From Methanosarcina sp. KYL-1 (lineage in GTDB: Archaea > Halobacteriota > Methanosarcinia > Methanosarcinales > Methanosarcinaceae): a stretch of DNA of 64,000 bases. The stretch is taken from NCBI RefSeq assembly GCF_024372725.1, contig NZ_VOUA01000012.1, forward strand, positions 1 through 64,000, in the 5' to 3' direction. Under the pieces are notes generated by a model. That model searched no databases, was not told the origin of the DNA, and was given only the letters and a program-made list of their open reading frames with translations. The position numbers were made by a program, and so were the translations under genes. Below, piece after piece: positions 1 through 64,000 of this stretch (within the stretch, counting starts at the first letter, position 1; each line of letters begins with the position of its first letter).

Positions 1-2
1 AT

Positions 3-128
3 TCAATTTTAGGGGCATATCTAGGCTTACATGGTGGAAAAGACATACGGAGGCAGTTTTTATCCCATATAAAGGTATCGAACAGCCTCGTTTATGAGGA
101 GATGAAAATTAGCGAAGTACTGAAGTAA
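3..128 (+). CDS. C-terminal end of an unidentified protein (cut by window edge)
   Basis: An open frame enters from the left edge and ends at a TAA at 126-128, giving the last 41 residues of a protein. The residues are ordinary soluble protein in composition (GAYLGLHGGKDIRRQFL followed by a charged tail ending EVLK). The other two forward frames are closed early. I do not recognise the family from this fragment. The start lies outside the window, so nothing can be said about domains or operon. Confidence 0.5.
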   Translation, partial: SILGAYLGLHGGKDIRRQFLSHIKVSNSLVYEEMKISEVLK

Positions 129-204
129 ACAAAACACTTCAACTACCTATCGAAAAACCACTTAGTATTCAAACAAAACTTCATGCGTATCCGAGATCGG
201 TGAT

Positions 205-696
205 ATGATGCAAGATCTTGAACCCATGCCAGACAAAACATTTTGGCTTTTTGATCTAGTAGATTTTGCTGAAAATGAACTCCATGAAAAGGGAGTGGTT
301 GGGAAATTAAAATTTGAAAAACTGAATGTAAAAGTTAGAGAAGAGCTAAGAAAAGAGGACTTATATATTGGTCAGTGGGATTTGGCCATTAATTTTAGGG
401 GGCCTGTTGATCCTGGACTTTCAAGATTACTCGACAAATATCAAAAATTAGAATTATTTGAGCTTGAAGAATTTCAAAACAAGACCTTGAAGTATAGTTT
501 AACGGAAAAAGGAAAAAAGTTCAAACAAGGATGCGAAAAGTATTTCTCACGAATAAATCCAAACTTCCATAGTGCGCTTGATCGAGTTCATATAATGCTG
601 TCAAAAGAAATTAATAAATCTGGAAAAGAGCTTGTAGAAACTTCTGAAGATATACAAAAAATGAAAAAGGAAATCTTGGGTGAGAAAATAAAGTAA
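205..696 (+). CDS. Hypothetical protein with winged-helix-like region
   Basis: A 163-residue soluble protein of unknown function. The start is ATG 205 or the adjacent ATG 208; a GGTGAT ribosome binding site just upstream fits 208 slightly better by spacing. Residues 30-110 alternate helix-like segments with a stretch reading KYSLTEKGKKFKQG, the pattern that closes many winged-helix domains of PadR or HTH_45 type. The C-terminal 50 residues are charged and probably helical (KEINKSGKELVETSEDIQKM). No membrane segment or signal peptide is visible. The gene is AT-rich like the kinase gene that follows convergently, which suggests both belong to an accessory segment. A DNA-binding role is only a guess. 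Confidence 0.6.
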   Translation: MMQDLEPMPDKTFWLFDLVDFAENELHEKGVVGKLKFEKLNVKVREELRKEDLYIGQWDLAINFRGPVDPGLSRLLDKYQKLELFELEEFQNKTLKYSLTEKGKKFKQGCEKYFSRINPNFHSALDRVHIMLSKEINKSGKELVETSEDIQKMKKEILGEKIK

Positions 697-878
697 AGCC
701 AATTTATCCTTCAATACTAAGGCAAAATATTCGCTCAAATTCATAAATAAGTCTATTTTTGAGGACATTTGAAATGTAAAATCATACTTTACGCAGATAT
801 CTTCCCAATTTTCACAATTTCCTCTGCTGTCTTTTCATGCTATATTAGGAGAACATCTGTGGAAAGTAAGTAAAATGA

Positions 879-2222
879 TTATGAGTTATTAACTACTGAA
901 TCCCAAATAGCTCTAAATGCTGGATTAAGATCTTCTCTTTTTATATCTTTAGCAACCATTTTGAAATGTACTTTTTCTTTTATTAATAATCCGTTAACAG
1001 CGATAATTTCGTCTATATCTCTTACATCTAACAATAATTCAATAAAAGTATCCATTGCTGCAAATCTGTTTAAACTCACAGAAGAGATTAAAATGCTTTT
1101 TAAGGCAGAAACTTTTAAATCAACTTTTTTTGTGTTTAAATATACAATTTTCATTCTTCTTGCAATTGTTTCCGCATATTCAAAGGGGATGTCATAATAA
1201 CCGAGATTACAAATTATTTCTGAATATACTTCAATTATTTTTTCGAAATTTATGGTTTCATTGATGACCATTTTTTTTAATAATTTTAAAGGAATCATAT
1301 CAAAAAAGTCTAAAAATAATTTGCTATCATTTTCAAACATGAACATCAAATGTAATAGTTCTTCAACTTTTTGTTCTTCGTAAATTCCTTCTTCAAAATT
1401 TCTATTAATTTCTGATAAAAGAGATTCAAAGGATCCACTTGGATTTTTTTTCGGATCTATTAAAGACGAGACGTTATCTAATGCTTCCAACAAATCATCA
1501 ACAGATTGGAATCTATCATTGGGATTATTTCTAGTTGCTTTTAATATAATATATCCAAAACCAGTGGGTATCAACTTTTCATCAATTGTGGCTGGAGATG
1601 TGCCCGTCAAAATATTATAAAGTGTTTTTCCTAATTGATATATATCACTCCTATTATCCATCTCTCTAGATGAATTAAATGATTCTGGAGGTAAATATTC
1701 AAGAGTACCCATAGTTTGATGTGTTGTTGTTAAAGTCATTGTATCTCTTTGTTCAAATTTCCCTATGCCCAAATCAGTGACTAGAACTCTTTCATCTTCA
1801 GAAATAAGAAAATTATGAGGCTTTATGTCTCTATGAACCTCGCCAGCGTCATGAATTGCCTTAATTCCTTTACAAGCTTCTCTAAAATATCTTAAAGCAA
1901 TTTGTGGATTTTCTTTCAATTTATCAATTTTATCTTCTAGTGAACATTTTGCTAGTGGCATTACAAAATATTGAGGCTCTTCCTCCAAGTTATAATCTAA
2001 TATACTCATTACATTTTCATGATCCAGTCTTTCCATTAACCTTACTTCTCTGGCAAATCGTCTCTTACTTTCTTCATCGTTTTCATTGCACATTTTAAGT
2101 GCGAGTATATTTCCTGTTAAACAGTCCGTGACTTGATATACTGTTCCGCAACCCCCTGTTTCAATCAGTTTATCAACTAAATATTTGTTTCCTATGATAA
2201 TTCCTTGATTACTACCATTCAT
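879..2222 (-). CDS. Eukaryotic-type serine/threonine protein kinase
   Basis: A 447-residue protein kinase. The N-terminal ~270 residues form a Hanks-type catalytic domain: glycine-rich loop ETGGCGTVYQ (residues 21-30), ATP-binding Lys43 in ALKM, catalytic loop HRDIKPHN (H130-D132), metal-binding D150 in DLG instead of the usual DFG, and GTLEYLPPES as the APE-like P+1 segment. The remaining ~175 residues are helical, without membrane segment, PASTA or TPR signature, and are unassigned. An upstream in-frame GTG at 2231 overlaps the AGGTGA ribosome binding site, so ATG 2222 is chosen. The gene is clearly more AT-rich than the core genes further right, suggesting transfer. No phosphatase or FHA partner is adjacent. 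Cytoplasmic signalling is inferred from the domain only. Confidence 0.88.
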   Translation of the reverse strand: MNGSNQGIIIGNKYLVDKLIETGGCGTVYQVTDCLTGNILALKMCNENDEESKRRFAREVRLMERLDHENVMSILDYNLEEEPQYFVMPLAKCSLEDKIDKLKENPQIALRYFREACKGIKAIHDAGEVHRDIKPHNFLISEDERVLVTDLGIGKFEQRDTMTLTTTHQTMGTLEYLPPESFNSSREMDNRSDIYQLGKTLYNILTGTSPATIDEKLIPTGFGYIILKATRNNPNDRFQSVDDLLEALDNVSSLIDPKKNPSGSFESLLSEINRNFEEGIYEEQKVEELLHLMFMFENDSKLFLDFFDMIPLKLLKKMVINETINFEKIIEVYSEIICNLGYYDIPFEYAETIARRMKIVYLNTKKVDLKVSALKSILISSVSLNRFAAMDTFIELLLDVRDIDEIIAVNGLLIKEKVHFKMVAKDIKREDLNPAFRAIWDSVVNNS

Positions 2223-2539
2223 TGATCTCACCTATTATTTTCATAATTAAAAGCATAAAAATTAAGAGTTAGTATTCTTGTTGATTCAATTAATTTTTTT
2301 GATTCATATTTCTTTTAAAATTTAGGTATAACTTTTTATTGGACTCCCAAGTCTAAATATTTGTACTATATTTTCTTTCATAGAATCATTTTAGACAATA
2401 AGTACAAAGTATATGATAAAAATTTCTTTGAGTTTTTATTATTCAATTTATGAAAATAAAGACTAAGATGAAATGTTTGATATTGAGGTTACTGTCCCTG
2501 CAATATGCTCTGAAGGAAAATAATAAAGGTGACTTTATT
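2223..2539. other. AT-rich intergenic stretch
   Basis: No supported gene. It contains the leftward promoter region of the kinase gene and runs into the first ~312-bp repeat. Short open frames from about 2440 onward are made of repeat sequence and are not called. Confidence 0.5.
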
Positions 2540-3720
2540 GAGACCTTCCATCCTTCACCTCGGAACAAAAAACCAGGTCGCAGAGCAAAAACGATCGGAT
2601 TTTTCAAAAAGGTATGCCGGGAATTCTTACGAAAGTACGATAAGACCGGGAGCCGGATATTATTGCGGGGATCTGTTGCAGGGGTCGTTCTGTCGTTGTT
2701 CTCTTTAGCGCATGAGCTCCGGCAGCTCCGGCTAAGTTCTAAGCGTCCCGGCACTGGCGAAAAATAAAAAGAGAGTCTTGAATGTCCTGTCACTTTTCTT
2801 CTCTCCCATTCAACCTTTACCTTTCTCAAATTCCCTCTCTAATCAGTGCGTGAGACCTTCCATCATACGCTTGAGAACAAAAAAACAGGTCCCAGAGCAA
2901 AAACTCTCAAATTTCTCAAAAAAAGTATGCCGGGTATTTTCACGGAAGTACGATAAGGCCGGGAGCCGGATATTATTGCGGGTATCGGTTGCAGGGGTTG
3001 TTCTGTCGTTGTTCTCTTTAGCGCATGAGCTCCGGCAGCTCCGGCTGAGTTCTAAGCGCCCCGGCACTGGCGAAAAATAAAAAGTGAGTCTTGAATGTCC
3101 TGTCACTTTTCTTCTCTCCCATTCAACCTTTACCTTTCTCAAATTCCCTCTCTAATCAGTGCGTGAGACCTTCCATCATACGCTTGAGAACAAAAAAACA
3201 GGTCCCGGAGCAAAAACTCTCAAATTTCTCAAAAAGGTATGCCGGGTATTTTTACGAAAGTACGATAAGGCCGGGAGCCGGATATTATTGCGGGGGTTCG
3301 GCTTTAGAAGTTGTTTCGGTGGTGTTTTCTTTGGCGCATGAGCTCCGGCAGCTCCGGCTGAGTTCTAAGCGCCCCGGCACTGGCAAAAAATAAAAATTGA
3401 GTCTTGAATATCCCCGGTTTCTTCTCCCCATTCGACTTTTACCCTCCTCGAATTACCGTTTTAGCAAGTGCGTGGTCCTTCCGTCCTGCGCCTGAGAACA
3501 GGGACCCAGGTCCCGGAGCAAAAACTCTCAAATTTCTCAAAAAGGTATGCCGGGTATTTTTACGAAAGTACGATAAGGCCGGGAGCCGGATATTATTGCG
3601 GGATTCGGCTTTAGAAGTTTTTCCGGCGGTGTTTTCTTCGGCGCATGAGCTCCGGCAGCCCCGGCTGAGTTCTAAGCGCCCCAACACTGGCAAAAAATAA
3701 AAAATAAGTCTTAAAAATTC
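2540..3720. repeat. Four tandem copies of a ~312-bp repeat
   Basis: Units begin near 2540, 2852, 3165 and 3473, a period of 312-313 bp with the last unit shorter. Each unit contains the same order of blocks: GAGACCTTCCATC-like start, an ACCAGGTC/ACAGGTC block, TCAAAAAGGTATGCCGGG, TACGATAAGGCCGGGAGCCG, a CGCATGAGCTCCGGCAG block, and an end with GGCACTGGCRAAAAATAAAA followed by AGTCTT. Units 1-3 also share the ~85-bp spacer that follows. The first two are nearly identical, the fourth more diverged. Open frames run through the copies in several frames on both strands, but none has a convincing start and the differences between copies do not respect codon positions. I read it as a non-coding repeat family. 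Confidence 0.85.
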
Positions 3721-3833
3721 CTATTCTCTTCTCTCGATAAGACTTCTTGAACCCTGTTTTTTCAACTAACAGGAAGCGCCTGTGAATCACCTTATTATAA
3801 AATGAAACATAATTTCTATCTGGTGAAAGGGAC

Positions 3834-4124
3834 ATGACTCTCACTGTGGACATAAAAGGTGACTTCACTCCCCAGGAGGTAAGTGAGGTCATTCGTGCAG
3901 CGCTGGAGCAAAACGAGCGCATTGCAAAATACAAAATAAAGAAGTATTCGGGGATTTGCGAGGATTTCGAGAAAAAATACGGGATGGGCTCCGATCTTTT
4001 TATGGAAAAATTCGAGAGCGGAGAACTTGGAGATGATGAAGACTTTTTCGACTGGTATGCGGCAAAAAGGGGACTTGATATCTGGAATAAAAAACTTGAG
4101 ATAATCTCGGGGATCCGGATATGA
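3834..4124 (+). CDS. Small acidic protein, putative antitoxin partner of TumE-like toxin
   Basis: A 96-residue acidic cytoplasmic protein, first of three paralogues in the window (others start at 7619 and 9496) with a fourth decayed copy at 5620-5700. Shared motifs are TPQEVSEVIRAALE near residue 12, KYKIKKYS, CEDFEKKYG, and the hallmark FFDWYAAKRGLDIWNKK near residues 71-87. ATG 3834 follows GGTGAAAGGGAC. The stop overlaps the start of the next gene by 4 nt (ATGA), so the two are translationally coupled. Because the next gene is of the TumE toxin family, the antitoxin role is inferred from position and size. No DNA-binding motif is obvious, unlike the Xre-type TumA antitoxin. Confidence 0.7.
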   Translation: MTLTVDIKGDFTPQEVSEVIRAALEQNERIAKYKIKKYSGICEDFEKKYGMGSDLFMEKFESGELGDDEDFFDWYAAKRGLDIWNKKLEIISGIRI

Positions 4125-4492
4125 ATTTCAGGGATTATTACCTGGAAATCGAATCCCTGCTCAGGGAATGTTCCCTGATCACTCATTTTTCTGTTGATTT
4201 TGAAGAGATCACCGCTGATGCAGGGTCCTTAAAAGGTAATATAGAGCTGATGAACGGTTCTACTCTTCATTTCTTTGAATTTATTGAAATTCGCAGTAAC
4301 AGTCCTGTACTTGCTAAATACAGGTATCACTGGCAGTCACCACAGGGCAATCTGGTAAAAAGGTGGGATAATGCCCCCCACCATAAGGAACTTGACACTT
4401 TTCCTCATCATGTTCATGGGCCTGAAGGGGTGCGTCCCTCTCCTCCCGTTGACCTGAAATCGATACTTGAAGAAATTATCAATTCTGAATAA
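4121..4492 (+). CDS. TumE-family toxin-like protein (DUF6516)
   Basis: A 123-residue protein that resembles the DUF6516/TumE toxin family: an N-terminal helical start, the LKGNIELMNGSTLHFFEFI strand pair, the YRYHWQSPQGNLVKRWDNAPHH core and the histidine-rich TFPHHVHGPEGVRPS segment typical of the family. The family is linked to type II toxin-antitoxin pairs in other prokaryotes, with suspected ribonuclease activity. The start ATG overlaps the stop of the upstream partner. A weak hairpin and T-run follow. Length and motifs are complete, so the toxin looks intact. The assignment comes from remembered family features, not from a search. Confidence 0.75.
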   Translation: MNFRDYYLEIESLLRECSLITHFSVDFEEITADAGSLKGNIELMNGSTLHFFEFIEIRSNSPVLAKYRYHWQSPQGNLVKRWDNAPHHKELDTFPHHVHGPEGVRPSPPVDLKSILEEIINSE

Positions 4493-4502
4493 ACAAGTTT
4501 TA

Positions 4503-4537
4503 CCAACCTCAAATATTGTTGGCCGGTTAATTTTTTT
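4503..4537 (+). terminator. Possible terminator after the toxin gene
   Basis: CCAAC (4503-4507) and GTTGG (4518-4522) can form a 5-bp hairpin, followed by a run of seven T at 4531-4537. It lies just after the toxin stop codon. The stem is short, so the T-run may be the working part. Confidence 0.4.
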
Positions 4538-4564
4538 ATGAAAACGCTTCTATTATCGGATTTC

Positions 4565-4640
4565 TGCTGAAGTTCCTCTTTTACTACGGCTGCCTCATTT
4601 CAGTTCCGTGTGGCCGCTACAACCAAAAAATAAAAATTAA
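4565..4640. repeat. Short repeat element, copy 1
   Basis: This stretch has TTTACTACGGCTGC, then TTTCAGTTCCGTG, then a CAAAAAATAAAAATTAAG end. A second copy lies at about 4988-5055. The end matches the AAAAATAAAAA.TGAGTCTT end of the ~312-bp repeats, so the two element types probably share a terminus. Confidence 0.6.
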
Positions 4641-4706
4641 GTTTTGTAACTCTCATTGCTTTCCTTCTCCTATTCGGCCTTTAACCTTTCTCGAATCCCT
4701 TCTCTA

Positions 4707-4960
4707 ATCCGTGCGTCCCTCCTCTTTCCCGTGCTTTAATTACAAAAACCAGGTCGCATAGCAAAAACTCTCAAATTTCTCAAAAAAGTATGCCGGGAAT
4801 TCTTACGAAAGTACGATAAGGCCGGGAGCCGGATATTATTGCGGGGATCGGTTGCAGGGGTCGTTTTGTCGGTGTTCTCTTCGGTGCATGAGCTCCGGCA
4901 GCCCCGGCTGAGTTCCAGGCGCCCCGGCACTGGCAAAAAATAAAAATTGAGTCTTAAAAA
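4707..4960. repeat. Dispersed fifth copy of the ~312-bp repeat
   Basis: It contains the same blocks as the tandem array at 2540-3720, including ACCAGGTCGCATAGC, the ATGCCGGGAATTCTTACG block, CCGGGAGCCGGATATTATTG and CATGAGCTCCGGCAGCC, ending with CAAAAAATAAAAATTGAGTC. It lacks the ~85-bp spacer seen in the array. It sits in the gap between the toxin pair and the chagasin-like gene. Confidence 0.8.
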
Positions 4961-4987
4961 GTTGTTCCGGTGGTTTTTCCATTTGCA

Positions 4988-5055
4988 TGTTTACTACGGC
5001 TGCTCGGTTTTCAGTTCCGTGCAGCTCATCACAATCAAAAAATAAAATTTAAGTC
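4988..5055. repeat. Short repeat element, copy 2
   Basis: This is the partner of the element at 4565-4640: TTTACTACGGCTGCTCG, TTTTCAGTTCCGTG and a CAAAAAATAAAATTTAAGTC end. No gene is seen in the remainder of the 4493-5093 gap. Confidence 0.6.
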
Positions 5056-5093
5056 TTAAAAAAAGAAACAGGTCCGAAAAGCGAAAACGCCTT

Positions 5094-5537
5094 TCAGACA
5101 ACCTCGACAGTGAGTTTAAAAGTCTCCTCCTCGCCGGTCGTATTCATCCAGGATTGTTTGTATATGCCGTCTATCTGCTGGCTGCCCGGAGCCGCGGCTT
5201 CGATTATCCATGTGTGGTTTCCGGGAACACCAACCTCACCTTCGGGAGCCGGGTCCTGAGTATAATAGTCGTCGAGAATGCTGAGTCCCTCGCTCAGGTT
5301 GAGTTGCCAGGAGGCACCTGTGGAAGGGTTTTCCCTGAGTTTAAGGGTGAAATTCTCCCCTTTTTTGAGGCTTACGGTTTTTCCGCTGTCAGCTTCGGTT
5401 ACTACCATACCTGTTTCCGTGGTTTCGTTTCCTGGAGTTTCGTTTCCCGGAGTCTCTGTCTTTTCGGTGCAGCCGGCTGCAAAGAGAACGGCAGCTATGA
5501 GAAGGAGCACTGCTATTGCTTTTAAAATTTTACTCAT
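5094..5537 (-). CDS. Chagasin-like cysteine protease inhibitor lipoprotein (I42 family)
   Basis: A 147-residue exported inhibitor. The N-terminus has a lipoprotein signal with a hydrophobic stretch (residues 6-21) and a lipobox-like AAGC at residues 20-23, then a Thr/Glu/Asn-rich linker. The mature domain shows the three chagasin binding loops: NPSTGASW (NPTTGY-like), the GVPG loop, and KQSW in place of RPW. The length matches the I42 family, whose members block papain-like proteases; chagasins are known from Methanosarcina. ATG 5537 follows GAGGGAATATTT. It is probably anchored outside the cytoplasmic membrane. No papain-like protease gene is seen nearby. Confidence 0.85.
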   Translation of the reverse strand: MSKILKAIAVLLLIAAVLFAAGCTEKTETPGNETPGNETTETGMVVTEADSGKTVSLKKGENFTLKLRENPSTGASWQLNLSEGLSILDDYYTQDPAPEGEVGVPGNHTWIIEAAAPGSQQIDGIYKQSWMNTTGEEETFKLTVEVV

Positions 5538-5619
5538 AAATATTCCCTCAAAGATTCTCTTACTCTACGTCAAAATGAACATTTATGCATTGATTTTCTT
5601 TTGATTAAAATTTTTTTAG

Positions 5620-5700
5620 TATTTCGGCTGGTATGCGGCAAAAAGGGGGCTCGATATCTGGAATAAAAAACCTGGGATCATCTCGGGGGTCCGGATATGA
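5620..5700 (+). pseudogene. Decayed 3' fragment of the antitoxin-like gene
   Basis: Reading 5620-5700 gives YFGWYAAKRGLDIWNKK and then PGIISGVRI before a stop, nearly the same as the last 26 residues of the gene at 3834-4124 at both DNA and protein level. The match even includes the ATGAATT overlap with the toxin start codon. Upstream of 5620 the similarity stops in AT-rich DNA, and no toxin gene follows. It is a truncated duplicate of the toxin-antitoxin pair. Confidence 0.85.
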
Positions 5701-5760
5701 ATTCCTGAAGGAACTTTAGTTCGTATATTTCTTTATACCTTAAAGGAAATATTTTTAATC

Positions 5761-6345
5761 ATGCCCTATCCGGTTGCACATGCCCTTTTCTTTGTATTCT
5801 TCATCGGGGCAGCAGGGGTTTATGCTCTGGTCGGACCTCTTTTTCGCGGGGAACTTTCATCCGGTGACGCAAAGAGGATTTTATTACTGCTGTTTGCGGG
5901 CGGTTTTAGTTCGCTGTTCCCGGACCTTATAGTTGTTTATAACTTAATCGTAAAAGGGACTATGGAACACTGCTGGATCGGCCCGTTCCCGACGCATTCG
6001 ATTTTATTCAGTTTTTCTGCAGTCCTGTTCTGGGGGGTTGTCGGATATGCAGTATACGGGAAGTTCGATAGGGCCGCATACCTGGGGCTTTTTGCCTGGG
6101 CTGCGTCCCTTTCACACCTGCTGCTCGACGATATCGATGAAGGCGGGATATATTATTTTTATCCGGTATACGATAAACAGGTCAGCGTATTTTCGTACAT
6201 GGGCCTGGGTTTTTCAGAAGTTAGTTTATTTCATTACCTGATAGCATCTTTCGTATCTGTCTTCTTTATTTCCGTTATAATTATGATGGCTCTATTTGCG
6301 TTGAGTCATTTTGGTTTCGAGTTCAGGTACAGGTCCGAAAAGTGA
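5761..6345 (+). CDS. Multi-pass membrane protein, YdjM/DUF457-like metal-dependent hydrolase family
   Basis: A 194-residue membrane protein with about five hydrophobic segments (near residues 5-25, 38-58, 78-100, 108-122 and 158-185). Polar motifs between them, FSSLFPDLI, PFPTHSILFS and ASLSHLLLDDIDEGG, resemble the His/Asp pattern of the YdjM/DUF457 family (putative membrane-bound metal-dependent hydrolases). The N-terminal MPYPVAHAL also fits. ATG 5761 is preceded by AAAGGAAATATT. The substrate is unknown. It stands alone between the decayed antitoxin fragment and a gene-free stretch. Confidence 0.65.
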   Translation: MPYPVAHALFFVFFIGAAGVYALVGPLFRGELSSGDAKRILLLLFAGGFSSLFPDLIVVYNLIVKGTMEHCWIGPFPTHSILFSFSAVLFWGVVGYAVYGKFDRAAYLGLFAWAASLSHLLLDDIDEGGIYYFYPVYDKQVSVFSYMGLGFSEVSLFHYLIASFVSVFFISVIIMMALFALSHFGFEFRYRSEK

Positions 6346-6528
6346 GGCACGTAACCCTAAATTCCCATATTCATCTTTTTTGTCTTTGCCCGGAAAGGCC
6401 AGGATATCAACCGGGAGGCAGCTATTTGCGTTCCGGATTTTTTCGGTTTTTTCCGGATTTTCCGGTTTTATCTGTACGGATGTCCGGGTATGAATGAGCA
6501 ACGAAGCGTCTTAAGCGCATTCTTCGTA

Positions 6529-6536
6529 AGGTTTAT
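6529..6536 (+). promoter_or_regulatory. TATA box upstream of the structured region
   Basis: TTTATATATTTT begins at about 6529 after AAGG, a good archaeal box A. A start of transcription near 6556-6560 would be expected. The next coding gene begins only at 6861 and has its own TATA-like AAATATAAAA at 6811-6820. Confidence 0.5.
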
Positions 6537-6555
6537 ATATTTTCCACGCAAATAA

Positions 6556-6790
6556 TAGAATTGTACAAAAGTCTCTACTTTGGAGAGTGTTTTTCTAAAT
6601 AATGCTGCACAAAAGGATCAATTCTTGCGAACCTGCAGACATATCCAGGGAAGTTTTCAGCTTTTTATCTAATTTTCGGAGCTTAGTAGAGTGAATTCTA
6701 CGCCCTGGAATTGGTGACACCATAATTTTTTTGGTTTAGTTGGAAACAACCTGCTTTATTGAAACTAAAACCGAAGGATAAGAAAAACAC
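6556..6790 (+). ncRNA. Candidate structured RNA (or long leader)
   Basis: Between a good TATA box (6529) and a separate TATA-like site (6814) lie several complementary segments. TCCAGGG 6644-6650 pairs with CCCTGGA 6703-6709. GTAGA 6686-6690 with TCTAC 6697-6701 forms an inner hairpin. GGTTTAGTT 6733-6741 pairs with AACTAAAACC 6763-6772 with one bulge; an alternative small hairpin GTTG-GAAA-CAAC lies inside. No open frame covers it. It could be an independent RNA gene or a ~300-nt leader of the gene at 6861. I do not recognise the family. Confidence 0.4.
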
Positions 6791-6860
6791 AAAAAACACT
6801 AAAATAAAAAAAATATAAAAAAACGCTCTTAAAAATTTTACTTGGAGAGTTCGAAGCAAT

Positions 6861-7109
6861 ATGTCAGACGAATCCGATGATTCAGACAGTAGTGATAGTA
6901 GCCGTAGTAGCAGTCGTCAGAGAATACTTACTATAGCCGGTATAGCCCTTTGTGTTATACAATTTACTTTCTTCGTATACACGATCGTAAAGTTCATGGA
7001 ATTTGACTTCTCCCAGGGGTTCAAGTTCATGCTGCTTGCATACACATCGGCGTTCGCGTATAAGGGGCTTGAAAATTCAGGGTTCAACCTGTTTCCCTTA
7101 CGGAACTAA
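6861..7109 (+). CDS. Small two-helix membrane protein
   Basis: An 82-residue protein. The first 22 residues are a Ser/Asp-rich hydrophilic tail (SDESDDSDSSDSSRSSSR), followed by one clear membrane helix (about residues 23-45) and a second weaker one (about 53-70). ATG 6861 follows GGAGAG at 6843-6848, somewhat distant. The family is unknown to me. The acidic tail next to a basic RQR stop suggests the N-terminus stays inside, by the positive-inside rule. It stands alone. Confidence 0.55.
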   Translation: MSDESDDSDSSDSSRSSSRQRILTIAGIALCVIQFTFFVYTIVKFMEFDFSQGFKFMLLAYTSAFAYKGLENSGFNLFPLRN

Positions 7110-7618
7110 GTAATGCCAAATAATGGGGTGCGGATTTCCCTTCCGCATTTCCCACAACTCTTTTTCCATTTCACATTTCTTTTTTAAGCGCATTTTCTAA
7201 TGCATTTTCTAATAATACTATCCTTAACTCCGGAAAACGTTTTTCAGTCTAATTGTTGATAGGTATCCCCCGCCAGCTTGCCTGGCGGCGCCTCCCCAAA
7301 AAGAAATAAAAGAGACAAATAAAAGAGCCATGAAAGCGAGTATTCTTAAAAACGATGTGAGATGATGAGTCCTGGTTGTGATGACTAAAATTAGGGGAAT
7401 CCGGACAGCCATTTTGTTCTTTTAATATCTAATGAGTATCAACCGGTAAAGGGGGAAGAACATGATTTATTCGGTTCTGTTTTTCAGTTATGTTTTTCAG
7501 TTATGTTTTTCGTTTATGCTTTTTCGGCTCAAAAGGCTTCACACGGCCTGAAGAAAAGCAAAAAGAGATATAGGATCACTTTTTTTAGTATCAGAAACAA
7601 TTCTTCTATGGGATAAAT
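7110..7618. other. Intergenic stretch with a GC-rich hairpin
   Basis: No gene is called. A hairpin CCGCCAG (7270-7276) / CTGGCGG (7282-7288) with a 5-nt loop stands out in otherwise AT-rich DNA. A 62-codon frame on the minus strand (7224-7412) is hydrophobic in its middle but lacks a ribosome binding site or recognisable family. TTATGTTTTTC repeats lie around 7485-7515. Confidence 0.4.
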
Positions 7619-7909
7619 ATGGATCTTACCTTGCAGATTGATACCGATTACTCGCTTCAGGAAGCAAGCGAGGTCATTCGCTCGGCTCTTGAACACGAGA
7701 AGCACCTTGCGAAATACAAGGTATACCGCTATTCCATGATCTGCGATGAATTTGAAGACCAGTATGACCTGATCTCCACGGAGTTCATGGAAAAATTCGA
7801 AGCCGGAGAGTTCATTGATGATGATAAGTATTTTGACTGGTACGCTGCAAAAAGAGGGCTTGACCACTGGAAAAAAAAGCTGGCTGTCCTTGAGGCCGTG
7901 AAACCCTGA
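7619..7909 (+). CDS. Antitoxin-like FDWYAAKRG protein, solitary paralogue 2
   Basis: A 96-residue paralogue of the protein at 3834-4124, of identical length. It keeps SLQEASEVIRSALEHEKH, AKYKVYRYSMICDEFE, MEKFEAGE and YFDWYAAKRGLDHWKKK. No TumE-like gene follows; the next 160 bases are non-coding and then comes a transcriptional regulator. It is therefore either an orphan antitoxin, a decoy for the toxin at 4121, or a protein with another job. The coding frame is intact, arguing for continued function. It is closer to the third paralogue (EHEKH, RYSMIC) than to the first. Confidence 0.7.
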   Translation: MDLTLQIDTDYSLQEASEVIRSALEHEKHLAKYKVYRYSMICDEFEDQYDLISTEFMEKFEAGEFIDDDKYFDWYAAKRGLDHWKKKLAVLEAVKP

Positions 7910-8069
7910 ACCGGCCGGGTGCCGGGTTTCTGGAGGACTTTTCAGCAAGTACGTGCCCTCACAACATCTAATTATATTTAGTTTGTATGTTAACGGCGAC
8001 AACTATATATTTTCTTACCTCATTTTATTATTAAGTCTATTGCCATGTTTTTCAGAAGGGTCTGCCGGA

Positions 8070-8855
8070 ATGAACAAAAAGATTATTGATCTGGTTTTTA
8101 TGTCCGAAAAGAGAAAAAAGCTTCTTCTCTTTATGAAAGACGGGCCGAAGAGCATGGATGAAATCGAAGAGTCCCTTTTAGTAGATTCCATTTCAATCCT
8201 GCCCCAGCTCAAAAAGCTGAAAGAAAGGAGCCTGGTTTCCCAGGAAGGGCGTGAATACAAACTTTCTCTGATAGGAAGGGTCATCGCAGAAAGGATGCGG
8301 CCTCTGGTGGACACGGTGGACGTCCTGGAGAAAAATTTCGATTACTGGGCGCAGCGGGACCTTGAAGGGGTCCCCCATTTCCTGCGGGAACGCCTCGGAG
8401 ACCTGAAAAACTGCAAACTTGTCCGGCCCGACCTGAACCACATGTTCGAACTCAACCCCGAATTCGTGGAAAACCTTTCCCTTTCAAAGCAGGTGATGGG
8501 ATGTGCTTCTTATTTCAATCCCGCCTTTCCTCCCCTCTACATCGAACTTGCAAAAAAAGGGACTGAGATCTATTTTGTGCTGACCGAACCCGTGCTCAGG
8601 AGGTTCCAAACGGACTACAGGGAAGATATGAGCGCCCTGCTGGGGCTTGAAAACGTAAATATCTTCCTTTTTCCGGAAGAACTGAAACTTGCAGGGCTCA
8701 CAGTTACAGACAGGTTCCTCCTGCTTGCCCTCTCTCCCGAAGGAAGGTACTTTGACCATGAATCCCTTATATCTTTTGAACAGGAAGCCCTTAACTGGGG
8801 CAGGGAACTTTTCCTGCACATGCAAAAAGAGGCAGTCCGGGTCCGCGAAATTTGA
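8070..8855 (+). CDS. Winged-helix transcriptional regulator, FilR1_middle (DUF1724) family
   Basis: A 261-residue regulator of the methanogen FilR1-type family. Residues 1-75 form an ArsR/MarR-like winged helix: MSEKRKKLLLFMKDGPKSMDEI, then SILPQLKKLKERSLV as the recognition helix region and YKLSLIGRVIAERM as the wing and linker. Residues 90-255 match the FilR1_middle domain pattern (FDYWAQRDLEGVPHFLRERLGDL, LNPEFVENL, TVTDRFLLLAL). An in-frame ATG exists at 7953, but ATG 8070 is chosen because homology with the paralogue at 23356 begins there. Targets are unknown. The short pyrimidine-rich repeats after the stop could serve termination. Confidence 0.85.
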   Translation: MNKKIIDLVFMSEKRKKLLLFMKDGPKSMDEIEESLLVDSISILPQLKKLKERSLVSQEGREYKLSLIGRVIAERMRPLVDTVDVLEKNFDYWAQRDLEGVPHFLRERLGDLKNCKLVRPDLNHMFELNPEFVENLSLSKQVMGCASYFNPAFPPLYIELAKKGTEIYFVLTEPVLRRFQTDYREDMSALLGLENVNIFLFPEELKLAGLTVTDRFLLLALSPEGRYFDHESLISFEQEALNWGRELFLHMQKEAVRVREI

Positions 8856-8861
8856 GGCAGG

Positions 8862-8955
8862 CTTAATTTCTTATTCAGTTTCTTATTCAGTTTCTTACTT
8901 TACTTCCTCACTTTACTTTCTTACTTTACTTTCTTACTTTAATTTCTCACTTTAT
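8862..8955. repeat. Short pyrimidine-rich direct repeats
   Basis: Units of TTTCTTATTCAG (twice) and TTTCTTACTTTACTTCCT-like or TTTCTTACTTTAC (several) follow the regulator stop codon and overlap the end of the opposite gene. It is low-complexity sequence with T-tracts suitable for archaeal termination. Confidence 0.5.
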
Positions 8956-9354
8956 TTTGGTTCCTGCATTCTCGGCTTTAATTCGCTTCCTGAATTCTCT
9001 ATTTTTATTTCTGCCTGAATTCCCCGCTTTAATTCCAGGCTGTGACTTCGGGCTCTCTTTTACCTCAAACTTTTCAAAACCCCGGTACATCCAGAAAAGC
9101 ACGCCTATGGATACCAGGAGAATCAGCTTTCCCACCCACTCCTTCAGCACGGGTAGCTGTTCAACCAGGATATTGATTAGCAGGAGCAGGACTCCAAGCA
9201 GCATCAGGTTTGAGCCCCCCCATTTTGCAAATCCTTCTTTATCCCTTATCTTTTTAGGGTCGTAAGCCGAAAGCAGGCCTGCAAGCCTGAAGCGCCAGAC
9301 CATGAGCCCGAAACCTATAAAGAAGATGCTGAGAAACAGGAGGGGTTTTTCCAT
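8947..9354 (-). CDS. Small membrane protein, DUF3784-like
   Basis: A 135-residue membrane protein. ATG 9354 is chosen over an in-frame ATG at 9456 because AAAGGTGG sits just before it. Three hydrophobic segments (about residues 4-20, 45-65 and 75-92) flank the conserved MVWRFRLAGLLSAYDPKK and GFAKWGGSNLMLLG segments. A second copy of this family is at 14205-14621. The C-terminal ~40 residues are very basic and low in complexity (SGRNKNREFRKRIKAENAG). The resemblance is to DUF3784 proteins of bacteria and archaea, which have no known function. Confidence 0.7.
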   Translation of the reverse strand: MEKPLLFLSIFFIGFGLMVWRFRLAGLLSAYDPKKIRDKEGFAKWGGSNLMLLGVLLLLINILVEQLPVLKEWVGKLILLVSIGVLFWMYRGFEKFEVKESPKSQPGIKAGNSGRNKNREFRKRIKAENAGTKIK

Positions 9355-9495
9355 CAATTTCCACCTTTCGAGGTTTTTCACTAAGAATCTTTTTAGGCTA
9401 CAGTTAATAAATTTACCCTCTAATAAGCTTACCCAATTTGTATGTTTCATTACCACTTTATATAAAATGAGAGACTATTCTAAGCGGGGATAGTT

Positions 9496-9786
9496 ATGAG
9501 TTTCAGCATGGAAATAGAAACTGATTTCTCGCCTCAGGAAGTAGTTGAGGCAATCCGTTCAGCCCTTGAACACGAAAAACATGTTTCGAAATACAAGATC
9601 AAGCGCTACTCCATGATCTGCGAGGATTTTGAAAAGAAGCACGGGTTCAGTTCTAGCGAGCTCAGGGCAAAGTTCGAAGCCGGCAACCTGACAGATGACA
9701 GCGACTTTTTCGACTGGTACGCCGCAAAAAGAGGGTTCGACCACTGGAACAAAAGGCTGGAGATCCTTTCTGGAATTTCCCTGTGA
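9496..9786 (+). CDS. Antitoxin-like FDWYAAKRG protein, solitary paralogue 3
   Basis: A 96-residue third paralogue. It has SPQEVVEAIRSALEHEKH, SKYKIKRYSMICEDFEKKHG and FFDWYAAKRGFDHWNKR, ending LSGISL. ATG 9496 follows GGGGATAGTT. The following 500 bases hold no toxin gene. Three members of equal length and with the same motif positions, two without a toxin, suggest either dispersal of the antitoxin alone or a function not tied to TumE. Confidence 0.7.
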   Translation: MSFSMEIETDFSPQEVVEAIRSALEHEKHVSKYKIKRYSMICEDFEKKHGFSSSELRAKFEAGNLTDDSDFFDWYAAKRGFDHWNKRLEILSGISL

Positions 9787-10177
9787 ATATCTCTCCCTTA
9801 TCTTCCTTTTTTTCCTTTGATTCCTTTATCCTTAGCTTCCTCTTTTCTCGGATTCTTCCTTTTTTCTTAGTTTCCTTTTTCCCTGTACCTCTCTTCTCTC
9901 CAGGTTTTGATACGATTTTTCCGGGGAGTTTCTGCTTCAAATAAGAATTTTATGCGACAGTCTCCCGTTAAACAAAGCAAACTATTTAAACCAGTGTACC
10001 TTATACAATCCGATTTATTTTTGCCACATACGAAAATAGTTATTCATTCCCGGTCAATTATTGGCACCTGTCTACATGGGTTTTAATTTTCCTCAGTCAG
10101 TCAATTTTAGCTGTTATGCCATCCAGGTTGATTTGCCGGTTAATTGGCTGGTTGATATATCTAATGTGTCTCCTGTA
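9787..10177. other. Intergenic, pyrimidine-rich then AT-rich
   Basis: The stretch 9790-9905 is a run of TTCCTTT-like pyrimidine tracts on the plus strand. The rest holds AT-rich DNA with AACAAAGCAAACTATTTAAACC near 9975, possibly promoter-like. No gene is seen. Confidence 0.4.
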
Positions 10178-10270
10178 CTGTCATTTGATGGTTGCACTGT
10201 CATTTGATGGTTGCACTGCCATTCGATGGTTGCACTGCCATTCGATGGTTGACTGCCATTCGATGGACTT
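10178..10270. repeat. Five tandem 18-19-bp repeats upstream of the Fae homologue
   Basis: Five copies of CTGYCATTYGATGGTTGCA are arranged head to tail (starts near 10178, 10197, 10216, 10235 and 10253). The first two carry T at both variable positions, the last three carry C; the fourth lacks one base and the fifth ends differently. The array ends about 60 bp before the start codon of the next gene. Confidence 0.85.
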
Positions 10271-10332
10271 CCTGCAACAGGTCCGGGTTCATGTAACTTT
10301 TTTCGTTTTGGCTCCGAATTGAGGTGTTTAAT

Positions 10333-10839
10333 TTGGTAAAAACTGTTCTCAAAAGTCTGGTAGGAGAAGCTCTCATCGGTTCCGGCCCGGAAATTGCCCA
10401 CATCGACCTTGTCATCGGGCCGCGGGGCGGGCCTGTAGAAACTGCATTTATGAACTCCCTTGCAATGCCGAGAAAGGGGCACACCCCCCTCCTTGCTGTT
10501 CTTGAGCCGAATCTTCAGCCAAAGCCCGTGACCCTGCTCGTAAACAAGGTCACGATTAAAAACGTGGGCCAGGCTGCCCTGATGTACGGGCCTGCCCAGG
10601 CTGCGGTCGCAAAAGCGGTCATGGATTCGGTAGCAGAAGGCGTGCTCCCGAAAGAGCAGGCTGATGACCTCTTCATAATCGTCTCGGTCTTTATAGAATG
10701 GGACGCAAAGGACAAGGACAAAGTCTACGAGTACAACTACGAAGCTACGAAGCTTGCAATTGCCCGTGCCATGGAAGAAAAGCCGACTGTCGAAGAAGCG
10801 CTGGCCAAAAAAGACTCTGCAAAGCACCCGTTTGCATAA
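10333..10839 (+). CDS. fae: Formaldehyde-activating enzyme homologue (Fae family)
   Basis: A 168-residue Fae-family protein; the family condenses formaldehyde with tetrahydromethanopterin or tetrahydrosarcinapterin to the methylene form. Signature segments are all present: GEALIGSGPEIAHIDLVIG with the catalytic His (residue 23 here), GHTPLLAVLEPNLQPKP, YGPAQAAVAKAVMDSV and the C-terminal YEYNYEATKLAIARAM...KDSAKHPF. The length is that of single-domain Fae. An in-frame GTG at 10324 lies inside the GAGGTG ribosome binding site, so TTG 10333 is preferred. Many methanogens carry a Fae copy without methylotrophic formaldehyde metabolism, where it may detoxify formaldehyde. Five tandem repeats lie just upstream. 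Confidence 0.88.
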   Translation: MVKTVLKSLVGEALIGSGPEIAHIDLVIGPRGGPVETAFMNSLAMPRKGHTPLLAVLEPNLQPKPVTLLVNKVTIKNVGQAALMYGPAQAAVAKAVMDSVAEGVLPKEQADDLFIIVSVFIEWDAKDKDKVYEYNYEATKLAIARAMEEKPTVEEALAKKDSAKHPFA

Positions 10840-11182
10840 TGCAGATTCAGGTTTGAACCTGTTTTGTTTCAGGCCGTTTGGTTCTAATCCTGTTCTTTTC
10901 CGGTTATGACGGCTGGAATCCGGGATTTCCGGGCGGCCATTTTTTTCTTTTACTCAATAAATATACTCAAAATAAATATCAACTGCGTAAGATTTACGGT
11001 CAGAAATATTGAGTGAAAAAATGTTGAGTATGGAAGAAACGCCGGTGGGCGCTTCTCCTGCAGTGAGCCTTTCTACGGTTTCGCAGGTTTGGAAGCAAAT
11101 TTGTAGGAAGCAAATTTGTTGGAAGCATGTTTGTGGAAGCGTTGGTTTTGCGGAAGCTGAAAGGCACTATCTGTCTACTCAA
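10840..11182. other. Intergenic between convergent genes
   Basis: No gene is supported. GGAAGCAAATTTGTAGGAAGC-type short direct repeats occur at 11091-11140. At 10979-10991 the 13 bases TCAACTGCGTAAG match the inner part of the terminal repeat of the MITE-like element at 14200-14313, possibly a remnant. Confidence 0.4.
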
Positions 11183-13900
11183 TCATTTTCTCTTCATACA
11201 ACTTGTACTTAAAAGTTGTCCTGCCTGCTGCATGAAGCCGGAGATGGGCTCGGTTGGGTCAAAGACGTATTCGTATCCCAGGGCTTCCACGACCAGGTCC
11301 GTGAGGTCCTTTTGCCTTATCGGGGCCTGTGCCAGGTTCGAGGCAAAGTTAAGCTGGGAAGCGCAGCCTGCGCAGTTTGTTATTACGCAGTCGGCACCTG
11401 TGTCCAGGGCTTCTTTCAGGCGGGCCTCAGCGCAGTGTCCGACCGTCCCCATGTCGGAAAAGGCGGCGACCAGGCCGCAGCAGAGGCTGTTTTCGCGGGT
11501 ATGCTCCATCTCCACCAGTTCCAGGCCCGGGATGGCTTTGAGCACGTTCCTGGGCTGGTCGTAGGTATCGAACCAGCGTCCCACGTGGCAGGAATCGTGG
11601 TAGGTGACCTTCCTGTCCAGGGGTTTTTCGAACTTCAGCTTCCCTTCGCGGACAAGCTCGTCCAGGAGCACGGTTATGTGCTTTGTCTCTATGTCCCAGT
11701 CCAGGCCGAGCAGTTCCGCCACATGGGGGTAGTGCTCCGTGAAGGTGGCAAAGCAGCCGGGACATGAGAGGACCAGGGTCTTTATCCCGCGCTTTTTCAT
11801 GTTCTCGATGTTCTTTGCCGCGACTTTTGCAAAGTCTTCCATGTAGCCTCCAAGCGCCAGGTAGAGCCCGCAGCAAGCTTCCTTTTCCTCGCCGAGGTTC
11901 ACAAACTCCAGGCCGGCTGCCGTCATTATCCGGGCGATGTTCTGGGGCATGTTTTTCGAGACTATGGAAGCCCAGCAGCCAGGCCAGTACCCGACCTTCC
12001 CGCTCTCCAGGGTCTTGATGTCGGATTTGACATCTTCCGTGATCCATTCCCGGGCCTCGTTGGGAAGGCCCCAGAAGTTTCCGCTTGAGAGTACGTTTTC
12101 CCTGACCGCGGCAAGCCCCGTGTTCTCGAACTTTTTCCCGAGAACGCCCCGGATGTTGATCCAGTGGTGGGCAATCGGGATGTCGGTCTGGCATTTCACG
12201 TCGCACTTCTTGCAGGTCGTGCAGCAGAATAGGGAGTCTGCGGCCTTTTCTTCCAGCTCGATGTTGCCTTTCAGGTATTCGGCCAGAAGGTACCACTTCC
12301 CGCGCGGGGAGTTGCTTTCCCAGGGCCTGGCGTCAAAGACCGTGCAGCTGCTCCGGCAGGACCCGCACTGGGCACAGACAAAGGCGTCTTTCCCGATCTC
12401 TGCAGGCATCCTGCCCCCAAAATCAAAGGGCAGCGGTTCGTTTCCGAGCAGGTTTCCCATGCTGCAGAGGGCGGATTTGCTCATGCCCGCCATTTTCATG
12501 GCCGAATTCAGGAGTTTGATAGGTGAATGGCGGTCAGCCGAAGGAGGTAATATCTTCCCGGGGTTCATAAGGCCCTGGGGGTCGGCTTCTTTCTTGTGGG
12601 AAACGATCCGGTCAAAAAGCTCTTTTCCGAAATGTTCTCTTGCCTGCTCCGTAAAGTACATCCCAAGAGCCGTGAGCTCTCCCCCGTGCCGTTTCGCCAG
12701 GTCCGTGGCGACAAGGGATGCGGAATATTTCAGGGGGAAGGTGAGTTTGCGCTCGTCAGCCAGCATGAAGCCCATCATTGTGAGCCTGTCGGGAGTAACC
12801 ATTATACCCTCAAAGACAAAGCCTCCCCTGAACTTTCCCTCAACGGCTTTAAGATAGGCGGCAAAGGAGTCAAGCTGGATGACCACTTCATTTGCCACCA
12901 CTGAAGGCCCGAGGCGCTTCAGGCGCATTGAGTGGAAGCGGTTTTTCCACTCATGGAGGGCAAGTTCCGAGGAGAGGATTTTTCCTGCATGCCGCTGTAT
13001 GGTCTTTTCAAGGGGCTGCCCGATTTTCTCGGCCCGGGATTCGGGGTAAACAAAGAGTGCGATGTATTTTCCTCCTGGCAGCAGCTTTTCCCCATGCTTT
13101 CCCCCGTGGGCCTGCTGGCTCATCTTTGCAAATCCCGGGGTCTGGATGTGCACGGACCAGAGCCTGAGCCCGGAATCCCTGATTTCTTTCAGGGCAGCTT
13201 CCAGAGACCCGGAATCAGGGAATGCGGCAAGCAGGGGAGTATCGGTATCAGCTTTCCTAACCCTGAGCTTTACTTTTGTGATGAGGCCTGTGATCCCTTC
13301 AAGCCCGTAGACAAGGTCCAGGTCGGAGCCTTTCAGCACCTTCAGCTCTCCTTTCGGGTCTGCGATTTCCACGGAGGTCAGGTTCTCCCTGAAGTTCCCG
13401 TATTCGAAACTTCCTATCCCGCTTCCTCCCTGGGCAGCCCAGCCCCCTACGGTAGAACCCGGAGCGCTGCTGGGGTAAAGTCGGAGTGCCAGCCCTTTTT
13501 TCTTCAGTTCCTCTTCAAGCCTCTCCCAGGTAATCCCTGGCTCGACTTCCACAGTCCCTGCTTTCGGGTCGATTCCGAGAACCCTGTTCATCCGGACAAA
13601 ATCAACTACAATCCCGCTTGCTGCAGGCACGGCTCCCCCAAAACCGCTGGTTGCCCCTCCTCTTGGGACCAGGGGAATTTTATGTTCCGAGGCAAGTTTG
13701 ATGAGTCCGGCCACTTCGGAAGAATCCACAGGCTGCACCACGGCATCGGGTAGTGTCGAAATCGTCTTTTTTATCATCCCCGGAAGGGCCGCCATGTCAT
13801 GGGAATACAGCAACCTTTCCAGCTTTTCAAAAGAAACCCTGTCTTTGAACAGGGCTTTGAGGCTGTCCTGCAATTCGGTACCTGTTCCGTTTTGTTTCAA
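11183..13900 (-). CDS. FAD-linked oxidoreductase fused to Fe-S/CCG domains (glycolate/D-lactate dehydrogenase type)
   Basis: A 905-residue fusion of a GlcD/DLD-like flavoprotein and a GlpC/LutA-like iron-sulfur protein. TTG 13900 follows AGAGGATTTCTC. Residues ~50-200 are the PCMH FAD-binding fold (VPRGGATSGFGGAV, PSSAPGSTVGGWAAQGGSGIG); ~220-460 the FAD-oxidase C-terminal domain ending PQGLMNPGKILPP. Two [4Fe-4S] motifs follow, CAQCGSCRSSC and CCTTCKKCDVKC. The last third has two CCG domains with CCGLYLALGG, SCPGCFATF, CCGLVAAFSDMG and NCAGCASQL. It should oxidise a 2-hydroxy acid such as D-lactate or glycolate, passing electrons through Fe-S clusters to an unknown acceptor. The substrate cannot be read from sequence. 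It is monocistronic and cytoplasmic or membrane-associated. Confidence 0.88.
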   Translation of the reverse strand: MKQNGTGTELQDSLKALFKDRVSFEKLERLLYSHDMAALPGMIKKTISTLPDAVVQPVDSSEVAGLIKLASEHKIPLVPRGGATSGFGGAVPAASGIVVDFVRMNRVLGIDPKAGTVEVEPGITWERLEEELKKKGLALRLYPSSAPGSTVGGWAAQGGSGIGSFEYGNFRENLTSVEIADPKGELKVLKGSDLDLVYGLEGITGLITKVKLRVRKADTDTPLLAAFPDSGSLEAALKEIRDSGLRLWSVHIQTPGFAKMSQQAHGGKHGEKLLPGGKYIALFVYPESRAEKIGQPLEKTIQRHAGKILSSELALHEWKNRFHSMRLKRLGPSVVANEVVIQLDSFAAYLKAVEGKFRGGFVFEGIMVTPDRLTMMGFMLADERKLTFPLKYSASLVATDLAKRHGGELTALGMYFTEQAREHFGKELFDRIVSHKKEADPQGLMNPGKILPPSADRHSPIKLLNSAMKMAGMSKSALCSMGNLLGNEPLPFDFGGRMPAEIGKDAFVCAQCGSCRSSCTVFDARPWESNSPRGKWYLLAEYLKGNIELEEKAADSLFCCTTCKKCDVKCQTDIPIAHHWINIRGVLGKKFENTGLAAVRENVLSSGNFWGLPNEAREWITEDVKSDIKTLESGKVGYWPGCWASIVSKNMPQNIARIMTAAGLEFVNLGEEKEACCGLYLALGGYMEDFAKVAAKNIENMKKRGIKTLVLSCPGCFATFTEHYPHVAELLGLDWDIETKHITVLLDELVREGKLKFEKPLDRKVTYHDSCHVGRWFDTYDQPRNVLKAIPGLELVEMEHTRENSLCCGLVAAFSDMGTVGHCAEARLKEALDTGADCVITNCAGCASQLNFASNLAQAPIRQKDLTDLVVEALGYEYVFDPTEPISGFMQQAGQLLSTSCMKRK

Positions 13901-14199
13901 GAGAAATCCTCTCAGTATCCTTTTTTATTAAATCTCCACGATTTTAGCATGTTTACGGTGTTAATTATGTATTTATCAGGGGATATATATCGGTTATGCA
14001 TGGTATGTGCAAAATCATGCAATCTCATATGTTCAACCTTTTTCCTCTTTCCAGGCCGGATCCGAAGGTCAAAAATTCTTAAACGCTTAAAAAAGGATAA
14101 TGCTTAAAAAGGATAAATGATCAAAACCCGAAACTCCACTGAAAAAGGGCCCTAAAAGTGTGAATACCTTTCTTGTGGCCGGGGTCTTATTTCATCTTC

Positions 14200-14313
14200 A
14201 GGACTTACGCAGTTGAACTAAAAAACAAAAGTGGAAAACACTTAACTGTATAATCACAATAATCGTGATAAGGCCTCATGTGCTTTATTTCACACCTCAA
14301 GTGCGTAAGTCCT
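14200..14313. mobile_element. MITE-like insertion with terminal inverted repeats and target duplication
   Basis: A 114-bp element starts with AGGACTTACGCAGTTGA and ends with TCAAGTGCGTAAGTCCT; the ends pair over 17 bp with one mismatch. It is flanked by ATCTTC at 14194-14199 and again at 14315-14320, a plausible target-site duplication. The inside has no coding capacity. GGACTTACGCA-type ends are common among insertion sequences, so a full-length relative elsewhere in the genome is likely. It lies in the 3' end of the gene at 14205-14621. Confidence 0.8.
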
Positions 14314-14621
14314 AATCTTCTTTCGTATTTTCGGGCGCCAGCAGCTGTCAGGACTGCCAGTGTAAAGATGACGAGGATATCGAGCAGGAAAGGCTTTTCC
14401 ACAGGTTCAAATCCGGAAATACTCAAAATGACATTGAGTAAGATTAGCAACCCCATTAAAACAAGGTTTCTGCCTGTCCATTTTGCAAGGCCTGCCTTAT
14501 CAGACACTTTCTTTTCATCGTATCCTGCGAGGATATCCACAAGCCGGAAGCGCCAGACGGCTGTACCCAGCAGGGTCAGGAATGTACCGTAAATCAGGCG
14601 GATGAGGCTCAGGGGTTCCAG
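14205..14621 (-). CDS. DUF3784-like membrane protein with tail replaced by MITE insertion
   Basis: A paralogue of 8947-9354, about 138 residues if started at CTG 14621. The conserved VWRFRLVDILAGYDEKK and GLAKWTGRNLVLMG match the paralogue and begin upstream of the first ATG/GTG-type start (GTG 14540), so the real start must be further upstream. The only site with a good ribosome binding site (AAGGAGG, 8 nt before) is CTG 14621. The last ~33 residues, after ARKYERRLG, are encoded by the MITE-like element at 14200-14313, so the native C-terminus is lost. It may be a functional gene with an altered tail or a decaying one. Three membrane helices are predicted by eye. Overlaps upstream of trkA by operon position, 82 bp away. 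Confidence 0.6.
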   Translation of the reverse strand: MEPLSLIRLIYGTFLTLLGTAVWRFRLVDILAGYDEKKVSDKAGLAKWTGRNLVLMGLLILLNVILSISGFEPVEKPFLLDILVIFTLAVLTAAGARKYERRLGLTHLRCEIKHMRPYHDYCDYTVKCFPLLFFSSTA

Positions 14622-14703
14622 GTCGCCTGCCTCCTTTGTCCGGAATAAAGGGTGTAGTAAATCATGGGGACAGATGGCATTGAGAGCGGAACTGTCATGA
14701 GGT

Positions 14704-15354
14704 TCACATTTCCTTCAGTTTTTCGTAGATCCTGTTTATGTGTTCCGAACGCGTGATTATGATCAGCTCGTCTCCTTCTTCCAGTTTGGGGCCTTCCGAA
14801 GCCAGTATAAAGTCATTCTTCCTGTAAAGCCCGATACATTCGGTTTTCTCCGGAAGCGGGAGCTCGGAGATCCTTCGCCCTTTATGCTTATCTCCTGCCA
14901 GGAAACTGATGAAACGGACGTCGGCCCTGACCAGGTTGCTGAGCTGGATGGTGTCCACTTCCCTGAGGGCGTCGGCGATGATAGTGGAGGAAATGTGCGG
15001 GGGGTTGATAAGGTAGGTGAAGCCGAGTTTCTTTGCAACCTGCATGAACTTTTCGTCATCTGTCTTAATGATGACTTTTTCTATCCTTGCTTCCCGGGCG
15101 ATAAGCCCTATGAGGATATTGTCCTGGTCGTGGTTCGTACAGGCCACAACAGCGTCTGCGGTTCCGATCCCTGCCTTTTCCAGGATGTCCGGACGGGTGC
15201 CTTCGGCATTGATCACAGTGCAGTCCAGTTCTTCTGCAAGTTCCCTTGCAACTTCCTCGTCCCGTTCGATCAGGACAACTTCATTTCCCTGCCTGATCTG
15301 GTTGCGGGTCAGGTGCATCCCGAGGGAACTTGCTCCCACTATAACAAGTCTCAT
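14704..15354 (-). CDS. trkA: TrkA-type potassium uptake regulatory subunit (RCK_N + RCK_C)
   Basis: A 216-residue cytoplasmic gating subunit. Residues 1-120 form the NAD(H)-binding RCK_N domain with MRLVIVGASSLGMHLT (GxGxxG-like, with Ala-Ser replacing Gly), the acidic end VVLIERDEE and VINAEGTRPDILEKAGI. Residues 135-216 are RCK_C, ending GDELIIITRSEHINRIYE. Length equals single-module TrkA proteins. It lies just downstream of trkH (95 bp), same strand, so the two form an uptake unit that works as a K+ channel-like transporter controlled by nucleotide binding. ATG 15354 follows a purine-rich stretch with AAACGAAG. Confidence 0.92.
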   Translation of the reverse strand: MRLVIVGASSLGMHLTRNQIRQGNEVVLIERDEEVARELAEELDCTVINAEGTRPDILEKAGIGTADAVVACTNHDQDNILIGLIAREARIEKVIIKTDDEKFMQVAKKLGFTYLINPPHISSTIIADALREVDTIQLSNLVRADVRFISFLAGDKHKGRRISELPLPEKTECIGLYRKNDFILASEGPKLEEGDELIIITRSEHINRIYEKLKEM

Positions 15355-15449
15355 TTCTTCGTTTCCTTTTCTATGTCCTTTTTCCTATGCTCTTCTTTTC
15401 TCTCGTATTTATTTATCTTTTCTGCCCTTCACGCTGCTCCTTTTCAGGT

Positions 15450-16892
15450 TTAGCGCCTGCTCTCCAACCAGGTGCGGGGCAGGAGCAGGATGCAGAGCGG
15501 GATTACCTCTACCCTTCCGAGCAGCATGTCCGCACAGAGCACGATCTTGAGCAGGGCAGGCATGGCAGGGTTCGTAACCCCTACGGATAAGCCTGCGGTT
15601 GCCAGGGCGCTTGAGGTTTCGAAGATGGCATCCCCCGAGTCGATGCCATAGAGCATGAAAATAAAGGCCGAAAAGACCAGGACCCCCGAATAGAGCAGCA
15701 CGTAGGTCATGATGCGGTAGACCTCCTCGGACTCAACGACCTGTGCCCCTACTTTCAGGGGGGTGACCGCTTCCCTTGGGAGGAAAAAGCGGTAGAAGAC
15801 CAGCCTGACCAGCTGCACGATCACTATCAGCCGGAAAAGCTTGATCCCGCCCGTTGTGGAGCCGATGCTGCCCCCTATGCACATGAAGGCGCTGAGGAAG
15901 CCTTTTGAGGCATCGGAAACGGGAGCAAGGCCTATGGTAGAAAAGCCAGTGCCTGTGAGGGCCGAAACCGTCTGGAAGGCGGCATCCGGCAGCACCTTCA
16001 GGAGTTCGAATCCCATGCTGCCTCCAGAAAGGGCGAAAGCGAAAATCGGGACCCCCAGCAGGGAAAGCCAGAACATGTACCTCACCTGGGGGTCTCTTGT
16101 GAGGGTCTTCCGGTCCCTGAGGATTTCGGGGTAGAGGGAGAAGCTGATTGCTCCCATGATGCAGGAGATGGTGATAAGGAAAGGAATAAGAAAGCCCCCG
16201 TATGCCCCGATGCTCTCGGGCTGGGTGGAAAAGCCGCCTGTGGAAATGGCGCTCAGGGTGTGGCAGAGGGCGTCATAAAAAGGCATCCCGGAAAAGAGCA
16301 GGAGCAGGAGGGAGAGCAGGGTCAGGCCCAGGTAGACCGCCCCGAGCGCCCTGACCGTTGCAACGACGCTCGGCCGGATCCGGCTTTCCCCGAAATTCAC
16401 CCTGTAGAGCCGGAAAGCCGTGGTCCCCGGCCGGATGAGGACTCCGAGTACGAGCACGATGATCCCTATCCCGCCCACCCACTGCAGCCAGGAGCGGGTG
16501 AAGAAAAAGAGCCTTGTAGGGGAAGCAGGAGCCAGGCTCAGGCCTGTCGTGGTCAGCCCTGAAACACATTCGAAGTAGGCGTCCAGGAAAGGCATTCCGG
16601 AAGACAGGGCCATGGGGATGGCGCTTACAAAGGAACAGAGGGGGAAGGTGATGGCTGCAAGGATGACCGCCTCTTTTACTTCCAGTTCGTAGTCCGGGAG
16701 CATTTTGTGGAGTACGGCGCCTATAACCGCGCTTATGAGGACGGTTACCCCGTAAATGGAGACTGCGTCCGTCTCGCCGAGTACCAGGGCGGCGAACATG
16801 GGCACAAGCAGGACTCCGGCAAAAACCATCAGGAGATGTCCGGTGTACCTGAGGACTGCTACTGGATTTACCGGGGAGACGAGTTCGTACAT
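15450..16892 (-). CDS. trkH: TrkH potassium transporter membrane subunit
   Basis: A 480-residue integral membrane protein with about ten helices and the four pore repeats of the TrkH/KtrB superfamily. The selectivity glycines appear in CVSGLTTTGLSLA, TLSAISTGGFSTQ, TVSALTGTGFSTIG and SSALATAGLSVG. GGSIGSTTGGIKLFRL is the intramembrane loop signature. The C-terminus ends with MLLGRVEVIPLCILLLP, also typical. It pairs with TrkA encoded next on the same strand. The divergent neighbour at 17036 also carries RCK_C domains. Length is normal, no defect seen. Confidence 0.92.
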   Translation of the reverse strand: MYELVSPVNPVAVLRYTGHLLMVFAGVLLVPMFAALVLGETDAVSIYGVTVLISAVIGAVLHKMLPDYELEVKEAVILAAITFPLCSFVSAIPMALSSGMPFLDAYFECVSGLTTTGLSLAPASPTRLFFFTRSWLQWVGGIGIIVLVLGVLIRPGTTAFRLYRVNFGESRIRPSVVATVRALGAVYLGLTLLSLLLLLFSGMPFYDALCHTLSAISTGGFSTQPESIGAYGGFLIPFLITISCIMGAISFSLYPEILRDRKTLTRDPQVRYMFWLSLLGVPIFAFALSGGSMGFELLKVLPDAAFQTVSALTGTGFSTIGLAPVSDASKGFLSAFMCIGGSIGSTTGGIKLFRLIVIVQLVRLVFYRFFLPREAVTPLKVGAQVVESEEVYRIMTYVLLYSGVLVFSAFIFMLYGIDSGDAIFETSSALATAGLSVGVTNPAMPALLKIVLCADMLLGRVEVIPLCILLLPRTWLESRR

Positions 16893-17035
16893 AAGAGCTA
16901 ATAGCAGTTTTTTCTTTAAGTCTGTTTCACTGAAATAATTTTATGGGAATGCCCTGATTTTTTTATGATGGAATCTAATTTTTATTATAGAATTCAATTT
17001 TTAAAGTGTATAGAGTTTGGGGGATGAGATTACAC

Positions 17036-18844
17036 ATGAATTCCGGCCTGACTCCTGAGGTCCTGCTGGTGCTGCTGGTCCTTGCCGGCACAATCTTTCT
17101 CTTTGTAGGGGAGTTTTTCAGGGTGGACGTAACCGCAGGTCTGGTCATGCTGGCCCTTGCCTGGACGGGCCTTGTAAGCCCCAAAGAGGCTTTTTCCGGT
17201 TTCGGGAGCAATGCCGTTGTGTCCATTATCGGGGTTATGGTCCTGGGCAGGGGCATTGACAGGACCGGGCTCATGAACCGGGTGAGCCGGAAGATCCTCT
17301 CCCTTGCGGGTTCCAGCGAAAGGAGGCTTCTCGGGGTGATCTGCACGGTTGTGGGCCTGATTTCGGCTTTCATGCAGAATATCGGTTCTGTTGCCCTTTT
17401 TTTACCTGCGGTCCTCCGGATTTCCAGGGCTGCAAAAATCCCGGCTTCCCGGCTGCTCATGCCCATGGGCTTTGCGGGGATCCTGGGGGGCACCCTTACC
17501 ATGGTGGGCTCCGGGCCCCTGATCATCTTAAATGACCTCCTCCGGCAGGGCGGGCAGGAACCTTTCGGGCTCTTCAGTGTAACCCCTGTGGGGCTTGCCC
17601 TGCTATCTTCCGGGATCACATATTTCATGCTCCTTGGAAAATACGTTCTTCCCTCAAAAACCCCGGAAGAGGAAAAAGCGGAGGAGAGGGGCTCCCAGGA
17701 GCGCCTGATAGAGACCTGGCAGCTCCCTTCCGCTATTTACTGTTTCAGGGTCCCTGGAGGGTCGCCCCTTTCCGGAATGACCAGGGAAGAGTCCGGGCTC
17801 TGGAGGGACTACGGGCTACACCTGCTTGCCCTGCTTGAAGGGGATGAACTTTCTTACGCTCCCTGGCGCTACACCCGCTTTGCTCCGGGGCAGGTCCTGG
17901 CTCTCCTGGGAGAAAAGGAGAATATCGGACTTTTTGCCTCGGCTTACGGGCTTGAGCCTGTGGAAAAGTCCCTGCTCTGCACCGAACTTTCGGGGGAAGG
18001 GGCTGCCGGGTTTGCCGAAATTATAATCCGGCCCAGGTCTTCAGTTTCCGGAAAGACCCTCAGGCAGGTTGCAATGCGCAAGCACTTCGGAGTTGACCCT
18101 ATCCTGCTCCTGAGCGGGGCAGAGGAAGTCCGGGAAGATTTTTCCGACCAGGTCCTGCAGGCGGGGGCTACGGTTATCGTCTATGGGCCCTGGAATGCGG
18201 TCCGGTCCCTCGGGGAAAATCCCGATTTCGTACTCCTGACCCCGGTAGAAGAAGAAAAAGCAAGGGAGGGAAAAATCGGGATTGCTTCCCTCTGCTTCCT
18301 CGGGGCAATAGGCCTTGCCTTCTCGGGCTTTACCCTTTCCCTGAGCCTGCTTTCGGGAGCTCTTGCCATGGTCCTGTTCCGGGTGCTTTCCATTGAGGAG
18401 GCTTACAGGGCGGTGGACTGGAGGACGGTCCTCCTACTGGCAGGGCTGATCCCTCTCGGCATCGCCATGGACACCAGCGGGGCTGCAGCCTTTGTTGCGG
18501 GGGAGATGATGAGGGTGATCACGGGGAGCCATCCCCTGCTCATCCTCTTTTCCATTGCAGCCCTTACAACCCTCTTTTCCCTCTTTATGTCCAACGTGGC
18601 CGCAACAGTGCTCCTGGTCCCCCTGGTTATGGTCATAGGGGAATCCACGGGCCTATCCCCAAGAGCCCTTGCTCTTCTTGTGGGAGTCTCGGCTGCCAAT
18701 TCTTTTGTGCTTCCCACCCATCAGGTCAATGCCCTCTTGATAGGGCAGGGGGGATACCATAATTCGGACTACATAAAGGCAGGCGGGGTAATGACGCTTA
18801 TTTTCCTGCTGATTGCAGTTGGAATGGTTTATTTTTACCTGTAA
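17036..18844 (+). CDS. DASS/SLC13-type anion carrier with central TrkA-C domains
   Basis: A ~602-residue membrane protein related to the SLC13/CitM divalent-anion:Na+ symporters. Halves of about five helices each (residues ~5-190 and ~400-600) flank a soluble insert. The N-half has FSGFGSNAVVSIIGVMVLG and SAFMQNIGSVALFLP, the C-half LFSLFMSNVAATVLLVPLV, both matching the family N/T-containing hairpin loops. The insert (~215-400) holds two RCK_C/TrkA-C-like modules (SAIYCFRVPGGSPLSGM; EIIIRPRSSVSGKTLRQV). Starts possible at GTG 17006, ATG 17024 and ATG 17036; the last has GGGGATGAGA at suitable distance. The substrate could be sulfate, phosphate or dicarboxylate. Divergent from trkH. Confidence 0.8.
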   Translation: MNSGLTPEVLLVLLVLAGTIFLFVGEFFRVDVTAGLVMLALAWTGLVSPKEAFSGFGSNAVVSIIGVMVLGRGIDRTGLMNRVSRKILSLAGSSERRLLGVICTVVGLISAFMQNIGSVALFLPAVLRISRAAKIPASRLLMPMGFAGILGGTLTMVGSGPLIILNDLLRQGGQEPFGLFSVTPVGLALLSSGITYFMLLGKYVLPSKTPEEEKAEERGSQERLIETWQLPSAIYCFRVPGGSPLSGMTREESGLWRDYGLHLLALLEGDELSYAPWRYTRFAPGQVLALLGEKENIGLFASAYGLEPVEKSLLCTELSGEGAAGFAEIIIRPRSSVSGKTLRQVAMRKHFGVDPILLLSGAEEVREDFSDQVLQAGATVIVYGPWNAVRSLGENPDFVLLTPVEEEKAREGKIGIASLCFLGAIGLAFSGFTLSLSLLSGALAMVLFRVLSIEEAYRAVDWRTVLLLAGLIPLGIAMDTSGAAAFVAGEMMRVITGSHPLLILFSIAALTTLFSLFMSNVAATVLLVPLVMVIGESTGLSPRALALLVGVSAANSFVLPTHQVNALLIGQGGYHNSDYIKAGGVMTLIFLLIAVGMVYFYL

Positions 18845-19275
18845 ATCGGGGAAAACCATAAGCAAGGAAGGAAATGGCGGTAAAACATAATCCCGGAGCC
18901 AGGTTCACAGGGGCTGTAAATCCTCCCGGAAATGCCCGGAGATTATACTGAAGTAAAACACCATCTCCTGAATGTGAAACTGAGGGAGGTTATCATGCGC
19001 AGGAGACTTATACGGAGGTAAAATACGGAGGTAAAGCAACATACACGGGGGGAAACGCAGGTAAGACACCATAAACAAGAGATGGAAATGGATGTAAAAA
19101 AATAGGAGTAAACAAATGAATTTAATATAATCTACTATAATATACTGTAATATCTTGTATTATAAATTACAAAATAATTACCCTGTCAGAAAGGGGCTTT
19201 AAGGGTAATTTATTGATCGATCGGTCGGCAGTTGAGCCGGCAGGTTACACCTTTTAAAACCTGGGGGGATCTTGT
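18845..19275. other. Intergenic with ribosome-binding-site-like repeats and AT-rich promoter
   Basis: It contains repeated TACGGAGGTAAA motifs around 19010-19040 without an attached gene, an AT-rich segment 19115-19175 with several TATA-like sites, and the inverted repeat described separately. No gene is supported. Confidence 0.5.
19176..19210. promoter_or_regulatory. 9-bp inverted repeat before the CstB-like gene
   Basis: AATTACCCT (19176-19184) and AGGGTAATT (19202-19210) are perfect inverted arms with a 17-nt spacer. It lies ~65 bp before the start codon and just right of TATA-like TATAAATTA near 19161. It could be an operator or a hairpin in the leader. Confidence 0.5.
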
Positions 19276-20700
19276 ATGTTAGTACAGCAATTTTTCGTAA
19301 AAGGCATAGCGCACAGTTCTTACATCCTGGCCGGGAAAGAAAGATGTGCAGTCATTGACCCGCGCAGGGATACCGACATTTATGTCGACGCGGCAAAGGC
19401 TCTGGGTGTGAAAATTACCCACATTCTGGAGACACACCTGCATGCCGATTTTATCTCCGGGCATATTGACCTTGCCGAAGCTACCGGGGCAAAGATTTAC
19501 GCTCCTAAGTCCGGGAACTGCGAGTTCGAACATGTGGGGCTGGCTGAAGGAGACAACTTCGAAATCGAGGATATGGCCGTAAGGGTGCTGGAAACACCGG
19601 GGCACACGCCTGAACACATCTCCTACGTTGTCTCGGACACTTCCAGGGGGCCCGACCCTGTGGCCCTCTTTTGCGGGGACACGCTTTTCGTGGGAGACGT
19701 GGGAAGGCCCGACCTTTTCCCGGGACAGGCGGAGGAACTGGCATCCAAACTTTACGATAGCCTCCACTCCAAACTGCTCTCCCTTCCCGATTCATGTGAG
19801 GTCTACCCCGCCCACGGGGCAGGGTCGCTTTGCGGGAGGGCTATGGGGGCCAAGCGTTCGAGCACCATCGGGTATGAGCGCAAGTACAACTACGCCCTGA
19901 AAATTCCCGAGAAGGAACAGTTCATAGAGGCTCTAACTACCGATATGCCCCCTGCCCCTGACCATTTCTCCCGCTGCAGCAACGTGAACCGGGAGGGGCC
20001 GGCAAAGCTAAAAACCCTCTCTCCTGTCAGGGAAATTCCTCCCTCTGAATTTTTTGCACTTGCGGGGCGGACCGATACGCTTGTCCTTGATACCCGCTGT
20101 TACGAGGGTTTCGGGGGGGGACATGGGCCCGGCTCCTACAGCATCGACCTGGGCGGCAATTTCGGGACTTTTGCAGGCTGGCTTCTGCCTCCTGACCGGC
20201 AGGTCCTGCTGGTCTCGGACAGTGAGGCCCATGCCAGGGAAGCCGTGGTCTGGCTGCACAGGGTCGGGCTTGATAATGTTCTCGGCTACCTTGAAGGCGG
20301 GATGTTTGCCTGGGTGACAGGAGGTCTCCGGGCTGCGCATGTGCCCCAACTTTCGATTCCCGAACTCCATGCCAGGGCCCGGGAGGATGCCCCACTGGTA
20401 ATCCTTGACGTACGGGCTCCTTCCGAGTACGAAAGCTTCCACATCGAACACGCTCTCAACATCCCGGTCCAGGAACTTCGGACGCGCTACCCCGAACTCG
20501 ACCCTGATGCTGAAACCGTACTCATCTGCAGCACGGGGCACAGGTCGAGCATGGGTTGCAGCATTCTGAAACAGCACGGGTTCACCAGGGTGTACAATGC
20601 TGCAGGAGGGATGACCGGGTACAATGCTGCCGGTTACGGGCCAGAATGCCCCATGTGCTCCCTTTCCTGGGCCGGAAAGGCTGGCCGGAAGAATGCTTGA
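19276..20700 (+). CDS. CstB-like MBL-fold protein with two rhodanese domains (putative persulfide-handling enzyme)
   Basis: A 474-residue three-domain protein. Residues 1-235 are a metallo-beta-lactamase fold of the persulfide-dioxygenase/glyoxalase-II group: ETHLHADFISGH, ETPGHTPEH, CGDTLFVGDVGRPD and YPAHGAG supply the metal ligands. Residues ~255-350 are a rhodanese domain whose loop (VSDSEAHARE) lacks the catalytic Cys; residues ~365-465 are a second rhodanese with active Cys in CSTGHRSS. The order MBL-rhodanese-rhodanese equals bacterial CstB, which turns persulfides into thiosulfate. Two YeeE/YedE transporters follow, supporting a sulfane-sulfur role. CstB needs oxygen, so its use in a strict anaerobe is unclear. 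The start is ATG 19276 after GGGGGGATCTT. Confidence 0.85.
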   Translation: MLVQQFFVKGIAHSSYILAGKERCAVIDPRRDTDIYVDAAKALGVKITHILETHLHADFISGHIDLAEATGAKIYAPKSGNCEFEHVGLAEGDNFEIEDMAVRVLETPGHTPEHISYVVSDTSRGPDPVALFCGDTLFVGDVGRPDLFPGQAEELASKLYDSLHSKLLSLPDSCEVYPAHGAGSLCGRAMGAKRSSTIGYERKYNYALKIPEKEQFIEALTTDMPPAPDHFSRCSNVNREGPAKLKTLSPVREIPPSEFFALAGRTDTLVLDTRCYEGFGGGHGPGSYSIDLGGNFGTFAGWLLPPDRQVLLVSDSEAHAREAVVWLHRVGLDNVLGYLEGGMFAWVTGGLRAAHVPQLSIPELHARAREDAPLVILDVRAPSEYESFHIEHALNIPVQELRTRYPELDPDAETVLICSTGHRSSMGCSILKQHGFTRVYNAAGGMTGYNAAGYGPECPMCSLSWAGKAGRKNA

Positions 20701-20727
20701 AATTTCCGGGAGCCGGGGGAAGAAGCC

Positions 20728-21246
20728 TTGGGTTTTCTCAGTCTGGAACAGTGGTCCCCGTATGCAGTGGGAATAGGAATCGGCATCTTGAGCTGGTTTA
20801 CTTTCCTGCTTTCGGACAAACCAATCGGGGCCTCCACAGCCTATGCCAGGACAGCCGGGATGCTTGAGAAGCTTTTCAGGAGGCAAAAGGTGGGGGAGAT
20901 GGCCTATTTTAAAAAGTTCCCGCCGGTTGTTGACTGGGAGTGGATGTTCGTTTCTGGCATAGTTCTCGGGTCTTTCCTTTCAGCCTGGCTCTCCGGGACT
21001 TTCAGGTTTGAGTGGGTCCCTTCAACCTGGGCTTCCAATTTCGGTCCCTCTCCCATTACCCGGGTGCTTGCTGCCCTTGTTGGTGGCTTTTTTATCGGTT
21101 TTGGGTCCAGGTGGGCAGGAGGCTGCACCAGCGGGCACGGGATTTCCGGGACGCTTCAGCTTACCCTGAGCAGCTGGATTTCAGTGATTTGCTTTTTTGC
21201 AGGCGGGGTTGCAACGGCTTTTCTTCTTTTTATTTTCGGGACATGA
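20728..21246 (+). CDS. YeeE/YedE-family sulfur-compound transporter, first half-size subunit
   Basis: A 172-residue membrane protein with four to five hydrophobic segments. The signature FGSRWAGGCTSGHGISG carries the conserved Cys that contacts thiosulfate-type substrates in the YeeE (TsuA) family. TTG 20728 lies after GGGGGAAGAAG; the gap to the upstream CstB-like gene is only 27 bp, so co-transcription is expected. It is about half the size of full-length YeeE and is followed by a second subunit, so the two likely act together to move thiosulfate or another sulfur species. Confidence 0.8.
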   Translation: MGFLSLEQWSPYAVGIGIGILSWFTFLLSDKPIGASTAYARTAGMLEKLFRRQKVGEMAYFKKFPPVVDWEWMFVSGIVLGSFLSAWLSGTFRFEWVPSTWASNFGPSPITRVLAALVGGFFIGFGSRWAGGCTSGHGISGTLQLTLSSWISVICFFAGGVATAFLLFIFGT

Positions 21247-21354
21247 GGGGTAGATGAGATGAGGAACCCGCTTAAGAGCCGGATTAAGATCGGGAACAGA
21301 GTCTGATTAAGATCAGGAACATAGCCGGATGCAGTTTCATGTGAGGAGAAGAAT

Positions 21355-21993
21355 ATGAAAACTCTGGCTTGGAAACAGGTTCATATGGGGGGAAAGGAAA
21401 TGAGTATGCAGAGCCGGAAGCAGGTTAATGTGGGGTGGGTAAAGTCTCTCCATTCCAGGAAAGGGCTTCAGCTCGGACTGGGCTTCTTTTTCGGGATTAT
21501 TTTCGGTTTTTTGCTCCAGAAGGGCGGAGTTACCCGGTATAACGTGATCATCGGGCAGCTCCTTCTTTCCGATTTTACGGTGATGAAGGTCATACTTTCG
21601 GCGATTATCACGGGCATGATCGGGGTCCGTTTCCTGAACAGCCTGGGTTTTGCCAGCCTGCACCCGAAGCCGGGTTCTCTGGGGATGAATCTGGTCGGAG
21701 GGCTGCTTTTTGGTGTCGGTTTCGGGATCCTGGGCTACTGCCCGGGTACAATTGCGGGAGCTGTGGGAAATGGATTTCTGGATGCACTTTTTGGCGGACT
21801 TACAGGGATCCTGCTCGGAGATGTGGTCTTTGCCGAACTTTATCCAAGGATTGAGGGAGATCTCCTGAAAAAAGTGGATTATGGGGATGTAACCCTGCCA
21901 GAACTGGTGGATATCAGCCCCTGGTTGGCGGTTTTCCTGGCCGTTCTCTTTCTGGGAGGGGTGCTGTGGGGGCTGGAGAAGCTCGGGCTGTAA
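21355..21993 (+). CDS. YeeE/YedE-family sulfur-compound transporter, second subunit
   Basis: A 212-residue membrane protein, in the same direction 108 bp after the first subunit. ATG 21355 follows GAGGAGAAGAAT; other in-frame ATGs at about 21388 and 21400 are possible. The first ~35 residues are hydrophilic, then five membrane segments. FGVGFGILGYCPGTIAGAVGNG is the Cys-containing family motif. The C-terminal half has a loop RIEGDLLKKVDYGDVTLPEL before the last helix. With the CstB-like enzyme it forms a three-gene sulfur module. Confidence 0.8.
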   Translation: MKTLAWKQVHMGGKEMSMQSRKQVNVGWVKSLHSRKGLQLGLGFFFGIIFGFLLQKGGVTRYNVIIGQLLLSDFTVMKVILSAIITGMIGVRFLNSLGFASLHPKPGSLGMNLVGGLLFGVGFGILGYCPGTIAGAVGNGFLDALFGGLTGILLGDVVFAELYPRIEGDLLKKVDYGDVTLPELVDISPWLAVFLAVLFLGGVLWGLEKLGL

Positions 21994-22181
21994 ACTAAGC
22001 TCTAAAGCCAGCTTCTATACTCTTGCTCCTGTATTTTCAGGTACCCTCCGGAGCCCTGACAGGCTAAGGAATTATCGAAAACTTTATAAAAAATAATGGT
22101 TCGGGTAGATAAATATTTATAACAAGTAAAATCACTTATATTATCTAAAAACGTAAAGGAACTTCAAAGTGGGGGAATATT

Positions 22182-22589
22182 ATGAAGATCAGGGTAGTGA
22201 GTTCAAGAGATGAAATCTTCACTCTTAATCCTAATGAACGAGTAGTGCACCTGGCTTTCCGGCCGTCTAACAAGGATATTTTTGCGCTGGTAGAAACCTG
22301 TCCGAAAATCGAGGTAATTCAGCTTCCGAAATCTTACAGGCGTACGGTCTCAAAGTCAATAGAAATGTTCCTTGAGATGCAGAGGATCCAGCTTATCGAA
22401 GGGGATGTCTGGGGCCACAGAAAGGACATCAACGAATACTACAGCATCCCGTCTTCCGTGATTGAGAAAATCAAAGAGTTAAAGATGGAAGGCACACCTG
22501 CAGAGAGGATAGAGGAAAAGGTTTCAAGGGAAAGCAAGCTGAATCCCGAAATGGTCGCTTACATCCTGACAAAAGAAGCCACTGTGTGA
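22182..22589 (+). CDS. DUF1699 family protein
   Basis: A 135-residue soluble protein of the DUF1699 family, found mainly in methanogens. Recognisable parts are MKIRVVSSRDEI, VVHLAFRPSNKDIFALVETCP and IQLPKSYRRTVSKSI, then a helical C-terminal part with YYSIPSSVIEKIKEL. The C-terminal region could bind nucleic acid, but the function is unknown. ATG 22182 follows GTGGGGGAATATT, a strong ribosome binding site. Upstream AAATATTTATAAC (about 22111) is the likely TATA box. Monocistronic. Confidence 0.8.
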   Translation: MKIRVVSSRDEIFTLNPNERVVHLAFRPSNKDIFALVETCPKIEVIQLPKSYRRTVSKSIEMFLEMQRIQLIEGDVWGHRKDINEYYSIPSSVIEKIKELKMEGTPAERIEEKVSRESKLNPEMVAYILTKEATV

Positions 22590-22918
22590 AGCATCCGGCA
22601 TCGGAACACTTAGACCTTCTACTTCACCGTTTTCCCGAAGTATCCCGTTTATTCTGAAAGACCGGGCAGAAAGCTCTGCATGTTTTAAGATTTGTAGATG
22701 TGCCCTCTTTCCAGCCCCTCTTTATTTATTTAGATGGGCTTGAGGACCTGTACGTTTGTTCGGAAAGCTTTTGAAAATGTTTGAATATACTTTTGGTCGG
22801 GAAGCCTGTGAGTATACTTTTGGCTGGAAAGTCTTGGCTGGGAAGTGGGATCTCTGTCCGTTCCTCTGTCCGTTCCGGAATTTTTCCACATTTTGGGTAT
22901 TTGTTCTGGATATTTTGT
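22590..22918. other. Intergenic, no gene seen
   Basis: It has short near-duplicated segments (GAATATACTTTTGG near 22785 and GAGTATACTTTTGG near 22810). Open frames here run into the minisatellite and are not called. Confidence 0.4.
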
Positions 22919-23064
22919 TCTGGTTTTTCCTGTTCTGGGTTTTCCTGTTCTGGGTTTTCCTGTTCTGGGTTTTCCTGTTCTGGGTTTTCCTGTTCTGGGT
23001 TTTCCTGTTCTGGGTTTTCCTGTTCTGGGTTTTCCTGTTCTGGGTTTTCCTGTTCTGGGTTTTC
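22919..23064. repeat. 15-bp minisatellite, about nine copies
   Basis: The unit TGTTCTGGGTTTTCC is repeated head to tail about nine times, with degenerate copies at both ends. Because the unit is a multiple of three, open frames run through it in several frames on both strands (e.g. repeats of GKPRT on the minus strand, FWVFL on the plus strand), but no start site or family supports coding. Confidence 0.9.
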
Positions 23065-23355
23065 TGTTCTGGGCGTTTTGTTCTGGAGATTTCATTTTGG
23101 ATATTTCACATTCGCTCCGAAGATTTCTTTCTCCGGTCCGGATAAATGGTCAGCACTTTGAATACCAGCAGTATGATAGTTATATTTAGATAAACAAACA
23201 ATTATATTTATCTGGACATTCAGGTAGAGCCGGAAGGAAAAGGTGAAATCTTTTTCCTGATAGGCAGGTATTGTGGGGAATAGTAACAACTTATATAAAC
23301 CGTGGGGTAGGTAGCCCATTTTAGTTTTATTTAACTCAAGAGGAAGGTTGAAGGG

Positions 23356-24150
23356 ATGAAATCCGAACTGATGGATCTGGTTTTTCTTTCAGAAAAGAGG
23401 AAAAATCTACTGCTTTTCCTGAAAAGCGGGCCCAAAAGCATGGACGAAATAAGGGATACCCTCCAGGCTTCTTCCACTTCTATACTACCCCAGATTAAAA
23501 AATTAAAGGAACAGAACCTGGTGGTCCAGCAGGACAAAACTTATGAACTTTCTTCCATCGGAAAGGTGCTTGTCGAAAAGATGCAGCCCCTGGTAAATAC
23601 CATGGAGCTTTTTGAGGACAATTTCGAATACTGGGCGGAAAGGGACCTGCAGGGAATCCCCCCATTTCTCCGGAGGCGGATCGGAGAGCTCGGGAAATGC
23701 AAACTCATAAAGCCTGACCTGAACCGGATGTTCGAATTTGATCCGGAATTCATGGAAAACCTCTTCAGCTCGGAACACGTCCTTGAAATCCTTGCCTATT
23801 TTCACCCCGACCTTACCACCATCTGCCGGGAGCTTACAAAAACAAGGGTGGAAATTTCTTTAATAATGGCCGATTCGGTGCTGCAGCGGTGCATCGAAGA
23901 TCACAGGGAGGACCTCCGGAATCTGCTGGGCCTCGAATACGTAAAGATTTTCCGGTATTCAGGAGACCTGAGGATTGCAGACCTGACGGTAACCGATAAA
24001 TTCCTCATGATCTCTCTTTTTCCCAGAGACCGGAACTTTGATAGGGAGAGCCTGATAAGTTACGATCCTTCTGCCCTCAAATGGGGCACGGATCTTTTCT
24101 CCTATCTTCTCCAAAATTCTACTGAATTTAAGGAAATTCCTCCTGAATAA
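23356..24150 (+). CDS. Winged-helix transcriptional regulator, FilR1_middle (DUF1724) family, paralogue 2
   Basis: A 264-residue paralogue of the regulator at 8070-8855, collinear over its whole length. The N-terminal winged helix shows LVFLSEKRKNLLLFLKSGPK, STSILPQIKKLKEQNLV and YELSSIGKVLVEKM. The FilR1_middle domain has FEYWAERDLQGIPPFLRRRIGEL, FDPEFMENLFSSEHV and LTVTDKFLMISL. ATG 23356 is preceded by AGGAAGGTTGAAGGG; TTATATAAACC near 23291 is a good TATA box. Effector and targets are unknown. The adjacent genes give no hint, so autoregulation or a remote target is possible. Confidence 0.87.
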   Translation: MKSELMDLVFLSEKRKNLLLFLKSGPKSMDEIRDTLQASSTSILPQIKKLKEQNLVVQQDKTYELSSIGKVLVEKMQPLVNTMELFEDNFEYWAERDLQGIPPFLRRRIGELGKCKLIKPDLNRMFEFDPEFMENLFSSEHVLEILAYFHPDLTTICRELTKTRVEISLIMADSVLQRCIEDHREDLRNLLGLEYVKIFRYSGDLRIADLTVTDKFLMISLFPRDRNFDRESLISYDPSALKWGTDLFSYLLQNSTEFKEIPPE

Positions 24151-24214
24151 ATTTAGGGTCTCACCTCTGCAATAAACTCAGTTTTTCATTCCGGCCGATG
24201 GTCCGGTTTACCCT

Positions 24215-24472
24215 GTGGAGCTGCCCGCAGTTCGGGCAGATCAGTATGATTTCAAAAGAGTATCCATTTTTCAGTGGGGCAGTTGGCCCGGTATGTGGAC
24301 CTGGTGGCTCAGGATATTGGGGCTCAGGATATGGGGCCGGAAACTGTTGTTTGTAGGCACGCACGGAAAGGCTGTGGTTATAAGGAAGGAAAATGGGTTT
24401 TTCAGGACTGTTGTCCTTGTCCCGGAAAATCCCGATGAATTAAGGAGAAGGATCAAGCAGGTCATGCAGTAA
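24215..24472 (+). CDS. Possible truncated PH-like membrane protein remnant
   Basis: An 85-codon frame from GTG 24215. Its second half, KLLFVGTHGKAVVIRKENGF followed by FRTVVLVPENPDELRRRI, resembles the end of a small bacterial PH-type (bPH) domain, while the first half is Trp-rich and unconvincing. The minus strand of the same stretch encodes a frame with CPNCGQLHR, a half zinc ribbon, so the coding strand is not certain. A shortened or decayed gene is the most likely reading. No ribosome binding site is obvious. Confidence 0.35.
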   Translation: MELPAVRADQYDFKRVSIFQWGSWPGMWTWWLRILGLRIWGRKLLFVGTHGKAVVIRKENGFFRTVVLVPENPDELRRRIKQVMQ

Positions 24473-24510
24473 AACTCAGGCACTCTGGCTGCCAATACTT
24501 CTCCCAGTTA

Positions 24511-24577
24511 TTTTTTTACTTTCAATTTTTTACTTTCAATTTTTTACTTTCAATTTTTTACTTTCAATTTTTTACTT
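24511..24577. repeat. 15-bp direct repeats, four copies
   Basis: TTTTTTACTTTCAAT is repeated four times head to tail. It lies downstream of the flavodoxin gene (minus strand), separated by only a short T-rich spacer. It is low-complexity sequence without coding signal. Confidence 0.8.
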
Positions 24578-24600
24578 CTTTCGTTTAACGTTTTTTCTTT

Positions 24601-25053
24601 TTACGCTTTGACCGGTTTGGCCCTGTGCTTCAGGGCCTCTGCAAGGTCGACGCCGAGCCTTTTGCATTCCTGCAGGTCCTTGTCCGTGGGCTTGTGGAGG
24701 ATCCGGAGGACGGGATCGATCACGTCCATCCCCATTTCCCTCATCTTCTGTGCAATCAATATGGGAGCCTCCCCGCTCCAGCCGTAAGACCCGAAAGCAG
24801 CCCCTACCTTGCCTTTCGGGACCGTGCCTGCAAGGGTTTCGTCCATGAACTTTTCCATAGGCGGCAGCATCTTATAGTAAAAGGTCGAAGATCCGACGGC
24901 TATTACGTCTGCTTCTTTCAATTCTTCCGGTTTTACGTCGTAGAAACTGACAGCCTTTACGTCCACGTGCATCGATTCAATCCCGTGGGATATTGCTTCG
25001 GCCATCGCTTTCGTGTTTCCCGAGGTACTGAGATAGACTACTAGTGCTTTCAA
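24601..25053 (-). CDS. Flavodoxin-domain protein
   Basis: A 150-residue single-domain flavodoxin. The phosphate-binding loop STSGNTKAMAE sits at residues 9-19, with SSTFYYKMLPPMEKFMDE and AAFGSYGWSGEAP as the other FMN-contacting loops. The long C-terminal helix carries the cluster ending KHRAKP. It resembles the flavodoxin domain of archaeal FprA-type flavoproteins more than bacterial electron-transfer flavodoxins. TTG 25053 follows GGGGGAAACCAG. A redox carrier role is inferred. It stands alone. Confidence 0.85.
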   Translation of the reverse strand: MKALVVYLSTSGNTKAMAEAISHGIESMHVDVKAVSFYDVKPEELKEADVIAVGSSTFYYKMLPPMEKFMDETLAGTVPKGKVGAAFGSYGWSGEAPILIAQKMREMGMDVIDPVLRILHKPTDKDLQECKRLGVDLAEALKHRAKPVKA

Positions 25054-25153
25054 CTGGTTTCCCCCATTTCTGTATCTATATTAATTCCGGGGCATGAAGC
25101 CCGGAAAAAAAGAGAGCAAAAGGCAGCAGGCCAGGTGCCTGGTCCTGTGTTCA

Positions 25154-25279
25154 ATTCCTTACCTTCAGGTTATTCCTTACATTCAGGTTATTCCTTACAT
25201 TCAGGTTATTCCTTACATTCAGGTTATTCCTTACATTCAGGTTATTCCTTACATTCAGGTTATTCCTTACATTCAGGTT
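25154..25279. repeat. 18-bp minisatellite, exactly seven copies
   Basis: ATTCCTTACMTTCAGGTT is repeated seven times without interruption (126 bp); only the first copy has C at position 10. Shorter related units with AGGTTAAGC continue to ~25360. An open frame through it (PYIQVI repeats) has no support as a gene. No other gene lies in 25054-25513. Confidence 0.9.
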
Positions 25280-25513
25280 AATTAAGTTCCTGGCTTTTGG
25301 AATATGTTCCTTGCTTTGCAGGTTAAGCACATGTTCTTTACTTTACAGGTTAAGCGCATAAGCCTGCAGGTCCAATGTTCACAGAAACCGAAACTTTAAG
25401 CTGCTTTTCACTCCCCAATTCTGCATTATCTATATATATAATTTTAAATAAGGATTTCGTCTGCACCTCATGACCTGCCTCATCATTCTCCGTGAACTGA
25501 CTCATTCAGGTCT

Positions 25514-27283
25514 TCATGCCAGGTCTGCTTCTATGCGGATAGGACCGATGTGGTTTACCACCTGGAGGGCAACACTTTCAAGGAAGTTACGGATATTCCG
25601 GGGGATTTTGTCCAGGGTGCGGGATGCAAAGTTCAGGCTGCCTATGATTTCTCCTCTATAGTTCAGGGGAATTATTGCGACTGCCGTGATGCCTTCCTTC
25701 CTTACTGCATCACCCATTTTTTCCGAGTAAAAATCTAGCTTGTAGACGGGTTTTTCAGTCCAGATCTGCCTGGCTTCCCTGGAATCGGCTTTATATCTCA
25801 AGACCTTTTCTACAAATTCGGAGGAAATCCCCCCGTGGGCTACCAGGTTTATCTGGTCCAGGAGTTCGTCTTTAAGATAAATACCCCCTGCGTCCAGTCC
25901 GTTTATCCGCAGGCAAGCATTCAGGATCTGCTTGAGCATTGCCTGGAGGTTCCAGGTGGTACTAAGGCTCATCCCGAGCTCCCTCTGGATTTCAAGCATT
26001 TCCCCGGCTTCCTTTCGTTCGGTTACATCCACGACTATGCCCTGGAAATGGGTCGCTTTTCCCTCGCTGTCCCGCTGGATAAAAGTCCTTTCATCGACCC
26101 AGCGCATGTTCCCTTTCCGGGTGAAGATCCTGTATTCCATTTCGAAAGATTCGTGCCCCTCCCTTATACAGTTTTCAAGGGCAGAGGTAACCGCAGCTAT
26201 ATCGTCCCTGTGGACGATGCTTCCGTAAAGCACTTTTCCTGAGAGGAAGTCTTCTGCGGTGTACCCGAACTGTGTGACGTTTTCGGAAACCAGTTCTGCG
26301 GGCCAGTTTTCTTCATTTCTCCATAAAAAGACCACTGCAGGGCTGTTGTTGATTACGGTCTTAAGCGCTTCCTGCATTTCGAGGGCTTTTTTCAGGGCTT
26401 CTTCGTTCTCTTTTCTTCCCGTTACGTCAAGCACGATCCCCTCAAAACGGATCACTTCCCCCTCTTCGTTCCTGTGGATAAATGTCCTTTCGTTTACCCA
26501 GCGCAGGTCTCCGGCTTTCGTAAAGATCCTGTACTCCATGTTAAAGTCTACGGCCCCTTCGGTTATCCTTTCCTCAAGCTCTTTTTCGACTTTCGGGAGG
26601 TCATCCGGGTGGATGATCTGTCCGTAAAGGACCTTGCCTGAGATGAAGTCTTCTACCAGGTACCCAATCTGGGTAACGTTTTCTGAGACAAAGACGGCAG
26701 GCCAGTTTTCTTTATTTTCCCACAGAAAGACCACTGCAGGGCTGTTGTTTATCACTGTTTTCATGATCTCCTGCATTTCAAGGGCTTTTTTCAACCTGTC
26801 TTCACTCATCTTCCGCCCTGTGACATCCATCACTATGCCCTGGAAGTAACTCACCTTTCCGTCCGGGTCCCTCTGGATAAATGTCCTTTCGTTCACCCAG
26901 CGCATGTCTCCGGCTTTTGTCCGGATCCTGTACTCCATGCTGAAGTCCCTGGCCCCTTCCATGATCCTTCTTTCAAGTTTCTCTTCTACTTTTGGGAGGT
27001 CTTCGGGAAGGATGATGTCCCCGTAAAGAACCCTGCCCGAGACAAAGTCCTCTACCGCGTACCCAAGCTGTGTGACGTTTTCAGAAACAAATTCAGCAGG
27101 CCATTTCTCTTCGTTCTTCCAGAGGAAAACCACCACAGGGCTGTTGTTGATAATGGTTTTCAGGGCTTTTTCCCTTTCCAGGGCTTCCCTGAGTGCTTCT
27201 CCTCTTTCATTGGAGACAGGTACCCCGGACTTGCTGTCCTGCTCTGGAATTTCGTTATCATCTCTCGAATTCTCGCTGCCCAT
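25514..27283 (-). CDS. Sensor protein with three PAS/PAC modules and a GAF domain
   Basis: A 589-residue cytoplasmic sensor. After a ~35-residue lead come three very similar PAS-PAC modules of ~125 residues (about 35-160, 165-290, 295-415), each with INNSPAVVFLW or VVVFLW, VSENVTQ.GY, a W(V)NERTFI or WVDERTFI PAC strand and a GIVxDVTxRK end. Residues ~430-585 are a GAF domain. No histidine kinase, receiver or output domain follows, unlike many Methanosarcina PAS-GAF sensors, so it may signal by protein contact or have lost its C-terminal part. ATG 27283 follows GGGGGTTGAAG. The ligand is unknown. Confidence 0.88.
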   Translation of the reverse strand: MGSENSRDDNEIPEQDSKSGVPVSNERGEALREALEREKALKTIINNSPVVVFLWKNEEKWPAEFVSENVTQLGYAVEDFVSGRVLYGDIILPEDLPKVEEKLERRIMEGARDFSMEYRIRTKAGDMRWVNERTFIQRDPDGKVSYFQGIVMDVTGRKMSEDRLKKALEMQEIMKTVINNSPAVVFLWENKENWPAVFVSENVTQIGYLVEDFISGKVLYGQIIHPDDLPKVEKELEERITEGAVDFNMEYRIFTKAGDLRWVNERTFIHRNEEGEVIRFEGIVLDVTGRKENEEALKKALEMQEALKTVINNSPAVVFLWRNEENWPAELVSENVTQFGYTAEDFLSGKVLYGSIVHRDDIAAVTSALENCIREGHESFEMEYRIFTRKGNMRWVDERTFIQRDSEGKATHFQGIVVDVTERKEAGEMLEIQRELGMSLSTTWNLQAMLKQILNACLRINGLDAGGIYLKDELLDQINLVAHGGISSEFVEKVLRYKADSREARQIWTEKPVYKLDFYSEKMGDAVRKEGITAVAIIPLNYRGEIIGSLNFASRTLDKIPRNIRNFLESVALQVVNHIGPIRIEADLA

Positions 27284-27933
27284 TTCTTCAACCCCCGCAC
27301 GGAAGCTACCATATCTTTGTTTATCTGCCGGTTTTCTTCCTCTATATATAAATGGGCTTTTATCAAATATCAGTTTTCTCGGTATATGTAAAATAGCTAC
27401 TTCTAACTTACGTAGGCATTAGTTTTATATAATATAAAATAGGTAACAAGATTCCGTACTCCGTAAACGTGCTGAATACAGAAGCCGGAGAATAAAAACT
27501 TCCATCACACACCATCAGCAGGACCTCCGGCTGGCCGATAAGAATTGACCCCCGCACGAACCCCCCCTCATGAACCCTCGGACAGGAGATTCCGAAAAGA
27601 GCATAAAACGGGGGAAAATCGGAACATCAACAACTAAAATGGGTGCAGGGGCCAAAAATGGCTTAACAGATGGAAAACTCGCAGGAAAAAATGGCACAAA
27701 TGGCGAAAAAGCGGAGTTAAAAGACACGAATATACGGAATGAACTCAAAACTAGCAAAACCCAGAAATGGCAAAACCCATAATGGCAAAACCCAAAAGTA
27801 GTAGAAGTGGAAATGTGGTAAAAACAAAAGTGGCACAAAAGGCAAAACATCAAACCTCCACAAATGAGCCAGAGATGGAACTGTGATAAGGTCTGCCATA
27901 GGCCTTATCACCCCGTTTCTGTCTGCTTTTGTT
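27284..27933. other. Intergenic with short direct and inverted repeats
   Basis: Tandem AATGGCAAAACCC-like units occur at 27763-27800. GTGATAAGG (27883-27891) and CCTTATCAC (27903-27911) form a 9-bp inverted repeat with an 11-nt loop. No gene is supported; open frames are low-complexity. Confidence 0.45.
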
Positions 27934-28170
27934 TCATTTCTCTGCACATGCTTCGATTTCCAGCCTTACCATCCATTCGGAAAGGTCGATTCCAGGGACT
28001 GAGCCTTCGGGAAGGTTGCCTGCAACTTCGTTGCTGAGTTTTCCGTCTCCGCAGCCGACATCAAGAACTTTTTCTTCCCGCCGGATGGACAGCTTCCGGA
28101 TGAGTTCGAGCCCCCGGTTTTTCCGGGCCGAAGAGCTTGAAGCATAAATTTCGGGGTCCCAGGGTTGCAT
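27934..28170 (-). pseudogene. N-terminal remnant of a SAM-dependent methyltransferase
   Basis: From ATG 28170 the frame reads MQPWDPEIYASSSSARKN, then KVLDVGCGDGKLSNEVA (SAM-binding motif I) and GIDLSEWMV (motif II), the start of a class I methyltransferase of the trans-aconitate methyltransferase type. It stops after 78 residues, where the family continues for another ~170. The rest of the fold is absent downstream. It is a truncated gene. Confidence 0.8.
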
Positions 28171-28314
28171 AAGCAAAACATGGAGTCTTACGGAATCACG
28201 TTTCTCGTAAGGATATTTACAGAACAAATGTTTCCGATTACGGAAAATTTCAAGACACTTTTAGGAAGGAAAATAGGGGTTTAAAAAAGCGCAGATTCTT
28301 AAAGGAAATATTAT

Positions 28315-28419
28315 GTGAACGGGTAAAACCCTGTTGTGGTCTTGTTTGATGGTAGTTGTCTGTTCGTCTTGTTGGGAGTGATCTTGTAGATGTAGGTTTA
28401 AGAGGGTAGGCCCGTTCAC
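28315..28419 (-). ncRNA. Putative small RNA with terminal stem and G-poor loop (diverged copy A)
   Basis: On the minus strand GTGAACGGG (28419-28411) and CCCGTTCAC (28323-28315) pair perfectly and enclose ~87 nt that is A/C-rich and poor in G. TATTTATA (28460-28453, minus) lies 33 nt upstream. The layout is that of the three copies near 37-38 kb, with a compensatory G-A / T-C change in the stem (GTGAGC/GCTCAC versus GTGAAC/GTTCAC). Confidence 0.55.
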
Positions 28420-28452
28420 TATGCACTAATCAACAAAACTCCTGATTAAGTA

Positions 28453-28460
28453 TATAAATA
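28453..28460 (-). promoter_or_regulatory. TATA box of putative small RNA copy A
   Basis: TATTTATA on the minus strand, preceded by CCTAA. It is 33 nt before the first stem base, about 10 nt more than in copies B-D, so the RNA may have a short 5' extension. Confidence 0.4.
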
Positions 28461-28659
28461 TTAGGATAAAATTATATTAAATTGCCTTTTTGTCCTATTT
28501 TTATGCTGGCTTTAGTGGTTCAAAAAGGACTTTTTTCCGGGTTTTGCCATCTTATTTTTAGGAAAGAAATCCATGTTATCAATTAACTGCTTTCTTCCAC
28601 GTTTTCCGGTTGATTTTTTTTCTTTGCGGTATTATGCTGGCAGGCTTTTCTTTTTCCTC

Positions 28660-28905
28660 TTTTTAACACCTTTCTTCTCCCTTTTCTTCTCCTTCCTTCT
28701 ACTTCCTTCTACTTCCTTCTACTTCCTTCTACTTCCTCCTACTTCCTTCTCCTTTCTTCTCCATCCTTCTACTTCCTCCTCCTCCCTTCTCCTTTCTTCT
28801 CCTTTCTTCTACTTCCTTCCCCTTCCTTCTCCTCTTCCTTTCCTTTTTTCTCCTCTCTTTTTCTTTTTCCCTTTTCTTCCTCCTTTTTTCTCTCCTCTTT
28901 TCGTC
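28660..28905. repeat. Pyrimidine-only repeat tract upstream of ilvD
   Basis: It consists of variants of CTTCTACTTCCTTCTCC on the plus strand with hardly any purines other than A. It ends about 70 bp before ilvD. The rest of the 28461-28972 gap is AT-rich and holds no gene. Confidence 0.8.
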
Positions 28906-28972
28906 CCCAACCTGTTTATACTATGAACGTTTTTCCTATTCTATACACCTTAAGATCATAAGGAGATTCACA

Positions 28973-30634
28973 ATGAGAAGTGCCATTATCAAAGAGGGGC
29001 CCGAGCGTGCCCCCAACCGCTCCCTCCTGAAAGCTACCGGGGTCACGGATTCCGAGATGAAGAAGCCGTTCATCGCGGTGGTCAATTCCTGGAATGACAT
29101 AATCCCGGGTCACATCCATCTTGACAAACTTGCTGAGGCTGTGAAAGCAGGGATCAGGAATGCCGGTGGGGTGCCCTTCGAGTTCCATACCATCGGGGTC
29201 TGCGACGGGATCGCAATGGGGCATGAGGGCATGAAATACTCCCTCCCAAGCCGTGAGGTCATAGAAGATACTATCGAGCTTATGGTTAGAGCCCACCAGT
29301 TTGACGGTATGGTCCTGATTCCAACTTGCGACAAGATCGTGCCCGGGCACCTCATGGCTGCGGGCAGGCTTGACATTCCTTCAATTGTTGTGACCGGGGG
29401 GCCCATGCTTCCGGGTTATGTGGACGACCAGTACACGGACCTTATTTCCGTCTTCGAAGGGGTCGGGGCCTACAGGGCAGGCAAGATGTCCGAAGCCGAG
29501 CTCAAAAGGCTTGAAGACCTCTCCTGCGCAGGGGCAGGGTCCTGTGCCGGGATGTTTACGGCAAACACCATGGCCTGCATGACCGAAGCCCTGGGGCTGA
29601 GCCTTCCGGGCTGTGCCACAGCTCACGCCGTGGACGCAAAGAAGATGCGCCTTGCAAAGGAGTCAGGGGAGCGCATCGTGCAGCTCGTAAAAGAAAACAT
29701 CACCCCCAGGAAACTCGTGACCCTGAAGTCCTTTGAAAACGCCATTATGGTGGATATGGCGGTAGGGGGCAGCACAAATACCACCCTTCACCTCCCGGCC
29801 CTTGCCCACGAGTTCGGGCTCGAACTCCCCCTTGAGGCTTTTGACAAACTGAGCAGGACAACCCCCCACCTGATTTCCCTCCGCCCTGGCGGCCCGAATT
29901 TTATGCTCCACTTCGACCGGGCAGGCGGGGTCCAGGCAGTCCTCCAGCGGCTGGCTCCAAAACTCAACCTGGACGAGCTGACTGTGAACGGGAAGACCAT
30001 CGGGGAGAACCTGGAAGAATATGAAATCGTTAACCCGAAGCTCAATGCGGAAATCATCACGACCCTGGAAAACCCGAAACATGTCGAAGGCGGGATTGCA
30101 GTGCTCAAAGGCACCCTTGCCCCTGACGGCTCGGTTGTGAAGCAGGCTGCAGTGGACCCGAAAATGCACGTCCACACCGGCCCTGCCCGGGTCTACGACT
30201 GTGAGGAAGATGCCATGCAGAGTATCCTTGCAGGCGATGTGAAGCCCGGAGACATTGTAGTCATCCGCTATGAAGGCCCGAAAGGAGGCCCCGGAATGCG
30301 GGAGATGCTCGCAGCCACTGCCGCAATAGGAGGTATGGGCCTGCTCTCTTCCGTTGCCCTGATCACTGACGGCCGTTTCTCGGGCGGGACCCGAGGGCCC
30401 TGCATCGGGCACGTCTCCCCCGAAGCCAGTGAAGGCGGACCTATCGCCCTTGTGAAGGAAGGCGACCTGATCGAAATAGACATCTCTAAGAGGGCCCTGA
30501 ACCTTAAGGTTTCTGAAGAGGAACTCGAGAAGAGAAGGGCAGCCTTCGTGCCCCCGAAAAAGGAAGTCACCGGCTACCTGGCCCGCTACCAGCGCGCCGT
30601 GCACTCCGCAAATACCGGTGGAATAGTGGACTGA
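28973..30634 (+). CDS. ilvD: Dihydroxy-acid dehydratase
   Basis: A 553-residue enzyme converting 2,3-dihydroxyisovalerate and 2,3-dihydroxy-3-methylvalerate to the 2-keto acids for valine and isoleucine. Cluster- and metal-binding signatures are present: [49 protein letters not shown], and near the C-terminus [21 protein letters not shown]. The length is normal for the archaeal and bacterial IlvD. ATG 28973 follows AAGGAGATTCACA, a near-perfect ribosome binding site. A hairpin with T-run follows. Cytoplasmic, monocistronic here; other branched-chain genes are not in the window. Confidence 0.97.
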
Positions 30635-30665
30635 TTCAAGAGCACATGCCAGTTAAATTCCATAC

Positions 30666-30700
30666 AGGAGGAGCTTTTCCTCCTCTGATTTTTCTTTTTT
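30666..30700 (+). terminator. Terminator after ilvD
   Basis: AGGAGGA (30666-30672) and TCCTCCT (30678-30684) form a perfect 7-bp hairpin with a 5-nt loop, followed by GATTTTTCTTTTTTT. It lies 32 bp after the ilvD stop. Confidence 0.75.
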
Positions 30701-30891
30701 TATGAGCTTCTTTTGTGAGCTTTTTTATGAGCTTCTTTTTGTGAGTTTTTTGTCGGGAATTTTCTTTTTATCGGGTTTTATCCTGATTCAAAGTTCTCCC
30801 TGCTGAGATTCTTCACAAATCAGAGTTCCCTGCATAGAAGACATCGAGAAACGTTTATAAGTGCCCAAAGTCCATCTTTTGTTTAGAAAAA

Positions 30892-31086
30892 ATGGGAGTT
30901 GAACTTGTGGAAGTGATGGGATTATGCGCAATTTGCGGTCGTTCGGCAAAGCTGTACACCTGTCCCTTATGCGGAAAATTAGTGTGCAGCCGCTGTATGG
31001 ACCCTGAAAAAGGTGTCTGCATCCAGTGTGCACGCGGCAGGGGCGGCCCGGCTGAAGGGACTGGAGATGTGGGAACTTACAGGTAA
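30892..31086 (+). CDS. Small zinc-ribbon protein
   Basis: A 64-residue protein dominated by paired cysteines: CAICGRSAKLYTCPLCGKLVC, then SRCMDPEKGVCIQC. The eight-cysteine cross-brace pattern resembles HIT-type or B-box-like zinc fingers and suggests two zinc ions. ATG 30892 is used; a GTG at 30907 with GGGAG seven bases before it is an alternative that would shorten the protein by five residues. CGTTTATAAG near 30852 is the likely TATA box. The function is unknown; protein or RNA binding is possible. Confidence 0.75.
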   Translation: MGVELVEVMGLCAICGRSAKLYTCPLCGKLVCSRCMDPEKGVCIQCARGRGGPAEGTGDVGTYR

Positions 31087-31362
31087 GAATGTAAGACCGG
31101 TAAGAATATAAGACTGGTTAAAATTGGGATTTAGGTAGCAATGTAACCGGTAAGGATGTAAGAGGGGAAGAAGCCTGGAATATTAAGCCCGAATATTATG
31201 TTTTAATAGAAACCTTGCAAGAGAACCGGAAAATAAAAGGCTCAAAAATAGGGCATTAGAAAAATCTCAGAAATAGGGCATGAAAAGAAATTTTGGGAAA
31301 AGGTTTTGCCGGTTTTGAAATGCCTGGCTTTAGCGTCCTCAATACTCAGCAGTCGTGGGCTC

Positions 31363-31719
31363 TTACCAGCCGTGGATTTCCCCTTCCGGTTCCTCTTCGT
31401 CTTGATAGAAGCGGAACTCTTTCTTTTCAATGTCTTCGATAAACACGTACTTTTCTTCGATCCCCACTTTGGCAAAGGAAAGGGCATCGTCCCCGTCCCT
31501 TACGGCCGGCAGGATGTCCACGTCCACATGGTCTTCGATAGTGCTTTCTGGCAGAAAAGCCGTGATGATGAACCAGTCAATGTCCCCCACGTATTCCTTG
31601 CTCACGTAGCGGCTCTGGTCCGGCGGAATTTTGGTAGCTTTCTGGTGCATCTGGGTCCCGTCAGCCCTGTAAGCGACAAAACGGATATTATGCCGGGTTT
31701 TATTTTTAATTATGGCCAG
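31363..31719 (-). CDS. Conserved-looking hypothetical protein
   Basis: A ~118-residue soluble acidic protein. The core reads AIIKNKTRHNIRFVAYRADG, then SRYVSKEYVGDIDWFIITAFLP, and an acidic tail ending EEEPEGEIHGW. The open frame reaches TTG 31761, but no ribosome binding site precedes it. GGGGAG lies seven bases before CTG 31719, so a start there (or the neighbouring ATA) is preferred; homology would have to decide. I do not recognise the family. It is convergent with the zinc-ribbon gene. Confidence 0.6.
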   Translation of the reverse strand: MAIIKNKTRHNIRFVAYRADGTQMHQKATKIPPDQSRYVSKEYVGDIDWFIITAFLPESTIEDHVDVDILPAVRDGDDALSFAKVGIEEKYVFIEDIEKKEFRFYQDEEEPEGEIHGW

Positions 31720-32003
31720 TATACCACTCCCCTGATTTTGAAAATATAGGATAGACCCCAATTACGGAAAATTATGATATGGATTTAATTCAAAAAAGTA
31801 AATACTTTTGGAAGCACAGTTCCTTAAATTAGTTCTGTTACCGAAAGCGGTTCTGCAGGAAAGCTTTTCCGGAACTGCAGAAAAGGCCCCTCCCCGGATG
31901 AAGTTGATATTTACAAAGAAATAAAAAGGTACAAAGAAATAAAAAGGGAATGAAGGCAGCTGGAGGCCGGGATTTCAGCTTTAGACCCGGCCTGCTGCTT
32001 CAT

Positions 32004-32936
32004 TCAGACAAGCAGGTGGATAGGGTGCCGGGAAGCGGGTTCTATGTCAAGGTCTGCGACAGCCTCTGCGATCATGATATCGCCCATGGCAGCCATGGGG
32101 AAGATGTAGGGAGCGTATTCGATTGGCCCGTAGAGGATGAAGTCCCCGGTAGCGGCCTGCTGCAGGCAGGTTGAACCGATGTCGCAAATTTTGTACAGGA
32201 CGGGGTCTTTTTCTTTCTGCTGCTTCAACCAGTTCCAGGCGGAAGGGGCGTTATGGATTCCCGAGCCAGTGGGATGTCCCCATTTTGCTTTTGCGGTGAT
32301 GGTCATCCTGAGGGCAATTCCTGCCCCGTTTCCCATGGGGGTAATGCTGGGGTCAATCAGCTTGTTGACTATCCCGCACCTGTCAGCTATGGGAAGCAGC
32401 CCCTCTTCCAGGAGGCCTGCCCCGGTTTCCAGCATCTCCATCCTGCCCTGCAAGGAAGAGTCAACCGCATTGAAACCCAGGATGATTGAGCTGTCGATGT
32501 CGGAGAGGGCAAGGGCCTCGATTTCGGAAGGGGTGATGCTCATGTTTATGGAGTTGTAGACCGCCCTGTCCGCAAGCCCTACCTCGCTCACGTACTCAGC
32601 TGCAAAGGAGCGCACATTTCCTTCGGAGGAGTCGACCAGGAAGGGGGCGTCCGAAATTTCAGCGATAAAATCAATGTAGCGGGCGATGCTCTCCGGAGTG
32701 GTCCCGTAGATATGGACCATGTGCGGGTTTCCGGTCTCTTCCGAACCCGCCTCCTGCAGATTCACAAGCTCTTCGGCAGCGGCCCGGTCAAAAAGCCCTT
32801 TTGCAGCGTCTTCCACAATGCCGTGTTTGTTGTAAAAAATAGTCCCTGCAAGCACGGTCGGGAGCTCTCCTGGCTGCCCGCCTATCTTTACTCCTGCAAT
32901 GTTAACGATTTCCTGTTCTTTCTGGAACTTAAACAT
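32004..32936 (-). CDS. mtxH: MtxH, MtrH-like methyltransferase subunit
   Basis: A 310-residue homologue of MtrH, the subunit that in the Mtr complex moves the methyl group from methyl-tetrahydrosarcinapterin to the corrinoid. The TIM-barrel family signatures are clear: GGQPGELPTVLAGTIFYNKHG, the LVDSSEGNVR region, VYNSINMSI, and TPMGNGAGIALRMT followed by HPTGSGIHNAPSAWNWL. It is the last gene of a leftward mtxX-mtxA-mtxH operon (187 bp after mtxA). ATG 32936 follows GAGGGAGTAAAG. It is not part of an mtrEDCBAFGH operon, so a soluble methyl transfer reaction with MtxA is inferred. Confidence 0.9.
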   Translation of the reverse strand: MFKFQKEQEIVNIAGVKIGGQPGELPTVLAGTIFYNKHGIVEDAAKGLFDRAAAEELVNLQEAGSEETGNPHMVHIYGTTPESIARYIDFIAEISDAPFLVDSSEGNVRSFAAEYVSEVGLADRAVYNSINMSITPSEIEALALSDIDSSIILGFNAVDSSLQGRMEMLETGAGLLEEGLLPIADRCGIVNKLIDPSITPMGNGAGIALRMTITAKAKWGHPTGSGIHNAPSAWNWLKQQKEKDPVLYKICDIGSTCLQQAATGDFILYGPIEYAPYIFPMAAMGDIMIAEAVADLDIEPASRHPIHLLV

Positions 32937-33122
32937 CTTTACTCCCTCAAAATTAACCTGCTAATGAATCAACCTGTTAAAAATCAACCTGCTAATGAAT
33001 CAGTTCCTTTCTGGCAGATTTCTCTTTATGTTAAATGTTTGTAAATGCTGGGCTGTTAACGCTGTTTTCGGGTGCTCATAAAGTATGAAATATATTAAAA
33101 ACTAAAAGTATTTTCCCAGGGC

Positions 33123-33716
33123 TCAGAGACTTTCAGCCGGGCAGATAATTCCTGCCTTTGCATCCATTACGAATTCTCCGGAAATTATCACGTCCCCGGA
33201 AACCGGAGCTACAAGGGAAACCTGCCTTTTTTTCAGGGAACAGACGACAAGGGGTTCTTCCGGATAGGCTTCTTCCCGGTTTTTGTAGTCGTCCACGATT
33301 TTCCGGATTTCTTCCTGGTCGGTGAGCCCTATGCGGTCGATCAGGACAACCTGCTGCTGGAAGCGCTCGACGGCTTCTGCTGAGATGTTTTCTATGAAGG
33401 GAATTGCACCTTCGGAGCCTACAATTCTTCCCCTTTCATCGATACCGTTTGCATGAATTGCAAGGAGGGAATGGCCTGCCAGGTGGCCCCTTGATTCGGC
33501 TCCGCAGACCAGGATATACCTTATGTTAGAATTCGAAATCGTATTCACTATGATTTTTTCGACCCCCAGGTTTTCGGTTTTTGAGCTCCCCCAGAGGGCG
33601 ACTTCCGGATAGGCTTCGAGGTGGCTTGCCAGGGTCACAACCGCAACCCTGGCTTCGGGGTTTCCTACAATGTAATCTCCTTTTACCACCGGCCAGTTAT
33701 CTGCAATAACCTTCAA
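33123..33716 (-). CDS. mtxA: MtxA, MtrA-like corrinoid protein without membrane anchor
   Basis: A 197-residue homologue of the corrinoid subunit MtrA. The fold signatures are WPVVKGDYIVGNPEARVAVVTLAS, IRYILVCGAESRGHLAGHSLLAIHANGID (the cobamide-binding region with conserved His) and FQQQVVLIDRIG. MtrA has a C-terminal membrane helix that is absent here, so the protein is soluble, as described for MtxA of Methanosarcina barkeri. TTG 33716 follows AGGTGATTTA. It sits between mtxX and mtxH. Confidence 0.9.
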   Translation of the reverse strand: MKVIADNWPVVKGDYIVGNPEARVAVVTLASHLEAYPEVALWGSSKTENLGVEKIIVNTISNSNIRYILVCGAESRGHLAGHSLLAIHANGIDERGRIVGSEGAIPFIENISAEAVERFQQQVVLIDRIGLTDQEEIRKIVDDYKNREEAYPEEPLVVCSLKKRQVSLVAPVSGDVIISGEFVMDAKAGIICPAESL

Positions 33717-33765
33717 TAAATCACCTTTAATGAAATTCCCTTGATTATTTCCAATAAATCTCTTT

Positions 33766-33821
33766 AATGAATTTCTTTCAATGAATTTCTTTCAATGAAT
33801 TTCTTTCAATGAATTTCCTTT
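33766..33821. repeat. 14-bp direct repeats between mtxX and mtxA
   Basis: AATGAATTTCTTTC is repeated four times head to tail, overlapping the end of mtxX by about 15 bases. The last copy is imperfect. The array makes up most of the mtxX-mtxA spacer. Confidence 0.8.
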
Positions 33822-34675
33822 AACGAATCTTTTTTCCTTTCTTTGTTCAGGTGGGAAAGTGCACTTGCAAGCATTATGGCTTTCGTGAAATGTCCGCCTA
33901 CTCTTGAAGTGTCCACAAACACGTAATCATCCATAAGCACCGGAGCCCCGAGTCCGTCTCCTCCTCCCAGGAAAGCGATGGTCCGGAAGATCAGGTTTCC
34001 AGAAATCCCGTCCGGGGCAAGGATAAAGTTTGACTCCTTTATGGCATCTTCTATAAGAATGGTATGGTGCTTTGCATTAATCCCCATTTCAAGGGCTCTC
34101 CTTGTTACTAGCTCCCCGTCCGCAAGGGTCCGGTCAACCCGGCGGTCCCTCCCGATATCGCCCATCCTGCCCCCGGAAAGCACGCCGACTGCAGGCTCAA
34201 TCCCGAACCTCCTTATGTGTTCGGCACCCAGGCTTATCATTCGGAGTTTGTCTGCAATGGAGTTACCTTCATCGATTCCCACAGGGGCGAGAAAGAAAGG
34301 TGTCCCGTCAACCGTCAGGAGCAGGGCAAGCCGGCATACTTTCTTCATGCCTAGAGCCTGTTTTAGTTCGGAAAGGGCTCCTGAGGCTTTGGCAGTCCCC
34401 CTGATTGCAGCATCGACCTGTCTTGAAACCAGGAGGTCGGAAAGGGCTTTTTCAGGGTCTTCGGTGTCAATTACCTCAAGTTTGGTCCCTATCTCGTCGA
34501 TCTCCTTTTTGTTTCCTACAAGGACGACCTGTGCAAAGCCCATTTCCTGGGCTCTCCATGCACTTTCAAGAATTTTGGGGGTAGGCTCCCTGATTCCCAT
34601 AGCCACCCTTGCCCTGTTTATCCGGGCCCGGCTTTCGATAGCCTTCAGGAGGGCATCCATGCCATTATTTTCCAT
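33806..34675 (-). CDS. mtxX: MtxX, putative methanogenesis marker/methyltransferase-associated protein
   Basis: A 289-residue protein of the MtxX (methanogenesis marker 4) family. It shares the phosphotransacetylase-like fold seen in MGIREPTPKILESAWRAQE, AAIRGTAKASGALSEL and VGVLSGGRMGDIGRD, with LAPDGISGNLIFRT near the C-terminus. It heads the leftward mtxXAH operon. The exact reaction is not established; it is conserved in methanogens beside methyltransferase genes. ATG 34675 is used; ATG 34660 (MDALLKA) is an alternative. Confidence 0.88.
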   Translation of the reverse strand: MENNGMDALLKAIESRARINRARVAMGIREPTPKILESAWRAQEMGFAQVVLVGNKKEIDEIGTKLEVIDTEDPEKALSDLLVSRQVDAAIRGTAKASGALSELKQALGMKKVCRLALLLTVDGTPFFLAPVGIDEGNSIADKLRMISLGAEHIRRFGIEPAVGVLSGGRMGDIGRDRRVDRTLADGELVTRRALEMGINAKHHTILIEDAIKESNFILAPDGISGNLIFRTIAFLGGGDGLGAPVLMDDYVFVDTSRVGGHFTKAIMLASALSHLNKERKKDSLKEIH

Positions 34676-34992
34676 GTCGATCAGAACTGCAGATCATTAC
34701 TTTTTGGTAAGATTTAAGGTAGTTCTAAGAATACGATTTTTAGGTAGTTCAAAGAAGAACAGGCACAAACATTAATTAATTTTCGCCTATTTTCTTTGTG
34801 GGTAGATATGGCAACTTCAGCCCTTTTATTATCATGACCAGAAATAATTTTAACACAGACTGGCATGTAAAATTAAACTTCTTTATCCAGAATCAGTATC
34901 AGAAGGTATAGCATGAAAAGCCTTATACATAATAAAAAAAATTAAACATATAAGGTTAATAATGAGTTCTCTTTTTATTGGTATGGTTTAAG
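34676..34992. other. Divergent promoter region of mtxXAH and rfcL
   Basis: AT-rich, with two partly duplicated TTAAGGTAGTTC / TTTTAGGTAGTTC segments near 34716-34748, possibly paired sites for the mtx side. TTAAACATATAAGG near 34942 is the likely TATA region of rfcL. No gene is seen. Confidence 0.5.
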
Positions 34993-36918
34993 ATGACGTC
35001 GGCAATCGAATGGGCTGAGAAATACCGCCCCCAGACCCTCGCGGATATTGTGGGGAACAAAAAGGCAGTGCATGATTTCCGGAGCTGGGCTGAGGAGTGG
35101 CTTTCGGGCATCCCCGAGAAGAGGGCTGTGATCCTCGAGGGGCCTGCAGGGATTGGGAAAACGTCCAGTGCCCACGCCCTTGCCCGGGATATGGGCTGGG
35201 AGGCTATTGAGCTTAACGCAAGCGACCAGAGGACCGAAGCCGTGATCGAGAAAATTGCGGGGTCGGCAGCTTCTATGAACACCCTCTTTGGGGGAAAACG
35301 CCTGATCATTCTGGATGAAGCGGACAATATCCACGGGACCGCGGACCGGGGCGGGATGCGGGCGATATCCGGGATCATTAAAAATACGCTTCATCCGATC
35401 GTACTTATTGCAAACGACGTTTACGGGCTCACCCCTACAATCCGGGGGCTCTGCCTGGAAATCAAGTTCGGGTCAGTGCAGAGCCGTTCCATGGTCCCGG
35501 CTCTGAAGAAGGTCTGCGATGCCGAGGGCATCCGCTGTAGCCCCGAAGCGGTCCAGCAGATTGCGGAAAATGCGGGAGGAGACCTCCGGAGTGCCATGAA
35601 CGACCTCCAGGCTGCAGCCAGCGGGAGACAGGTTCTGGAAGCCGAAGACATCAGTACGGCAGGCAGGGACGTAAAGGACAATATTTTCAAGGCAATGCAG
35701 AAGATCTTCAAGAGCACTGACTGCAAAAAGGCCCTTGAAGCTTCACGCGGGCTTGACGAAAGCCCGGAAGACCTGGTGCACTGGATCGATGAAAACCTGC
35801 CTATCCAGTATGCGGGAAAAGGCGGCGAACTCGACGACATCAGGACAGGCTTTGATTATCTCTCAAAGGCGGACCTCTACCTGGGGCGCGTAAAGAGACG
35901 CCAGAACTACCGGATGTGGAGGTATGCCAGCATGCTTATGGTCTGCGGGGCCTCACTTTCGAAGTCCAGGCCCTACCCCGGCTTTATCAAGTACCAGCAG
36001 CCTTCGCTCTGGAAGAGGCTCGGGCAGACCCGGTCAAAACGGGACATGCGGGATAATATTGCTTCAAAGGTAGGGGTACATTCCTTTGAGTCCATGCACT
36101 ATTCCAGGAGCAGCCTGCTTGGGCTTTATTCCCGGATGCTAAATGATGAGGCTTATGCTGTTGACATCGCGGCAGGCCTCGGGCTTGAACTTGAAGAGTT
36201 AATGTACCTTTCGGGAAGCAGCAAGGCTAGCAAAAAGCTCCAGAAAATCTATGATGAGGCCCAGGCTTTGCTGATTAGCGGGGACAAAGAGGGGGCCAGG
36301 GAACCCGAATTCTTCAAGCAACCGGAAAAACCAGGGAAAAAGCAGATGTCTCTGGACTGTCCGGCTCCATCAGAGCCCGCAAAAAAGGCCTCTTCCCTTC
36401 CTGAGATCTCAGTTGTCACCGGACTCGATATACATGTTTCTCCAGATTCTGAAGGAAAGCAGAGGACCCTTAATTTCGGGTTTGCTGCTTCCCCTGAAGA
36501 ACCCCGGAAACCGGAAACAGAAGAAAAGAAGTCCTTTGTCGGCTTTGAATACGTGGAAAGTAAGGCCTTTGAAAGTAATAATTCTGAAAGTAAAGCTCTT
36601 GAATGTAATTTTCCGGACCGAAAGGTTTCAGGTTCTGGAGTTTCTGAAAAGAGGGGCTCAGCTGATTCCGTAACTGAAGAAAGGAATGCCATTACTGTTT
36701 TGGACCCAGTGGAAAGGAAAGTCCCTGCTGGCCCGCCACTTCCGGAAAAGAATGCCTTTACCGATTCGACCTTTCCAAATAAGAAAACTTCTGTGGTCCC
36801 GAAGCTTTCTGAAAAGAAAGCTTCCGAGGGCACGGAGTCGGCAGGCCTTCCTGAAGTGGAAAGCGAAGCTCCTAAAAAAGCCGAACAGAAAACGCAAAAA
36901 ACACTGTTCGACTTTTAA
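34993..36918 (+). CDS. rfcL: Replication factor C large subunit
   Basis: A 641-residue clamp-loader large subunit that loads the PCNA sliding clamp. AAA+ core in residues ~1-230: [14 protein letters not shown], Walker [11 protein letters not shown], Walker [10 protein letters not shown], and sensor-type [11 protein letters not shown]. The RFC box and collar region extends to ~450. From ~455 to ~630 follows a low-complexity linker with many ERK/EKK-spaced Ser/Glu units, then the C-terminal PIP box QKTLFDF that binds PCNA. ATG 34993 is chosen over in-frame TTG 34978. The small subunit gene is not in the window. The linker is the variable part of the family. Confidence 0.95.
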
Positions 36919-36985
36919 ATCATTTTTCAGGTCTTTTGTGGCTTAGAAGTCGGAATAGCTACAGAATTATTTGGGGAATTTTTGT

Positions 36986-37063
36986 GTGAGCGAGTCTGGG
37001 GGTTGACTTAAAAGAAGAAGTTTTGGGGATGTTCTTGGGAAGTGGGGGTATGGACCCGCTCAC
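36986..37063 (-). ncRNA. Putative small RNA with terminal stem and C-rich loop (copy B)
   Basis: On the minus strand GTGAGCGGGTC (37063-37053) pairs with GACTCGCTCAC (36996-36986), ten of eleven positions. The 56-nt loop contains CCCCC twice and CCCC once and only two G. A TATA box 24 nt upstream places the expected RNA 5' end at or next to the first stem base. Confidence 0.65.
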
Positions 37064-37087
37064 ATAGACTATATATGGAAATTTACT

Positions 37088-37095
37088 TATAAATA
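37088..37095 (-). promoter_or_regulatory. TATA box of putative small RNA copy B
   Basis: TATTTATA on the minus strand, directly after AAAAAAG (BRE-like purines). It is separated from the stem by 24 nt. Copies C and D have the same box at 23 nt. Confidence 0.6.
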
Positions 37096-37192
37096 CTTTT
37101 TTAATATATTAAAAAATATTTTTACTCGTTGACATAATGGATAATATATTTTGAAGGATAACATTTTCTGCAGGAACTTTTGCAGTCTCAAG

Positions 37193-37203
37193 TGAGCGGG
37201 GTG
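37193..37203. repeat. Solitary half-site of the small-RNA stem
   Basis: AGTGAGCGGGG occurs between copies B and C, without the complementary arm or TATA box within 120 bases. It may be the remnant of a further copy. Confidence 0.35.
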
Positions 37204-37330
37204 GAATCCGGAGTACGCGTGCGGATGCAGATGGCAGGCAATGCATAACCAGGCCTGGAAAGAGAATGGGATGTTTCTCTCAGGTTTCAGGAAAAGTTCG
37301 AAAAGTGGCCAGAAAGGTTGAAAAGAAGGT

Positions 37331-37422
37331 GTGAGCGGGTTGGAGTGTTTTTGGGAATATTTGGGGGAATAGTTGGGGGATATGAGTTTGGGGGGTTATA
37401 CTTTGAAAAGAGACCCGCTCAC
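37331..37422 (-). ncRNA. Putative small RNA with terminal stem and C-rich loop (copy C)
   Basis: On the minus strand GTGAGCGGGT (37422-37413) and ACCCGCTCAC (37340-37331) form a perfect 10-bp stem around a 72-nt loop. The loop has three CCCCC(C) tracts and two CCC tracts spaced by A/T-rich bases and a single G. CTTCTTTTC follows the stem and could end transcription. TATA box 23 nt upstream. Confidence 0.7.
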
Positions 37423-37445
37423 AGAGCATCTGTACCATCACATCA

Positions 37446-37453
37446 TATAAATA
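37446..37453 (-). promoter_or_regulatory. TATA box of putative small RNA copy C
   Basis: TATTTATA on the minus strand preceded by GAAAAAG, 23 nt before the stem. Confidence 0.6.
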
Positions 37454-38057
37454 CTTTTTCCTTATATATTGTATATTTTATAATTCGGGCATGTATCTTT
37501 ATTTTTAAAAATGTTCTCCCAGGTCCTCTCGTCCGTCTTTCAATATGTGGCTCTTTCGATATGGCAAAATAAGCTACATGCACGTATTTCTCTCCAATTC
37601 AAAGAGTTATTTAAAGGGTATTTGCCCTTCTGAAGAAAGTCGGTTTTTCCTGTGACAAGTTACAGGCCGGGTGCAAAAATGAAGTGTAAAAGCATTGAGG
37701 GAGCATTGGAGGAGGATTTCTATTTTTGGGTTGAATCCTTTTTTGTTTTAATCTTTTTTTTGAACTTTTTAGTATTAATTGCCTGGTTTATCTGGCAGTG
37801 GGGATGTCAGCTGAAAAAAATGAATAGCTTTTTGAGTTTTCTATGGGGACGAGAGTCTTGCATTCGGAACGTGACAATTTTATATTGAATATATATAATT
37901 TTCTCTTTATGCTAATCTCCGGATGCAAGGATTAAAGGCAGGAATACCGCTTCTGCCCATCTGAATAAACACTCACTTTCGCCGGTTATAGGGTTATCGG
38001 AGAAAAAGTCGGTACATTAATCATTACGAAAATCAGTAAGAATCAGTAAGAATCATA
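37454..38057. other. Intergenic between small-RNA copies C and D
   Basis: It contains an AT-rich stretch with a 78-codon frame at 37652-37888 that has one hydrophobic segment but no ribosome binding site and no recognisable family. AATCAGTAAG is duplicated at 38031-38050 just left of copy D. No gene is called. Confidence 0.4.
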
Positions 38058-38131
38058 GTGAGCGGGTTGGGGAGTATGAATTGGGGGTGTTGGGGGGTTG
38101 GGGTTATCTTACAAAATAGAGACCCGCTCAC
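38058..38131 (-). ncRNA. Putative small RNA with terminal stem and C-rich loop (copy D)
   Basis: On the minus strand GTGAGCGGGT (38131-38122) and ACCCGCTCAC (38067-38058) form a perfect 10-bp stem around a 54-nt loop that contains CCCC, CCCCCC, CCCCC and CCCC and only two G. TATA box 23 nt upstream. It is the shortest copy. Confidence 0.7.
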
Positions 38132-38154
38132 AAATACCTTTCATGTTGATATAC

Positions 38155-38162
38155 TATAAATA
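38155..38162 (-). promoter_or_regulatory. TATA box of putative small RNA copy D
   Basis: TATTTATA on the minus strand after ACAAA, 23 nt before the stem. Confidence 0.6.
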
Positions 38163-38432
38163 TTTGTTGCTCTGTTCCACTCTGGTTTTTTGTGGATGGC
38201 TGAAAACCCCACTTTTTGGGAAAATATATTTTTTCGGGGCTAATTCTATCATTTTTTTAGATTCTACCCTGATATCATCCTAAATTAGATGCAATCCCTT
38301 TAAAGAATATGAGAAACTTGCCCTGTATTCTTTTCTAAAGTTCATTTGCAATCAAAAACAATATATATAACTAATGCCTTTTTGGTCTTGCATTAAGAGC
38401 AAGCTTCTGAAAATGCATGTGAATGGCAAAAT

Positions 38433-38506
38433 GGGCTCGTGGTCTAGTCGGTCATGACATCGCCTTTACACGGCGGGGATCCTGAGTTCGAATCTCAGCG
38501 GGCCCA
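38433..38506 (+). tRNA. tRNA-Val (UAC)
   Basis: The acceptor stem GGGCTCG pairs with CGGGCCC (one T-G pair), with discriminator A at 38506 and no encoded CCA. The D-arm has GGTCTAGTCGGTCATGAC, the anticodon arm CGCC-TTTACAC-GGCG gives anticodon UAC (valine), the T-arm has GTTCGAATC. No intron. TATATATAAC at ~38361 lies about 70 bases upstream as a TATA-like site. Confidence 0.95.
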
Positions 38507-38926
38507 TACCCTTTTAAATCCTTCTTTTTTGATTATATGGTTTTTTAATACCTTCTTTTCAAGTTTCTCAATTCTCGATTCAATGTCAGATTTAGCGGTG
38601 GGTTATACAACTTCTATATTACTATCAAATCTTCATACAGGGAAATTGCCTTATAATCCTGTATTTGCCTTAAGGAATCAGTATTTGGCTACTTGATATA
38701 AAATTGTTATACCACTCTTTTTTCCGGGTTATGCCCCAGTTTAACTCTATATAGAAAGTTCACTTTAAAAATAAATCCTTGGTGAAGATTCATTTAAATT
38801 TTCAGAGGGCAGGGAATGAATGTGGCTCTTCTTCGTATTCCCTGATAAGATGATTCAATTCAATGTATTAATTGGTTTTTGGGAGGGATACTCACTCAAA
38901 AAACCAGGAAACATTAATTCTACAAG
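38507..38926. other. Intergenic, AT-rich
   Basis: No gene is seen. An 80-codon frame overlapping the tRNA gene (38454-38696) has no coding features. Confidence 0.4.
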
Positions 38927-39103
38927 GTGCAAGGCTACAAAAAAGATGTTGAGCTCCTGTTTGAGGCAACAGGACTGCTTTTACGTCTAGATGAAAACTC
39001 TTTTTCGGTTGAGTTGATGAGAAAAATCCTGACGTCGTTTTTGAAAGAGATAGGAAGGAGGCCCCCAAATTCATTTTATTGGCATGAAAGTACTGTGACT
39101 TGA
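38927..39103 (+). pseudogene. Possible gene remnant
   Basis: A short frame from GTG 38927 reads VQGYKKDVELLFEATGLLLR, then LDENSFSVELMRKILTSFLK and ends SFYWHESTVT. Composition is that of a real folded protein, but it has no ribosome binding site, a stop 18 bases upstream, and only 58 residues. I do not recognise the family. It is probably the end of a decayed gene. Confidence 0.3.
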
Positions 39104-39191
39104 AAAGTACTTTCATTTATTTGAGCCTGCTATTCGAAGAATACCACGTTCATTTTTGTTACTGCTTTTTTAGGTTATGTTCCTTCCGATC

Positions 39192-39887
39192 TCATTCCTT
39201 CTGTTTCTTCTTTGATTTATACATTAGAAGTCCAGCGGCCAGTAACAGCCCAAGGCCACATGCAATTATCAGCATAGTGTTGGAGCCTTCGTCAACAGGA
39301 ATTGATTTTTCATGTGCGCTGGAGGTGGCGGCTTCTTCAATTCCAAGGGGAGCTTCAGACTCTATGTCATTTATGGCAGCTTCCTCCTGACTGATGCTTC
39401 CTGTTTCGGGTTCTTCAGCTGCTGCTTTGAAAGAACCGCCCATGCCTCCGGAAACTTTTGGCTTGGCGTTTTCCTCGGATACTTCAGCGTTAATTTTCAG
39501 AGTCAGGAATCCGTCGGAATCAATATCATTAGTATTAATTACAGGATCCACTTTTACTTTTTCACCGTTTATGTAAAATTCAAGGTCACTATAATCTTCC
39601 AGTTCACAGGGAATTGGAAGTTTGTTGCCGAAACCGTCTCCGTACACTCCTTCAGTCGTCACTACAGTGGAACCTACATCTTCACCGTTGACTTTGACGG
39701 TAATCAGAGTTCCTTCGGGTGCTTTTTCTCCATTTACATATATTTCCCCATCAACATTAATGGGCCGCTCAGGTATCGCTCCCTGAGAATCATCTGCTAC
39801 AGCAGGGACCACTACCGCCGCAAATAATAACATCAGGGTCTGAATTATTATTGTAAACTTAATCAATAATTTTTTGCTCCTTATCAT
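39192..39887 (-). CDS. Secreted, membrane-anchored protein
   Basis: A 231-residue surface protein. ATG 39887 is chosen over an in-frame start at 39938 because GGTGACC lies before it and the signal sequence begins there. The signal peptide (residues ~1-32, basic RSKK then hydrophobic, ending VVPAVADD) is followed by a beta-rich domain (INVDGEIYVNGEKAPEGTLI, VKVNGEDVGSTVVTTEG), an acidic Ser/Glu/Ala-rich stalk and a C-terminal membrane helix with a KSKKKQKE tail. This resembles cell-surface stalk proteins of methanogens. The next gene upstream on the same strand is also secreted. Confidence 0.75.
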   Translation of the reverse strand: MIRSKKLLIKFTIIIQTLMLLFAAVVVPAVADDSQGAIPERPINVDGEIYVNGEKAPEGTLITVKVNGEDVGSTVVTTEGVYGDGFGNKLPIPCELEDYSDLEFYINGEKVKVDPVINTNDIDSDGFLTLKINAEVSEENAKPKVSGGMGGSFKAAAEEPETGSISQEEAAINDIESEAPLGIEEAATSSAHEKSIPVDEGSNTMLIIACGLGLLLAAGLLMYKSKKKQKE

Positions 39888-39985
39888 AAGGTCACCGTCC
39901 ATAAAAAATGTGCATGGTGAGTTTTGGAAACCCACCACATTCCTTAATTTTTCTTTTCATTTGTCTCCTTTACCGGGATCCGATT

Positions 39986-41701
39986 TCAGGCAAGTGTGCA
40001 GCAGTCATCTGTCACATACATCCAGTACCCTTTGTACGGATATACGGGGAAGAGATCCACTGTCATATGGGTCTCATCGTAACATGTGTCACTGCACCCG
40101 TTTTTGTAACCGGTGTACTGGTAGTCCCAGTATCCATTATCACATACCCATGGGCCCACAACCTTTGAGTAGTAGCCTTCAACGGTTACAAACGCACAGT
40201 TTGCATATTGAGTGCTTGTTTCGGGAGAACCGACAGCATTCCAGCCAGGATACAACTTGAGTGCCGGAAGGACGTTATTTGTCTGCTTCCTGACGAGTTT
40301 TTCTGCCGGGATACAGCAGTCTTCCTTGGCATAAATCCAGTACCCTTTCAAAGGTTCCCAGTTCATACTCAGTGAGTGCACCCATTTATCGGCAGTGCAA
40401 GTTGCAGATGCGTCATAGTACTGGACACACGTAACAACATCAGATAAACCGCAGAGGACATCTTTAAAGGCCGGTTTCTCCAGTGTATACGGGATGGATA
40501 CGAAGTTCCAGCCAGCAGTGAGACATAGGCCGTCGGGAAGCACTACTTCTGCTACATTGATCTGTGTGTCACAGTCGATTGCTGCAGGTTCAGACATCCC
40601 TTCCATCATGAACTCGCCGTCAAAGGTGTACGTTCCACAAGCTTCTTCAGGAATCTCTACGGTGTAGGTGTATGTCGTGTCTGCTGCACCGCTTGTGATT
40701 ACCCACTTGACGTGCCCCGGTTCACAGTTGTAGTCCCCACTACCGCTTGCACCGGTTATTGTCCATCCTGCAGGAACAACCTCGTCAATGGCGTAGTATG
40801 TGGCAGAGTCCACTGTCACGTCCAGTTTGACGGTAATCGTCGAGCCGGGTGCCTGGTCTTCTTCGGGGAGGTCCCTGCACACATTGCTGTCGTCTCCTCC
40901 GGTGACATCATCTGCAACATTGACCTGTGTGTCACAGTCGATTGCTGCAGGGTCTGCCATCCCCTCCATCATAAATTCGCCGTTAAAGGTATATGCTCCG
41001 CTGGCATCTTCGGGAATCTCTACGGTGTAGGTGTATGTCGTGTCTGCTGCACCGCTTGTGATTACCCACTTGACGTGCCCCGGATCTTTGGTGTAGTCCC
41101 CGCTGCCACTTGCACCGGTTACTGTCCAGCCTTCAGGAACTTCCTCGTCAATGGCGTAGTATGTGGCAGAGTCCACTGTCACGTCCAGTTTGACGGTAAT
41201 CGTCGAGCCGGGTGCCTGGTCTTCTTCGGGGAGGTCCCTGCACACATTGCTGCAGTCGTCTCCTCCGGTGACATCATCTGCAACATTGACCTGTGTGTCA
41301 CAGTCGATTGCTGCAGGGTCTGCCATCCCCTCCATCATAAATTCGCCGTTAAAGGTATATGCTCCGCTGGCATCTTCGGGAATCTCTACGGTGTAGGTGT
41401 ATGTCGTGTCTGCTGCACCGCTTGTGATTACCCACTTGACGTGCCCCGGATCTTTGGTGTAGTCCCCGCTGCCACTTGCACCGGTTACTGTCCAGCCTTC
41501 AGGAACTTCCTCGTCAATGGCGTAGTATGTGGCAGAACCCACCGTTACACCCAGTGAGACGGTAATCGTTGAACCTGGTGCCAGATCACCCGATGGAAGA
41601 TCCCTGCAGACATTAGAGGAACCTGTAGCTGATGCCCCCAAAGGTAATGCCGCTAAAAGCAGCATTGCTACAATTCCAATCGTCATAATTGCTTTATTCA
41701 T
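39986..41701 (-). CDS. Secreted repeat protein with three ~121-residue repeats
   Basis: A 571-residue exported protein. Signal peptide in residues 1-25. Three tandem repeats of about 121 residues follow, each with SNVCRDLP, APGSTITV, ATYYAIDE.VPEGWTVTGASG, HVKWVITSGAADTTYTYTVE and the EFMMEGM.PAAIDCDTQ end; the DNA of the repeats is nearly identical over ~360 bp, so they are recent duplications. The C-terminal ~180 residues hold two LxxGWNxVxxP / KGYWIY modules and many cysteines. No C-terminal anchor is visible. ATG 41701 follows GGGGGAAAGATT. Probably a cell-envelope or adhesion protein. Confidence 0.8.
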   Translation of the reverse strand: MNKAIMTIGIVAMLLLAALPLGASATGSSNVCRDLPSGDLAPGSTITVSLGVTVGSATYYAIDEEVPEGWTVTGASGSGDYTKDPGHVKWVITSGAADTTYTYTVEIPEDASGAYTFNGEFMMEGMADPAAIDCDTQVNVADDVTGGDDCSNVCRDLPEEDQAPGSTITVKLDVTVDSATYYAIDEEVPEGWTVTGASGSGDYTKDPGHVKWVITSGAADTTYTYTVEIPEDASGAYTFNGEFMMEGMADPAAIDCDTQVNVADDVTGGDDSNVCRDLPEEDQAPGSTITVKLDVTVDSATYYAIDEVVPAGWTITGASGSGDYNCEPGHVKWVITSGAADTTYTYTVEIPEEACGTYTFDGEFMMEGMSEPAAIDCDTQINVAEVVLPDGLCLTAGWNFVSIPYTLEKPAFKDVLCGLSDVVTCVQYYDASATCTADKWVHSLSMNWEPLKGYWIYAKEDCCIPAEKLVRKQTNNVLPALKLYPGWNAVGSPETSTQYANCAFVTVEGYYSKVVGPWVCDNGYWDYQYTGYKNGCSDTCYDETHMTVDLFPVYPYKGYWMYVTDDCCTLA

Positions 41702-41765
41702 AATCTTTCCCCCAAGTAAGTGTAGCTGAGAGGCAGATTAGTGCCTCTCAGGTGGCATTTGGTTC

Positions 41766-44216
41766 TCAACAATACGGAGTCCCTGCTTTCCAGTAACAGA
41801 TGACTTCCATCATGTCTTCCATCGACAGGGATCCTGCTTTCCAGTCTCCGATTGCGTCCATCATTTCATCGATCTGTATTATGCAGTCCTCGTTTGCATC
41901 GTACGGGTTGTATTCAGGTTCCACTGGTGGCTCCTGCGGGTCTTCATCAATATATTCCGGCGGAACGAACAGCCTGAAGTCACCTGCTGTTACAAATCCG
42001 GCATGCATGATGTCCTGACATTCGGTGATCTGCTTGAGGTACAGGATATCACTGCATGTCCAGTCACCGCTGCAGTCAACATCGAAGATTGAGATGTACC
42101 ATTCCACAGGGTTGATTATGCACATGCCTTCAGGGTCGGTGTTCTTGAAGAACTGCCAGCTAAGGTCCCTGTCTCCAATTTCGATCTGTGAAAATGCTTC
42201 ACCGATAGAACCAGCAGGTCCGAACGGTCCGTCGACCACAGGTACCTGGGTGAGCCTGATGTCGCCGGGGCTTGGTCCTACGTCTTCAATTATCGGGAAT
42301 GCATCCCAATCAATCATATCGGTTTCAATGTACAGCGGGTCGGTCACATCATAGACATCGTTGTCATTCAGGTCTACGAAGAAGAGGTATCCGAATCCGA
42401 ATTCTCCATCACAATATCCGGGCCCGAAGTTAAGGGCACGCTCAAGGTCCTCAGCGTGCTGGTCGAGTACCTTGGTGTTTGGCGGGTAAGTTGTATACTT
42501 GCAGACCGCTTCTGTCAACCTGATGTCACCAATTGAAACTTCTCCATCACCGTCCATGTCAATGTATGCTGCCTCACCAACATCGAATTCATCATTGTCG
42601 TTCTTGTCAAAGAATCCGATGTCAATACACAGATCATCATTCATTAATGGCCACCAGTAGAGAGCGTGTGTCACGTCGATGTCGCACATCGTGACTTTCG
42701 TGCCACAGTCGTACCATCCTTCTTCCTCGATTGCTTCAGGTGGGACGTAGATCCTGAGGTCACCGATGGTCACGAACTTGTTGTGTGGCAGTGCGTGGTT
42801 TTCATCAGTCTCTACCATCTGCTGCAGGTACAGCTTGTCCACGCAGGTCCAATCCCCGCTGCAGTCGGAGTCAACATATCCGAGCAACTCCCATACGCAT
42901 GCATTTTCACCATATGCATTTGGCACTTCCTCAAGATACCAGCCTGCATCGTCATCATCTACAACTCCGGGTCCGGCAACCACAACAGACCACTGCATTC
43001 CAATATCGCCTGCCATGTAGGCTGGAGTGTCTATCACAGGAACCTGAGACAGCCTGATGTCGCCGTTTGATACGTAATCATTGTAGTCGAGGTCGATGTA
43101 TATGGGGTCTACAAGTGAGTAACCGTAATTGGCATCAAAGTCATAGTAGTGGATGATGTCATTCTGATCCGGGAAGCACAGCTGGTGCCCGAGGTCGTAG
43201 TAGTCACATTCGGCTACCTTGGTGTTTGGTTCGTAGTGGTTGGATACGCTTGAAAGCCTGATGTCACCAACAGAAACTTCTCCATCCCCATCCATATCAA
43301 GATAGACCTCTACATCATTGAATGTTCCAATCTGTGGAAGGTTTGCGTCTCCGTTGATAGACTCCTCCACACCAACACTATCGACCTCACCGAAAACCAT
43401 GAGGGCGTAGGTGGCGTCAAAGTCGCCCTGAAGCACCTTGGTGCCGCATTCCGGTACACATTCGTCATCAAGCGGGATGTAAAGCCTGACGTCTCCGATT
43501 GTGGCGAAATAGTCAAAGTGGTGGTTGAGTTCATCGTGTGGCTGGTTCAGGTAGAGTTTGTCACCTGCGCTCCACTCGCCATCACAGTCGGAATCTACGA
43601 ACCCTACGAGTTCGTCGAGGTATCCGCAACCTATGTAACAAAGGTCTTCAAACGGATCTATAGTGTCTTTATCCCCAAAGGCTACAACTGTCCACTTCTC
43701 ACCAAATTCGCCGGCTTCATAGATAAGTACACCATTTTCATTGTACACGTCAAGAGCCGGAGAAGCAGTTACCCTAATGTCACCAGGAGTGATTTCTGTG
43801 TCGCCATCCAGGTCAAAGTACACAGGATCTTCAATGTCAAAGCCGTCATCTTTGATGTCCAGGAAGCAAACTAACGGATACTCATCAAGGACCTCAACGA
43901 TCTGGTCTCCTGCATCTCCGCCAATGTCATCAACGCCGACCATTGTGTTTGGCCCATAGTTGTTGTGATACCAGGTGATCCTGACATCTCCTTCCGATAT
44001 GGCATAGTCGTACGGTGTAAGATCAATGTAATATGTACCATGATCGCTTAGCACGATTTCGGCCGGACAGTTTCTCTCAAGTGCAAATGTACTGTCCTGG
44101 TCACATTGCACAACTTTTGTGCCACAAGGTTCTATGCAGGCACAAGCCTGCACTGCAGCTACCGTGGACAATGCCAGGATAGCTACAATTAAGAACGCGC
44201 TTATTTTCCATCGCAT
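41766..44216 (-). CDS. Large secreted protein with Asp-rich modules and dockerin-like C-terminus
   Basis: An 816-residue exported protein. Signal peptide in residues 1-24. The body is built of recurring units with TKV..CD, VYFDLDGD or IDMDGDGEVSIGDIRL, and VDSDCSGDWTCxDKLYLxQ followed by TIGDLRIYVPPE; the many D.D.D.E loops look calcium-binding. The last ~55 residues form a dockerin-like pair: NPYDANEDCIIQIDEMMDAI has a complete DxNxDxxIxxDE loop, the second half (EDMMEVICYWKAG) lacks it. This suggests assembly on the cell surface by cohesin-type binding. No cohesin is in the window. It shares strand and likely role with the two genes downstream. Confidence 0.8.
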   Translation of the reverse strand: MRWKISAFLIVAILALSTVAAVQACACIEPCGTKVVQCDQDSTFALERNCPAEIVLSDHGTYYIDLTPYDYAISEGDVRITWYHNNYGPNTMVGVDDIGGDAGDQIVEVLDEYPLVCFLDIKDDGFDIEDPVYFDLDGDTEITPGDIRVTASPALDVYNENGVLIYEAGEFGEKWTVVAFGDKDTIDPFEDLCYIGCGYLDELVGFVDSDCDGEWSAGDKLYLNQPHDELNHHFDYFATIGDVRLYIPLDDECVPECGTKVLQGDFDATYALMVFGEVDSVGVEESINGDANLPQIGTFNDVEVYLDMDGDGEVSVGDIRLSSVSNHYEPNTKVAECDYYDLGHQLCFPDQNDIIHYYDFDANYGYSLVDPIYIDLDYNDYVSNGDIRLSQVPVIDTPAYMAGDIGMQWSVVVAGPGVVDDDDAGWYLEEVPNAYGENACVWELLGYVDSDCSGDWTCVDKLYLQQMVETDENHALPHNKFVTIGDLRIYVPPEAIEEEGWYDCGTKVTMCDIDVTHALYWWPLMNDDLCIDIGFFDKNDNDEFDVGEAAYIDMDGDGEVSIGDIRLTEAVCKYTTYPPNTKVLDQHAEDLERALNFGPGYCDGEFGFGYLFFVDLNDNDVYDVTDPLYIETDMIDWDAFPIIEDVGPSPGDIRLTQVPVVDGPFGPAGSIGEAFSQIEIGDRDLSWQFFKNTDPEGMCIINPVEWYISIFDVDCSGDWTCSDILYLKQITECQDIMHAGFVTAGDFRLFVPPEYIDEDPQEPPVEPEYNPYDANEDCIIQIDEMMDAIGDWKAGSLSMEDMMEVICYWKAGTPYC

Positions 44217-45287
44217 TTCTGTATCACCCTTATTTACTTGTGTAAATGAACCAGTCTCGCGAGGAATCGTGTTTTATCTCAGGAGGTGCTTCATGACATT
44301 ATAGCCGACCTTCAATCGAATGCGAGATTAAAACTGCATTTTTCCCCATATCCCATTTTCATTCGCATGGATGGCAAAAGGCTATAATTAATAATTTTTC
44401 ACAACAATACAGTATTCTTTAAGACATCAGACCCTCTAAGATGCCCCTCCGGCTTTCCGGAAGTTTGCAATCTTCAGATTTCATTTTGCATTGTTGCAGT
44501 ACTTGAAGCCTCCAACTCCCAAACTATTCCCCTAGACAACTGCCAATATTTAGATAAAATGCACAGAATATATACCATTAAGAAATTTTAATAAGAATTA
44601 TTCATTTGTATATTATCTTAAACTATATTTTTAAAAAAAGGTGTCTTTTTTGCCCGCCTGGGGAGTTTATAATAATATTTTTTTTAAATAAGTTATCTCC
44701 ATTCACTTTATATTCGCTTTTATAGATTGACCCTTAATGTTGCTTATTTTTCTCTTTTTAACTCTAAAAATTTTATTGTATTTTAATTCGTGTGAAGTTT
44801 TCAACACGGATAAGGAATTTAGATTCGAAGGTATTGCCTCTATTATAATCTCTATTATAATCTCTATATATCTCAACGAATATTTTTGTTTAAAAGTTAA
44901 AGGGCTATCCTCTTGTTTTTTAATATTCTGTTGAGGAGCTTTCCATCAGATTTCCACACAAAAACAAATATCAGGATGTATCTCCCAATTATGGTAACGC
45001 CTGTCTATATATAATCTACAAATTAGTTTTTTTCAATAAGTTTTGTTTTCTTTTTTTCCGGGTTAACTAATAGGTTTTCAGCATGATGCGGCTGATTCTG
45101 AGGGGTCAATTTCATTTTGATTCTATACACTGACGCTTTTATGTCATACTGATACTGTTATATAGTAGGGAAAACTATAAACAAATTAGAATCTTTGTTT
45201 CATAAAATAAAATACGCTGGAAAGTATTTTGTGAAGCGTTGAATTCTTGCAAAGATATTTTTTACTCGTTGTGGGGGAGTGTCAGTA
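44217..45287. other. Long AT-rich intergenic region
   Basis: About 1 kb without a supported gene. The part next to 44216 holds the promoter of the large secreted protein. A 65-codon frame at 44737-44934 is hydrophobic and AT-driven, with no ribosome binding site. TTATATAGTAGGG at ~45160 is the likely TATA box for the gene at 45288. Confidence 0.5.
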
Positions 45288-45515
45288 ATGAAAAGGAGGA
45301 GTAGGACCGATATTGCAGTTGATATCTTAAGGGTAGCGATGAACGGGGCCAAAAAAACACACATTGTGTATGAAGTAAACCTGAATTTTAATATCGCCCA
45401 GAAGTATCTGGAAATGCTAAAGGAAAAAGAACTAATTAAGCATGAAAATGGGCTTTTCATCACCACTGAAAAAGGAAAGGTTTTTCAGGAAATGGCTAAA
45501 GAACTCAAATTATGA
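45288..45515 (+). CDS. Small winged-helix DNA-binding protein (HTH_45 type)
   Basis: A 75-residue single winged-helix domain of the archaeal HTH_45 type: RRSRTDIAVDILRVAMNGAK, then THIVYEVNLNFNIAQKYLEM as the recognition region and LIKHENGLFITTEKGKVFQ as the wing. ATG 45288 is chosen because GGGGGAG lies eight bases before it; a GTG at 45279 overlaps that site. Tandem TTTTTTCCATTGC units after the stop may end transcription. Likely a transcriptional regulator, target unknown. Confidence 0.82.
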   Translation: MKRRSRTDIAVDILRVAMNGAKKTHIVYEVNLNFNIAQKYLEMLKEKELIKHENGLFITTEKGKVFQEMAKELKL

Positions 45516-45667
45516 GTGAAGCCTTTCTTTAAATCATCTTTTTTTCCATTGCTTTTTTCCATTGCTTTTTTCCATTGCTTTTTTCCTTCCTTTATTTCCC
45601 GCCGAAAGTCCTCTTGAAAAGGGCTTAATGTCCGAGAATAATGTTTCTTAACAATTGTGCCCTTCTG

Positions 45668-45677
45668 TATATATAAG
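45668..45677 (+). promoter_or_regulatory. TATA box for a probably leaderless transcript
   Basis: GTATATATAAGG lies about 28 bases before ATG 45700. This is the distance expected for the transcription start itself, and no ribosome binding site is present, so the mRNA is probably leaderless. Confidence 0.6.
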
Positions 45678-45699
45678 GGCAGTTCGGAATCTTATTATT

Positions 45700-46350
45700 A
45701 TGTCAATGAAGGCACTTTTTTTGAACTGCACGTTGAAAAAATCGCCTCAGGTTTCAAATACTCGTGCTCTTATCGATAAGGCGTCTTATCTCTTTAAAGA
45801 ACTGGGTGTTGAAAGTGAAGTAATAAGGGTTGTTGATTACAGGGTGGCTTTCGGGATTTCTTCAGATGAAGGGGAAGGGGACGAGTGGCCCTCAATCCTT
45901 GAAAAAATAAAAGCTTGCGACATTCTTGTCATTGCGTCTCCCATCTGGTTCGGGGTCCGCTCTTCGGTTGCCCAGATGGTTATTGAACGGCTGGACGGCA
46001 CATATGCGGAAGGAGACCCCGTGACCGGACAGTACCCCCTTTACGGCAAGGTGGGAGGAGTCATGGTAACCGGGAATGAAGATGGGGCACACAACGTCTC
46101 TGCAAATACCCTCTTTAACCTGACGCACCTGGGCTGCACTGTTCCTCCTAATGTGGACAGCTACTGGGTGGGTGATGCCGGTCCCGGGCCAAGCTACATA
46201 GAAGCAGGGGGGGATAGGCACCTTTATACCAATCGGACGGTGCGGTATATGGTACACAATCTGGTATATTTTGCAAAGCTTCTCAAAGAACACCCGATTC
46301 CTACCAACCTGAAACAACTCGACGAGGAGGCCAGTAAGGTCAGCGACTGA
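45700..46350 (+). CDS. Flavodoxin-fold NAD(P)H-dependent FMN reductase-like protein
   Basis: A 216-residue flavoprotein of the NADPH-dependent FMN reductase (iron-sulfur flavoprotein-like) superfamily. LFLNCTLKKSPQVSNTRAL is the FMN phosphate loop, ILVIASPIWFGVRSSVAQMV the second flavin-binding loop and GVMVTGNEDGAHNVSANTLF the third. There is no CxxCxxC cluster motif. ATG 45700 (MSMKAL) is chosen as the homology begins there. It may form an operon with the following cdc48-like gene (63-bp gap). Substrate unknown; quinone or flavin reduction is likely. Confidence 0.85.
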   Translation: MSMKALFLNCTLKKSPQVSNTRALIDKASYLFKELGVESEVIRVVDYRVAFGISSDEGEGDEWPSILEKIKACDILVIASPIWFGVRSSVAQMVIERLDGTYAEGDPVTGQYPLYGKVGGVMVTGNEDGAHNVSANTLFNLTHLGCTVPPNVDSYWVGDAGPGPSYIEAGGDRHLYTNRTVRYMVHNLVYFAKLLKEHPIPTNLKQLDEEASKVSD

Positions 46351-46413
46351 AAGGGACAAACCTGGAATACAGAAAAGCTGAAAACTGTTCATTATTTGAG
46401 ATGGGGGTATTAT

Positions 46414-48708
46414 TTGACTGAAGGGGACGAAAAGGAAATCAAACTGAAAGTTGCGGAAGCCGACCAGCGGGATGTAGGAAAAGGAATTGTCCGGATCGAC
46501 GAAACCTTCAGGGAAAAGCTGGGCTTAAAGCCTTTCGATATTGTGGAAATCCGGGGAGGGAAGACTACATCGGCTCTTATAGGGCGCCCGTATCCGAGTG
46601 ATGCAGGCCTTGACATCATCCGTATGGACGGGCTTATCCGCACGAACGCTAAGACAAGCATAGGGGAGTATGTGGAAATTCGAAAGGCCGAGTGGAAAGA
46701 GGCAAAGCATGTGACCCTGGCTCCTGTTACCCGGGGGATGCAGATATACGCTCCCAGCGAGACCCTCAGGGCAGTCTTTATGAACCGCACGGTTTCTAAA
46801 GGGGACTTCATTTCCACAACAAGCTTGCGGAAGTCCAGAGACATGGACACTTTCAGCAAGGGACTCATGTTTGAGGACTTTTTCCAGGACTTTTTCGGTC
46901 AGGGTTTTGGGCCTTCCTTCGGGCTTGGGGAGATCAAGCTGCAGGTGGTCTCGACTTCTCCGCCGGGAATCGTGAAGATCACGGACCTGACCGAGATAGA
47001 ACTCCTGCCTGAAGCCGTGGAAATTCCTCCTGAACAAACAATTCCCACGGTCATGTACGAAGATCTTGGCGGGATCAAGGACGCCATTTCCAAGGTAAGG
47101 GAGATGATCGAGCTTCCTCTGAAGCATCCGGAACTCTTTGACAGGCTCGGGATCGATGCCCCCAAAGGAGTGCTGCTCCACGGCCCTCCCGGGACGGGCA
47201 AGACCATGCTTGCAAAGGCGGTTGCAAACGAGTCTGACGCCTACTTTATTTCCATCAACGGCCCGGAAATCATGTCCAAGTATTACGGGGAATCCGAAAA
47301 GGCTATCCGGGACATTTTCGATGAGGCTGAAAAGAACGCCCCTGCCATCATCTTCCTGGACGAAATAGATTCCATTGCCCCAAAAAGAGCCGAGGTTACG
47401 GGGGAAGTGGAACGTCGGGTGGTAGCTCAGCTCCTTTCCCTTATGGACGGGCTCAAGAGCCGAAAGAACGTAATAGTGATCGGAGCTACCAACCGCCCGG
47501 AAGCCCTCGACCTGGCGCTTCGCCGGCCTGGAAGGTTTGATAGGGAAATCGAACTCCGGGTCCCGGACACCGAGGGTAGGCTTGAGATTTTCCAGATCCA
47601 TACCCGGGGCATGCCCCTTACCGAGGACGTGAACCTCAGGAGCTTCGCCCAGATTACCTATGGGTTCGTGGGAGCCGACATCGCTGCCCTCTGCCGGGAA
47701 GCAGCAATGAGCGCTCTCCGGCGGATACTTCCCAGAATCAATCTCAAAGAGCCTGAAATTCCAAAGGAGATCCTGGACTCCCTGCAGGTCACAAGGGCTG
47801 ACTTCGAAGAAGCTATGAAAGATGTGCAGCCTTCGGCCATAAGGGAAATCCTTATCGAAATCCCCAATGTCACCTGGGATGATGTGGGAGGGCTCGAAGA
47901 CGTAAAGTGCCTCTTAAAAGAAGCCGTGGAATGGCCGCTTAAAAATCCCGAGTCCTACCGTAACATCGGAGTAGAAGCTCCAAAAGGCGTGCTCCTCTAC
48001 GGCCCTCCGGGGACAGGCAAGACCCTGATTGCAAAAGCTATTGCCCATGAGTCCGATGCCAACTTCATAACAGCCAAAGGCAGCGACCTCCTCTCCAAGT
48101 GGTATGGGGAATCCGAAAAGCGGATCGCTGAAGTCTTCATGCGGGCAAGGCAGGTTGCCCCTTCCATCATTTTCTTAGACGAGCTCGACTCCCTTGCTCC
48201 CATCCGCGGGATTTCGGCAGGAGAGCCACAGGTCACTGCCAGGATCCTAAACCAGCTCCTTTCCGAGATGGACGGGCTTGAGGAACTCCGCAGTGTTGTG
48301 GTGCTCGGGGCCACAAACCGCCCGGACATCATCGACCCTGCCTTGATCCGGCCCGGACGCTTTGACGAACTCATCCTTGTTCCGATCCCGGATGAGAAAG
48401 CCCGGAGGGAAATTTTCAAGGTGCACATAAAGAAGATGGCCCTGGCAAAGGACGTGGATATCGAGAAACTGGTTTCGATTACGGACAAGTATACGGGCGC
48501 CGATATCGCAGCCGTGTGCAAAAAAGCGGGCAGGTATGCGCTCAGGGAAGACCTCCACGCGAAAAACGTCCAGCAGAAACACTTCCTGAAGGCAATCGAA
48601 GACACAGGACCCTCGGTAACTCCGGACACCATGAAATACTATGAAGCAATCAAAGGAGAGCTAAGGACCAAAAAGTCAAAAGAAATCGAAAGCCCCTCTT
48701 ATGTTTGA
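46414..48708 (+). CDS. VAT/Cdc48-type AAA ATPase
   Basis: A 764-residue double-AAA unfoldase, archaeal counterpart of p97. The N-domain (~1-190) has the double-psi barrel (ADQRDVGKGIVRIDE, RTNAKTSIGEYVEIRKA). D1 and D2 each show Walker A GPPGTGKT and Walker B (IIFLDEIDS; IIFLDELDS), with the sensor ATNRPEALD and ATNRPDIID and arginine fingers in RRPGRFD and IRPGRFD. The C-terminus lacks the HbYX proteasome motif (ends ESPSYV). TTG 46414 has TGGGGG six bases before it and is preferred over TTG 46396. Long pyrimidine repeats follow. Confidence 0.95.
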   Translation: MTEGDEKEIKLKVAEADQRDVGKGIVRIDETFREKLGLKPFDIVEIRGGKTTSALIGRPYPSDAGLDIIRMDGLIRTNAKTSIGEYVEIRKAEWKEAKHVTLAPVTRGMQIYAPSETLRAVFMNRTVSKGDFISTTSLRKSRDMDTFSKGLMFEDFFQDFFGQGFGPSFGLGEIKLQVVSTSPPGIVKITDLTEIELLPEAVEIPPEQTIPTVMYEDLGGIKDAISKVREMIELPLKHPELFDRLGIDAPKGVLLHGPPGTGKTMLAKAVANESDAYFISINGPEIMSKYYGESEKAIRDIFDEAEKNAPAIIFLDEIDSIAPKRAEVTGEVERRVVAQLLSLMDGLKSRKNVIVIGATNRPEALDLALRRPGRFDREIELRVPDTEGRLEIFQIHTRGMPLTEDVNLRSFAQITYGFVGADIAALCREAAMSALRRILPRINLKEPEIPKEILDSLQVTRADFEEAMKDVQPSAIREILIEIPNVTWDDVGGLEDVKCLLKEAVEWPLKNPESYRNIGVEAPKGVLLYGPPGTGKTLIAKAIAHESDANFITAKGSDLLSKWYGESEKRIAEVFMRARQVAPSIIFLDELDSLAPIRGISAGEPQVTARILNQLLSEMDGLEELRSVVVLGATNRPDIIDPALIRPGRFDELILVPIPDEKARREIFKVHIKKMALAKDVDIEKLVSITDKYTGADIAAVCKKAGRYALREDLHAKNVQQKHFLKAIEDTGPSVTPDTMKYYEAIKGELRTKKSKEIESPSYV

Positions 48709-48729
48709 ATAATTCTTCCTGCTGGGTGG

Positions 48730-49085
48730 AAGTTTTATTTCTTCTTTCCTTCTTTCCTTACTTTTCCTTTTCTTTTCCTTTCCCCTTACTTTTCCTTTTC
48801 TTTTCCTTTCCCCTTACTTTTCCTTTTCTTTTCCCCTTACTTTTCCTTTTCTTTTCCTTTCCCCTTACTTTTCCTTTTCTTTTCCTTTCCCCTTACTTTT
48901 CCTTTTCTTTTCCTTTCCCCTTACTTTTCCTTTTCTTTTCCCTTACTTTTCCTTTTCTTTTCCCTTACTTTTCCTTTTCTTTTCCCTTACTTTTCCTTTT
49001 CTTTTCCTTTCCCCTTACTTTTCCCTTACTTTTTCTATTTTTTCCTTATTCTTCCTTCTTCTTGTCTATTTTTTCCTTTCTTTTC
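48730..49085. repeat. Pyrimidine-only minisatellite
   Basis: Units of CTTACTTTTCCTTTTCTTTT, with or without a CCTTTCCC end (about 18-28 bp), are repeated about eleven times. The plus strand has practically no G. An open frame through it is an artefact. It probably acts at the 3' end of the ATPase transcript. No other gene lies in 48709-49312. Confidence 0.85.
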
Positions 49086-49312
49086 CAACACTTTTTTTGC
49101 TTTTTAGCATTTGCAGGTTCTCTTCAATCGCTTCTTCTAATCGATTCTTTTTTAAGTCCGGTCCTCTCCTGAAACCTATTATTTTTCCAATAATATATTT
49201 GGCCGGGATTTTCTAAAAAATGCCCTTCTGTCATAAAAATCATTTATATACAAACTCTACAAATAATGTTAACCAATCACATTAAATACAATAATTACTA
49301 TCGGTAATATGT

Positions 49313-49873
49313 ATGCAGCTTCCAACACCCGAAGATCTTAAAAAAAGGAGGAATGAGCTCGGGCTTACCCAGAGCGACCTGGCAAAAAGGGCAGGTGTAA
49401 GTCAGCCTCTGATAGCACGCATCGAATCGGGAGATGTGGACCCCAGGCTTTCCACAGTCAGGAAAATTCTTGAGGCCTTTGAGGAAGCCGAGAAGGAGCA
49501 GCAGATTATTATCAGGGACCTTATGCATTCCCCGGTCATCCATATCTCTTCTGATGATTCGGTGGAAGAGGTTGTAAACCTTATGCATACCCACGGATTT
49601 TCCCAGATTCCCGTTCTGGACAGGGGTATTCCGGTTGGAAGTGTTTCGGAAGATATGATCGTAAGACTGATGGCCGAGAGTAAAAAGAAGTCCATCTCTC
49701 AGATGAAAGTCTCGGATATCATGGGAGAATCTTTCCCTGCAGTGTCTCCGGGTATTTCAATTTCGGTTGTCTCTCATATACTGGAGGGAAATCCTGCCGT
49801 ACTGGTCGTGGAAAAAGGAAAAGTAATCGGCGTCGTGACAAAGCACGATGTGATGAAACTCCTGCAAGGCTGA
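49313..49873 (+). CDS. HTH-CBS regulator
   Basis: A 186-residue protein with an Xre-type helix-turn-helix (residues ~8-60: RRNELGLTQSDLAKRAGVSQ, then PLIARIESGDVDPRLST) fused to a pair of CBS domains (~65-125, DLMHSPVIHISSDDSVEEVV; ~130-186, DIMGESFPAVSPG). CBS pairs usually bind adenosine nucleotides, so DNA binding may respond to energy state. The family is widespread in methanogens. ATG 49313; no clear ribosome binding site (TCGGTAATATGT), so the transcript may be short-leadered; TTTATATACAAAC at ~49241 is the TATA box, a good distance for a short leader. Target unknown. Confidence 0.9.
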   Translation: MQLPTPEDLKKRRNELGLTQSDLAKRAGVSQPLIARIESGDVDPRLSTVRKILEAFEEAEKEQQIIIRDLMHSPVIHISSDDSVEEVVNLMHTHGFSQIPVLDRGIPVGSVSEDMIVRLMAESKKKSISQMKVSDIMGESFPAVSPGISISVVSHILEGNPAVLVVEKGKVIGVVTKHDVMKLLQG

Positions 49874-50028
49874 GAACTGAAGCCTTCCCTAAGGCTCCCC
49901 TGTAACTCTGGGTGCTTCGGGATCAAACGGTGAAAGCACACGATTATATACTAGGATTTGAATTAGAACTGAATCTCAGGATAGGATTTGAATTAAAACT
50001 TAATTCCAGGATTAAATTCGGTATGTTT

Positions 50029-50046
50029 CCGGTCAGGCCTGACCGG
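50029..50046. promoter_or_regulatory. Perfect 18-bp palindrome
   Basis: CCGGTCAGGCCTGACCGG is fully self-complementary with no spacer. It lies about 155 bp after the HTH-CBS gene and 300 bp before the aminotransferase. A dimeric-protein operator is the simplest reading. Confidence 0.55.
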
Positions 50047-50220
50047 TAAATCGGGAATAAATTTGATCGAAACAGGCAGTAGCCATAAATAATTTCGGTT
50101 GAATTTCCGGTAAAGGAAAAGATCCGATCCTAACAACTGATATACATTATACCTATAAGGACTAAACGAAGCAGTATACTTCACTTAAGTCCTTTTTATA
50201 AGTTATTTCAAAAAAATTAA

Positions 50221-50267
50221 AGCTAGCTTAATCAGAGCTTATTTGGAGCTAGCTTGATCAGAGCTTA
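50221..50267. promoter_or_regulatory. Pair of 21-bp direct repeats upstream of a TATA box
   Basis: Copies start at 50221 and 50247 (26-bp period) and differ at one base (AGCTAGCTTAATCAG versus AGCTAGCTTGATCAG, then AGCTTA in both). Each carries the small palindrome AGCTAGCT. They sit 20-65 bp upstream of the presumed TATA box, where archaeal activators often bind. Confidence 0.5.
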
Positions 50268-50346
50268 AAATCTTGACTTTAAATGCAAAAAAATATAAAT
50301 TGAACAATCGCAGTTAAATTTTGGAAGAGTTTGGAGCATAATAAAT

Positions 50347-51498
50347 ATGGATCTGGAAGATACCCTCCTCATGATGCCCGGGCCCGTACCCGTTGCGCCC
50401 CGGGTCCTGAGGGCCATGTCAAAACCGATGATCAACCACAGAAGTGCAGAATTTGCCGGGATTTATACCGACTGCCGGCAGATCCTTGCCGACGTATTCC
50501 AGACAAAGAACGACATCTTCTTGCTCAGCGGCTCTGGTACCGCCGGAATGGAAGCTGCTGTCGGGTCCGTTGCAGGGAACGGCGACAAAGTCATTGCCAT
50601 AGAAAACGGAAAGTTCGGGGAGCGCTTCAAAGACCTTGCGGCACTCTACGCCGAAGTCGTGCCCGTGGTGTCAGAGTGGGGTCTTCCAGTTGACCTTGAG
50701 CTGGTTAAGGAAAAACTCGAGGAAGGGGCAAAGGCTATCACCCTTGTCCACAACGAGACTTCCGCAGGCATTATGAACCCGGCTGCAGAAATCGGGAAAC
50801 TTGCCAAAAAGCACGATGCCCTTTTTATCATGGACGGCGTAACCTCCCTCGGAGGAGATGAGGTCAAAGTCGATGAGTGGGGCGTTGACATTGCGGTCGT
50901 GGGATCCCAGAAATGCCTCGCAGCTCCTCCTGGACTTTCCATGGCCTCCGTAAGCGAAAAGGCTTTTGAGGCAATGAAAGATATAAAGAAAAGGCCTTAT
51001 TACAATGACCTCAAGGCATATAAAAAGAGCGGGGACAAGCCAAGACCCGAAACCCCATATACCCCGGCAATCCCTCTGTTCTATGCGCTTCAGGAAGCCC
51101 TGCACATCGTAAAAGAAGAGGGCATGGAAGCCAGGATCAAAAGGCACAGGACACTTTCCGAGGCCGTTAGAGCAGGCGTTTCCGCGATGAACATCGAGAT
51201 GTTCCCGCAGCTTAACGAGTACAGCCAGTACTCCAGCACAATCTCTGCCATGAAATCCCCTGAGGGCATTGACGGAGAAGATATTAAAAACGACATGAAA
51301 AAGCGCGGCATAATCATTGCCGGTGGGCAGGAACGCCTGAAAGGAAAGATATTCAGGATCGGAAGCATGGGCAATGTCAGTGCAAGGGATGTACTCTCAA
51401 CCCTGCAGGAACTGGAAATCGTACTGTACAGGCGGGGTTATGTGGACAGCCTGGGTGCAGGCATAGAAGCTGCAAGCCGGGTAATTGATGGGCTCTGA
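50347..51498 (+). CDS. Class V aminotransferase (alanine-glyoxylate / serine-pyruvate type)
   Basis: A 383-residue PLP enzyme of the class V aminotransferases. PGPVPVAPRVLRAMSKPMINHR is the typical N-terminus (start shown to 20 residues: PGPVPVAPRVLRAMSKPMIN). GSGTAGMEAAVGS binds the cofactor phosphate, MDGVTSLGGDE carries the cofactor Asp, and VGSQKCLAAPPGL holds the Schiff-base Lys. The C-terminus has FRIGSMGNVSARDVLSTL. The family acts on alanine, serine or phosphoserine with glyoxylate or pyruvate; in methanogens the in vivo substrate is not settled. It precedes ribC by 95 bp on the same strand, so it may share its transcript. Confidence 0.9.
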   Translation: MDLEDTLLMMPGPVPVAPRVLRAMSKPMINHRSAEFAGIYTDCRQILADVFQTKNDIFLLSGSGTAGMEAAVGSVAGNGDKVIAIENGKFGERFKDLAALYAEVVPVVSEWGLPVDLELVKEKLEEGAKAITLVHNETSAGIMNPAAEIGKLAKKHDALFIMDGVTSLGGDEVKVDEWGVDIAVVGSQKCLAAPPGLSMASVSEKAFEAMKDIKKRPYYNDLKAYKKSGDKPRPETPYTPAIPLFYALQEALHIVKEEGMEARIKRHRTLSEAVRAGVSAMNIEMFPQLNEYSQYSSTISAMKSPEGIDGEDIKNDMKKRGIIIAGGQERLKGKIFRIGSMGNVSARDVLSTLQELEIVLYRRGYVDSLGAGIEAASRVIDGL

Positions 51499-51503
51499 AG
51501 TGA

Positions 51504-52058
<555 letters not shown>

Positions 52059-52098
52059 AGTAACTTTAAGTAAAAACAAAGACTGGAGACCTTATTAG

Positions 52099-52503
52099 AT
52101 GACTATCAGCCTAGGATTTGTGGTAGCTGAATTTAACAGGGATCTTACCTACCAGATGGAACTGCTCGGAAGAGAACATGCGGAGTTCCTGGGGGCAACG
52201 GTTAAGGAGACTATTCTTGTGCCCGGGGTTTTTGACATGCCTCTTGCAATCAAGAAGCTTTGCCAGAGGGATGACATCGATGCCGTGGTCACCATCGGAT
52301 CTGTCATTGAAGGAGAGACGGATCACGACCAGGTGGTCATGCAGCATGCGGCCAGGAAGATCATGGACCTCTCCCTTGAGTTCAACAAGCCCGTGACCCT
52401 CGGGATTCCGGGGCCCGGTATGACCCGGATGGCAGCCCATGAACGTGTGGATTATGCTAAACGGGCAGTAGAAGCTGCGGTAAAACTGGTGCGGCGACTG
52501 TGA
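52099..52503 (+). CDS. ribH: 6,7-dimethyl-8-ribityllumazine synthase
   Basis: A 134-residue lumazine synthase joining 5-amino-6-ribitylaminouracil and dihydroxybutanone phosphate. The family features are [40 protein letters not shown] and [20 protein letters not shown] with the catalytic His in HDQV. It ends VRRL; length is that of archaeal RibH, which forms icosahedral or pentameric shells. Co-directional with ribC and aspartate aminotransferase. Confidence 0.95.
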
Positions 52504-52557
52504 GATTCTTTAATGCCTGAAAAAAGCTAGAAAAATGAAATAACCAGGACCATCCCT

Positions 52558-53700
52558 ATGACATCCGCAAGGCTCAAGCGTGTAGAAGAATCCGCAACGA
52601 TCAGGATCTCAAACATTGCAAACAAAATGATAAAAGACGGGACAGACGTCATCAATTTCAGTCTGGGCGAGCCGGATTTCGATACCCCTAAAAACATCTG
52701 CGATGCTGCGGCAAAGGCCATGTACGAGGGAAAGACCCACTATGCCCCATCTGCAGGTATTCCGGAGCTTCGGGCAGCCATTGCCGAAAAATTTAGGACT
52801 GAAAACAGGCTCGATGTGACTGAAAATGACGTGCTGGTAACACCCGGTGCAAAGCAGGGGATTTTTGAGATTATGATGGGGGTTCTCGACGATGGGGACC
52901 AGGCCCTTCTCTTTGACCCAGCCTGGGTAACATATGACGCATGCATCCGTTTTGCAGGGGCCGATACCGTCTGGGTCCCTACAGTCCCCGAAAAAGGTTT
53001 CCTCCCTGACAATTTTTCCGAGTACATCAACGATAAAACCAAGCTCATCGTTGTCAACAGCCCCGGAAACCCCACTGGAGGGGTATTCGGGAAGAAGACC
53101 CTGCAGTGCATTGCTGACCTTGCAATCGACCATGACCTGGTGGTTGTCTCCGATGAGATCTACGAGAAGATCATCTACGATAGGGAACACATCAGCATAG
53201 GTAGCCTGGAAGGCATGCAGGAGCGGACCATCACGGTAAATGGTTTTTCGAAAGCCTACGCTATGACAGGATGGAGGCTTGGTTACCTGACCGCGCCTCC
53301 CGAGATTTTCAAGCTGCTTCAGAAAATCCAGTCCCACTCAGTGAGCAGTGCAACCACCTTTGTCCAGTACGGCGGGCTTGAAGCCCTGCAGGGTCCCCAG
53401 GACAAGGTAACTGCAATGGTCGACCGCTTCAAAATGCGGCGTGATATCCTTATTGACGGCCTGAACAATATGGGCCTCGAATGCAAAAAACCCGATGGGG
53501 CTTTCTATGCCTTTGCCGATGTAAGCGAATACGGAAACGGCACCGAAGTTGCAGAAAGGCTCTTAAAAGAAGCCCAGGTGGCAGTGACCCCGGGAATTGC
53601 TTTTGGGCCTTCAGGCGAGGACTTCATCAGGATTTCCTATGCAACATCTATCGACCGGATCCGGGAAGCTCTTGAAAGGCTGGATAAAGTATTTGCCTGA
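52558..53700 (+). CDS. Class I aminotransferase (aspartate aminotransferase type)
   Basis: A 380-residue PLP-dependent enzyme of fold type I, subfamily I-gamma. SLGEPDFDTPKNICDAA, TPGAKQGIFEIMM, VNSPGNPTGGVF, SDEIYEKIIYD and NGFSKAYAMTGWRLGYLTAP (Schiff-base Lys in SKAY) are all in place. ATG 52558 lies 54 bp after ribH. Aspartate is the likely donor, but related enzymes act on other substrates. Its position near the aspartate-semialdehyde sulfurtransferase at 54556 is suggestive, not proof, of a role in the aspartate family. Confidence 0.9.
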   Translation: MTSARLKRVEESATIRISNIANKMIKDGTDVINFSLGEPDFDTPKNICDAAAKAMYEGKTHYAPSAGIPELRAAIAEKFRTENRLDVTENDVLVTPGAKQGIFEIMMGVLDDGDQALLFDPAWVTYDACIRFAGADTVWVPTVPEKGFLPDNFSEYINDKTKLIVVNSPGNPTGGVFGKKTLQCIADLAIDHDLVVVSDEIYEKIIYDREHISIGSLEGMQERTITVNGFSKAYAMTGWRLGYLTAPPEIFKLLQKIQSHSVSSATTFVQYGGLEALQGPQDKVTAMVDRFKMRRDILIDGLNNMGLECKKPDGAFYAFADVSEYGNGTEVAERLLKEAQVAVTPGIAFGPSGEDFIRISYATSIDRIREALERLDKVFA

Positions 53701-53800
53701 AGTTCCCTGCAAATTTATCGTAAAAACAGATTTAAACAGATTTGCAAAAAGAGGCCGGACCAGCAGGTGCTGCCGGATATGTCAAACGGTAGGGGTAACC

Positions 53801-54220
53801 TTACCCGTACCGTTTAAGGACTTCTTTTATTATTGCGCCCGTACTGCAGAGGGGGCATTCTTTTGAGAATTGGATGCGGACCACCTTTGCAGTAAGCCCT
53901 CTTTTTCTCAGTTCATTTTCCAGAAGTTCGGCATCAAAGCGCTGGTCATAACCTAAAGCGATGATGTCCGGTTTCATCTCCTTCAGGGGCTCGAACATGT
54001 CGTTTTTGCTGCCAAGGAGCGCTTTATCGACCATCCCAAGCGCGCTTACCATTTCCAGCCGCTGCTCTTCGGGCACTATTGGTTTTGGCTTATGGGTCAC
54101 GTTTGAGTCCCGGGCAACAATGACATAGAGCTCATCTCCGAGAGCCCGAGCCTTTGTTAAGAAGTAGACATGCCCTGGATGGAGAAGGTCGAAAGTTCCG
54201 GTGGCAAGTATGCGTGTCAA
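53801..54220 (-). CDS. ribL: FAD synthase, archaeal RibL type
   Basis: A 139-residue nucleotidyltransferase that makes FAD from FMN. The cytidylyltransferase signature is at the N-terminus, ILATGTFDLLHPGHVYFL (H14, H17 in HPGH), with GYDQRFDAELLENEL and the C-terminal CPLCSTGAIIKEVLK holding the CxxC typical of archaeal RibL and the STG motif. The open frame extends to 54514, but TTG 54220 has GGTGATC before it and homology starts there. It faces the ribC-ribH side convergently and completes the flavin theme; ATP supplies the AMP. Confidence 0.92.
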   Translation of the reverse strand: MTRILATGTFDLLHPGHVYFLTKARALGDELYVIVARDSNVTHKPKPIVPEEQRLEMVSALGMVDKALLGSKNDMFEPLKEMKPDIIALGYDQRFDAELLENELRKRGLTAKVVRIQFSKECPLCSTGAIIKEVLKRYG

Positions 54221-54555
54221 CAGATCACCTGGTCTTCGGGTAATATCTTGCAAGCATAAGAAACTTACTGAATGTGGCTGTAAATCCTGTTCCCTGAAAA
54301 GTGTAAAATCCGAAAAGTAAAAAAAGGATATTGTAAAATTGGTTTCGATTATCATAAGTAATATATATGACTGAAAAATATGACTATTGATTATTGGAAT
54401 CCGAGGACGTGTTCGAAAATATGATAACTGATTGAACCTTTCCGGGGCTTCGTGGCCCTCAGGGAAGTGGCTGCTATCCGGGAGATTACCATAAGTAATA
54501 TATAATTCGGGCAATTATTCAAATTTAGATAAATTTATAAAAAGAGGAAACCTGC
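54221..54555. other. Divergent promoter region with a duplicated segment
   Basis: CATAAGTAATATATA occurs at 54354-54368 and again at 54491-54505, in the same orientation, each preceded by ATTA(T/C). AGATAAATTTATAAAAAG near 54530 is the TATA region of the sulfurtransferase gene. No gene is seen. Confidence 0.5.
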
Positions 54556-56058
54556 ATGGTTAAAAAATCGGTTCATGAGATCAACAAAAAAATTGAAGAT
54601 GGAAGCGTCAGCGTAGTCACAGCCGAGGAAATGGTCGGAATTGTAGAAGAGCTTGGCGCTGAAGGTGCTGCAAAGGAAGTGGATGTGGTCACTACAGGCA
54701 CTTTCGGAGCCATGTGTTCCTCAGGCTTGATGCTGAACCTGGGGCATTCCGAACCTCCCATCAAGATCCAGAAAGTTTGGTTCAATAACGTGGAGGCTTA
54801 CAGCGGGATTGCGGCTGTGGACGCCTACCTGGGAGCTGCCCAGATCTCAGACACGCGGGGGATACAGTACGGAGGAGCTCATGTCATTGAAGACCTGCTG
54901 AGGGGAAAAGAAATCAGCGTGCATGCAACCTCCTACGGGACGGACTGCTATCCCAGGAAAGTGCTCGATACCAGCATCACTCTTGAAGACCTGAATGAGG
55001 CGGTCCTGCTCAACCCGAGGAACGCCTACCAGAAATATGCGGCTGCAACCAACAGCTCCAGAAGGACCCTTCACACTTACATGGGCGAGCTCCTTCCCAA
55101 TTTCGGAAACGTGACATATTCGGGGGCCGGAGTGCTTTCTCCTCTCTCCAACGACCCTAGCTATGAAACCATTGGTATCGGCACAAGGATTTTCATGGGA
55201 GGAGCCCAGGGCTATGTCATCGGGAACGGCACCCAGCATTCCCCCTCAAGTGGTTTTGGGACCCTGATGCTCAGGGGAAACCTGAAGGATATGAACCCCG
55301 ACTATGTAAGGGCTGCCTCCTTTACCGGCTACGGGACCACCCTTTATATGGGAATCGGAATCCCCATCCCTATCCTTAATGAAAAACTTGCGGCAGCAAC
55401 GGCCGTTAGTGATGCGGATATTGTGACCAATATCCTGGACTACGGCATCGGAAGCCGGAACAAACCCACGATAAGGGAAGTAAACTATGCCGAACTCCGT
55501 TCGGGCTCGGTGCAAATAGACGGAAAGGACACCCCTACTTCTTCCCTCTCAAGTTTCAAGAATGCGAGAAAGATTGCCAACGAGCTGAAGGAATGGGTGA
55601 GGCATGGGAAATTCTTCGTAAGCATGCCTGTTGAAAAGCTTCTCAACGAAGGTGCAGCCAGGCCCATGAAGCAGACCCAGGCCGTACCCCTCGTAAAGGA
55701 CATTATGTCCGACTTTATCGTGACCATCAAAAAGGACCAGACTGTGCGGGACGCCGCAAAGAAGATCTGGGAAAACTCCTTCAACCACCTGGCCGTGGTC
55801 TCGGATACAGGTGAACTTGTAGGGATCCTGACTGCATGGGATGTCTCAAAAGCAGTTGCCGGGAACTCATTTGATTCGGTGGAAAGCGTCATGACGAAAA
55901 AAGTGCTGACCTGTGCCCCCAACGAGCCCGTCGACCTTGCTGCCCGCAGGCTGGACCGCTACGGGGTCTCTGCAATGCCTGTAATCGACGCCCAGAAGCA
56001 CGTGCTCGGGATCATCACCAGTGACAACATAAGCAAGCTTCTTGCAAGGAGGTACTGA
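54556..56058 (+). CDS. L-aspartate semialdehyde sulfurtransferase (DUF39/COG1900 with CBS pair)
   Basis: A 500-residue enzyme orthologous to MA1821 of M. acetivorans, which with its ferredoxin partner incorporates sulfide into aspartate semialdehyde to form homocysteine. Residues ~1-370 are the DUF39 domain. The two conserved catalytic cysteines fall at C54 (GAMCSSGLML) and C131 (GTDCYPRKV), as in the studied protein. GIQYGGAHVIEDL and GYVIGNGTQHSPSSGFG are further core motifs. Residues ~385-500 carry two CBS domains (DIMSDFIVTIKKDQTVRDAA; VMTKKVLTCAPNEPVDLAAR), which may sense nucleotides. ATG 54556 follows AAAGAGGAAACCTGC. Two bases separate it from the ferredoxin gene. Confidence 0.95.
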   Translation: MVKKSVHEINKKIEDGSVSVVTAEEMVGIVEELGAEGAAKEVDVVTTGTFGAMCSSGLMLNLGHSEPPIKIQKVWFNNVEAYSGIAAVDAYLGAAQISDTRGIQYGGAHVIEDLLRGKEISVHATSYGTDCYPRKVLDTSITLEDLNEAVLLNPRNAYQKYAAATNSSRRTLHTYMGELLPNFGNVTYSGAGVLSPLSNDPSYETIGIGTRIFMGGAQGYVIGNGTQHSPSSGFGTLMLRGNLKDMNPDYVRAASFTGYGTTLYMGIGIPIPILNEKLAAATAVSDADIVTNILDYGIGSRNKPTIREVNYAELRSGSVQIDGKDTPTSSLSSFKNARKIANELKEWVRHGKFFVSMPVEKLLNEGAARPMKQTQAVPLVKDIMSDFIVTIKKDQTVRDAAKKIWENSFNHLAVVSDTGELVGILTAWDVSKAVAGNSFDSVESVMTKKVLTCAPNEPVDLAARRLDRYGVSAMPVIDAQKHVLGIITSDNISKLLARRY

Positions 56059-56060
56059 GC

Positions 56061-56447
56061 ATGAAGATCAAGATCACCATTCCCACCGAAAGGATCCATA
56101 ACCCCATCATTTCCGAATCCATAGTCGAGACCGGGGTTCTGCTGAACATCATGGTCGCAAACATCGACTCGACCTATGGGGAACTGATCGCAGACGTAAA
56201 AGAATCCCGGTTTGACAGGATCAAAAAAGCTCTCGAATCCCGGGGGGCAATTGTTTCCATCCTGGACCAGCCCATCCACAGGGACGAGGAGGAGTGCGTT
56301 GAATGTGGGGCCTGCATCTCGGTCTGCCCCATGAACGTCTATTCTTTTGACGAAAACTGGAACCTCCTTGTCGATGAGAAAAAATGTATCCAGTGCGGGG
56401 TGTGCATCAAGATGTGTCCGCACGGGGCGCTAAAGCTGGGCCAGTAA
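56061..56447 (+). CDS. NIL-domain 2[4Fe-4S] ferredoxin, partner of the sulfurtransferase
   Basis: A 128-residue protein orthologous to MA1822. Residues ~1-75 form a NIL (ACT-like) domain (KITIPTERIHNPIISESIVE), and residues ~80-128 a bacterial-type ferredoxin with two CxxCxxCxxxCP motifs, CVECGACISVCPMN and CIQCGVCIKMCPHG. It supplies electrons for homocysteine formation. AAGGAGG lies at the very end of the upstream gene, and the 2-bp gap indicates translational coupling. Confidence 0.95.
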   Translation: MKIKITIPTERIHNPIISESIVETGVLLNIMVANIDSTYGELIADVKESRFDRIKKALESRGAIVSILDQPIHRDEEECVECGACISVCPMNVYSFDENWNLLVDEKKCIQCGVCIKMCPHGALKLGQ

Positions 56448-56921
56448 AAAAGGGTTAAGCTTACAGGCCCCAGTTCCTGTGCATTTCCTCTTTTTTACAT
56501 TTTTCTTTCCTTATTCTTATCTACTTTTTTTCACATCTCAAGACCGGCAAATAGGGGTTTTGTTCTGGATACTGATTTCTATTTTGAAACTGTCATTATT
56601 TATAGATTGAATCAAATAATTATAATGTGGAATATGAGGACGGCTGGCGAAAATAATTCGCTGTCAAAATTGAATTTCAATAGTTCCTCAAATAGTTCCC
56701 GCAAAAAATCAGGTTTCTGCTGTTGTGGATTTTTTTCTTCATTTTGAGGAGCAAAAGAAGCTGCGGGTGTACTGCTGCAGAATAAGCGGGGTTTTGAAAA
56801 GGACCTAAAGACCTTAACAAACCTTTTAAAATCTCAAAAGATCTTGAAAGTCTTCCAAGATTTCAAAAGACCTTAAACGATCTTGAAAACCTTAAAAGAC
56901 CTTGAAAATGGGAGTGAATCT
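56448..56921. other. Intergenic with degenerate short repeats
   Basis: TTTCCTTATTCTT and T-runs follow the ferredoxin gene. From 56803 to 56905 the sequence is a degenerate repeat of AAAAGACCTTGAAA-like units (~17 bp). No gene is seen. Confidence 0.5.
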
Positions 56922-57728
56922 ATGAGAATTCTTGTGCTTTATTCAGGCGAACTCGGAAGAAAAGTTATCCAGAATCTTATAAATCCATCTAATTTCTGTG
57001 TGTCCTGCGGAGAACTCTGCAACCACTGCAGGCAGGCGAGGAAACCCTATGCAAACCTGATTGTGGGGATCCATGAGTTTCCTGAAGACCTTCCCCCTTT
57101 TATCGAAGAGCCCGGGCAGTACCTGCCCGCAAAGCTCCCGGCATGTGACCTGATCCTTGCCATAGGAATCCACCCTGACCTCCTGGGGGCCCTCCCGGAA
57201 GTTGTGCGGAATACGGGAGCAAAAGCGGTGATTGCACCGGCTGAAGATGCCAGGAAGACCCCGGCAGGGGTGCTGGAACAGGTCAGAAAGGAACTTGAAG
57301 CCATGGAAGTGGAGTTTGAAGCCCCGAAGCCTTTCTGTGCCCTTGAAAAGAGCGGAAAGCCCATAATCGATGCTTTCGTGGACCTGGGTTTTGGAAAACC
57401 TGTCCTGAGGATCGAACTGAGCCCCGATGGGAAGATGTTCGTTGGTGCAGGCGTGATCCGGGATGCTCCATGCGGTTCCACCTGGTTTGTGGCAAAGAAA
57501 CTCGGCTGGACCGACGTCTCCGGCTACAAGGAAACCGTCTCCGGAGCCCACCACTCCTATCCTTGTACCGCTAGCATGGACAAGGACCCCCAGCTCGGGG
57601 ATACCGTCCTGCACAAGGCCGGCTATATCATCAGGGAGGCCGTGGAAGAAGGCATGGAGGAGGCAAAAAAGGAAAAGGCCCGGCTTCTGGCAGCCGGTGG
57701 GAAGGAAACCTCAAGTTCGATGTCCTGA
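56922..57728 (+). CDS. DUF166 family protein
   Basis: A 268-residue protein of the methanogen DUF166 family, formerly misnamed thymidylate synthase in some annotations. The N-terminus is MRILVLYSGELGRKVIQNLI, then a Cys motif FCVSCGELCNHCRQ that may bind a metal or cluster, LACDLILAIGIHPDLL-like strand (PACDLILAIGIHPDL), and GAGVIRDAPCGSTWFVAKKL with GAHHSYPCTASM. The seven or more cysteines suggest Fe-S or zinc binding. ATG 56922 follows GGGAGTGA; an upstream ATG 56883 is within the repeats and is rejected. Function unknown. Confidence 0.85.
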   Translation: MRILVLYSGELGRKVIQNLINPSNFCVSCGELCNHCRQARKPYANLIVGIHEFPEDLPPFIEEPGQYLPAKLPACDLILAIGIHPDLLGALPEVVRNTGAKAVIAPAEDARKTPAGVLEQVRKELEAMEVEFEAPKPFCALEKSGKPIIDAFVDLGFGKPVLRIELSPDGKMFVGAGVIRDAPCGSTWFVAKKLGWTDVSGYKETVSGAHHSYPCTASMDKDPQLGDTVLHKAGYIIREAVEEGMEEAKKEKARLLAAGGKETSSSMS

Positions 57729-58239
57729 GGATCGGGGCTTGAAGCTTTTTGAAGCTTCTTGAGGTCTCTTTAAATCTTTTTAAATCATTTTTATATCATT
57801 TTAAACCTCTTTAAACCTCTCTTAAGAACAAAAACAAGAAATTCAGACCGGTTAAAGAAAGAATGTATTCCGGGGCCGGACCTGGAGATGCATTTTTTCA
57901 TACGGCTGGATTACTACAAACCCCTCGTCCCCGAGGGCCATCCGTCTTGCTTTCCCGGGACCATCCATTTTGCTTCCCCCGCTCTTTCACATGAAGGCCT
58001 TCAGGGAAATGTCGGTTTTATCTTTCTGCTCGGTTTCTTTTTTATTACATTTGTCCTGTTTCCCGGGAGTGATTGCTAGCTCTTAAATATAAATGGGTAC
58101 TTCCATATATAATATTGTGGACTTTTTGCCTTATTATTTCGGCCACTTCAGGCAAGGCGGCTTTAAGGCAGCAGGAGCAAGTTTCCTATCGTTCATGCGT
58201 TTTAATTATGCATTTCAATTCTGATTCGGGAGGTAAACC
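57729..58239. other. Intergenic, no supported gene
   Basis: TTTAAATC / TTTTAAACC-type short repeats occur at 57765-57820. A 63-codon frame at 57888-58079 is hydrophobic at its end but has no family likeness. TATATAATATTG at ~58106 is a possible promoter for the gene at 58240. Confidence 0.4.
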
Positions 58240-58602
58240 ATGAAGCCAAAGATTGATTCCACAAGTTTCGGTTCGATTACGGTTGAAGGAGAGACTTATA
58301 AGTATGACATACTGATCCGCCTTGACGGCCGGGTGGAAATGAGGGAAAAACAGCTCTCAAAGGAACTTTACGGGACCTCCCATAAAATTTCGCTTGAAGA
58401 GGCAAAGCATATCTATGAGGAGGGGACTGAGAAAATTATTATTGGAACCGGGCAGACCGGCTTCGTGGAACTTTCTGAAGAAGCTGAGGATTTTTTCAGG
58501 GAAAATCGCTGCGGGATTGAATCGTTTCCCACCCCCTGGGCAATCGAACGCTGGAACGAGGTTGAGGGCAGGATAGCTGCAATGTTTCACGTAACATGTT
58601 AA
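58240..58602 (+). CDS. MTH938-like domain protein
   Basis: A 120-residue protein of the MTH938/NDUFAF3 (DUF498) fold. Signatures: FGSITVEGETYKYDILIRLD, EKIIIGTGQTGFVELSEEAE and the ending TPWAIERWNEVEGRIAAMFH, where family members end with AALHLTC or similar (here MFHVTC). Members of this family are assembly-factor-like in mitochondria and of unknown role in archaea. ATG 58240 follows GGGAGGTAAACC. Complete in length. Confidence 0.88.
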   Translation: MKPKIDSTSFGSITVEGETYKYDILIRLDGRVEMREKQLSKELYGTSHKISLEEAKHIYEEGTEKIIIGTGQTGFVELSEEAEDFFRENRCGIESFPTPWAIERWNEVEGRIAAMFHVTC

Positions 58603-58696
58603 TTAGTCATAATTTCTTCAAAGTTTATTACCAATATCTTCAAAATTTATTTATAAGTTAAAAATCTCTGATTTTAAAAAGTTCTGGATTCAAAGA

Positions 58697-58769
58697 TCCT
58701 TACTTTAAAAAAAAGAAAATGGGGGAGGGATGGGGTAGTTCTCGATCTCTTAAAAACTACCCCATTTGC
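58697..58769 (-). ncRNA. Candidate small RNA: hairpin, C-rich tail and T-run
   Basis: On the minus strand TGGGGTAGTT (58764-58755) and AACTACCCCA (58740-58731) form a perfect 10-bp hairpin with a 14-nt loop, followed by TCCCTCCCCC, then ATTTTCTTTTTTTT. TATTATA (about 58797-58791, minus) is placed 25 nt before the expected 5' end. The C-rich single-stranded tail is complementary to GGGGGAGGGA-like ribosome binding sites. On the plus strand the same DNA could be a hairpin after the MTH938-like gene, but it is followed by no T-run there. Confidence 0.5.
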
Positions 58770-58995
58770 AGTTATATTTTACAATTGTCGTATAATAGTA
58801 TATGATTCAACTAATGCTACACCATGTAAGTAATGTTATATATAGATTATCTTTTTTTACACAGTTTTATTTCGCAATCTTTAATCTTTAGGGTTAAAGA
58901 ACATGTCTGCTTTCAGTCCCTTTTCCGTATTATTTTTGAGTTTTCTGATGTCAGATTATTGAGAATAAATACTCTTAATCATTCTTTTTATATTT
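58770..58995. other. AT-rich spacer between the small-RNA candidate and mscS
   Basis: TTATATATAGATT at ~58835 is promoter-like. No gene is seen. Confidence 0.35.
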
Positions 58996-59826
58996 TCATT
59001 GCTTTTCCATTTTTACAGCCTCTTTTATGTGTATGTCCAGCTGCTGGAAAGGGATTTCCACTCCTTCTCTCCTGTACGCCTCAAAAATTCCTCCGGTCAA
59101 ATCGTTTTTTACGGCCCAGAAGTCCCCGGTATTTGTCCAGGCCCTGAGCTGCAGGTTTACCGAAGAACCTGCAAGTTCGGTGGTGATCACTGCGGGCTCC
59201 GGGTTTCCAAGCACATTGGGGTGCCCTTTCATTAGTTCAAGGGCCACCTTAATAGCCTTTTCAAGGTCAGAAGAGTAGCTTATCCCCACATCCACCGAAA
59301 CCCTCCTGGTGGGCAGCCGGGTCATATTGACAATGGGGTTTCCCCAGACTAGCTTGTTAGGAATCGTTATGAACTGGTTGTCCGGGGTAAGGAGTTCGGT
59401 TGCCATGATTCCCACGGCTTTAACCTTTCCCGTCTGCCCGTTTACGATAACTGTCTCCCCCATATCGATCGGACGGCCAGCCGCTATCCAGACCCCTGCT
59501 GCCAGGTTTGTCAGGGTATCCTGCATCCCGAAGCCTAGGACGAGGCCGATTACTGCAGAGAGCCCCACTATGAAACTGTCAACGTCAAAACCCAGGCTCT
59601 TCAAAAAGGCCAGGATGACTATTACGTAGAGGAGCACACTCAGGAAACGGGCCAGAAATTCTATAATCAGCTCCGGAAGTTTTGTTTTCTGGATGCCTCT
59701 CTGGAACATCGATACCAGAATCTTTGCTATTATGAAACCCGCTATCAGGACGACAACTGCAAATAGCAGGGCAGATATCGTCAAATCCGTATACGGAATT
59801 ACCTGTTCCATTATACCATTAGCCAT
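58996..59826 (-). CDS. mscS: Small-conductance mechanosensitive channel (MscS family)
   Basis: A 276-residue MscS-type channel. Three membrane helices (about residues 13-36, 52-72 and 82-112); the third, pore-lining helix has GLSAVIGLVLGFGMQDTLTN, the typical Gly/Ala packing and GMQDT hinge. The beta domain follows (RPIDMGETVIVNGQTGKVK, IMATELLTPDNQFITIPNKL) and the alpha/beta C-terminal domain ends IPFQQLDIHIKEA. ATG 59826 follows GGGGATCAA; a longer frame to 59883 is rejected. It relieves hypo-osmotic pressure. Confidence 0.93.
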   Translation of the reverse strand: MANGIMEQVIPYTDLTISALLFAVVVLIAGFIIAKILVSMFQRGIQKTKLPELIIEFLARFLSVLLYVIVILAFLKSLGFDVDSFIVGLSAVIGLVLGFGMQDTLTNLAAGVWIAAGRPIDMGETVIVNGQTGKVKAVGIMATELLTPDNQFITIPNKLVWGNPIVNMTRLPTRRVSVDVGISYSSDLEKAIKVALELMKGHPNVLGNPEPAVITTELAGSSVNLQLRAWTNTGDFWAVKNDLTGGIFEAYRREGVEIPFQQLDIHIKEAVKMEKQ

Positions 59827-60278
59827 TTGATCCCCTTCACATTTTTGTCCCCGCTTGAGGGAACGACATAATGTTGACACCAATAATTTTTATGATATTG
59901 CCTTACAGAATTGCATACATTCAGTATAATTATTATAATAATTTCTGCTATAAGAAACCTTATAAGGACATCCCTGAAGTTTCAGCATGGTAAGCTTCAT
60001 ACATCGTACCAACATCCTGTTTCCCTTTTTCGTCTTCATTTTGCAGCAAATCCATACAGAATCCGGGAATAGTCTTTCATATAAAAAGTTCTAACATGTA
60101 TAGAGGTAAGAGAAAAAATGCGCTGGCATTTTGAGATACGCAATTATTATTGAGATCAAAATAAGAACTAGAATAAAATTCAGACGTAAAACTCAGAATA
60201 AAACCCGGACGTAAAACCCAGAATAAAACCGGAAATATTTTCTAAACTATTTTATCGGATTATAGGGGAAGGCCTGAA
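59827..60278. other. Intergenic with 25-bp imperfect direct repeats
   Basis: CAGACGTAAAACTCAGAATAAAACC and GGACGTAAAACCCAGAATAAAACC (60180-60230) are near-identical repeats. The AT-rich part at 59925-59965 contains TTATAAGGACATC. No gene is seen. Confidence 0.45.
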
Positions 60279-61556
60279 GTGAGTTGGATCAAAAAGCTCT
60301 TAGGAAAAAAAGAAAGTTCCCGGGAAGAAATTGTTTCCAGGGAGATAAGCTTTGAGGAACTTCCAGGGTGGCTGGATGAAGGTTTTCGGAATTTGTCTTC
60401 AAAAATCGAAAAGGATGCCTCCGGGCTTTTCAGGGAACTTGAGGCTTCACTTGAGGACCTCAAGGAAAGCAATGCCGCGCTGATGGAGGCAAAGGTTGTT
60501 GGGGATTTTGATGTCCGGGCCGTAAAAAGGGCAAAGAGCAACCGGGAAAACATGATGAAACAGGTAGGGATCCTGGCGGATAAAATCAGGGTTCCCGAGA
60601 AAATAGATGTCCGGGCCCTGGAGGAGTTCAATGAAATAGCCCTGCAGAGCCTGAACTCCTGTATGGAACATATGGGCCGAAGTTTTCGCTACACAAGGGT
60701 GGTTTTTCCCCAGGAGTCAAAAGAAGTAACTGATAGTCTTGCCAGGATCGGAAAGGTCCTGCAAGATTTCAGGGATTTGTTCACCGGGTATAAAAAAGAA
60801 CTTGATGCCCTTGAAGCGGCTTCCGGAAATTATCAGGGAATTAAGGATTTATCGGCTTCAATTGGAACCGAAAAGCGGGAAATTGAGTTGAAAGAGAATA
60901 AAATCCAGGGTTTGAAGAGTGAACTTTCAGAGACTGGCCTGGCCCTTGAAGCCTTCAGGCAGGGAGAGACCTGGAAGCAGTTCCAGAGCCTGCAGGAGGA
61001 GCTTGATGAGGCCGAATCCAGGCTCAAACAGGCTGAATCCGGGCTTACTTCTCTTGTCCTCCCCCTTTCAAACACTCTCTCAAGGCTTCAGAAACTCCAT
61101 GAAACCGGCAGATATACCCTGAAACCGGAAGTAAAACAGCAGATAAACATCTACCTTAAAGAACCGGAAAATGTCGATCCCATTTTTTTCCCGGACCTGC
61201 AAAAAGTACTTGAAGACAATGCTCTGGATATGCAGGCCCAGAAAAAGGAAAAAGCCCTTTTACAGGTCAAAGCCGCTATTTCAGGCTTTGAGGCACGGAA
61301 AAAAGAGTTTCTTGAAGCCAGGTGTGCCTTTAAGGCAAAAAAAGCCGAAATCTCCAGCCTTGATACTGGAAAGCTTGCAGAACTCGAACACAGGAAAACC
61401 GAACTCGGAAACAGAATCCGGCTTCTGGAAGAGGAACTTGAACAATCCGGAAAAAAGCTTGAAGTTTCAAAGGAACAGCTTGAAGCCCGGAGGGAAAAAC
61501 TTCTGAAGGATGTTTCCGTAATTGACAGCAGCGTTAAGTTAATAATCTCATCCTAA
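60279..61556 (+). CDS. Coiled-coil protein of unknown function
   Basis: A 425-residue cytoplasmic protein that is almost entirely alpha-helical. Long heptad segments are at ~40-95, ~175-260 (REIELKENKIQGLKSELSET, LQEELDEAESRLKQAESGL) and ~325-415 (RIRLLEEELEQSGKKLEVSK). The N-terminal MSWIKKLLGKKESS is a basic amphipathic stretch that could touch the membrane. GTG 60279 follows GGGGAAGGCCTGAA. The type is common in Methanosarcina near stress or chaperone genes, but I recognise no named family. A scaffold role is a guess. Confidence 0.75.
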   Translation: MSWIKKLLGKKESSREEIVSREISFEELPGWLDEGFRNLSSKIEKDASGLFRELEASLEDLKESNAALMEAKVVGDFDVRAVKRAKSNRENMMKQVGILADKIRVPEKIDVRALEEFNEIALQSLNSCMEHMGRSFRYTRVVFPQESKEVTDSLARIGKVLQDFRDLFTGYKKELDALEAASGNYQGIKDLSASIGTEKREIELKENKIQGLKSELSETGLALEAFRQGETWKQFQSLQEELDEAESRLKQAESGLTSLVLPLSNTLSRLQKLHETGRYTLKPEVKQQINIYLKEPENVDPIFFPDLQKVLEDNALDMQAQKKEKALLQVKAAISGFEARKKEFLEARCAFKAKKAEISSLDTGKLAELEHRKTELGNRIRLLEEELEQSGKKLEVSKEQLEARREKLLKDVSVIDSSVKLIISS

Positions 61557-62014
61557 AAGTTTGCAGTTGATCTCTAATTTTTTCAATCTTTTTTTCAATC
61601 TCTTTTTCAATCTTTTTTTTAATTCATATAATAAATATAGACCTCATAAAGTTTAATATGCCCACTATATCTTTATATACTCCTTTTTGCAATTTCTTGC
61701 GAAAAGTTTAATATCCTTAACTCATTTAATTTTTTCATATTATGAATTTGATTTGCTACCTATAATTTATCTTTGTTTATTAAATTATGTGTTGATATAT
61801 ATACAAATTTGAATTTTTATATTTACTAATTTCTATTTGTATATTTAAATAATTTTTAAACCTATAAGTGGGGTTAATGATGAAATTTTAGTAAAAAATA
61901 TTCATTAATGGCTTTGTATCGGATGAATCTCTGAATAATAAAAATGAACTATTTTCTTGAAGATTCATTTTATATTTTTCCAGAATATTTCATGAACTTT
62001 CGCGTGTTGATACC
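61557..62014. other. AT-rich promoter region
   Basis: TTTTTCAATC units are repeated four times just after the coiled-coil gene (61580-61620), followed by strongly AT-rich DNA with many TATA-like sites up to the protease gene. No gene is seen. Confidence 0.5.
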
Positions 62015-64000
62015 ATGAAAGAAAAAATTTCCAATGTATTTGTCCCGTTATTTCTAATGTTTATAATTTTTTCGGGAATTCCTGCTTCGGGTTTTGCAGA
62101 TCTGCAAACTACTGCTGAGGCCGAAGGAGTTCAGGATGAAAACCTCAATGCCTATCAGGCAGCAGCTATATGGCAGGATGGCTTCTCAAAAGAAGCCCTG
62201 AGCCCTGCCCAGAAGAAACTCTCCACAGATCTGCTGCAGTTGAGTGATAATCGCTACCTGCCCCCGGGTGAAGATCCAGAAAACCTGAAAACCCGGATGG
62301 TAAAACTTGGACAGTTGAGCCCTTCCATTCCCACTCCCGAACTGATAACAAATTCCGAAGGATATGAGGGAGCAAGTTCCTCGGACGATGGGGGTAAGGT
62401 CTATGTCTATGTATACCTGGACCCTTCCGCAAGCTCCAGTCTGCTTGATCCTTACTGTGAGGTCGTGGACCGGGATGAGTATAAGCATATTGCAGTAGCC
62501 TGGGTACCTTTGTCTTCCCTTGAAGCGCTGGCATCTCTGTCGGATGTAAGAGCAATCAGGACTGTTCTGCCTCCGGTCACCAGGACCGGAAGCGTTTCCA
62601 CGGAAGGGGATTTAATCCATAATTCCTTCATGCTCAGGCAGCTCTACGGGGTCAGCGGGGCAGGAGTGAAGATCGGGATAATTTCGGATGGAGTGGACAG
62701 CCTCGGGGATGCGGTGGCTTCAGGGGATCTCCCTCCTGACGTACACGTCCTGAGCAATGAAATCGGAGGAGATGAGGGGACTGCCATGCTTGAAATTGTC
62801 CACGACATCGCTCCTGGTGCCGAACTCCATTTCCATGACTGTGGTAGTAACGAGTATGCATTCAACAGGGCCATTGATGAGCTGGTTGCTGCAGGGTGCA
62901 CTATCGTTTGCGACGACATCGGCTGGCTTGGCGAACCGTACTTTGAAGATGGGATTGTTGCGTCCCATGTGGCAGAGGTGATAAAATCCAGTGATATCCT
63001 TTATGTAAGTTCGGCAGGAAACGATGCATCCCGCCATTACCAGGGGATGTTTTATGATGGAGGGTCCGGCTTGCATGATTTCAGCGGCGGGACTGCAGGT
63101 GTCACAGACCTTGATCTGACAATCCCGGCTTCCGAAGAGATCTTAATCATTCTTGAATGGGATGACCGGTGGGAGGCCTCAGGTAACGACTACGACCTCT
63201 ACCTCCTTGACGGTTCCGACAATACAATTGGTTTCAGTGAAGACTCGCAGGATGGAACCGGAATTCCTCGCGAGTATATCATATACACCAATCCAAACGA
63301 TTCTCCGATGGATGCTTCCATCGAAATCTGTAAGTATTCCGGAGAAGCAAGAGAGCTGGAAATCTACATTTACGGCGCTTCATACATAGATCCCGGATAC
63401 CTTGTTGCCGGGGATTCCATTTTCGGGCATCCTGCAGTCCCGGAAGCTGTGGCTGTGGGTGCAATCAGGGCCAGTGACCCCGGAAACGACGACATCGAAT
63501 ACTTTTCTTCCAGGGGGCCTGTTACTATTGCTTATCCTTCCCCGGAAATCCGCCAGAAAACGGACATCTCCGGGATTGACGGGGTGAGCATTACGGGTGC
63601 AGGCGGCTTTTACAACCCATTTTACGGCACAAGTGCGTCGGCTCCCCACGTTGCAGCCGTAGCCGGCCTGGTCTGGAGCGCCTTTCCGGAAAAGTCGAGT
63701 ATGGACATCAAAAGGCTGCTCTACTCTTCTTCCGTGGACCTGGGCGAACCGGGGTATGATACTGTTTTCGGGCACGGACGCGCAGATGCTCTCCGGATGT
63801 ATGAGCAGGCAGTTGCAGAACCCAGAACCTTTGCCGTGAATGCCAGCGGAGGAGGGGATTTCCTTTCGGTTTCGGATGCCGTAAACTATAGTAAACCCGG
63901 GGATACAGTCCTTGTCTACCCCGGTACTTACAGAGAAAATGTGCGTGTTCCCTGGAGCCTGACTATATGCTCGGCTTCAGAAAACCCGGAAGATACAGTT
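62015..64000 (+). CDS. Secreted subtilase-fold protease with sedolisin-like active site, start of a larger protein
   Basis: An open frame of 662 codons from ATG 62015 to the window end; the stop lies outside. Signal peptide in residues 1-29 (hydrophobic FVPLFLMFIIFSGIPASGFA). Pro-region to ~195. The S8/S53-like domain (~200-590) has GVKIGIISDGVDS with D225, GGDEGTAMLEIVHDIAPGAE where Glu254 stands in place of the subtilisin His, CDDIGWLGEP with Asp where the oxyanion Asn is expected, and GTSASAPHVAAVAGLVWSA with Ser540. A pre-peptidase-like insert with NDYDLYLLDGSDN sits at ~375-430. From ~595 a second domain begins (FAVNASGGGDFLSVSDAVNY, GDTVLVYPGTYREN), the start of NosD/pectate-lyase-like beta-helix repeats. 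Exported. Confidence 0.88.
   Translation, partial: MKEKISNVFVPLFLMFIIFSGIPASGFADLQTTAEAEGVQDENLNAYQAAAIWQDGFSKEALSPAQKKLSTDLLQLSDNRYLPPGEDPENLKTRMVKLGQLSPSIPTPELITNSEGYEGASSSDDGGKVYVYVYLDPSASSSLLDPYCEVVDRDEYKHIAVAWVPLSSLEALASLSDVRAIRTVLPPVTRTGSVSTEGDLIHNSFMLRQLYGVSGAGVKIGIISDGVDSLGDAVASGDLPPDVHVLSNEIGGDEGTAMLEIVHDIAPGAELHFHDCGSNEYAFNRAIDELVAAGCTIVCDDIGWLGEPYFEDGIVASHVAEVIKSSDILYVSSAGNDASRHYQGMFYDGGSGLHDFSGGTAGVTDLDLTIPASEEILIILEWDDRWEASGNDYDLYLLDGSDNTIGFSEDSQDGTGIPREYIIYTNPNDSPMDASIEICKYSGEARELEIYIYGASYIDPGYLVAGDSIFGHPAVPEAVAVGAIRASDPGNDDIEYFSSRGPVTIAYPSPEIRQKTDISGIDGVSITGAGGFYNPFYGTSASAPHVAAVAGLVWSAFPEKSSMDIKRLLYSSSVDLGEPGYDTVFGHGRADALRMYEQAVAEPRTFAVNASGGGDFLSVSDAVNYSKPGDTVLVYPGTYRENVRVPWSLTICSASENPEDTV

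What the first reader, a model, noticed from the sequence alone, without database searches (positions are those of the whole stretch)
28315..28460. Diverged fourth member of the stem/C-rich-loop family with compensatory stem changes
Nine kilobases away, GTGAACGGG / CCCGTTCAC enclose a longer A/C-rich loop with a minus-strand TATTTATA upstream. Relative to the other copies a G-C pair has become A-T on both arms, so pairing is kept while the sequence changed. That is the kind of change expected under selection for an RNA stem. The TATA distance is 33 nt, so the 5' end may differ.
Basis: partly seen in the sequence, partly recalled or inferred. Interest (0 to 1): 0.7.

Follow-up and report, generated by a model that had tools for sequence, protein, structure and literature searches.

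The report
Clamp-stem antisense small RNA, Methanosarcina
The hairpin is one of six related small RNAs conserved across methane-producing Methanosarcina, each holding open a loop shaped like the mirror image of a messenger RNA start site; a sister copy matches the start of the methanol-use gene mtaC perfectly, but this copy's own target was not found.

Summary
Confirmed: a perfect 9-bp stem (28315-28323/28411-28419) closes an 87-nt A/C-rich, minus-strand loop with a TATA box upstream. Locus A lies in the same place beside ilvD, 8-13 kb from the C copy, across the genus, and belongs to a family of about six hairpins per genome (A-F) found in 45 of 111 Methanosarcinaceae genomes (reversed-pattern control: 0). 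The covariation claim is weaker than stated. The G-C to A-T swap is one fixed difference separating A and E from B, C, D and F. Within 24 A orthologues the outer stem has no compensatory change: 7 of 9 pairs never vary and pair 9 is broken in six. The arms are constrained in sequence, not just in pairing. Most loops carry an anti-start codon (CAU) just before an anti-Shine-Dalgarno run. Sibling E is complementary over 22-24 nt to the mtaC ribosome-binding site and start codon in about 25 genomes. Best reading: A is a trans-acting antisense RNA masking a translation start with its conserved block CAUCUACAAGAUCAC. Its target was not found: nothing stood out in 51% of the genome, and the best candidate failed a co-variation test. 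No Rfam family matches. Expression and function are untested.

The parts
28315..28419 (-). Hairpin RNA 'A', 105 nt: 9-bp clamp stem closing an 87-nt A/C-rich loop
   Evidence: orthologues in 26 of 30 genus genomes
28411..28419 (-). 5' arm GTGAACGGG
   Evidence: first eight bases invariant in 24 orthologues
28315..28323 (-). 3' arm CCCGTTCAC
28375..28392 (-). Most conserved loop block CATCTACAAGATCACTCC: anti-start CAU plus GAUCAC, identical to part of the 16S 3' end (anti-Shine-Dalgarno); proposed pairing site
   Evidence: UACAAGAUCAC invariant in 24 of 24; block lies in all three reading frames
28451..28462 (-). TATA-box region AATATTTATATA
   Evidence: TATA box upstream in 24 of 24 distinct A upstreams
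28283..28288 (-). Candidate U-tract terminator TTTTTT downstream of the stem
   Evidence: T fraction 0.53 in the 40 nt after the stem against 0.30 for the loci overall. Inferred.
28973..30634 (+). ilvD-like dihydroxy-acid dehydratase gene, divergent conserved neighbour
   Evidence: N-terminus found at a similar distance in 21 of 26 A loci
36986..37063 (-). Family member B
37331..37422 (-). Family member C
38058..38131 (-). Family member D

Best explanation
Locus A encodes a small non-coding RNA of roughly 110 nt, transcribed from the minus strand. A short clamp stem of fixed sequence closes it and protects both ends, while the long A/C-rich loop stays single-stranded and exposes a conserved antisense block (CAUCUACAAGAUCAC) that mimics the complement of a translation start site (Shine-Dalgarno GUGAUC, spacer, AUG). 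By pairing in trans it would hide the ribosome-binding site and start codon of one or a few mRNAs. Shown: hairpin, conservation, synteny, promoter signal, non-coding nature of the block, family membership, and that sibling E is perfectly antisense to mtaC. Inferred: transcription ends, stability role of the clamp, a common protein partner, and repression by A. Unknown: A's target.
For: Genus-wide syntenic conservation. Invariant UACAAGAUCAC loop block, lying in all three reading frames, so constrained as RNA or DNA and not as protein. TATA box upstream in 24 of 24. Minus strand z -3.1 with an open loop. Family pattern in 45 of 111 genomes, control 0. Anti-start followed by an anti-SD run in 20 of 24 A loops against 2.5 expected by shuffling, and in 21 of 21 E loops against 0.7. 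Sibling E: 22-24 nt antisense to the mtaC RBS and start in about 25 genomes; duplex -37.9 kcal/mol against shuffled minima of -20 to -24, with a second mtaC paralogue at -27.2. Published M. mazei sRNAs work by masking RBSs (PMC3510493, PMC6560208).
Against: No target found for A: an 18-mer search with up to 2 mismatches found essentially only the A loci themselves. The 12-mer core occurs exactly only at A in the genomes with listed results. No start site in 2.05 Mb (51%) of the genome clearly beat shuffled cores. The best candidate, GGGAGTGATC before an FrhB-like gene, is fixed by the upstream gene's coding end in all genera read and does not change with A. The anti-start/anti-SD test was devised after seeing the loops, and for B the signal is weak. 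No transcript data were available.
Confidence: 0.6

Rival explanations
1. The RNA works mainly by binding a protein: the invariant arm sequence and repeated open motifs recruit an RNA-binding protein, and the RNA titrates it (as CsrB titrates CsrA) without antisense targets.
For: Seven of nine stem pairs never vary among the A members and nearly all are shared by the whole family, more than pairing requires. C and F loops hold tandem C-rich motifs that can expand (G028 C copy, 160 nt). No antisense target found for A.
Against: E has a long conserved antisense match to mtaC. Loops differ between members in the way exchangeable guides would, and A lacks the C-runs.
Confidence: 0.2
2. A cis element only: the hairpin is a DNA site, a terminator, or a leader for a neighbouring gene.
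For: It sits in an intergenic region beside ilvD in most genomes.
Against: It has its own TATA box at constrained spacing. Six copies sit at unrelated loci with the same orientation logic. The loop block is conserved, not only the stem.
Confidence: 0.08
3. A small leaderless ORF starting at the stem's GTG (VNGPALDHIYKITP...).
For: A GTG-initiated frame is open over part or all of the hairpin in many species. M. mazei sRNA154 is reported to carry a leaderless small ORF (PMC11456600).
Against: The conserved block falls in frame 1, 0 and 2 in 15, 7 and 2 species, stops interrupt several, and the frame-shifted peptides share little beyond the first few residues.
Confidence: 0.05
4. A mobile inverted-repeat element (MITE) with 9-bp terminal repeats.
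For: Short perfect terminal inverted repeats, several copies per genome.
Against: About six copies at fixed syntenic places across a genus, diverged interiors, conserved promoters, no target-site duplications apparent in the flanks read.
Confidence: 0.02

Closest known systems
Methanosarcina mazei trans-acting sRNAs (sRNA162, sRNA154, sRNA41)
   Same: Intergenic RNAs of Methanosarcina; reported to mask ribosome-binding sites and start codons of target mRNAs (PMC3510493, PMC5867862, PMC6560208)
   Different: sRNA162 is 191 nt with three stem-loops and a 39-nt linker, whereas A is a single long-loop clamp hairpin. Sequences of sRNA154 and sRNA41 were not available to compare, so identity of an A-F member with one of them is not excluded. 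Start sites on the ACDS-bearing contigs of this genome ranked poorly for A-F.
Bacterial C-rich-loop sRNAs (e.g. Xanthomonas sX13; seen by title and abstract only)
   Same: C-rich open loops are expected to pair with G-rich ribosome-binding sites
   Different: No sequence relationship tested or expected; different domain of life; A's loop uses GAUCAC, not C-runs
CsrB/RsmZ-type protein-sequestering RNAs (from memory)
   Same: Repeated open motifs and a shared stem could serve a protein
   Different: No such partner known here; E shows clear antisense design

Membership tests
The window's stem/open-loop family (A-F) | GTGARCGGG/CCCGYTCAC clamp stem | tested here: met
The window's stem/open-loop family (A-F) | TATA box about 28-39 nt upstream on the A/C-rich strand | tested here: met
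The window's stem/open-loop family (A-F) | Conserved position across the genus | tested here: met
   A and C 8-13 kb apart in the genomes where both lie on one contig; ilvD beside A in 21 of 26
The window's stem/open-loop family (A-F) | C-rich loop with C-runs | tested here: not met
   A and E loops are A/C-rich with GAUCAC or CCUCC instead of long C-runs, so C-runs are a trait of some members, not of the family
Structured RNA supported by covariation | Compensatory changes in the outer stem among orthologues | tested here: not met
   0 of 9 outer pairs; one inner pair (columns 15-118) changes on both sides in 8 sequences but follows the clades and is weak (7 of 500 shuffles reach the covariation score, 294 of 500 the pair count)
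Methanosarcina RBS-masking sRNA | Antisense match to a target ribosome-binding site | tested here: inconclusive
   Met for sibling E with mtaC; no target found for A in 51% of the genome
Methanosarcina RBS-masking sRNA | Discrete transcript | not testable with these tools
   No RNA-seq held
sRNA162 | 191 nt, three stem-loops | tested here: not met
   Single clamp hairpin against the published structure
Any Rfam 15 family | Covariance-model match at the gathering score | tested here: not met
Small protein gene | Conserved reading frame | tested here: not met

The most novel reading that the evidence does not exclude
Methanosarcinaceae carry a modular RNA-guide family: one fixed clamp stem, probably read by a common protein, with exchangeable loops each resembling the complement of a translation start site, giving several dedicated mRNA silencers (E for methanol genes, A for a still unknown GUGAUC-type start) that evolved from a single F-like ancestor.
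Probability: 0.4. Interest if true: 0.8.

Novelty: new variant of a known kind. Interest (0 to 1): 0.58.

Why it matters
Few archaeal small RNAs have known targets, and no Rfam family covers these. A conserved RNA that is perfectly antisense to mtaC would tie control of methanol use, a main route to biological methane, to a defined and easily deleted regulator. Reading locus A together with its sisters gives a concrete rule (clamp stem plus anti-start loop) by which the targets of the remaining copies can be sought.

Tried and rejected
(1) Rfam at gathering and relaxed thresholds: nothing. (2) Target search for A by 18-mer with up to 2 mismatches and 12-mer with up to 1 mismatch across 30 genomes: no start-site hit. 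(3) BLAST-level partial hits to A's loop are inside coding regions such as a RavA-like ATPase: treated as chance. (4) Duplex scan of 7,287 candidate start sites in 2.05 Mb: best A hit -26.1 kcal/mol, not better than shuffled cores; its orthologues do not vary with A, rejected. A second candidate inside the window (MBL-fold gene at 19275, GGGGGGATCTTGTATG, -23.8) is not above chance and was not tested further. (5) Start sites on the contigs bearing the ACDS operon as targets of A-F: ranks poor; the operon is cut by contig ends, so only a partial test. (6) Statistical covariation in the outer stem: absent. (7) Coding and mobile-element readings rejected. (8) The primary M. mazei transcriptome and sRNA154 papers are not held.

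Full report
What is there. The window is from the genus Methanosarcina (named relatives carrying locus A include M. spelaei and other Methanosarcina isolates). At 28315-28419 the arms GTGAACGGG and CCCGTTCAC are exact and enclose 87 nt that are A/C-rich on the minus strand. The minus-strand RNA folds at -20.3 kcal/mol with the outer stem, a short inner helix and a mostly open loop (z -3.1).

The family. A gapped pattern of the two arms finds six hairpins in this genome: A (28315), B (36986), C (37331), D (38058) in the window, E on contig 18 and F on contig 37. It hits 28 of 30 genus genomes and 45 of 111 Methanosarcinaceae genomes in 7 of 14 genera, with zero hits of the reversed control pattern in every genome. 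Distant genera that match keep a single copy, and the ones listed (g11 to g13) are F-like, which suggests F is the oldest. A-type copies also occur outside the genus: G033, G034 (genus g4) and G036 (g5) keep CAAGATCAC in the loop.

Locus A. BLAST finds A in 26 of 30 genus genomes. It lies 8-13 kb from C in the genomes where both are on one contig, with ilvD divergent beside it in 21 of 26 (the rest truncated or not caught by the regular expression). In 24 distinct orthologues the eight outer bases of the 5' arm and the loop string UACAAGAUCAC never change. That block begins in reading frame 1, 0 or 2 relative to the stem in 15, 7 and 2 species, and stops interrupt several, so it is not conserved as protein. 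All 24 upstreams have a TATA box, mostly 36-37 nt before the stem, against 28-30 in C and D and 27-32 in E. By the usual archaeal spacing (established knowledge) B, C, D and most E copies would start at about the stem's first base, and A and F about 7 nt earlier, within the conserved GCATA. Downstream of the stem the strand is T-rich (0.53 against 0.30 overall), compatible with U-tract termination.

The covariation claim. Pair 5 is A-T in all 24 A and 21 E sequences and G-C in all B, C, D and F sequences; pair 9 is A-T in 5 of 6 B sequences. These are real compensatory differences between members but few events. Within A the outer stem has no pair changed on both sides, pair 1 wobbles in two sequences, and pair 9 is broken in six. 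One inner pair changes on both sides in 8 sequences, but this follows the two clades, and the count of such pairs is matched by 294 of 500 shuffles; the alternative register gives no more. So the outer stem is best described as invariant. That argues for a sequence reader (a protein or a processing enzyme) in addition to pairing. This is inference.

What the loops look like. In E, query positions 98-121 match a second place in nearly every genus genome, mostly 23-24 nt without mismatch. That place is the ribosome-binding site and start of mtaC, the methanol corrinoid protein: GGAGGTTAAAATATGTTGGATT followed by MLDLKLEDIDGILVRYNVALEKEMT (named from my knowledge of the MtaC sequence, no library search was run on it). 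In a scan of 7,287 candidate start sites in 2.05 Mb of this genome E's duplex with mtaC is -37.9 kcal/mol, a second mtaC paralogue -27.2, and a RamA-like corrinoid activator -22.1, with shuffled cores reaching -22 to -24 (-20 to -22). Thus E is antisense to the start site of the methanol genes. Seen in this light, A's conserved block is CAU (complement of AUG) followed by GAUCAC, the same string as in the archaeal 16S 3' end (established knowledge) and hence complementary to Shine-Dalgarno GUGAUC. An anti-start followed by an anti-SD run occurs in 20 of 24 A loops (2.5 expected), 21 of 21 E (0.7), 23 of 23 C (10), 13 of 16 D (4.3), 10 of 10 F (4.3) and 3 of 6 B (1.4). The definition was made after seeing the loops and the sequences are related, so these numbers describe and do not test.

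Target of A. None was found. Near-exact 18-mer matches are essentially only the A loci; exact 12-mers likewise in the genomes whose results were listed; the 40 one-mismatch sites read in two genomes give no convincing start site. In the duplex scan the best A site is GGGAGTGATCAGAGATG before an FrhB-like subunit of a glutamate-synthase-like operon (-26.1; shuffled -23.9 and -26.3; operon read). It is in the right register, but GGGAGTGATC is set by the coding end of the upstream gene in all genera read, while most A loops carry GAUCACACCC; it does not change with A. It is therefore not supported. Half the genome was not scanned, and short or bulged targets would be missed.

Known or not. No Rfam family matches A-F or their relatives. 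The closest known things are the M. mazei sRNAs 162, 154 and 41, reported to mask ribosome-binding sites. sRNA162 differs in architecture. sRNA41 and sRNA154 sequences were not in the library; sRNA41 is reported to act on ACDS operons, and the start sites on this genome's ACDS-bearing contigs rank poorly for A-F (operon partly cut). The primary M. mazei transcriptome paper is not held, so A-F may well have been seen there as unnamed intergenic RNAs; I cannot tell.

Verdict. The finding's stated reason, compensatory stem change, is the weaker half; the strong half is the conserved antisense-like loop and the E-mtaC match. I rate A a new, probable antisense RNA gene with unknown target.

Noticed in passing
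L006:1501-1585 (G000 contig 18, 50446-50530, minus): Sibling E carries a 22-24 nt perfect antisense match to the ribosome-binding site and start of mtaC in about 25 Methanosarcina genomes, plus weaker matches to a second mtaC paralogue and a RamA-like corrinoid activator. A ready candidate regulator of methanol use.
   Followed up: yes
L007:1501-1573 (G000 contig 37, 7242-7314, plus): Sibling F is almost letter-for-letter identical across the genus, loop included, and is the type kept as a single copy in distant genera of the family.
   Followed up: partly
L088 (G028 contig 1, near 22000): The C copy has grown to 160 nt by tandem units of CCCCCAACTATT/CCCCCAACATT, showing that the loop can expand by repeat amplification.
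   Followed up: no
L277:1501-1596: Genus g4 has an extra member whose loop carries AACAAGATCGGAATG, not seen in Methanosarcina.
   Followed up: no
window 38058-38131 and L203 (minus strand, offset 12803): D's loop CCAATTCATACTCCCC resembles the complement of a superoxide dismutase start site GGGGAGGATGAATATGG (-21.3 kcal/mol, not above shuffles).
   Followed up: no
window 28690-28900: Long pyrimidine tract of repeated CTTCTACTTC-like units on the plus strand just upstream of ilvD.
   Followed up: no
window 19247-19290: Start site GGGGGGATCTTGTATG of an MBL-fold gene shares GATCTTGTA with the complement of A's block; a chance match is likely.
   Followed up: no
window 22730-23189: Tandem repeats of a short unit (repeating GFPVL/FWVFL in the reading frames) between two genes.
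   Followed up: no

Follow-up and report, generated by a model that had tools for sequence, protein, structure and literature searches.

A family of putative small-RNA genes with a covarying terminal stem and a conserved C-rich loop motif in methane-cycling archaea

The locus studied here, in the archaeon Methanosarcina sp. KYL-1, raises the question of whether three closely spaced C-rich inverted repeats are genes of one small-RNA family and, if they are, how such RNAs might act. The three units lie on the minus strand of a 64-kb stretch of DNA, referred to as the window, and a previous interpretation made from the letters alone (the sequence-only reading) had placed them exactly where we find them: c1 at 36986..37063 (78 nt), c2 at 37331..37422 (92 nt) and c3 at 38058..38131 (74 nt). 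In each unit a TATTTATA box, at 37088..37095, 37446..37453 and 38155..38162 of the minus strand for c1, c2 and c3, is followed after 24, 23 and 23 nt, respectively, by the 5' arm GTGAGCGGGT, a G-poor loop of 54-72 nt and a closing arm, an arrangement that the same reading had described correctly. The 3' arms conform to ACYCGCTCAC, with c3 ending in ACUCCCCAACCCGCUCAC and c1 in ACTCGCTCAC, where one G-U pair takes the place of G-C; orthologues of c1 elsewhere in Methanosarcina have the arms GTGAGCGGA/TCCGCTCAC. The closing stems are 9-11 bp long, and the loops between the 10-nt arms measure 58, 72 and 54 nt and contain 3, 1 and 2 G in c1, c2 and c3, respectively. Exact stem-loops of this kind were absent from all 100 dinucleotide shuffles, and the fold z-score of about -5 obtained for each unit reflects a closing stem with an almost unpaired loop.

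The cluster is convergent to a replication factor C large subunit-like gene (rfcL; 34978..36918, plus strand), recognized by its Pfam AAA and RFC lid domains, and this neighbor is also retained in other genera. An isolated decamer resembling the 3' arm, CCCCGCTCAC, lies between c1 and c2 (37192..37201, minus strand) and differs from the stem decamer at one position; a search for a partner arm found none, and it is perhaps a remnant. Beyond the cluster, the minus strand of the window encodes at 39986-41701 a 571-aa surface-type protein whose internal repeats, each of about 100 aa, are almost the same in sequence; a GGGGG site precedes its start.

The stem indicates that the units are selected as RNA. 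Among 94 members, 8 of the 10 stem pairs have changed on both sides, and 87 both-sides-changed cells were counted against 17.7 in shuffles (0/500) and 2-6 in slid-arm controls, in an alignment that was fitted to a covariance model and hence leans towards the structure. The compensation is nevertheless plain in the raw sequences, where arm pairs such as GTGAGC/GCTCAC, ATGAGC/GCTCAT, ACGAGC/GCTCGT, TTGCGC/GCGCAA, CTGACG/CGTCAG, GCGAAC/GTTCGC and GGGCAGG/CCTGCCC are found. A fourth copy of the same genome (c4; G000:C37:7242-7314), which adjoins the membrane pyrophosphatase gene hppA and an MFS gene and has the same TATA layout as c1-c3, illustrates this at a single locus: 22 genomes from two genera share the 73-nt sequence without a difference, and the place is kept across genera while the stem is rewritten (GTGAGCGGG in Methanosarcina, TTGCGCGGG in genus g11). 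The family is thus not confined to the three copies of the sequence-only reading.

Conservation also delimits the units. In 90% of the members, against 3-9% in control windows, a TATA-like motif begins 26-36 nt ahead of the stem, and in the orthologue groups of c1-c4 the identity is 0.83-0.97 in the TATA zone (0.90 pairwise for c1) and 0.75-1.00 over the RNA, falling to 0.26-0.51 beyond the 3' arm, so that the conserved stretch runs from the TATA box to the final base of the stem. The loop of c3 alone shows an identity of 0.91 over 13 orthologues, compared with 0.31-0.45 in the flanks. Start-site mapping in Methanolobus psychrophilus gives a distance of 19-22 nt between TATA box and start (PMC5378194), and the RNA should therefore begin at the stem or no more than about 4 nt ahead of it. 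The promoter spacing, taken as constant in the sequence-only reading, is not so family-wide, since many hppA-side orthologues have a spacing of 39-41 nt and not 32. In these orthologues the stem is five pairs longer outward, with species-specific pairs (GAGTA/TACTT, AAGAT/ATCTT), and the paired-end layout thus seems to be kept; folding with flanks was too noisy to trace such an extension over all members, but it held for the hppA-side copies. As expected of independent archaeal small-RNA genes, the members have a TATA box at start distance, are intergenic (164 of 169 are clear of open reading frames of at least 90 aa) and form conserved units of their own. Loss of the TATA box or of the arm pairing in relatives had been named as grounds for abandoning the idea of a small-RNA gene family with a promoter at a set distance, ends that pair and C tracts left unpaired; both are conserved, and the idea is supported. 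On these grounds the units are almost certainly small-RNA genes and are very likely transcribed as small RNAs.

How widely such genes occur was assessed with two covariance models. The first, built from four copies with the promoter excluded, matched every one of the 31 genomes of the genus at an E-value of 1 or less; the match was strong in 30, and it reached only E 0.18 in the remaining one, which is 60% complete (G027). The same model matched 101 of the 112 genomes of the family. The second, built from 94 members, found the RNA family in 174 of the 186 genomes of the order, including 117 of the 118 good ones, and in 25 of its 27 genera; c1, c2 and c3 score 39.4, 53.0 and 77.9 bits with it, and in other genomes the orthologue of c2 keeps its place in the order of the copies. 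In a sample of 393 genomes of the phylum, matches were confined to the order and one further family of the same class, which appears to be Methanothrix-like, and none was found in the genomes beyond that class. Among named genomes, exact matches to the stem core occur in Methanosarcina, Methanolobus, Methanococcoides, Methanohalophilus, Methanomethylovorans, Methanosalsum, Methanoperedenaceae and ANME-2 cluster archaea. Being near-universal in the class and absent from all genomes sampled outside it, the family probably has a job that is old and conserved. Two genera of the same taxonomic family with genomes of 1.3-1.8 Mb, g6 (6 genomes) and g8 (2 genomes), gave no match to the second model, which suggests that the RNA was lost during genome reduction and indicates that it is not indispensable. 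A search for viral carriage returned no exact matches, and four looser ones lacked the stem and are attributable to chance.

The genomes typically contain several family genes, up to 13. Contig C10 of the same genome has four minus-strand units (G000:C10:27461, 38232, 40305 and 43334; loci L091 and L092) with a second stem type, AGGGCATCTGA/TCAGATGCCCT, which keep the plan of a TATA box, paired ends and CUCUUUU followed by C tracts; their loops are long with multiple C tracts, and ATCCCCC follows the 3' arm in several. A subgroup with the stem GCGAACGGG/CCCGTTCGC and fewer C tracts (L132, L138, L161, L163, L164, L123, L373 and L386) includes several members that adjoin one GTPase-like gene across genera, and family f5 (G152-G182) has up to 13 copies per genome with stems such as GTGGGCAGGT/ACCTGCCCAC. 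In the window, the second model also gave a weak match (21.1 bits, E 0.0025) at 28315..28419 of the minus strand, where a compensated stem, GTGAACGGG ... CCCGTTCAC, encloses a long, A/C-rich and G-poor loop with TATTTATATA upstream; this could possibly be a divergent member. In genome G031, a C-rich loop with a similar stem, GCAGGCGGG/CCCGCCTGC, interrupts a tRNA-like gene (L136 1001-1062 and L153 1001-1062), with T-arm and acceptor-like sequence after the stem-loop; it may be an intron of this gene or a unit derived from a tRNA, and was excluded from the family model.

In contrast to the stem, which is rewritten with its pairing kept, the motif of the loop has barely changed across the class. 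Outside Methanosarcina, a typical member of about 48-60 nt consists of the 5' arm, a U-run and CUAACCCCCACUCCCCA directly before the 3' arm. In 168 of 169 members the 5' arm is followed by at least four U in a row, and the G content of the loops is 2.4%, these members having been gathered via the C motif, whose frequency among them is hence not independent evidence; CUAACCCCCACUCCCCA recurs, however, in the model-based matches, which are independent of that collection, and the core motif also adjoins the 3' arm in the ANME-2-like and Methanothrix-like families. The loops of c1, c2 and the AGGGCATCTGA set are diverged and share general C-tract content only, and those of c1-c3 are conserved within each orthologue group. 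A stem that is rewritten with pairing intact, together with a loop motif that hardly changes class-wide, suggests that the stem is a scaffold and that the loop is read by a partner acting in trans.

We accordingly favor, at about even odds, a model in which the RNAs act as a sponge or scaffold by displaying their motif to a conserved single-strand RNA-binding protein. Each unit would be a small noncoding RNA gene that is independent of its neighbors and has a TATA promoter to itself, and its product would start at the closing stem or a few nt before it and pair its two ends. These would hold out a G-poor loop with the U-run and one to several motif copies around AACCCCCACUCCCCA, the stem being free to change as long as it pairs and the loop being recognized in trans by a partner that does not vary, most likely a protein of this kind. 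Several genes per genome, each RNA with several motif copies, would fit a sponge or scaffold role, and the U-run might be there for an Lsm-type protein. Titration of a C-binding protein, one of the two functions offered in the sequence-only reading, fits better than the other, a block of GGGGG ribosome binding sites.

The latter function belongs to the strongest competing explanation, namely that the RNAs are trans-acting antisense regulators whose C tracts pair with GGGGG-type sites of many mRNAs and block translation. GGGGG is indeed a genuine Shine-Dalgarno variant, found in the Shine-Dalgarno zone of 13 of 271 starts and 1-3 times in other zones, a minority one that is roughly as frequent as GGAGG (18). 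The loops are single-stranded in folds, the M. mazei sRNA41 and sRNA154 are proposed to mask ribosome binding sites (reviewed in PMC5867862), short-seed pairing to many mRNAs would likewise preserve a C-rich motif, the c1-c3 loops are conserved within orthologue groups, and the divergence of the c1, c2 and AGGGCATCTGA-type loops is as expected of RNAs with their own mRNA targets. Against this, the real loops pair with the 271 start regions no better than reversed-loop controls, GGGGAG, the partner of the invariant CUCCCC, is absent from all 236 Methanosarcina start regions, and no conserved extended complement was found. The motif is, moreover, constant across the class, whereas target sites should drift. 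In a search of 12 genomes allowing up to two mismatches, the best matches to the complement of the core were the RNA genes themselves and the counts of other near-complements equaled those of the reversed control, a 16-nt complement being essentially absent outside the RNA genes; one long antisense target is therefore disfavored. The complement TGGGGAGTGGGGG has 88 matches in its own genome, compared with 83 for the reversed control. The loops could pair with G-rich sites in a generic way, but the tests gave no sign that they are tuned to this; a specific block of ribosome binding sites is thus at best weakly supported, and we consider antisense action as a whole rather unlikely. Among other candidate partners, rRNA, tested with two rRNA operons from other genomes, gave best duplexes no better than random stretches and at differing sites.

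A collection of unrelated small-RNA genes that share just a stabilizing terminal stem and a C-rich composition would account for the differences between paralogous loops and for the second stem type AGGGCATCTGA in the same genome, but it leaves unexplained why the U-run and the motif next to the 3' arm recur across the class, and we regard it as improbable. Still less probable is a DNA-level repeat (a mobile inverted repeat, a cruciform or a template-strand G-quadruplex) that encodes no RNA: the units are multi-copy inverted repeats with G tracts on the template strand, yet orthologous positions are kept across genera despite the change of stem, the TATA box stays at a fixed distance, and the G tracts of the minimal members are not numerous enough to form an intramolecular quadruplex. 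Least probable of all is a cis-acting leader or riboswitch-like element, for although in 45 of 153 members the next gene downstream is on the same strand, at a median of 164 nt, 108 face a convergent gene, the neighbors vary by locus (hppA, rfcL and others) and nearly all members are clear of open reading frames.

The preferred model of motif display has counterparts among known RNAs. CsrB and RsmZ are bacterial sponges, encoded by several genes, that present GGA motifs in hairpin loops to the protein CsrA. The C-loop RNAs resemble them in having a repeated single-stranded motif on a structured RNA and several genes, and differ in being archaeal, in carrying a C motif in one open loop and in that their partner is putative. 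In Y RNAs, the 5' and 3' ends likewise pair to close a pyrimidine-rich loop, but there it is the stem that is conserved, for binding Ro60, whereas most positions of the C-loop stem vary by compensation and the loop is conserved, which argues against a Y RNA.

A search of Rfam 15 found a tRNA as the sole match in the window and none over the units in 12 further loci, in agreement with the sequence-only reading, which had recognized no named RNA family; the best sub-threshold matches of a lax search of the locus are attributable to chance. Like sRNA162 and sRNA171, the C-loop RNAs would be intergenic regulatory RNAs of Methanosarcina with homologues in related species. sRNA162 of M. mazei, however, consists of three conserved stem-loops and a 39-nt single-stranded linker and has homologues in close relatives only (PMC3510493), whereas the C-loop family has one terminal stem and one open loop, without three stem-loops, and is class-wide. 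sRNA41 and sRNA154 of M. mazei are intergenic as well (PMC5867862). sRNA41 targets ACDS ribosome binding sites, which for cdhA, cdhB and cdhC are AGGAGG here, and the loops of c1-c3 contain no CCUCC and are not complementary to these sites; by target-site complementarity, the copies are thus probably distinct from sRNA41. Methanolobus, which also has the C-loop family, is the host of nine highly conserved, promoter-driven and cold-induced sRNAs described in M. psychrophilus (PMC5378194), and these could overlap with it. We found no literature describing the family, though single copies may figure among reported M. mazei transcripts. We regard the C-loop RNAs as a new, previously uncatalogued RNA family, even if the working principle, sponge or antisense, may be a familiar one.

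Archaeal regulatory RNAs are known mostly species by species. A family with an invariant loop and a covarying stem that is present in 117 of the 118 good genomes of an order to which major producers and oxidizers of methane belong is a rare deep landmark, and it is ready for inclusion in RNA family libraries and genome annotation. Its loop motif offers a bait for the RNA-binding protein or the targets of a conserved post-transcriptional layer in methane-cycling archaea. We tentatively propose, at less than even odds, a class-wide ribonucleoprotein system in which multi-gene RNAs with paired ends would present the invariant CUAACCCCCACUCCCCA to one conserved RNA-binding protein and so serve methanogens and ANME-2 methanotrophs alike as a sponge or scaffold that acts globally after transcription; if true, it would have no described counterpart.
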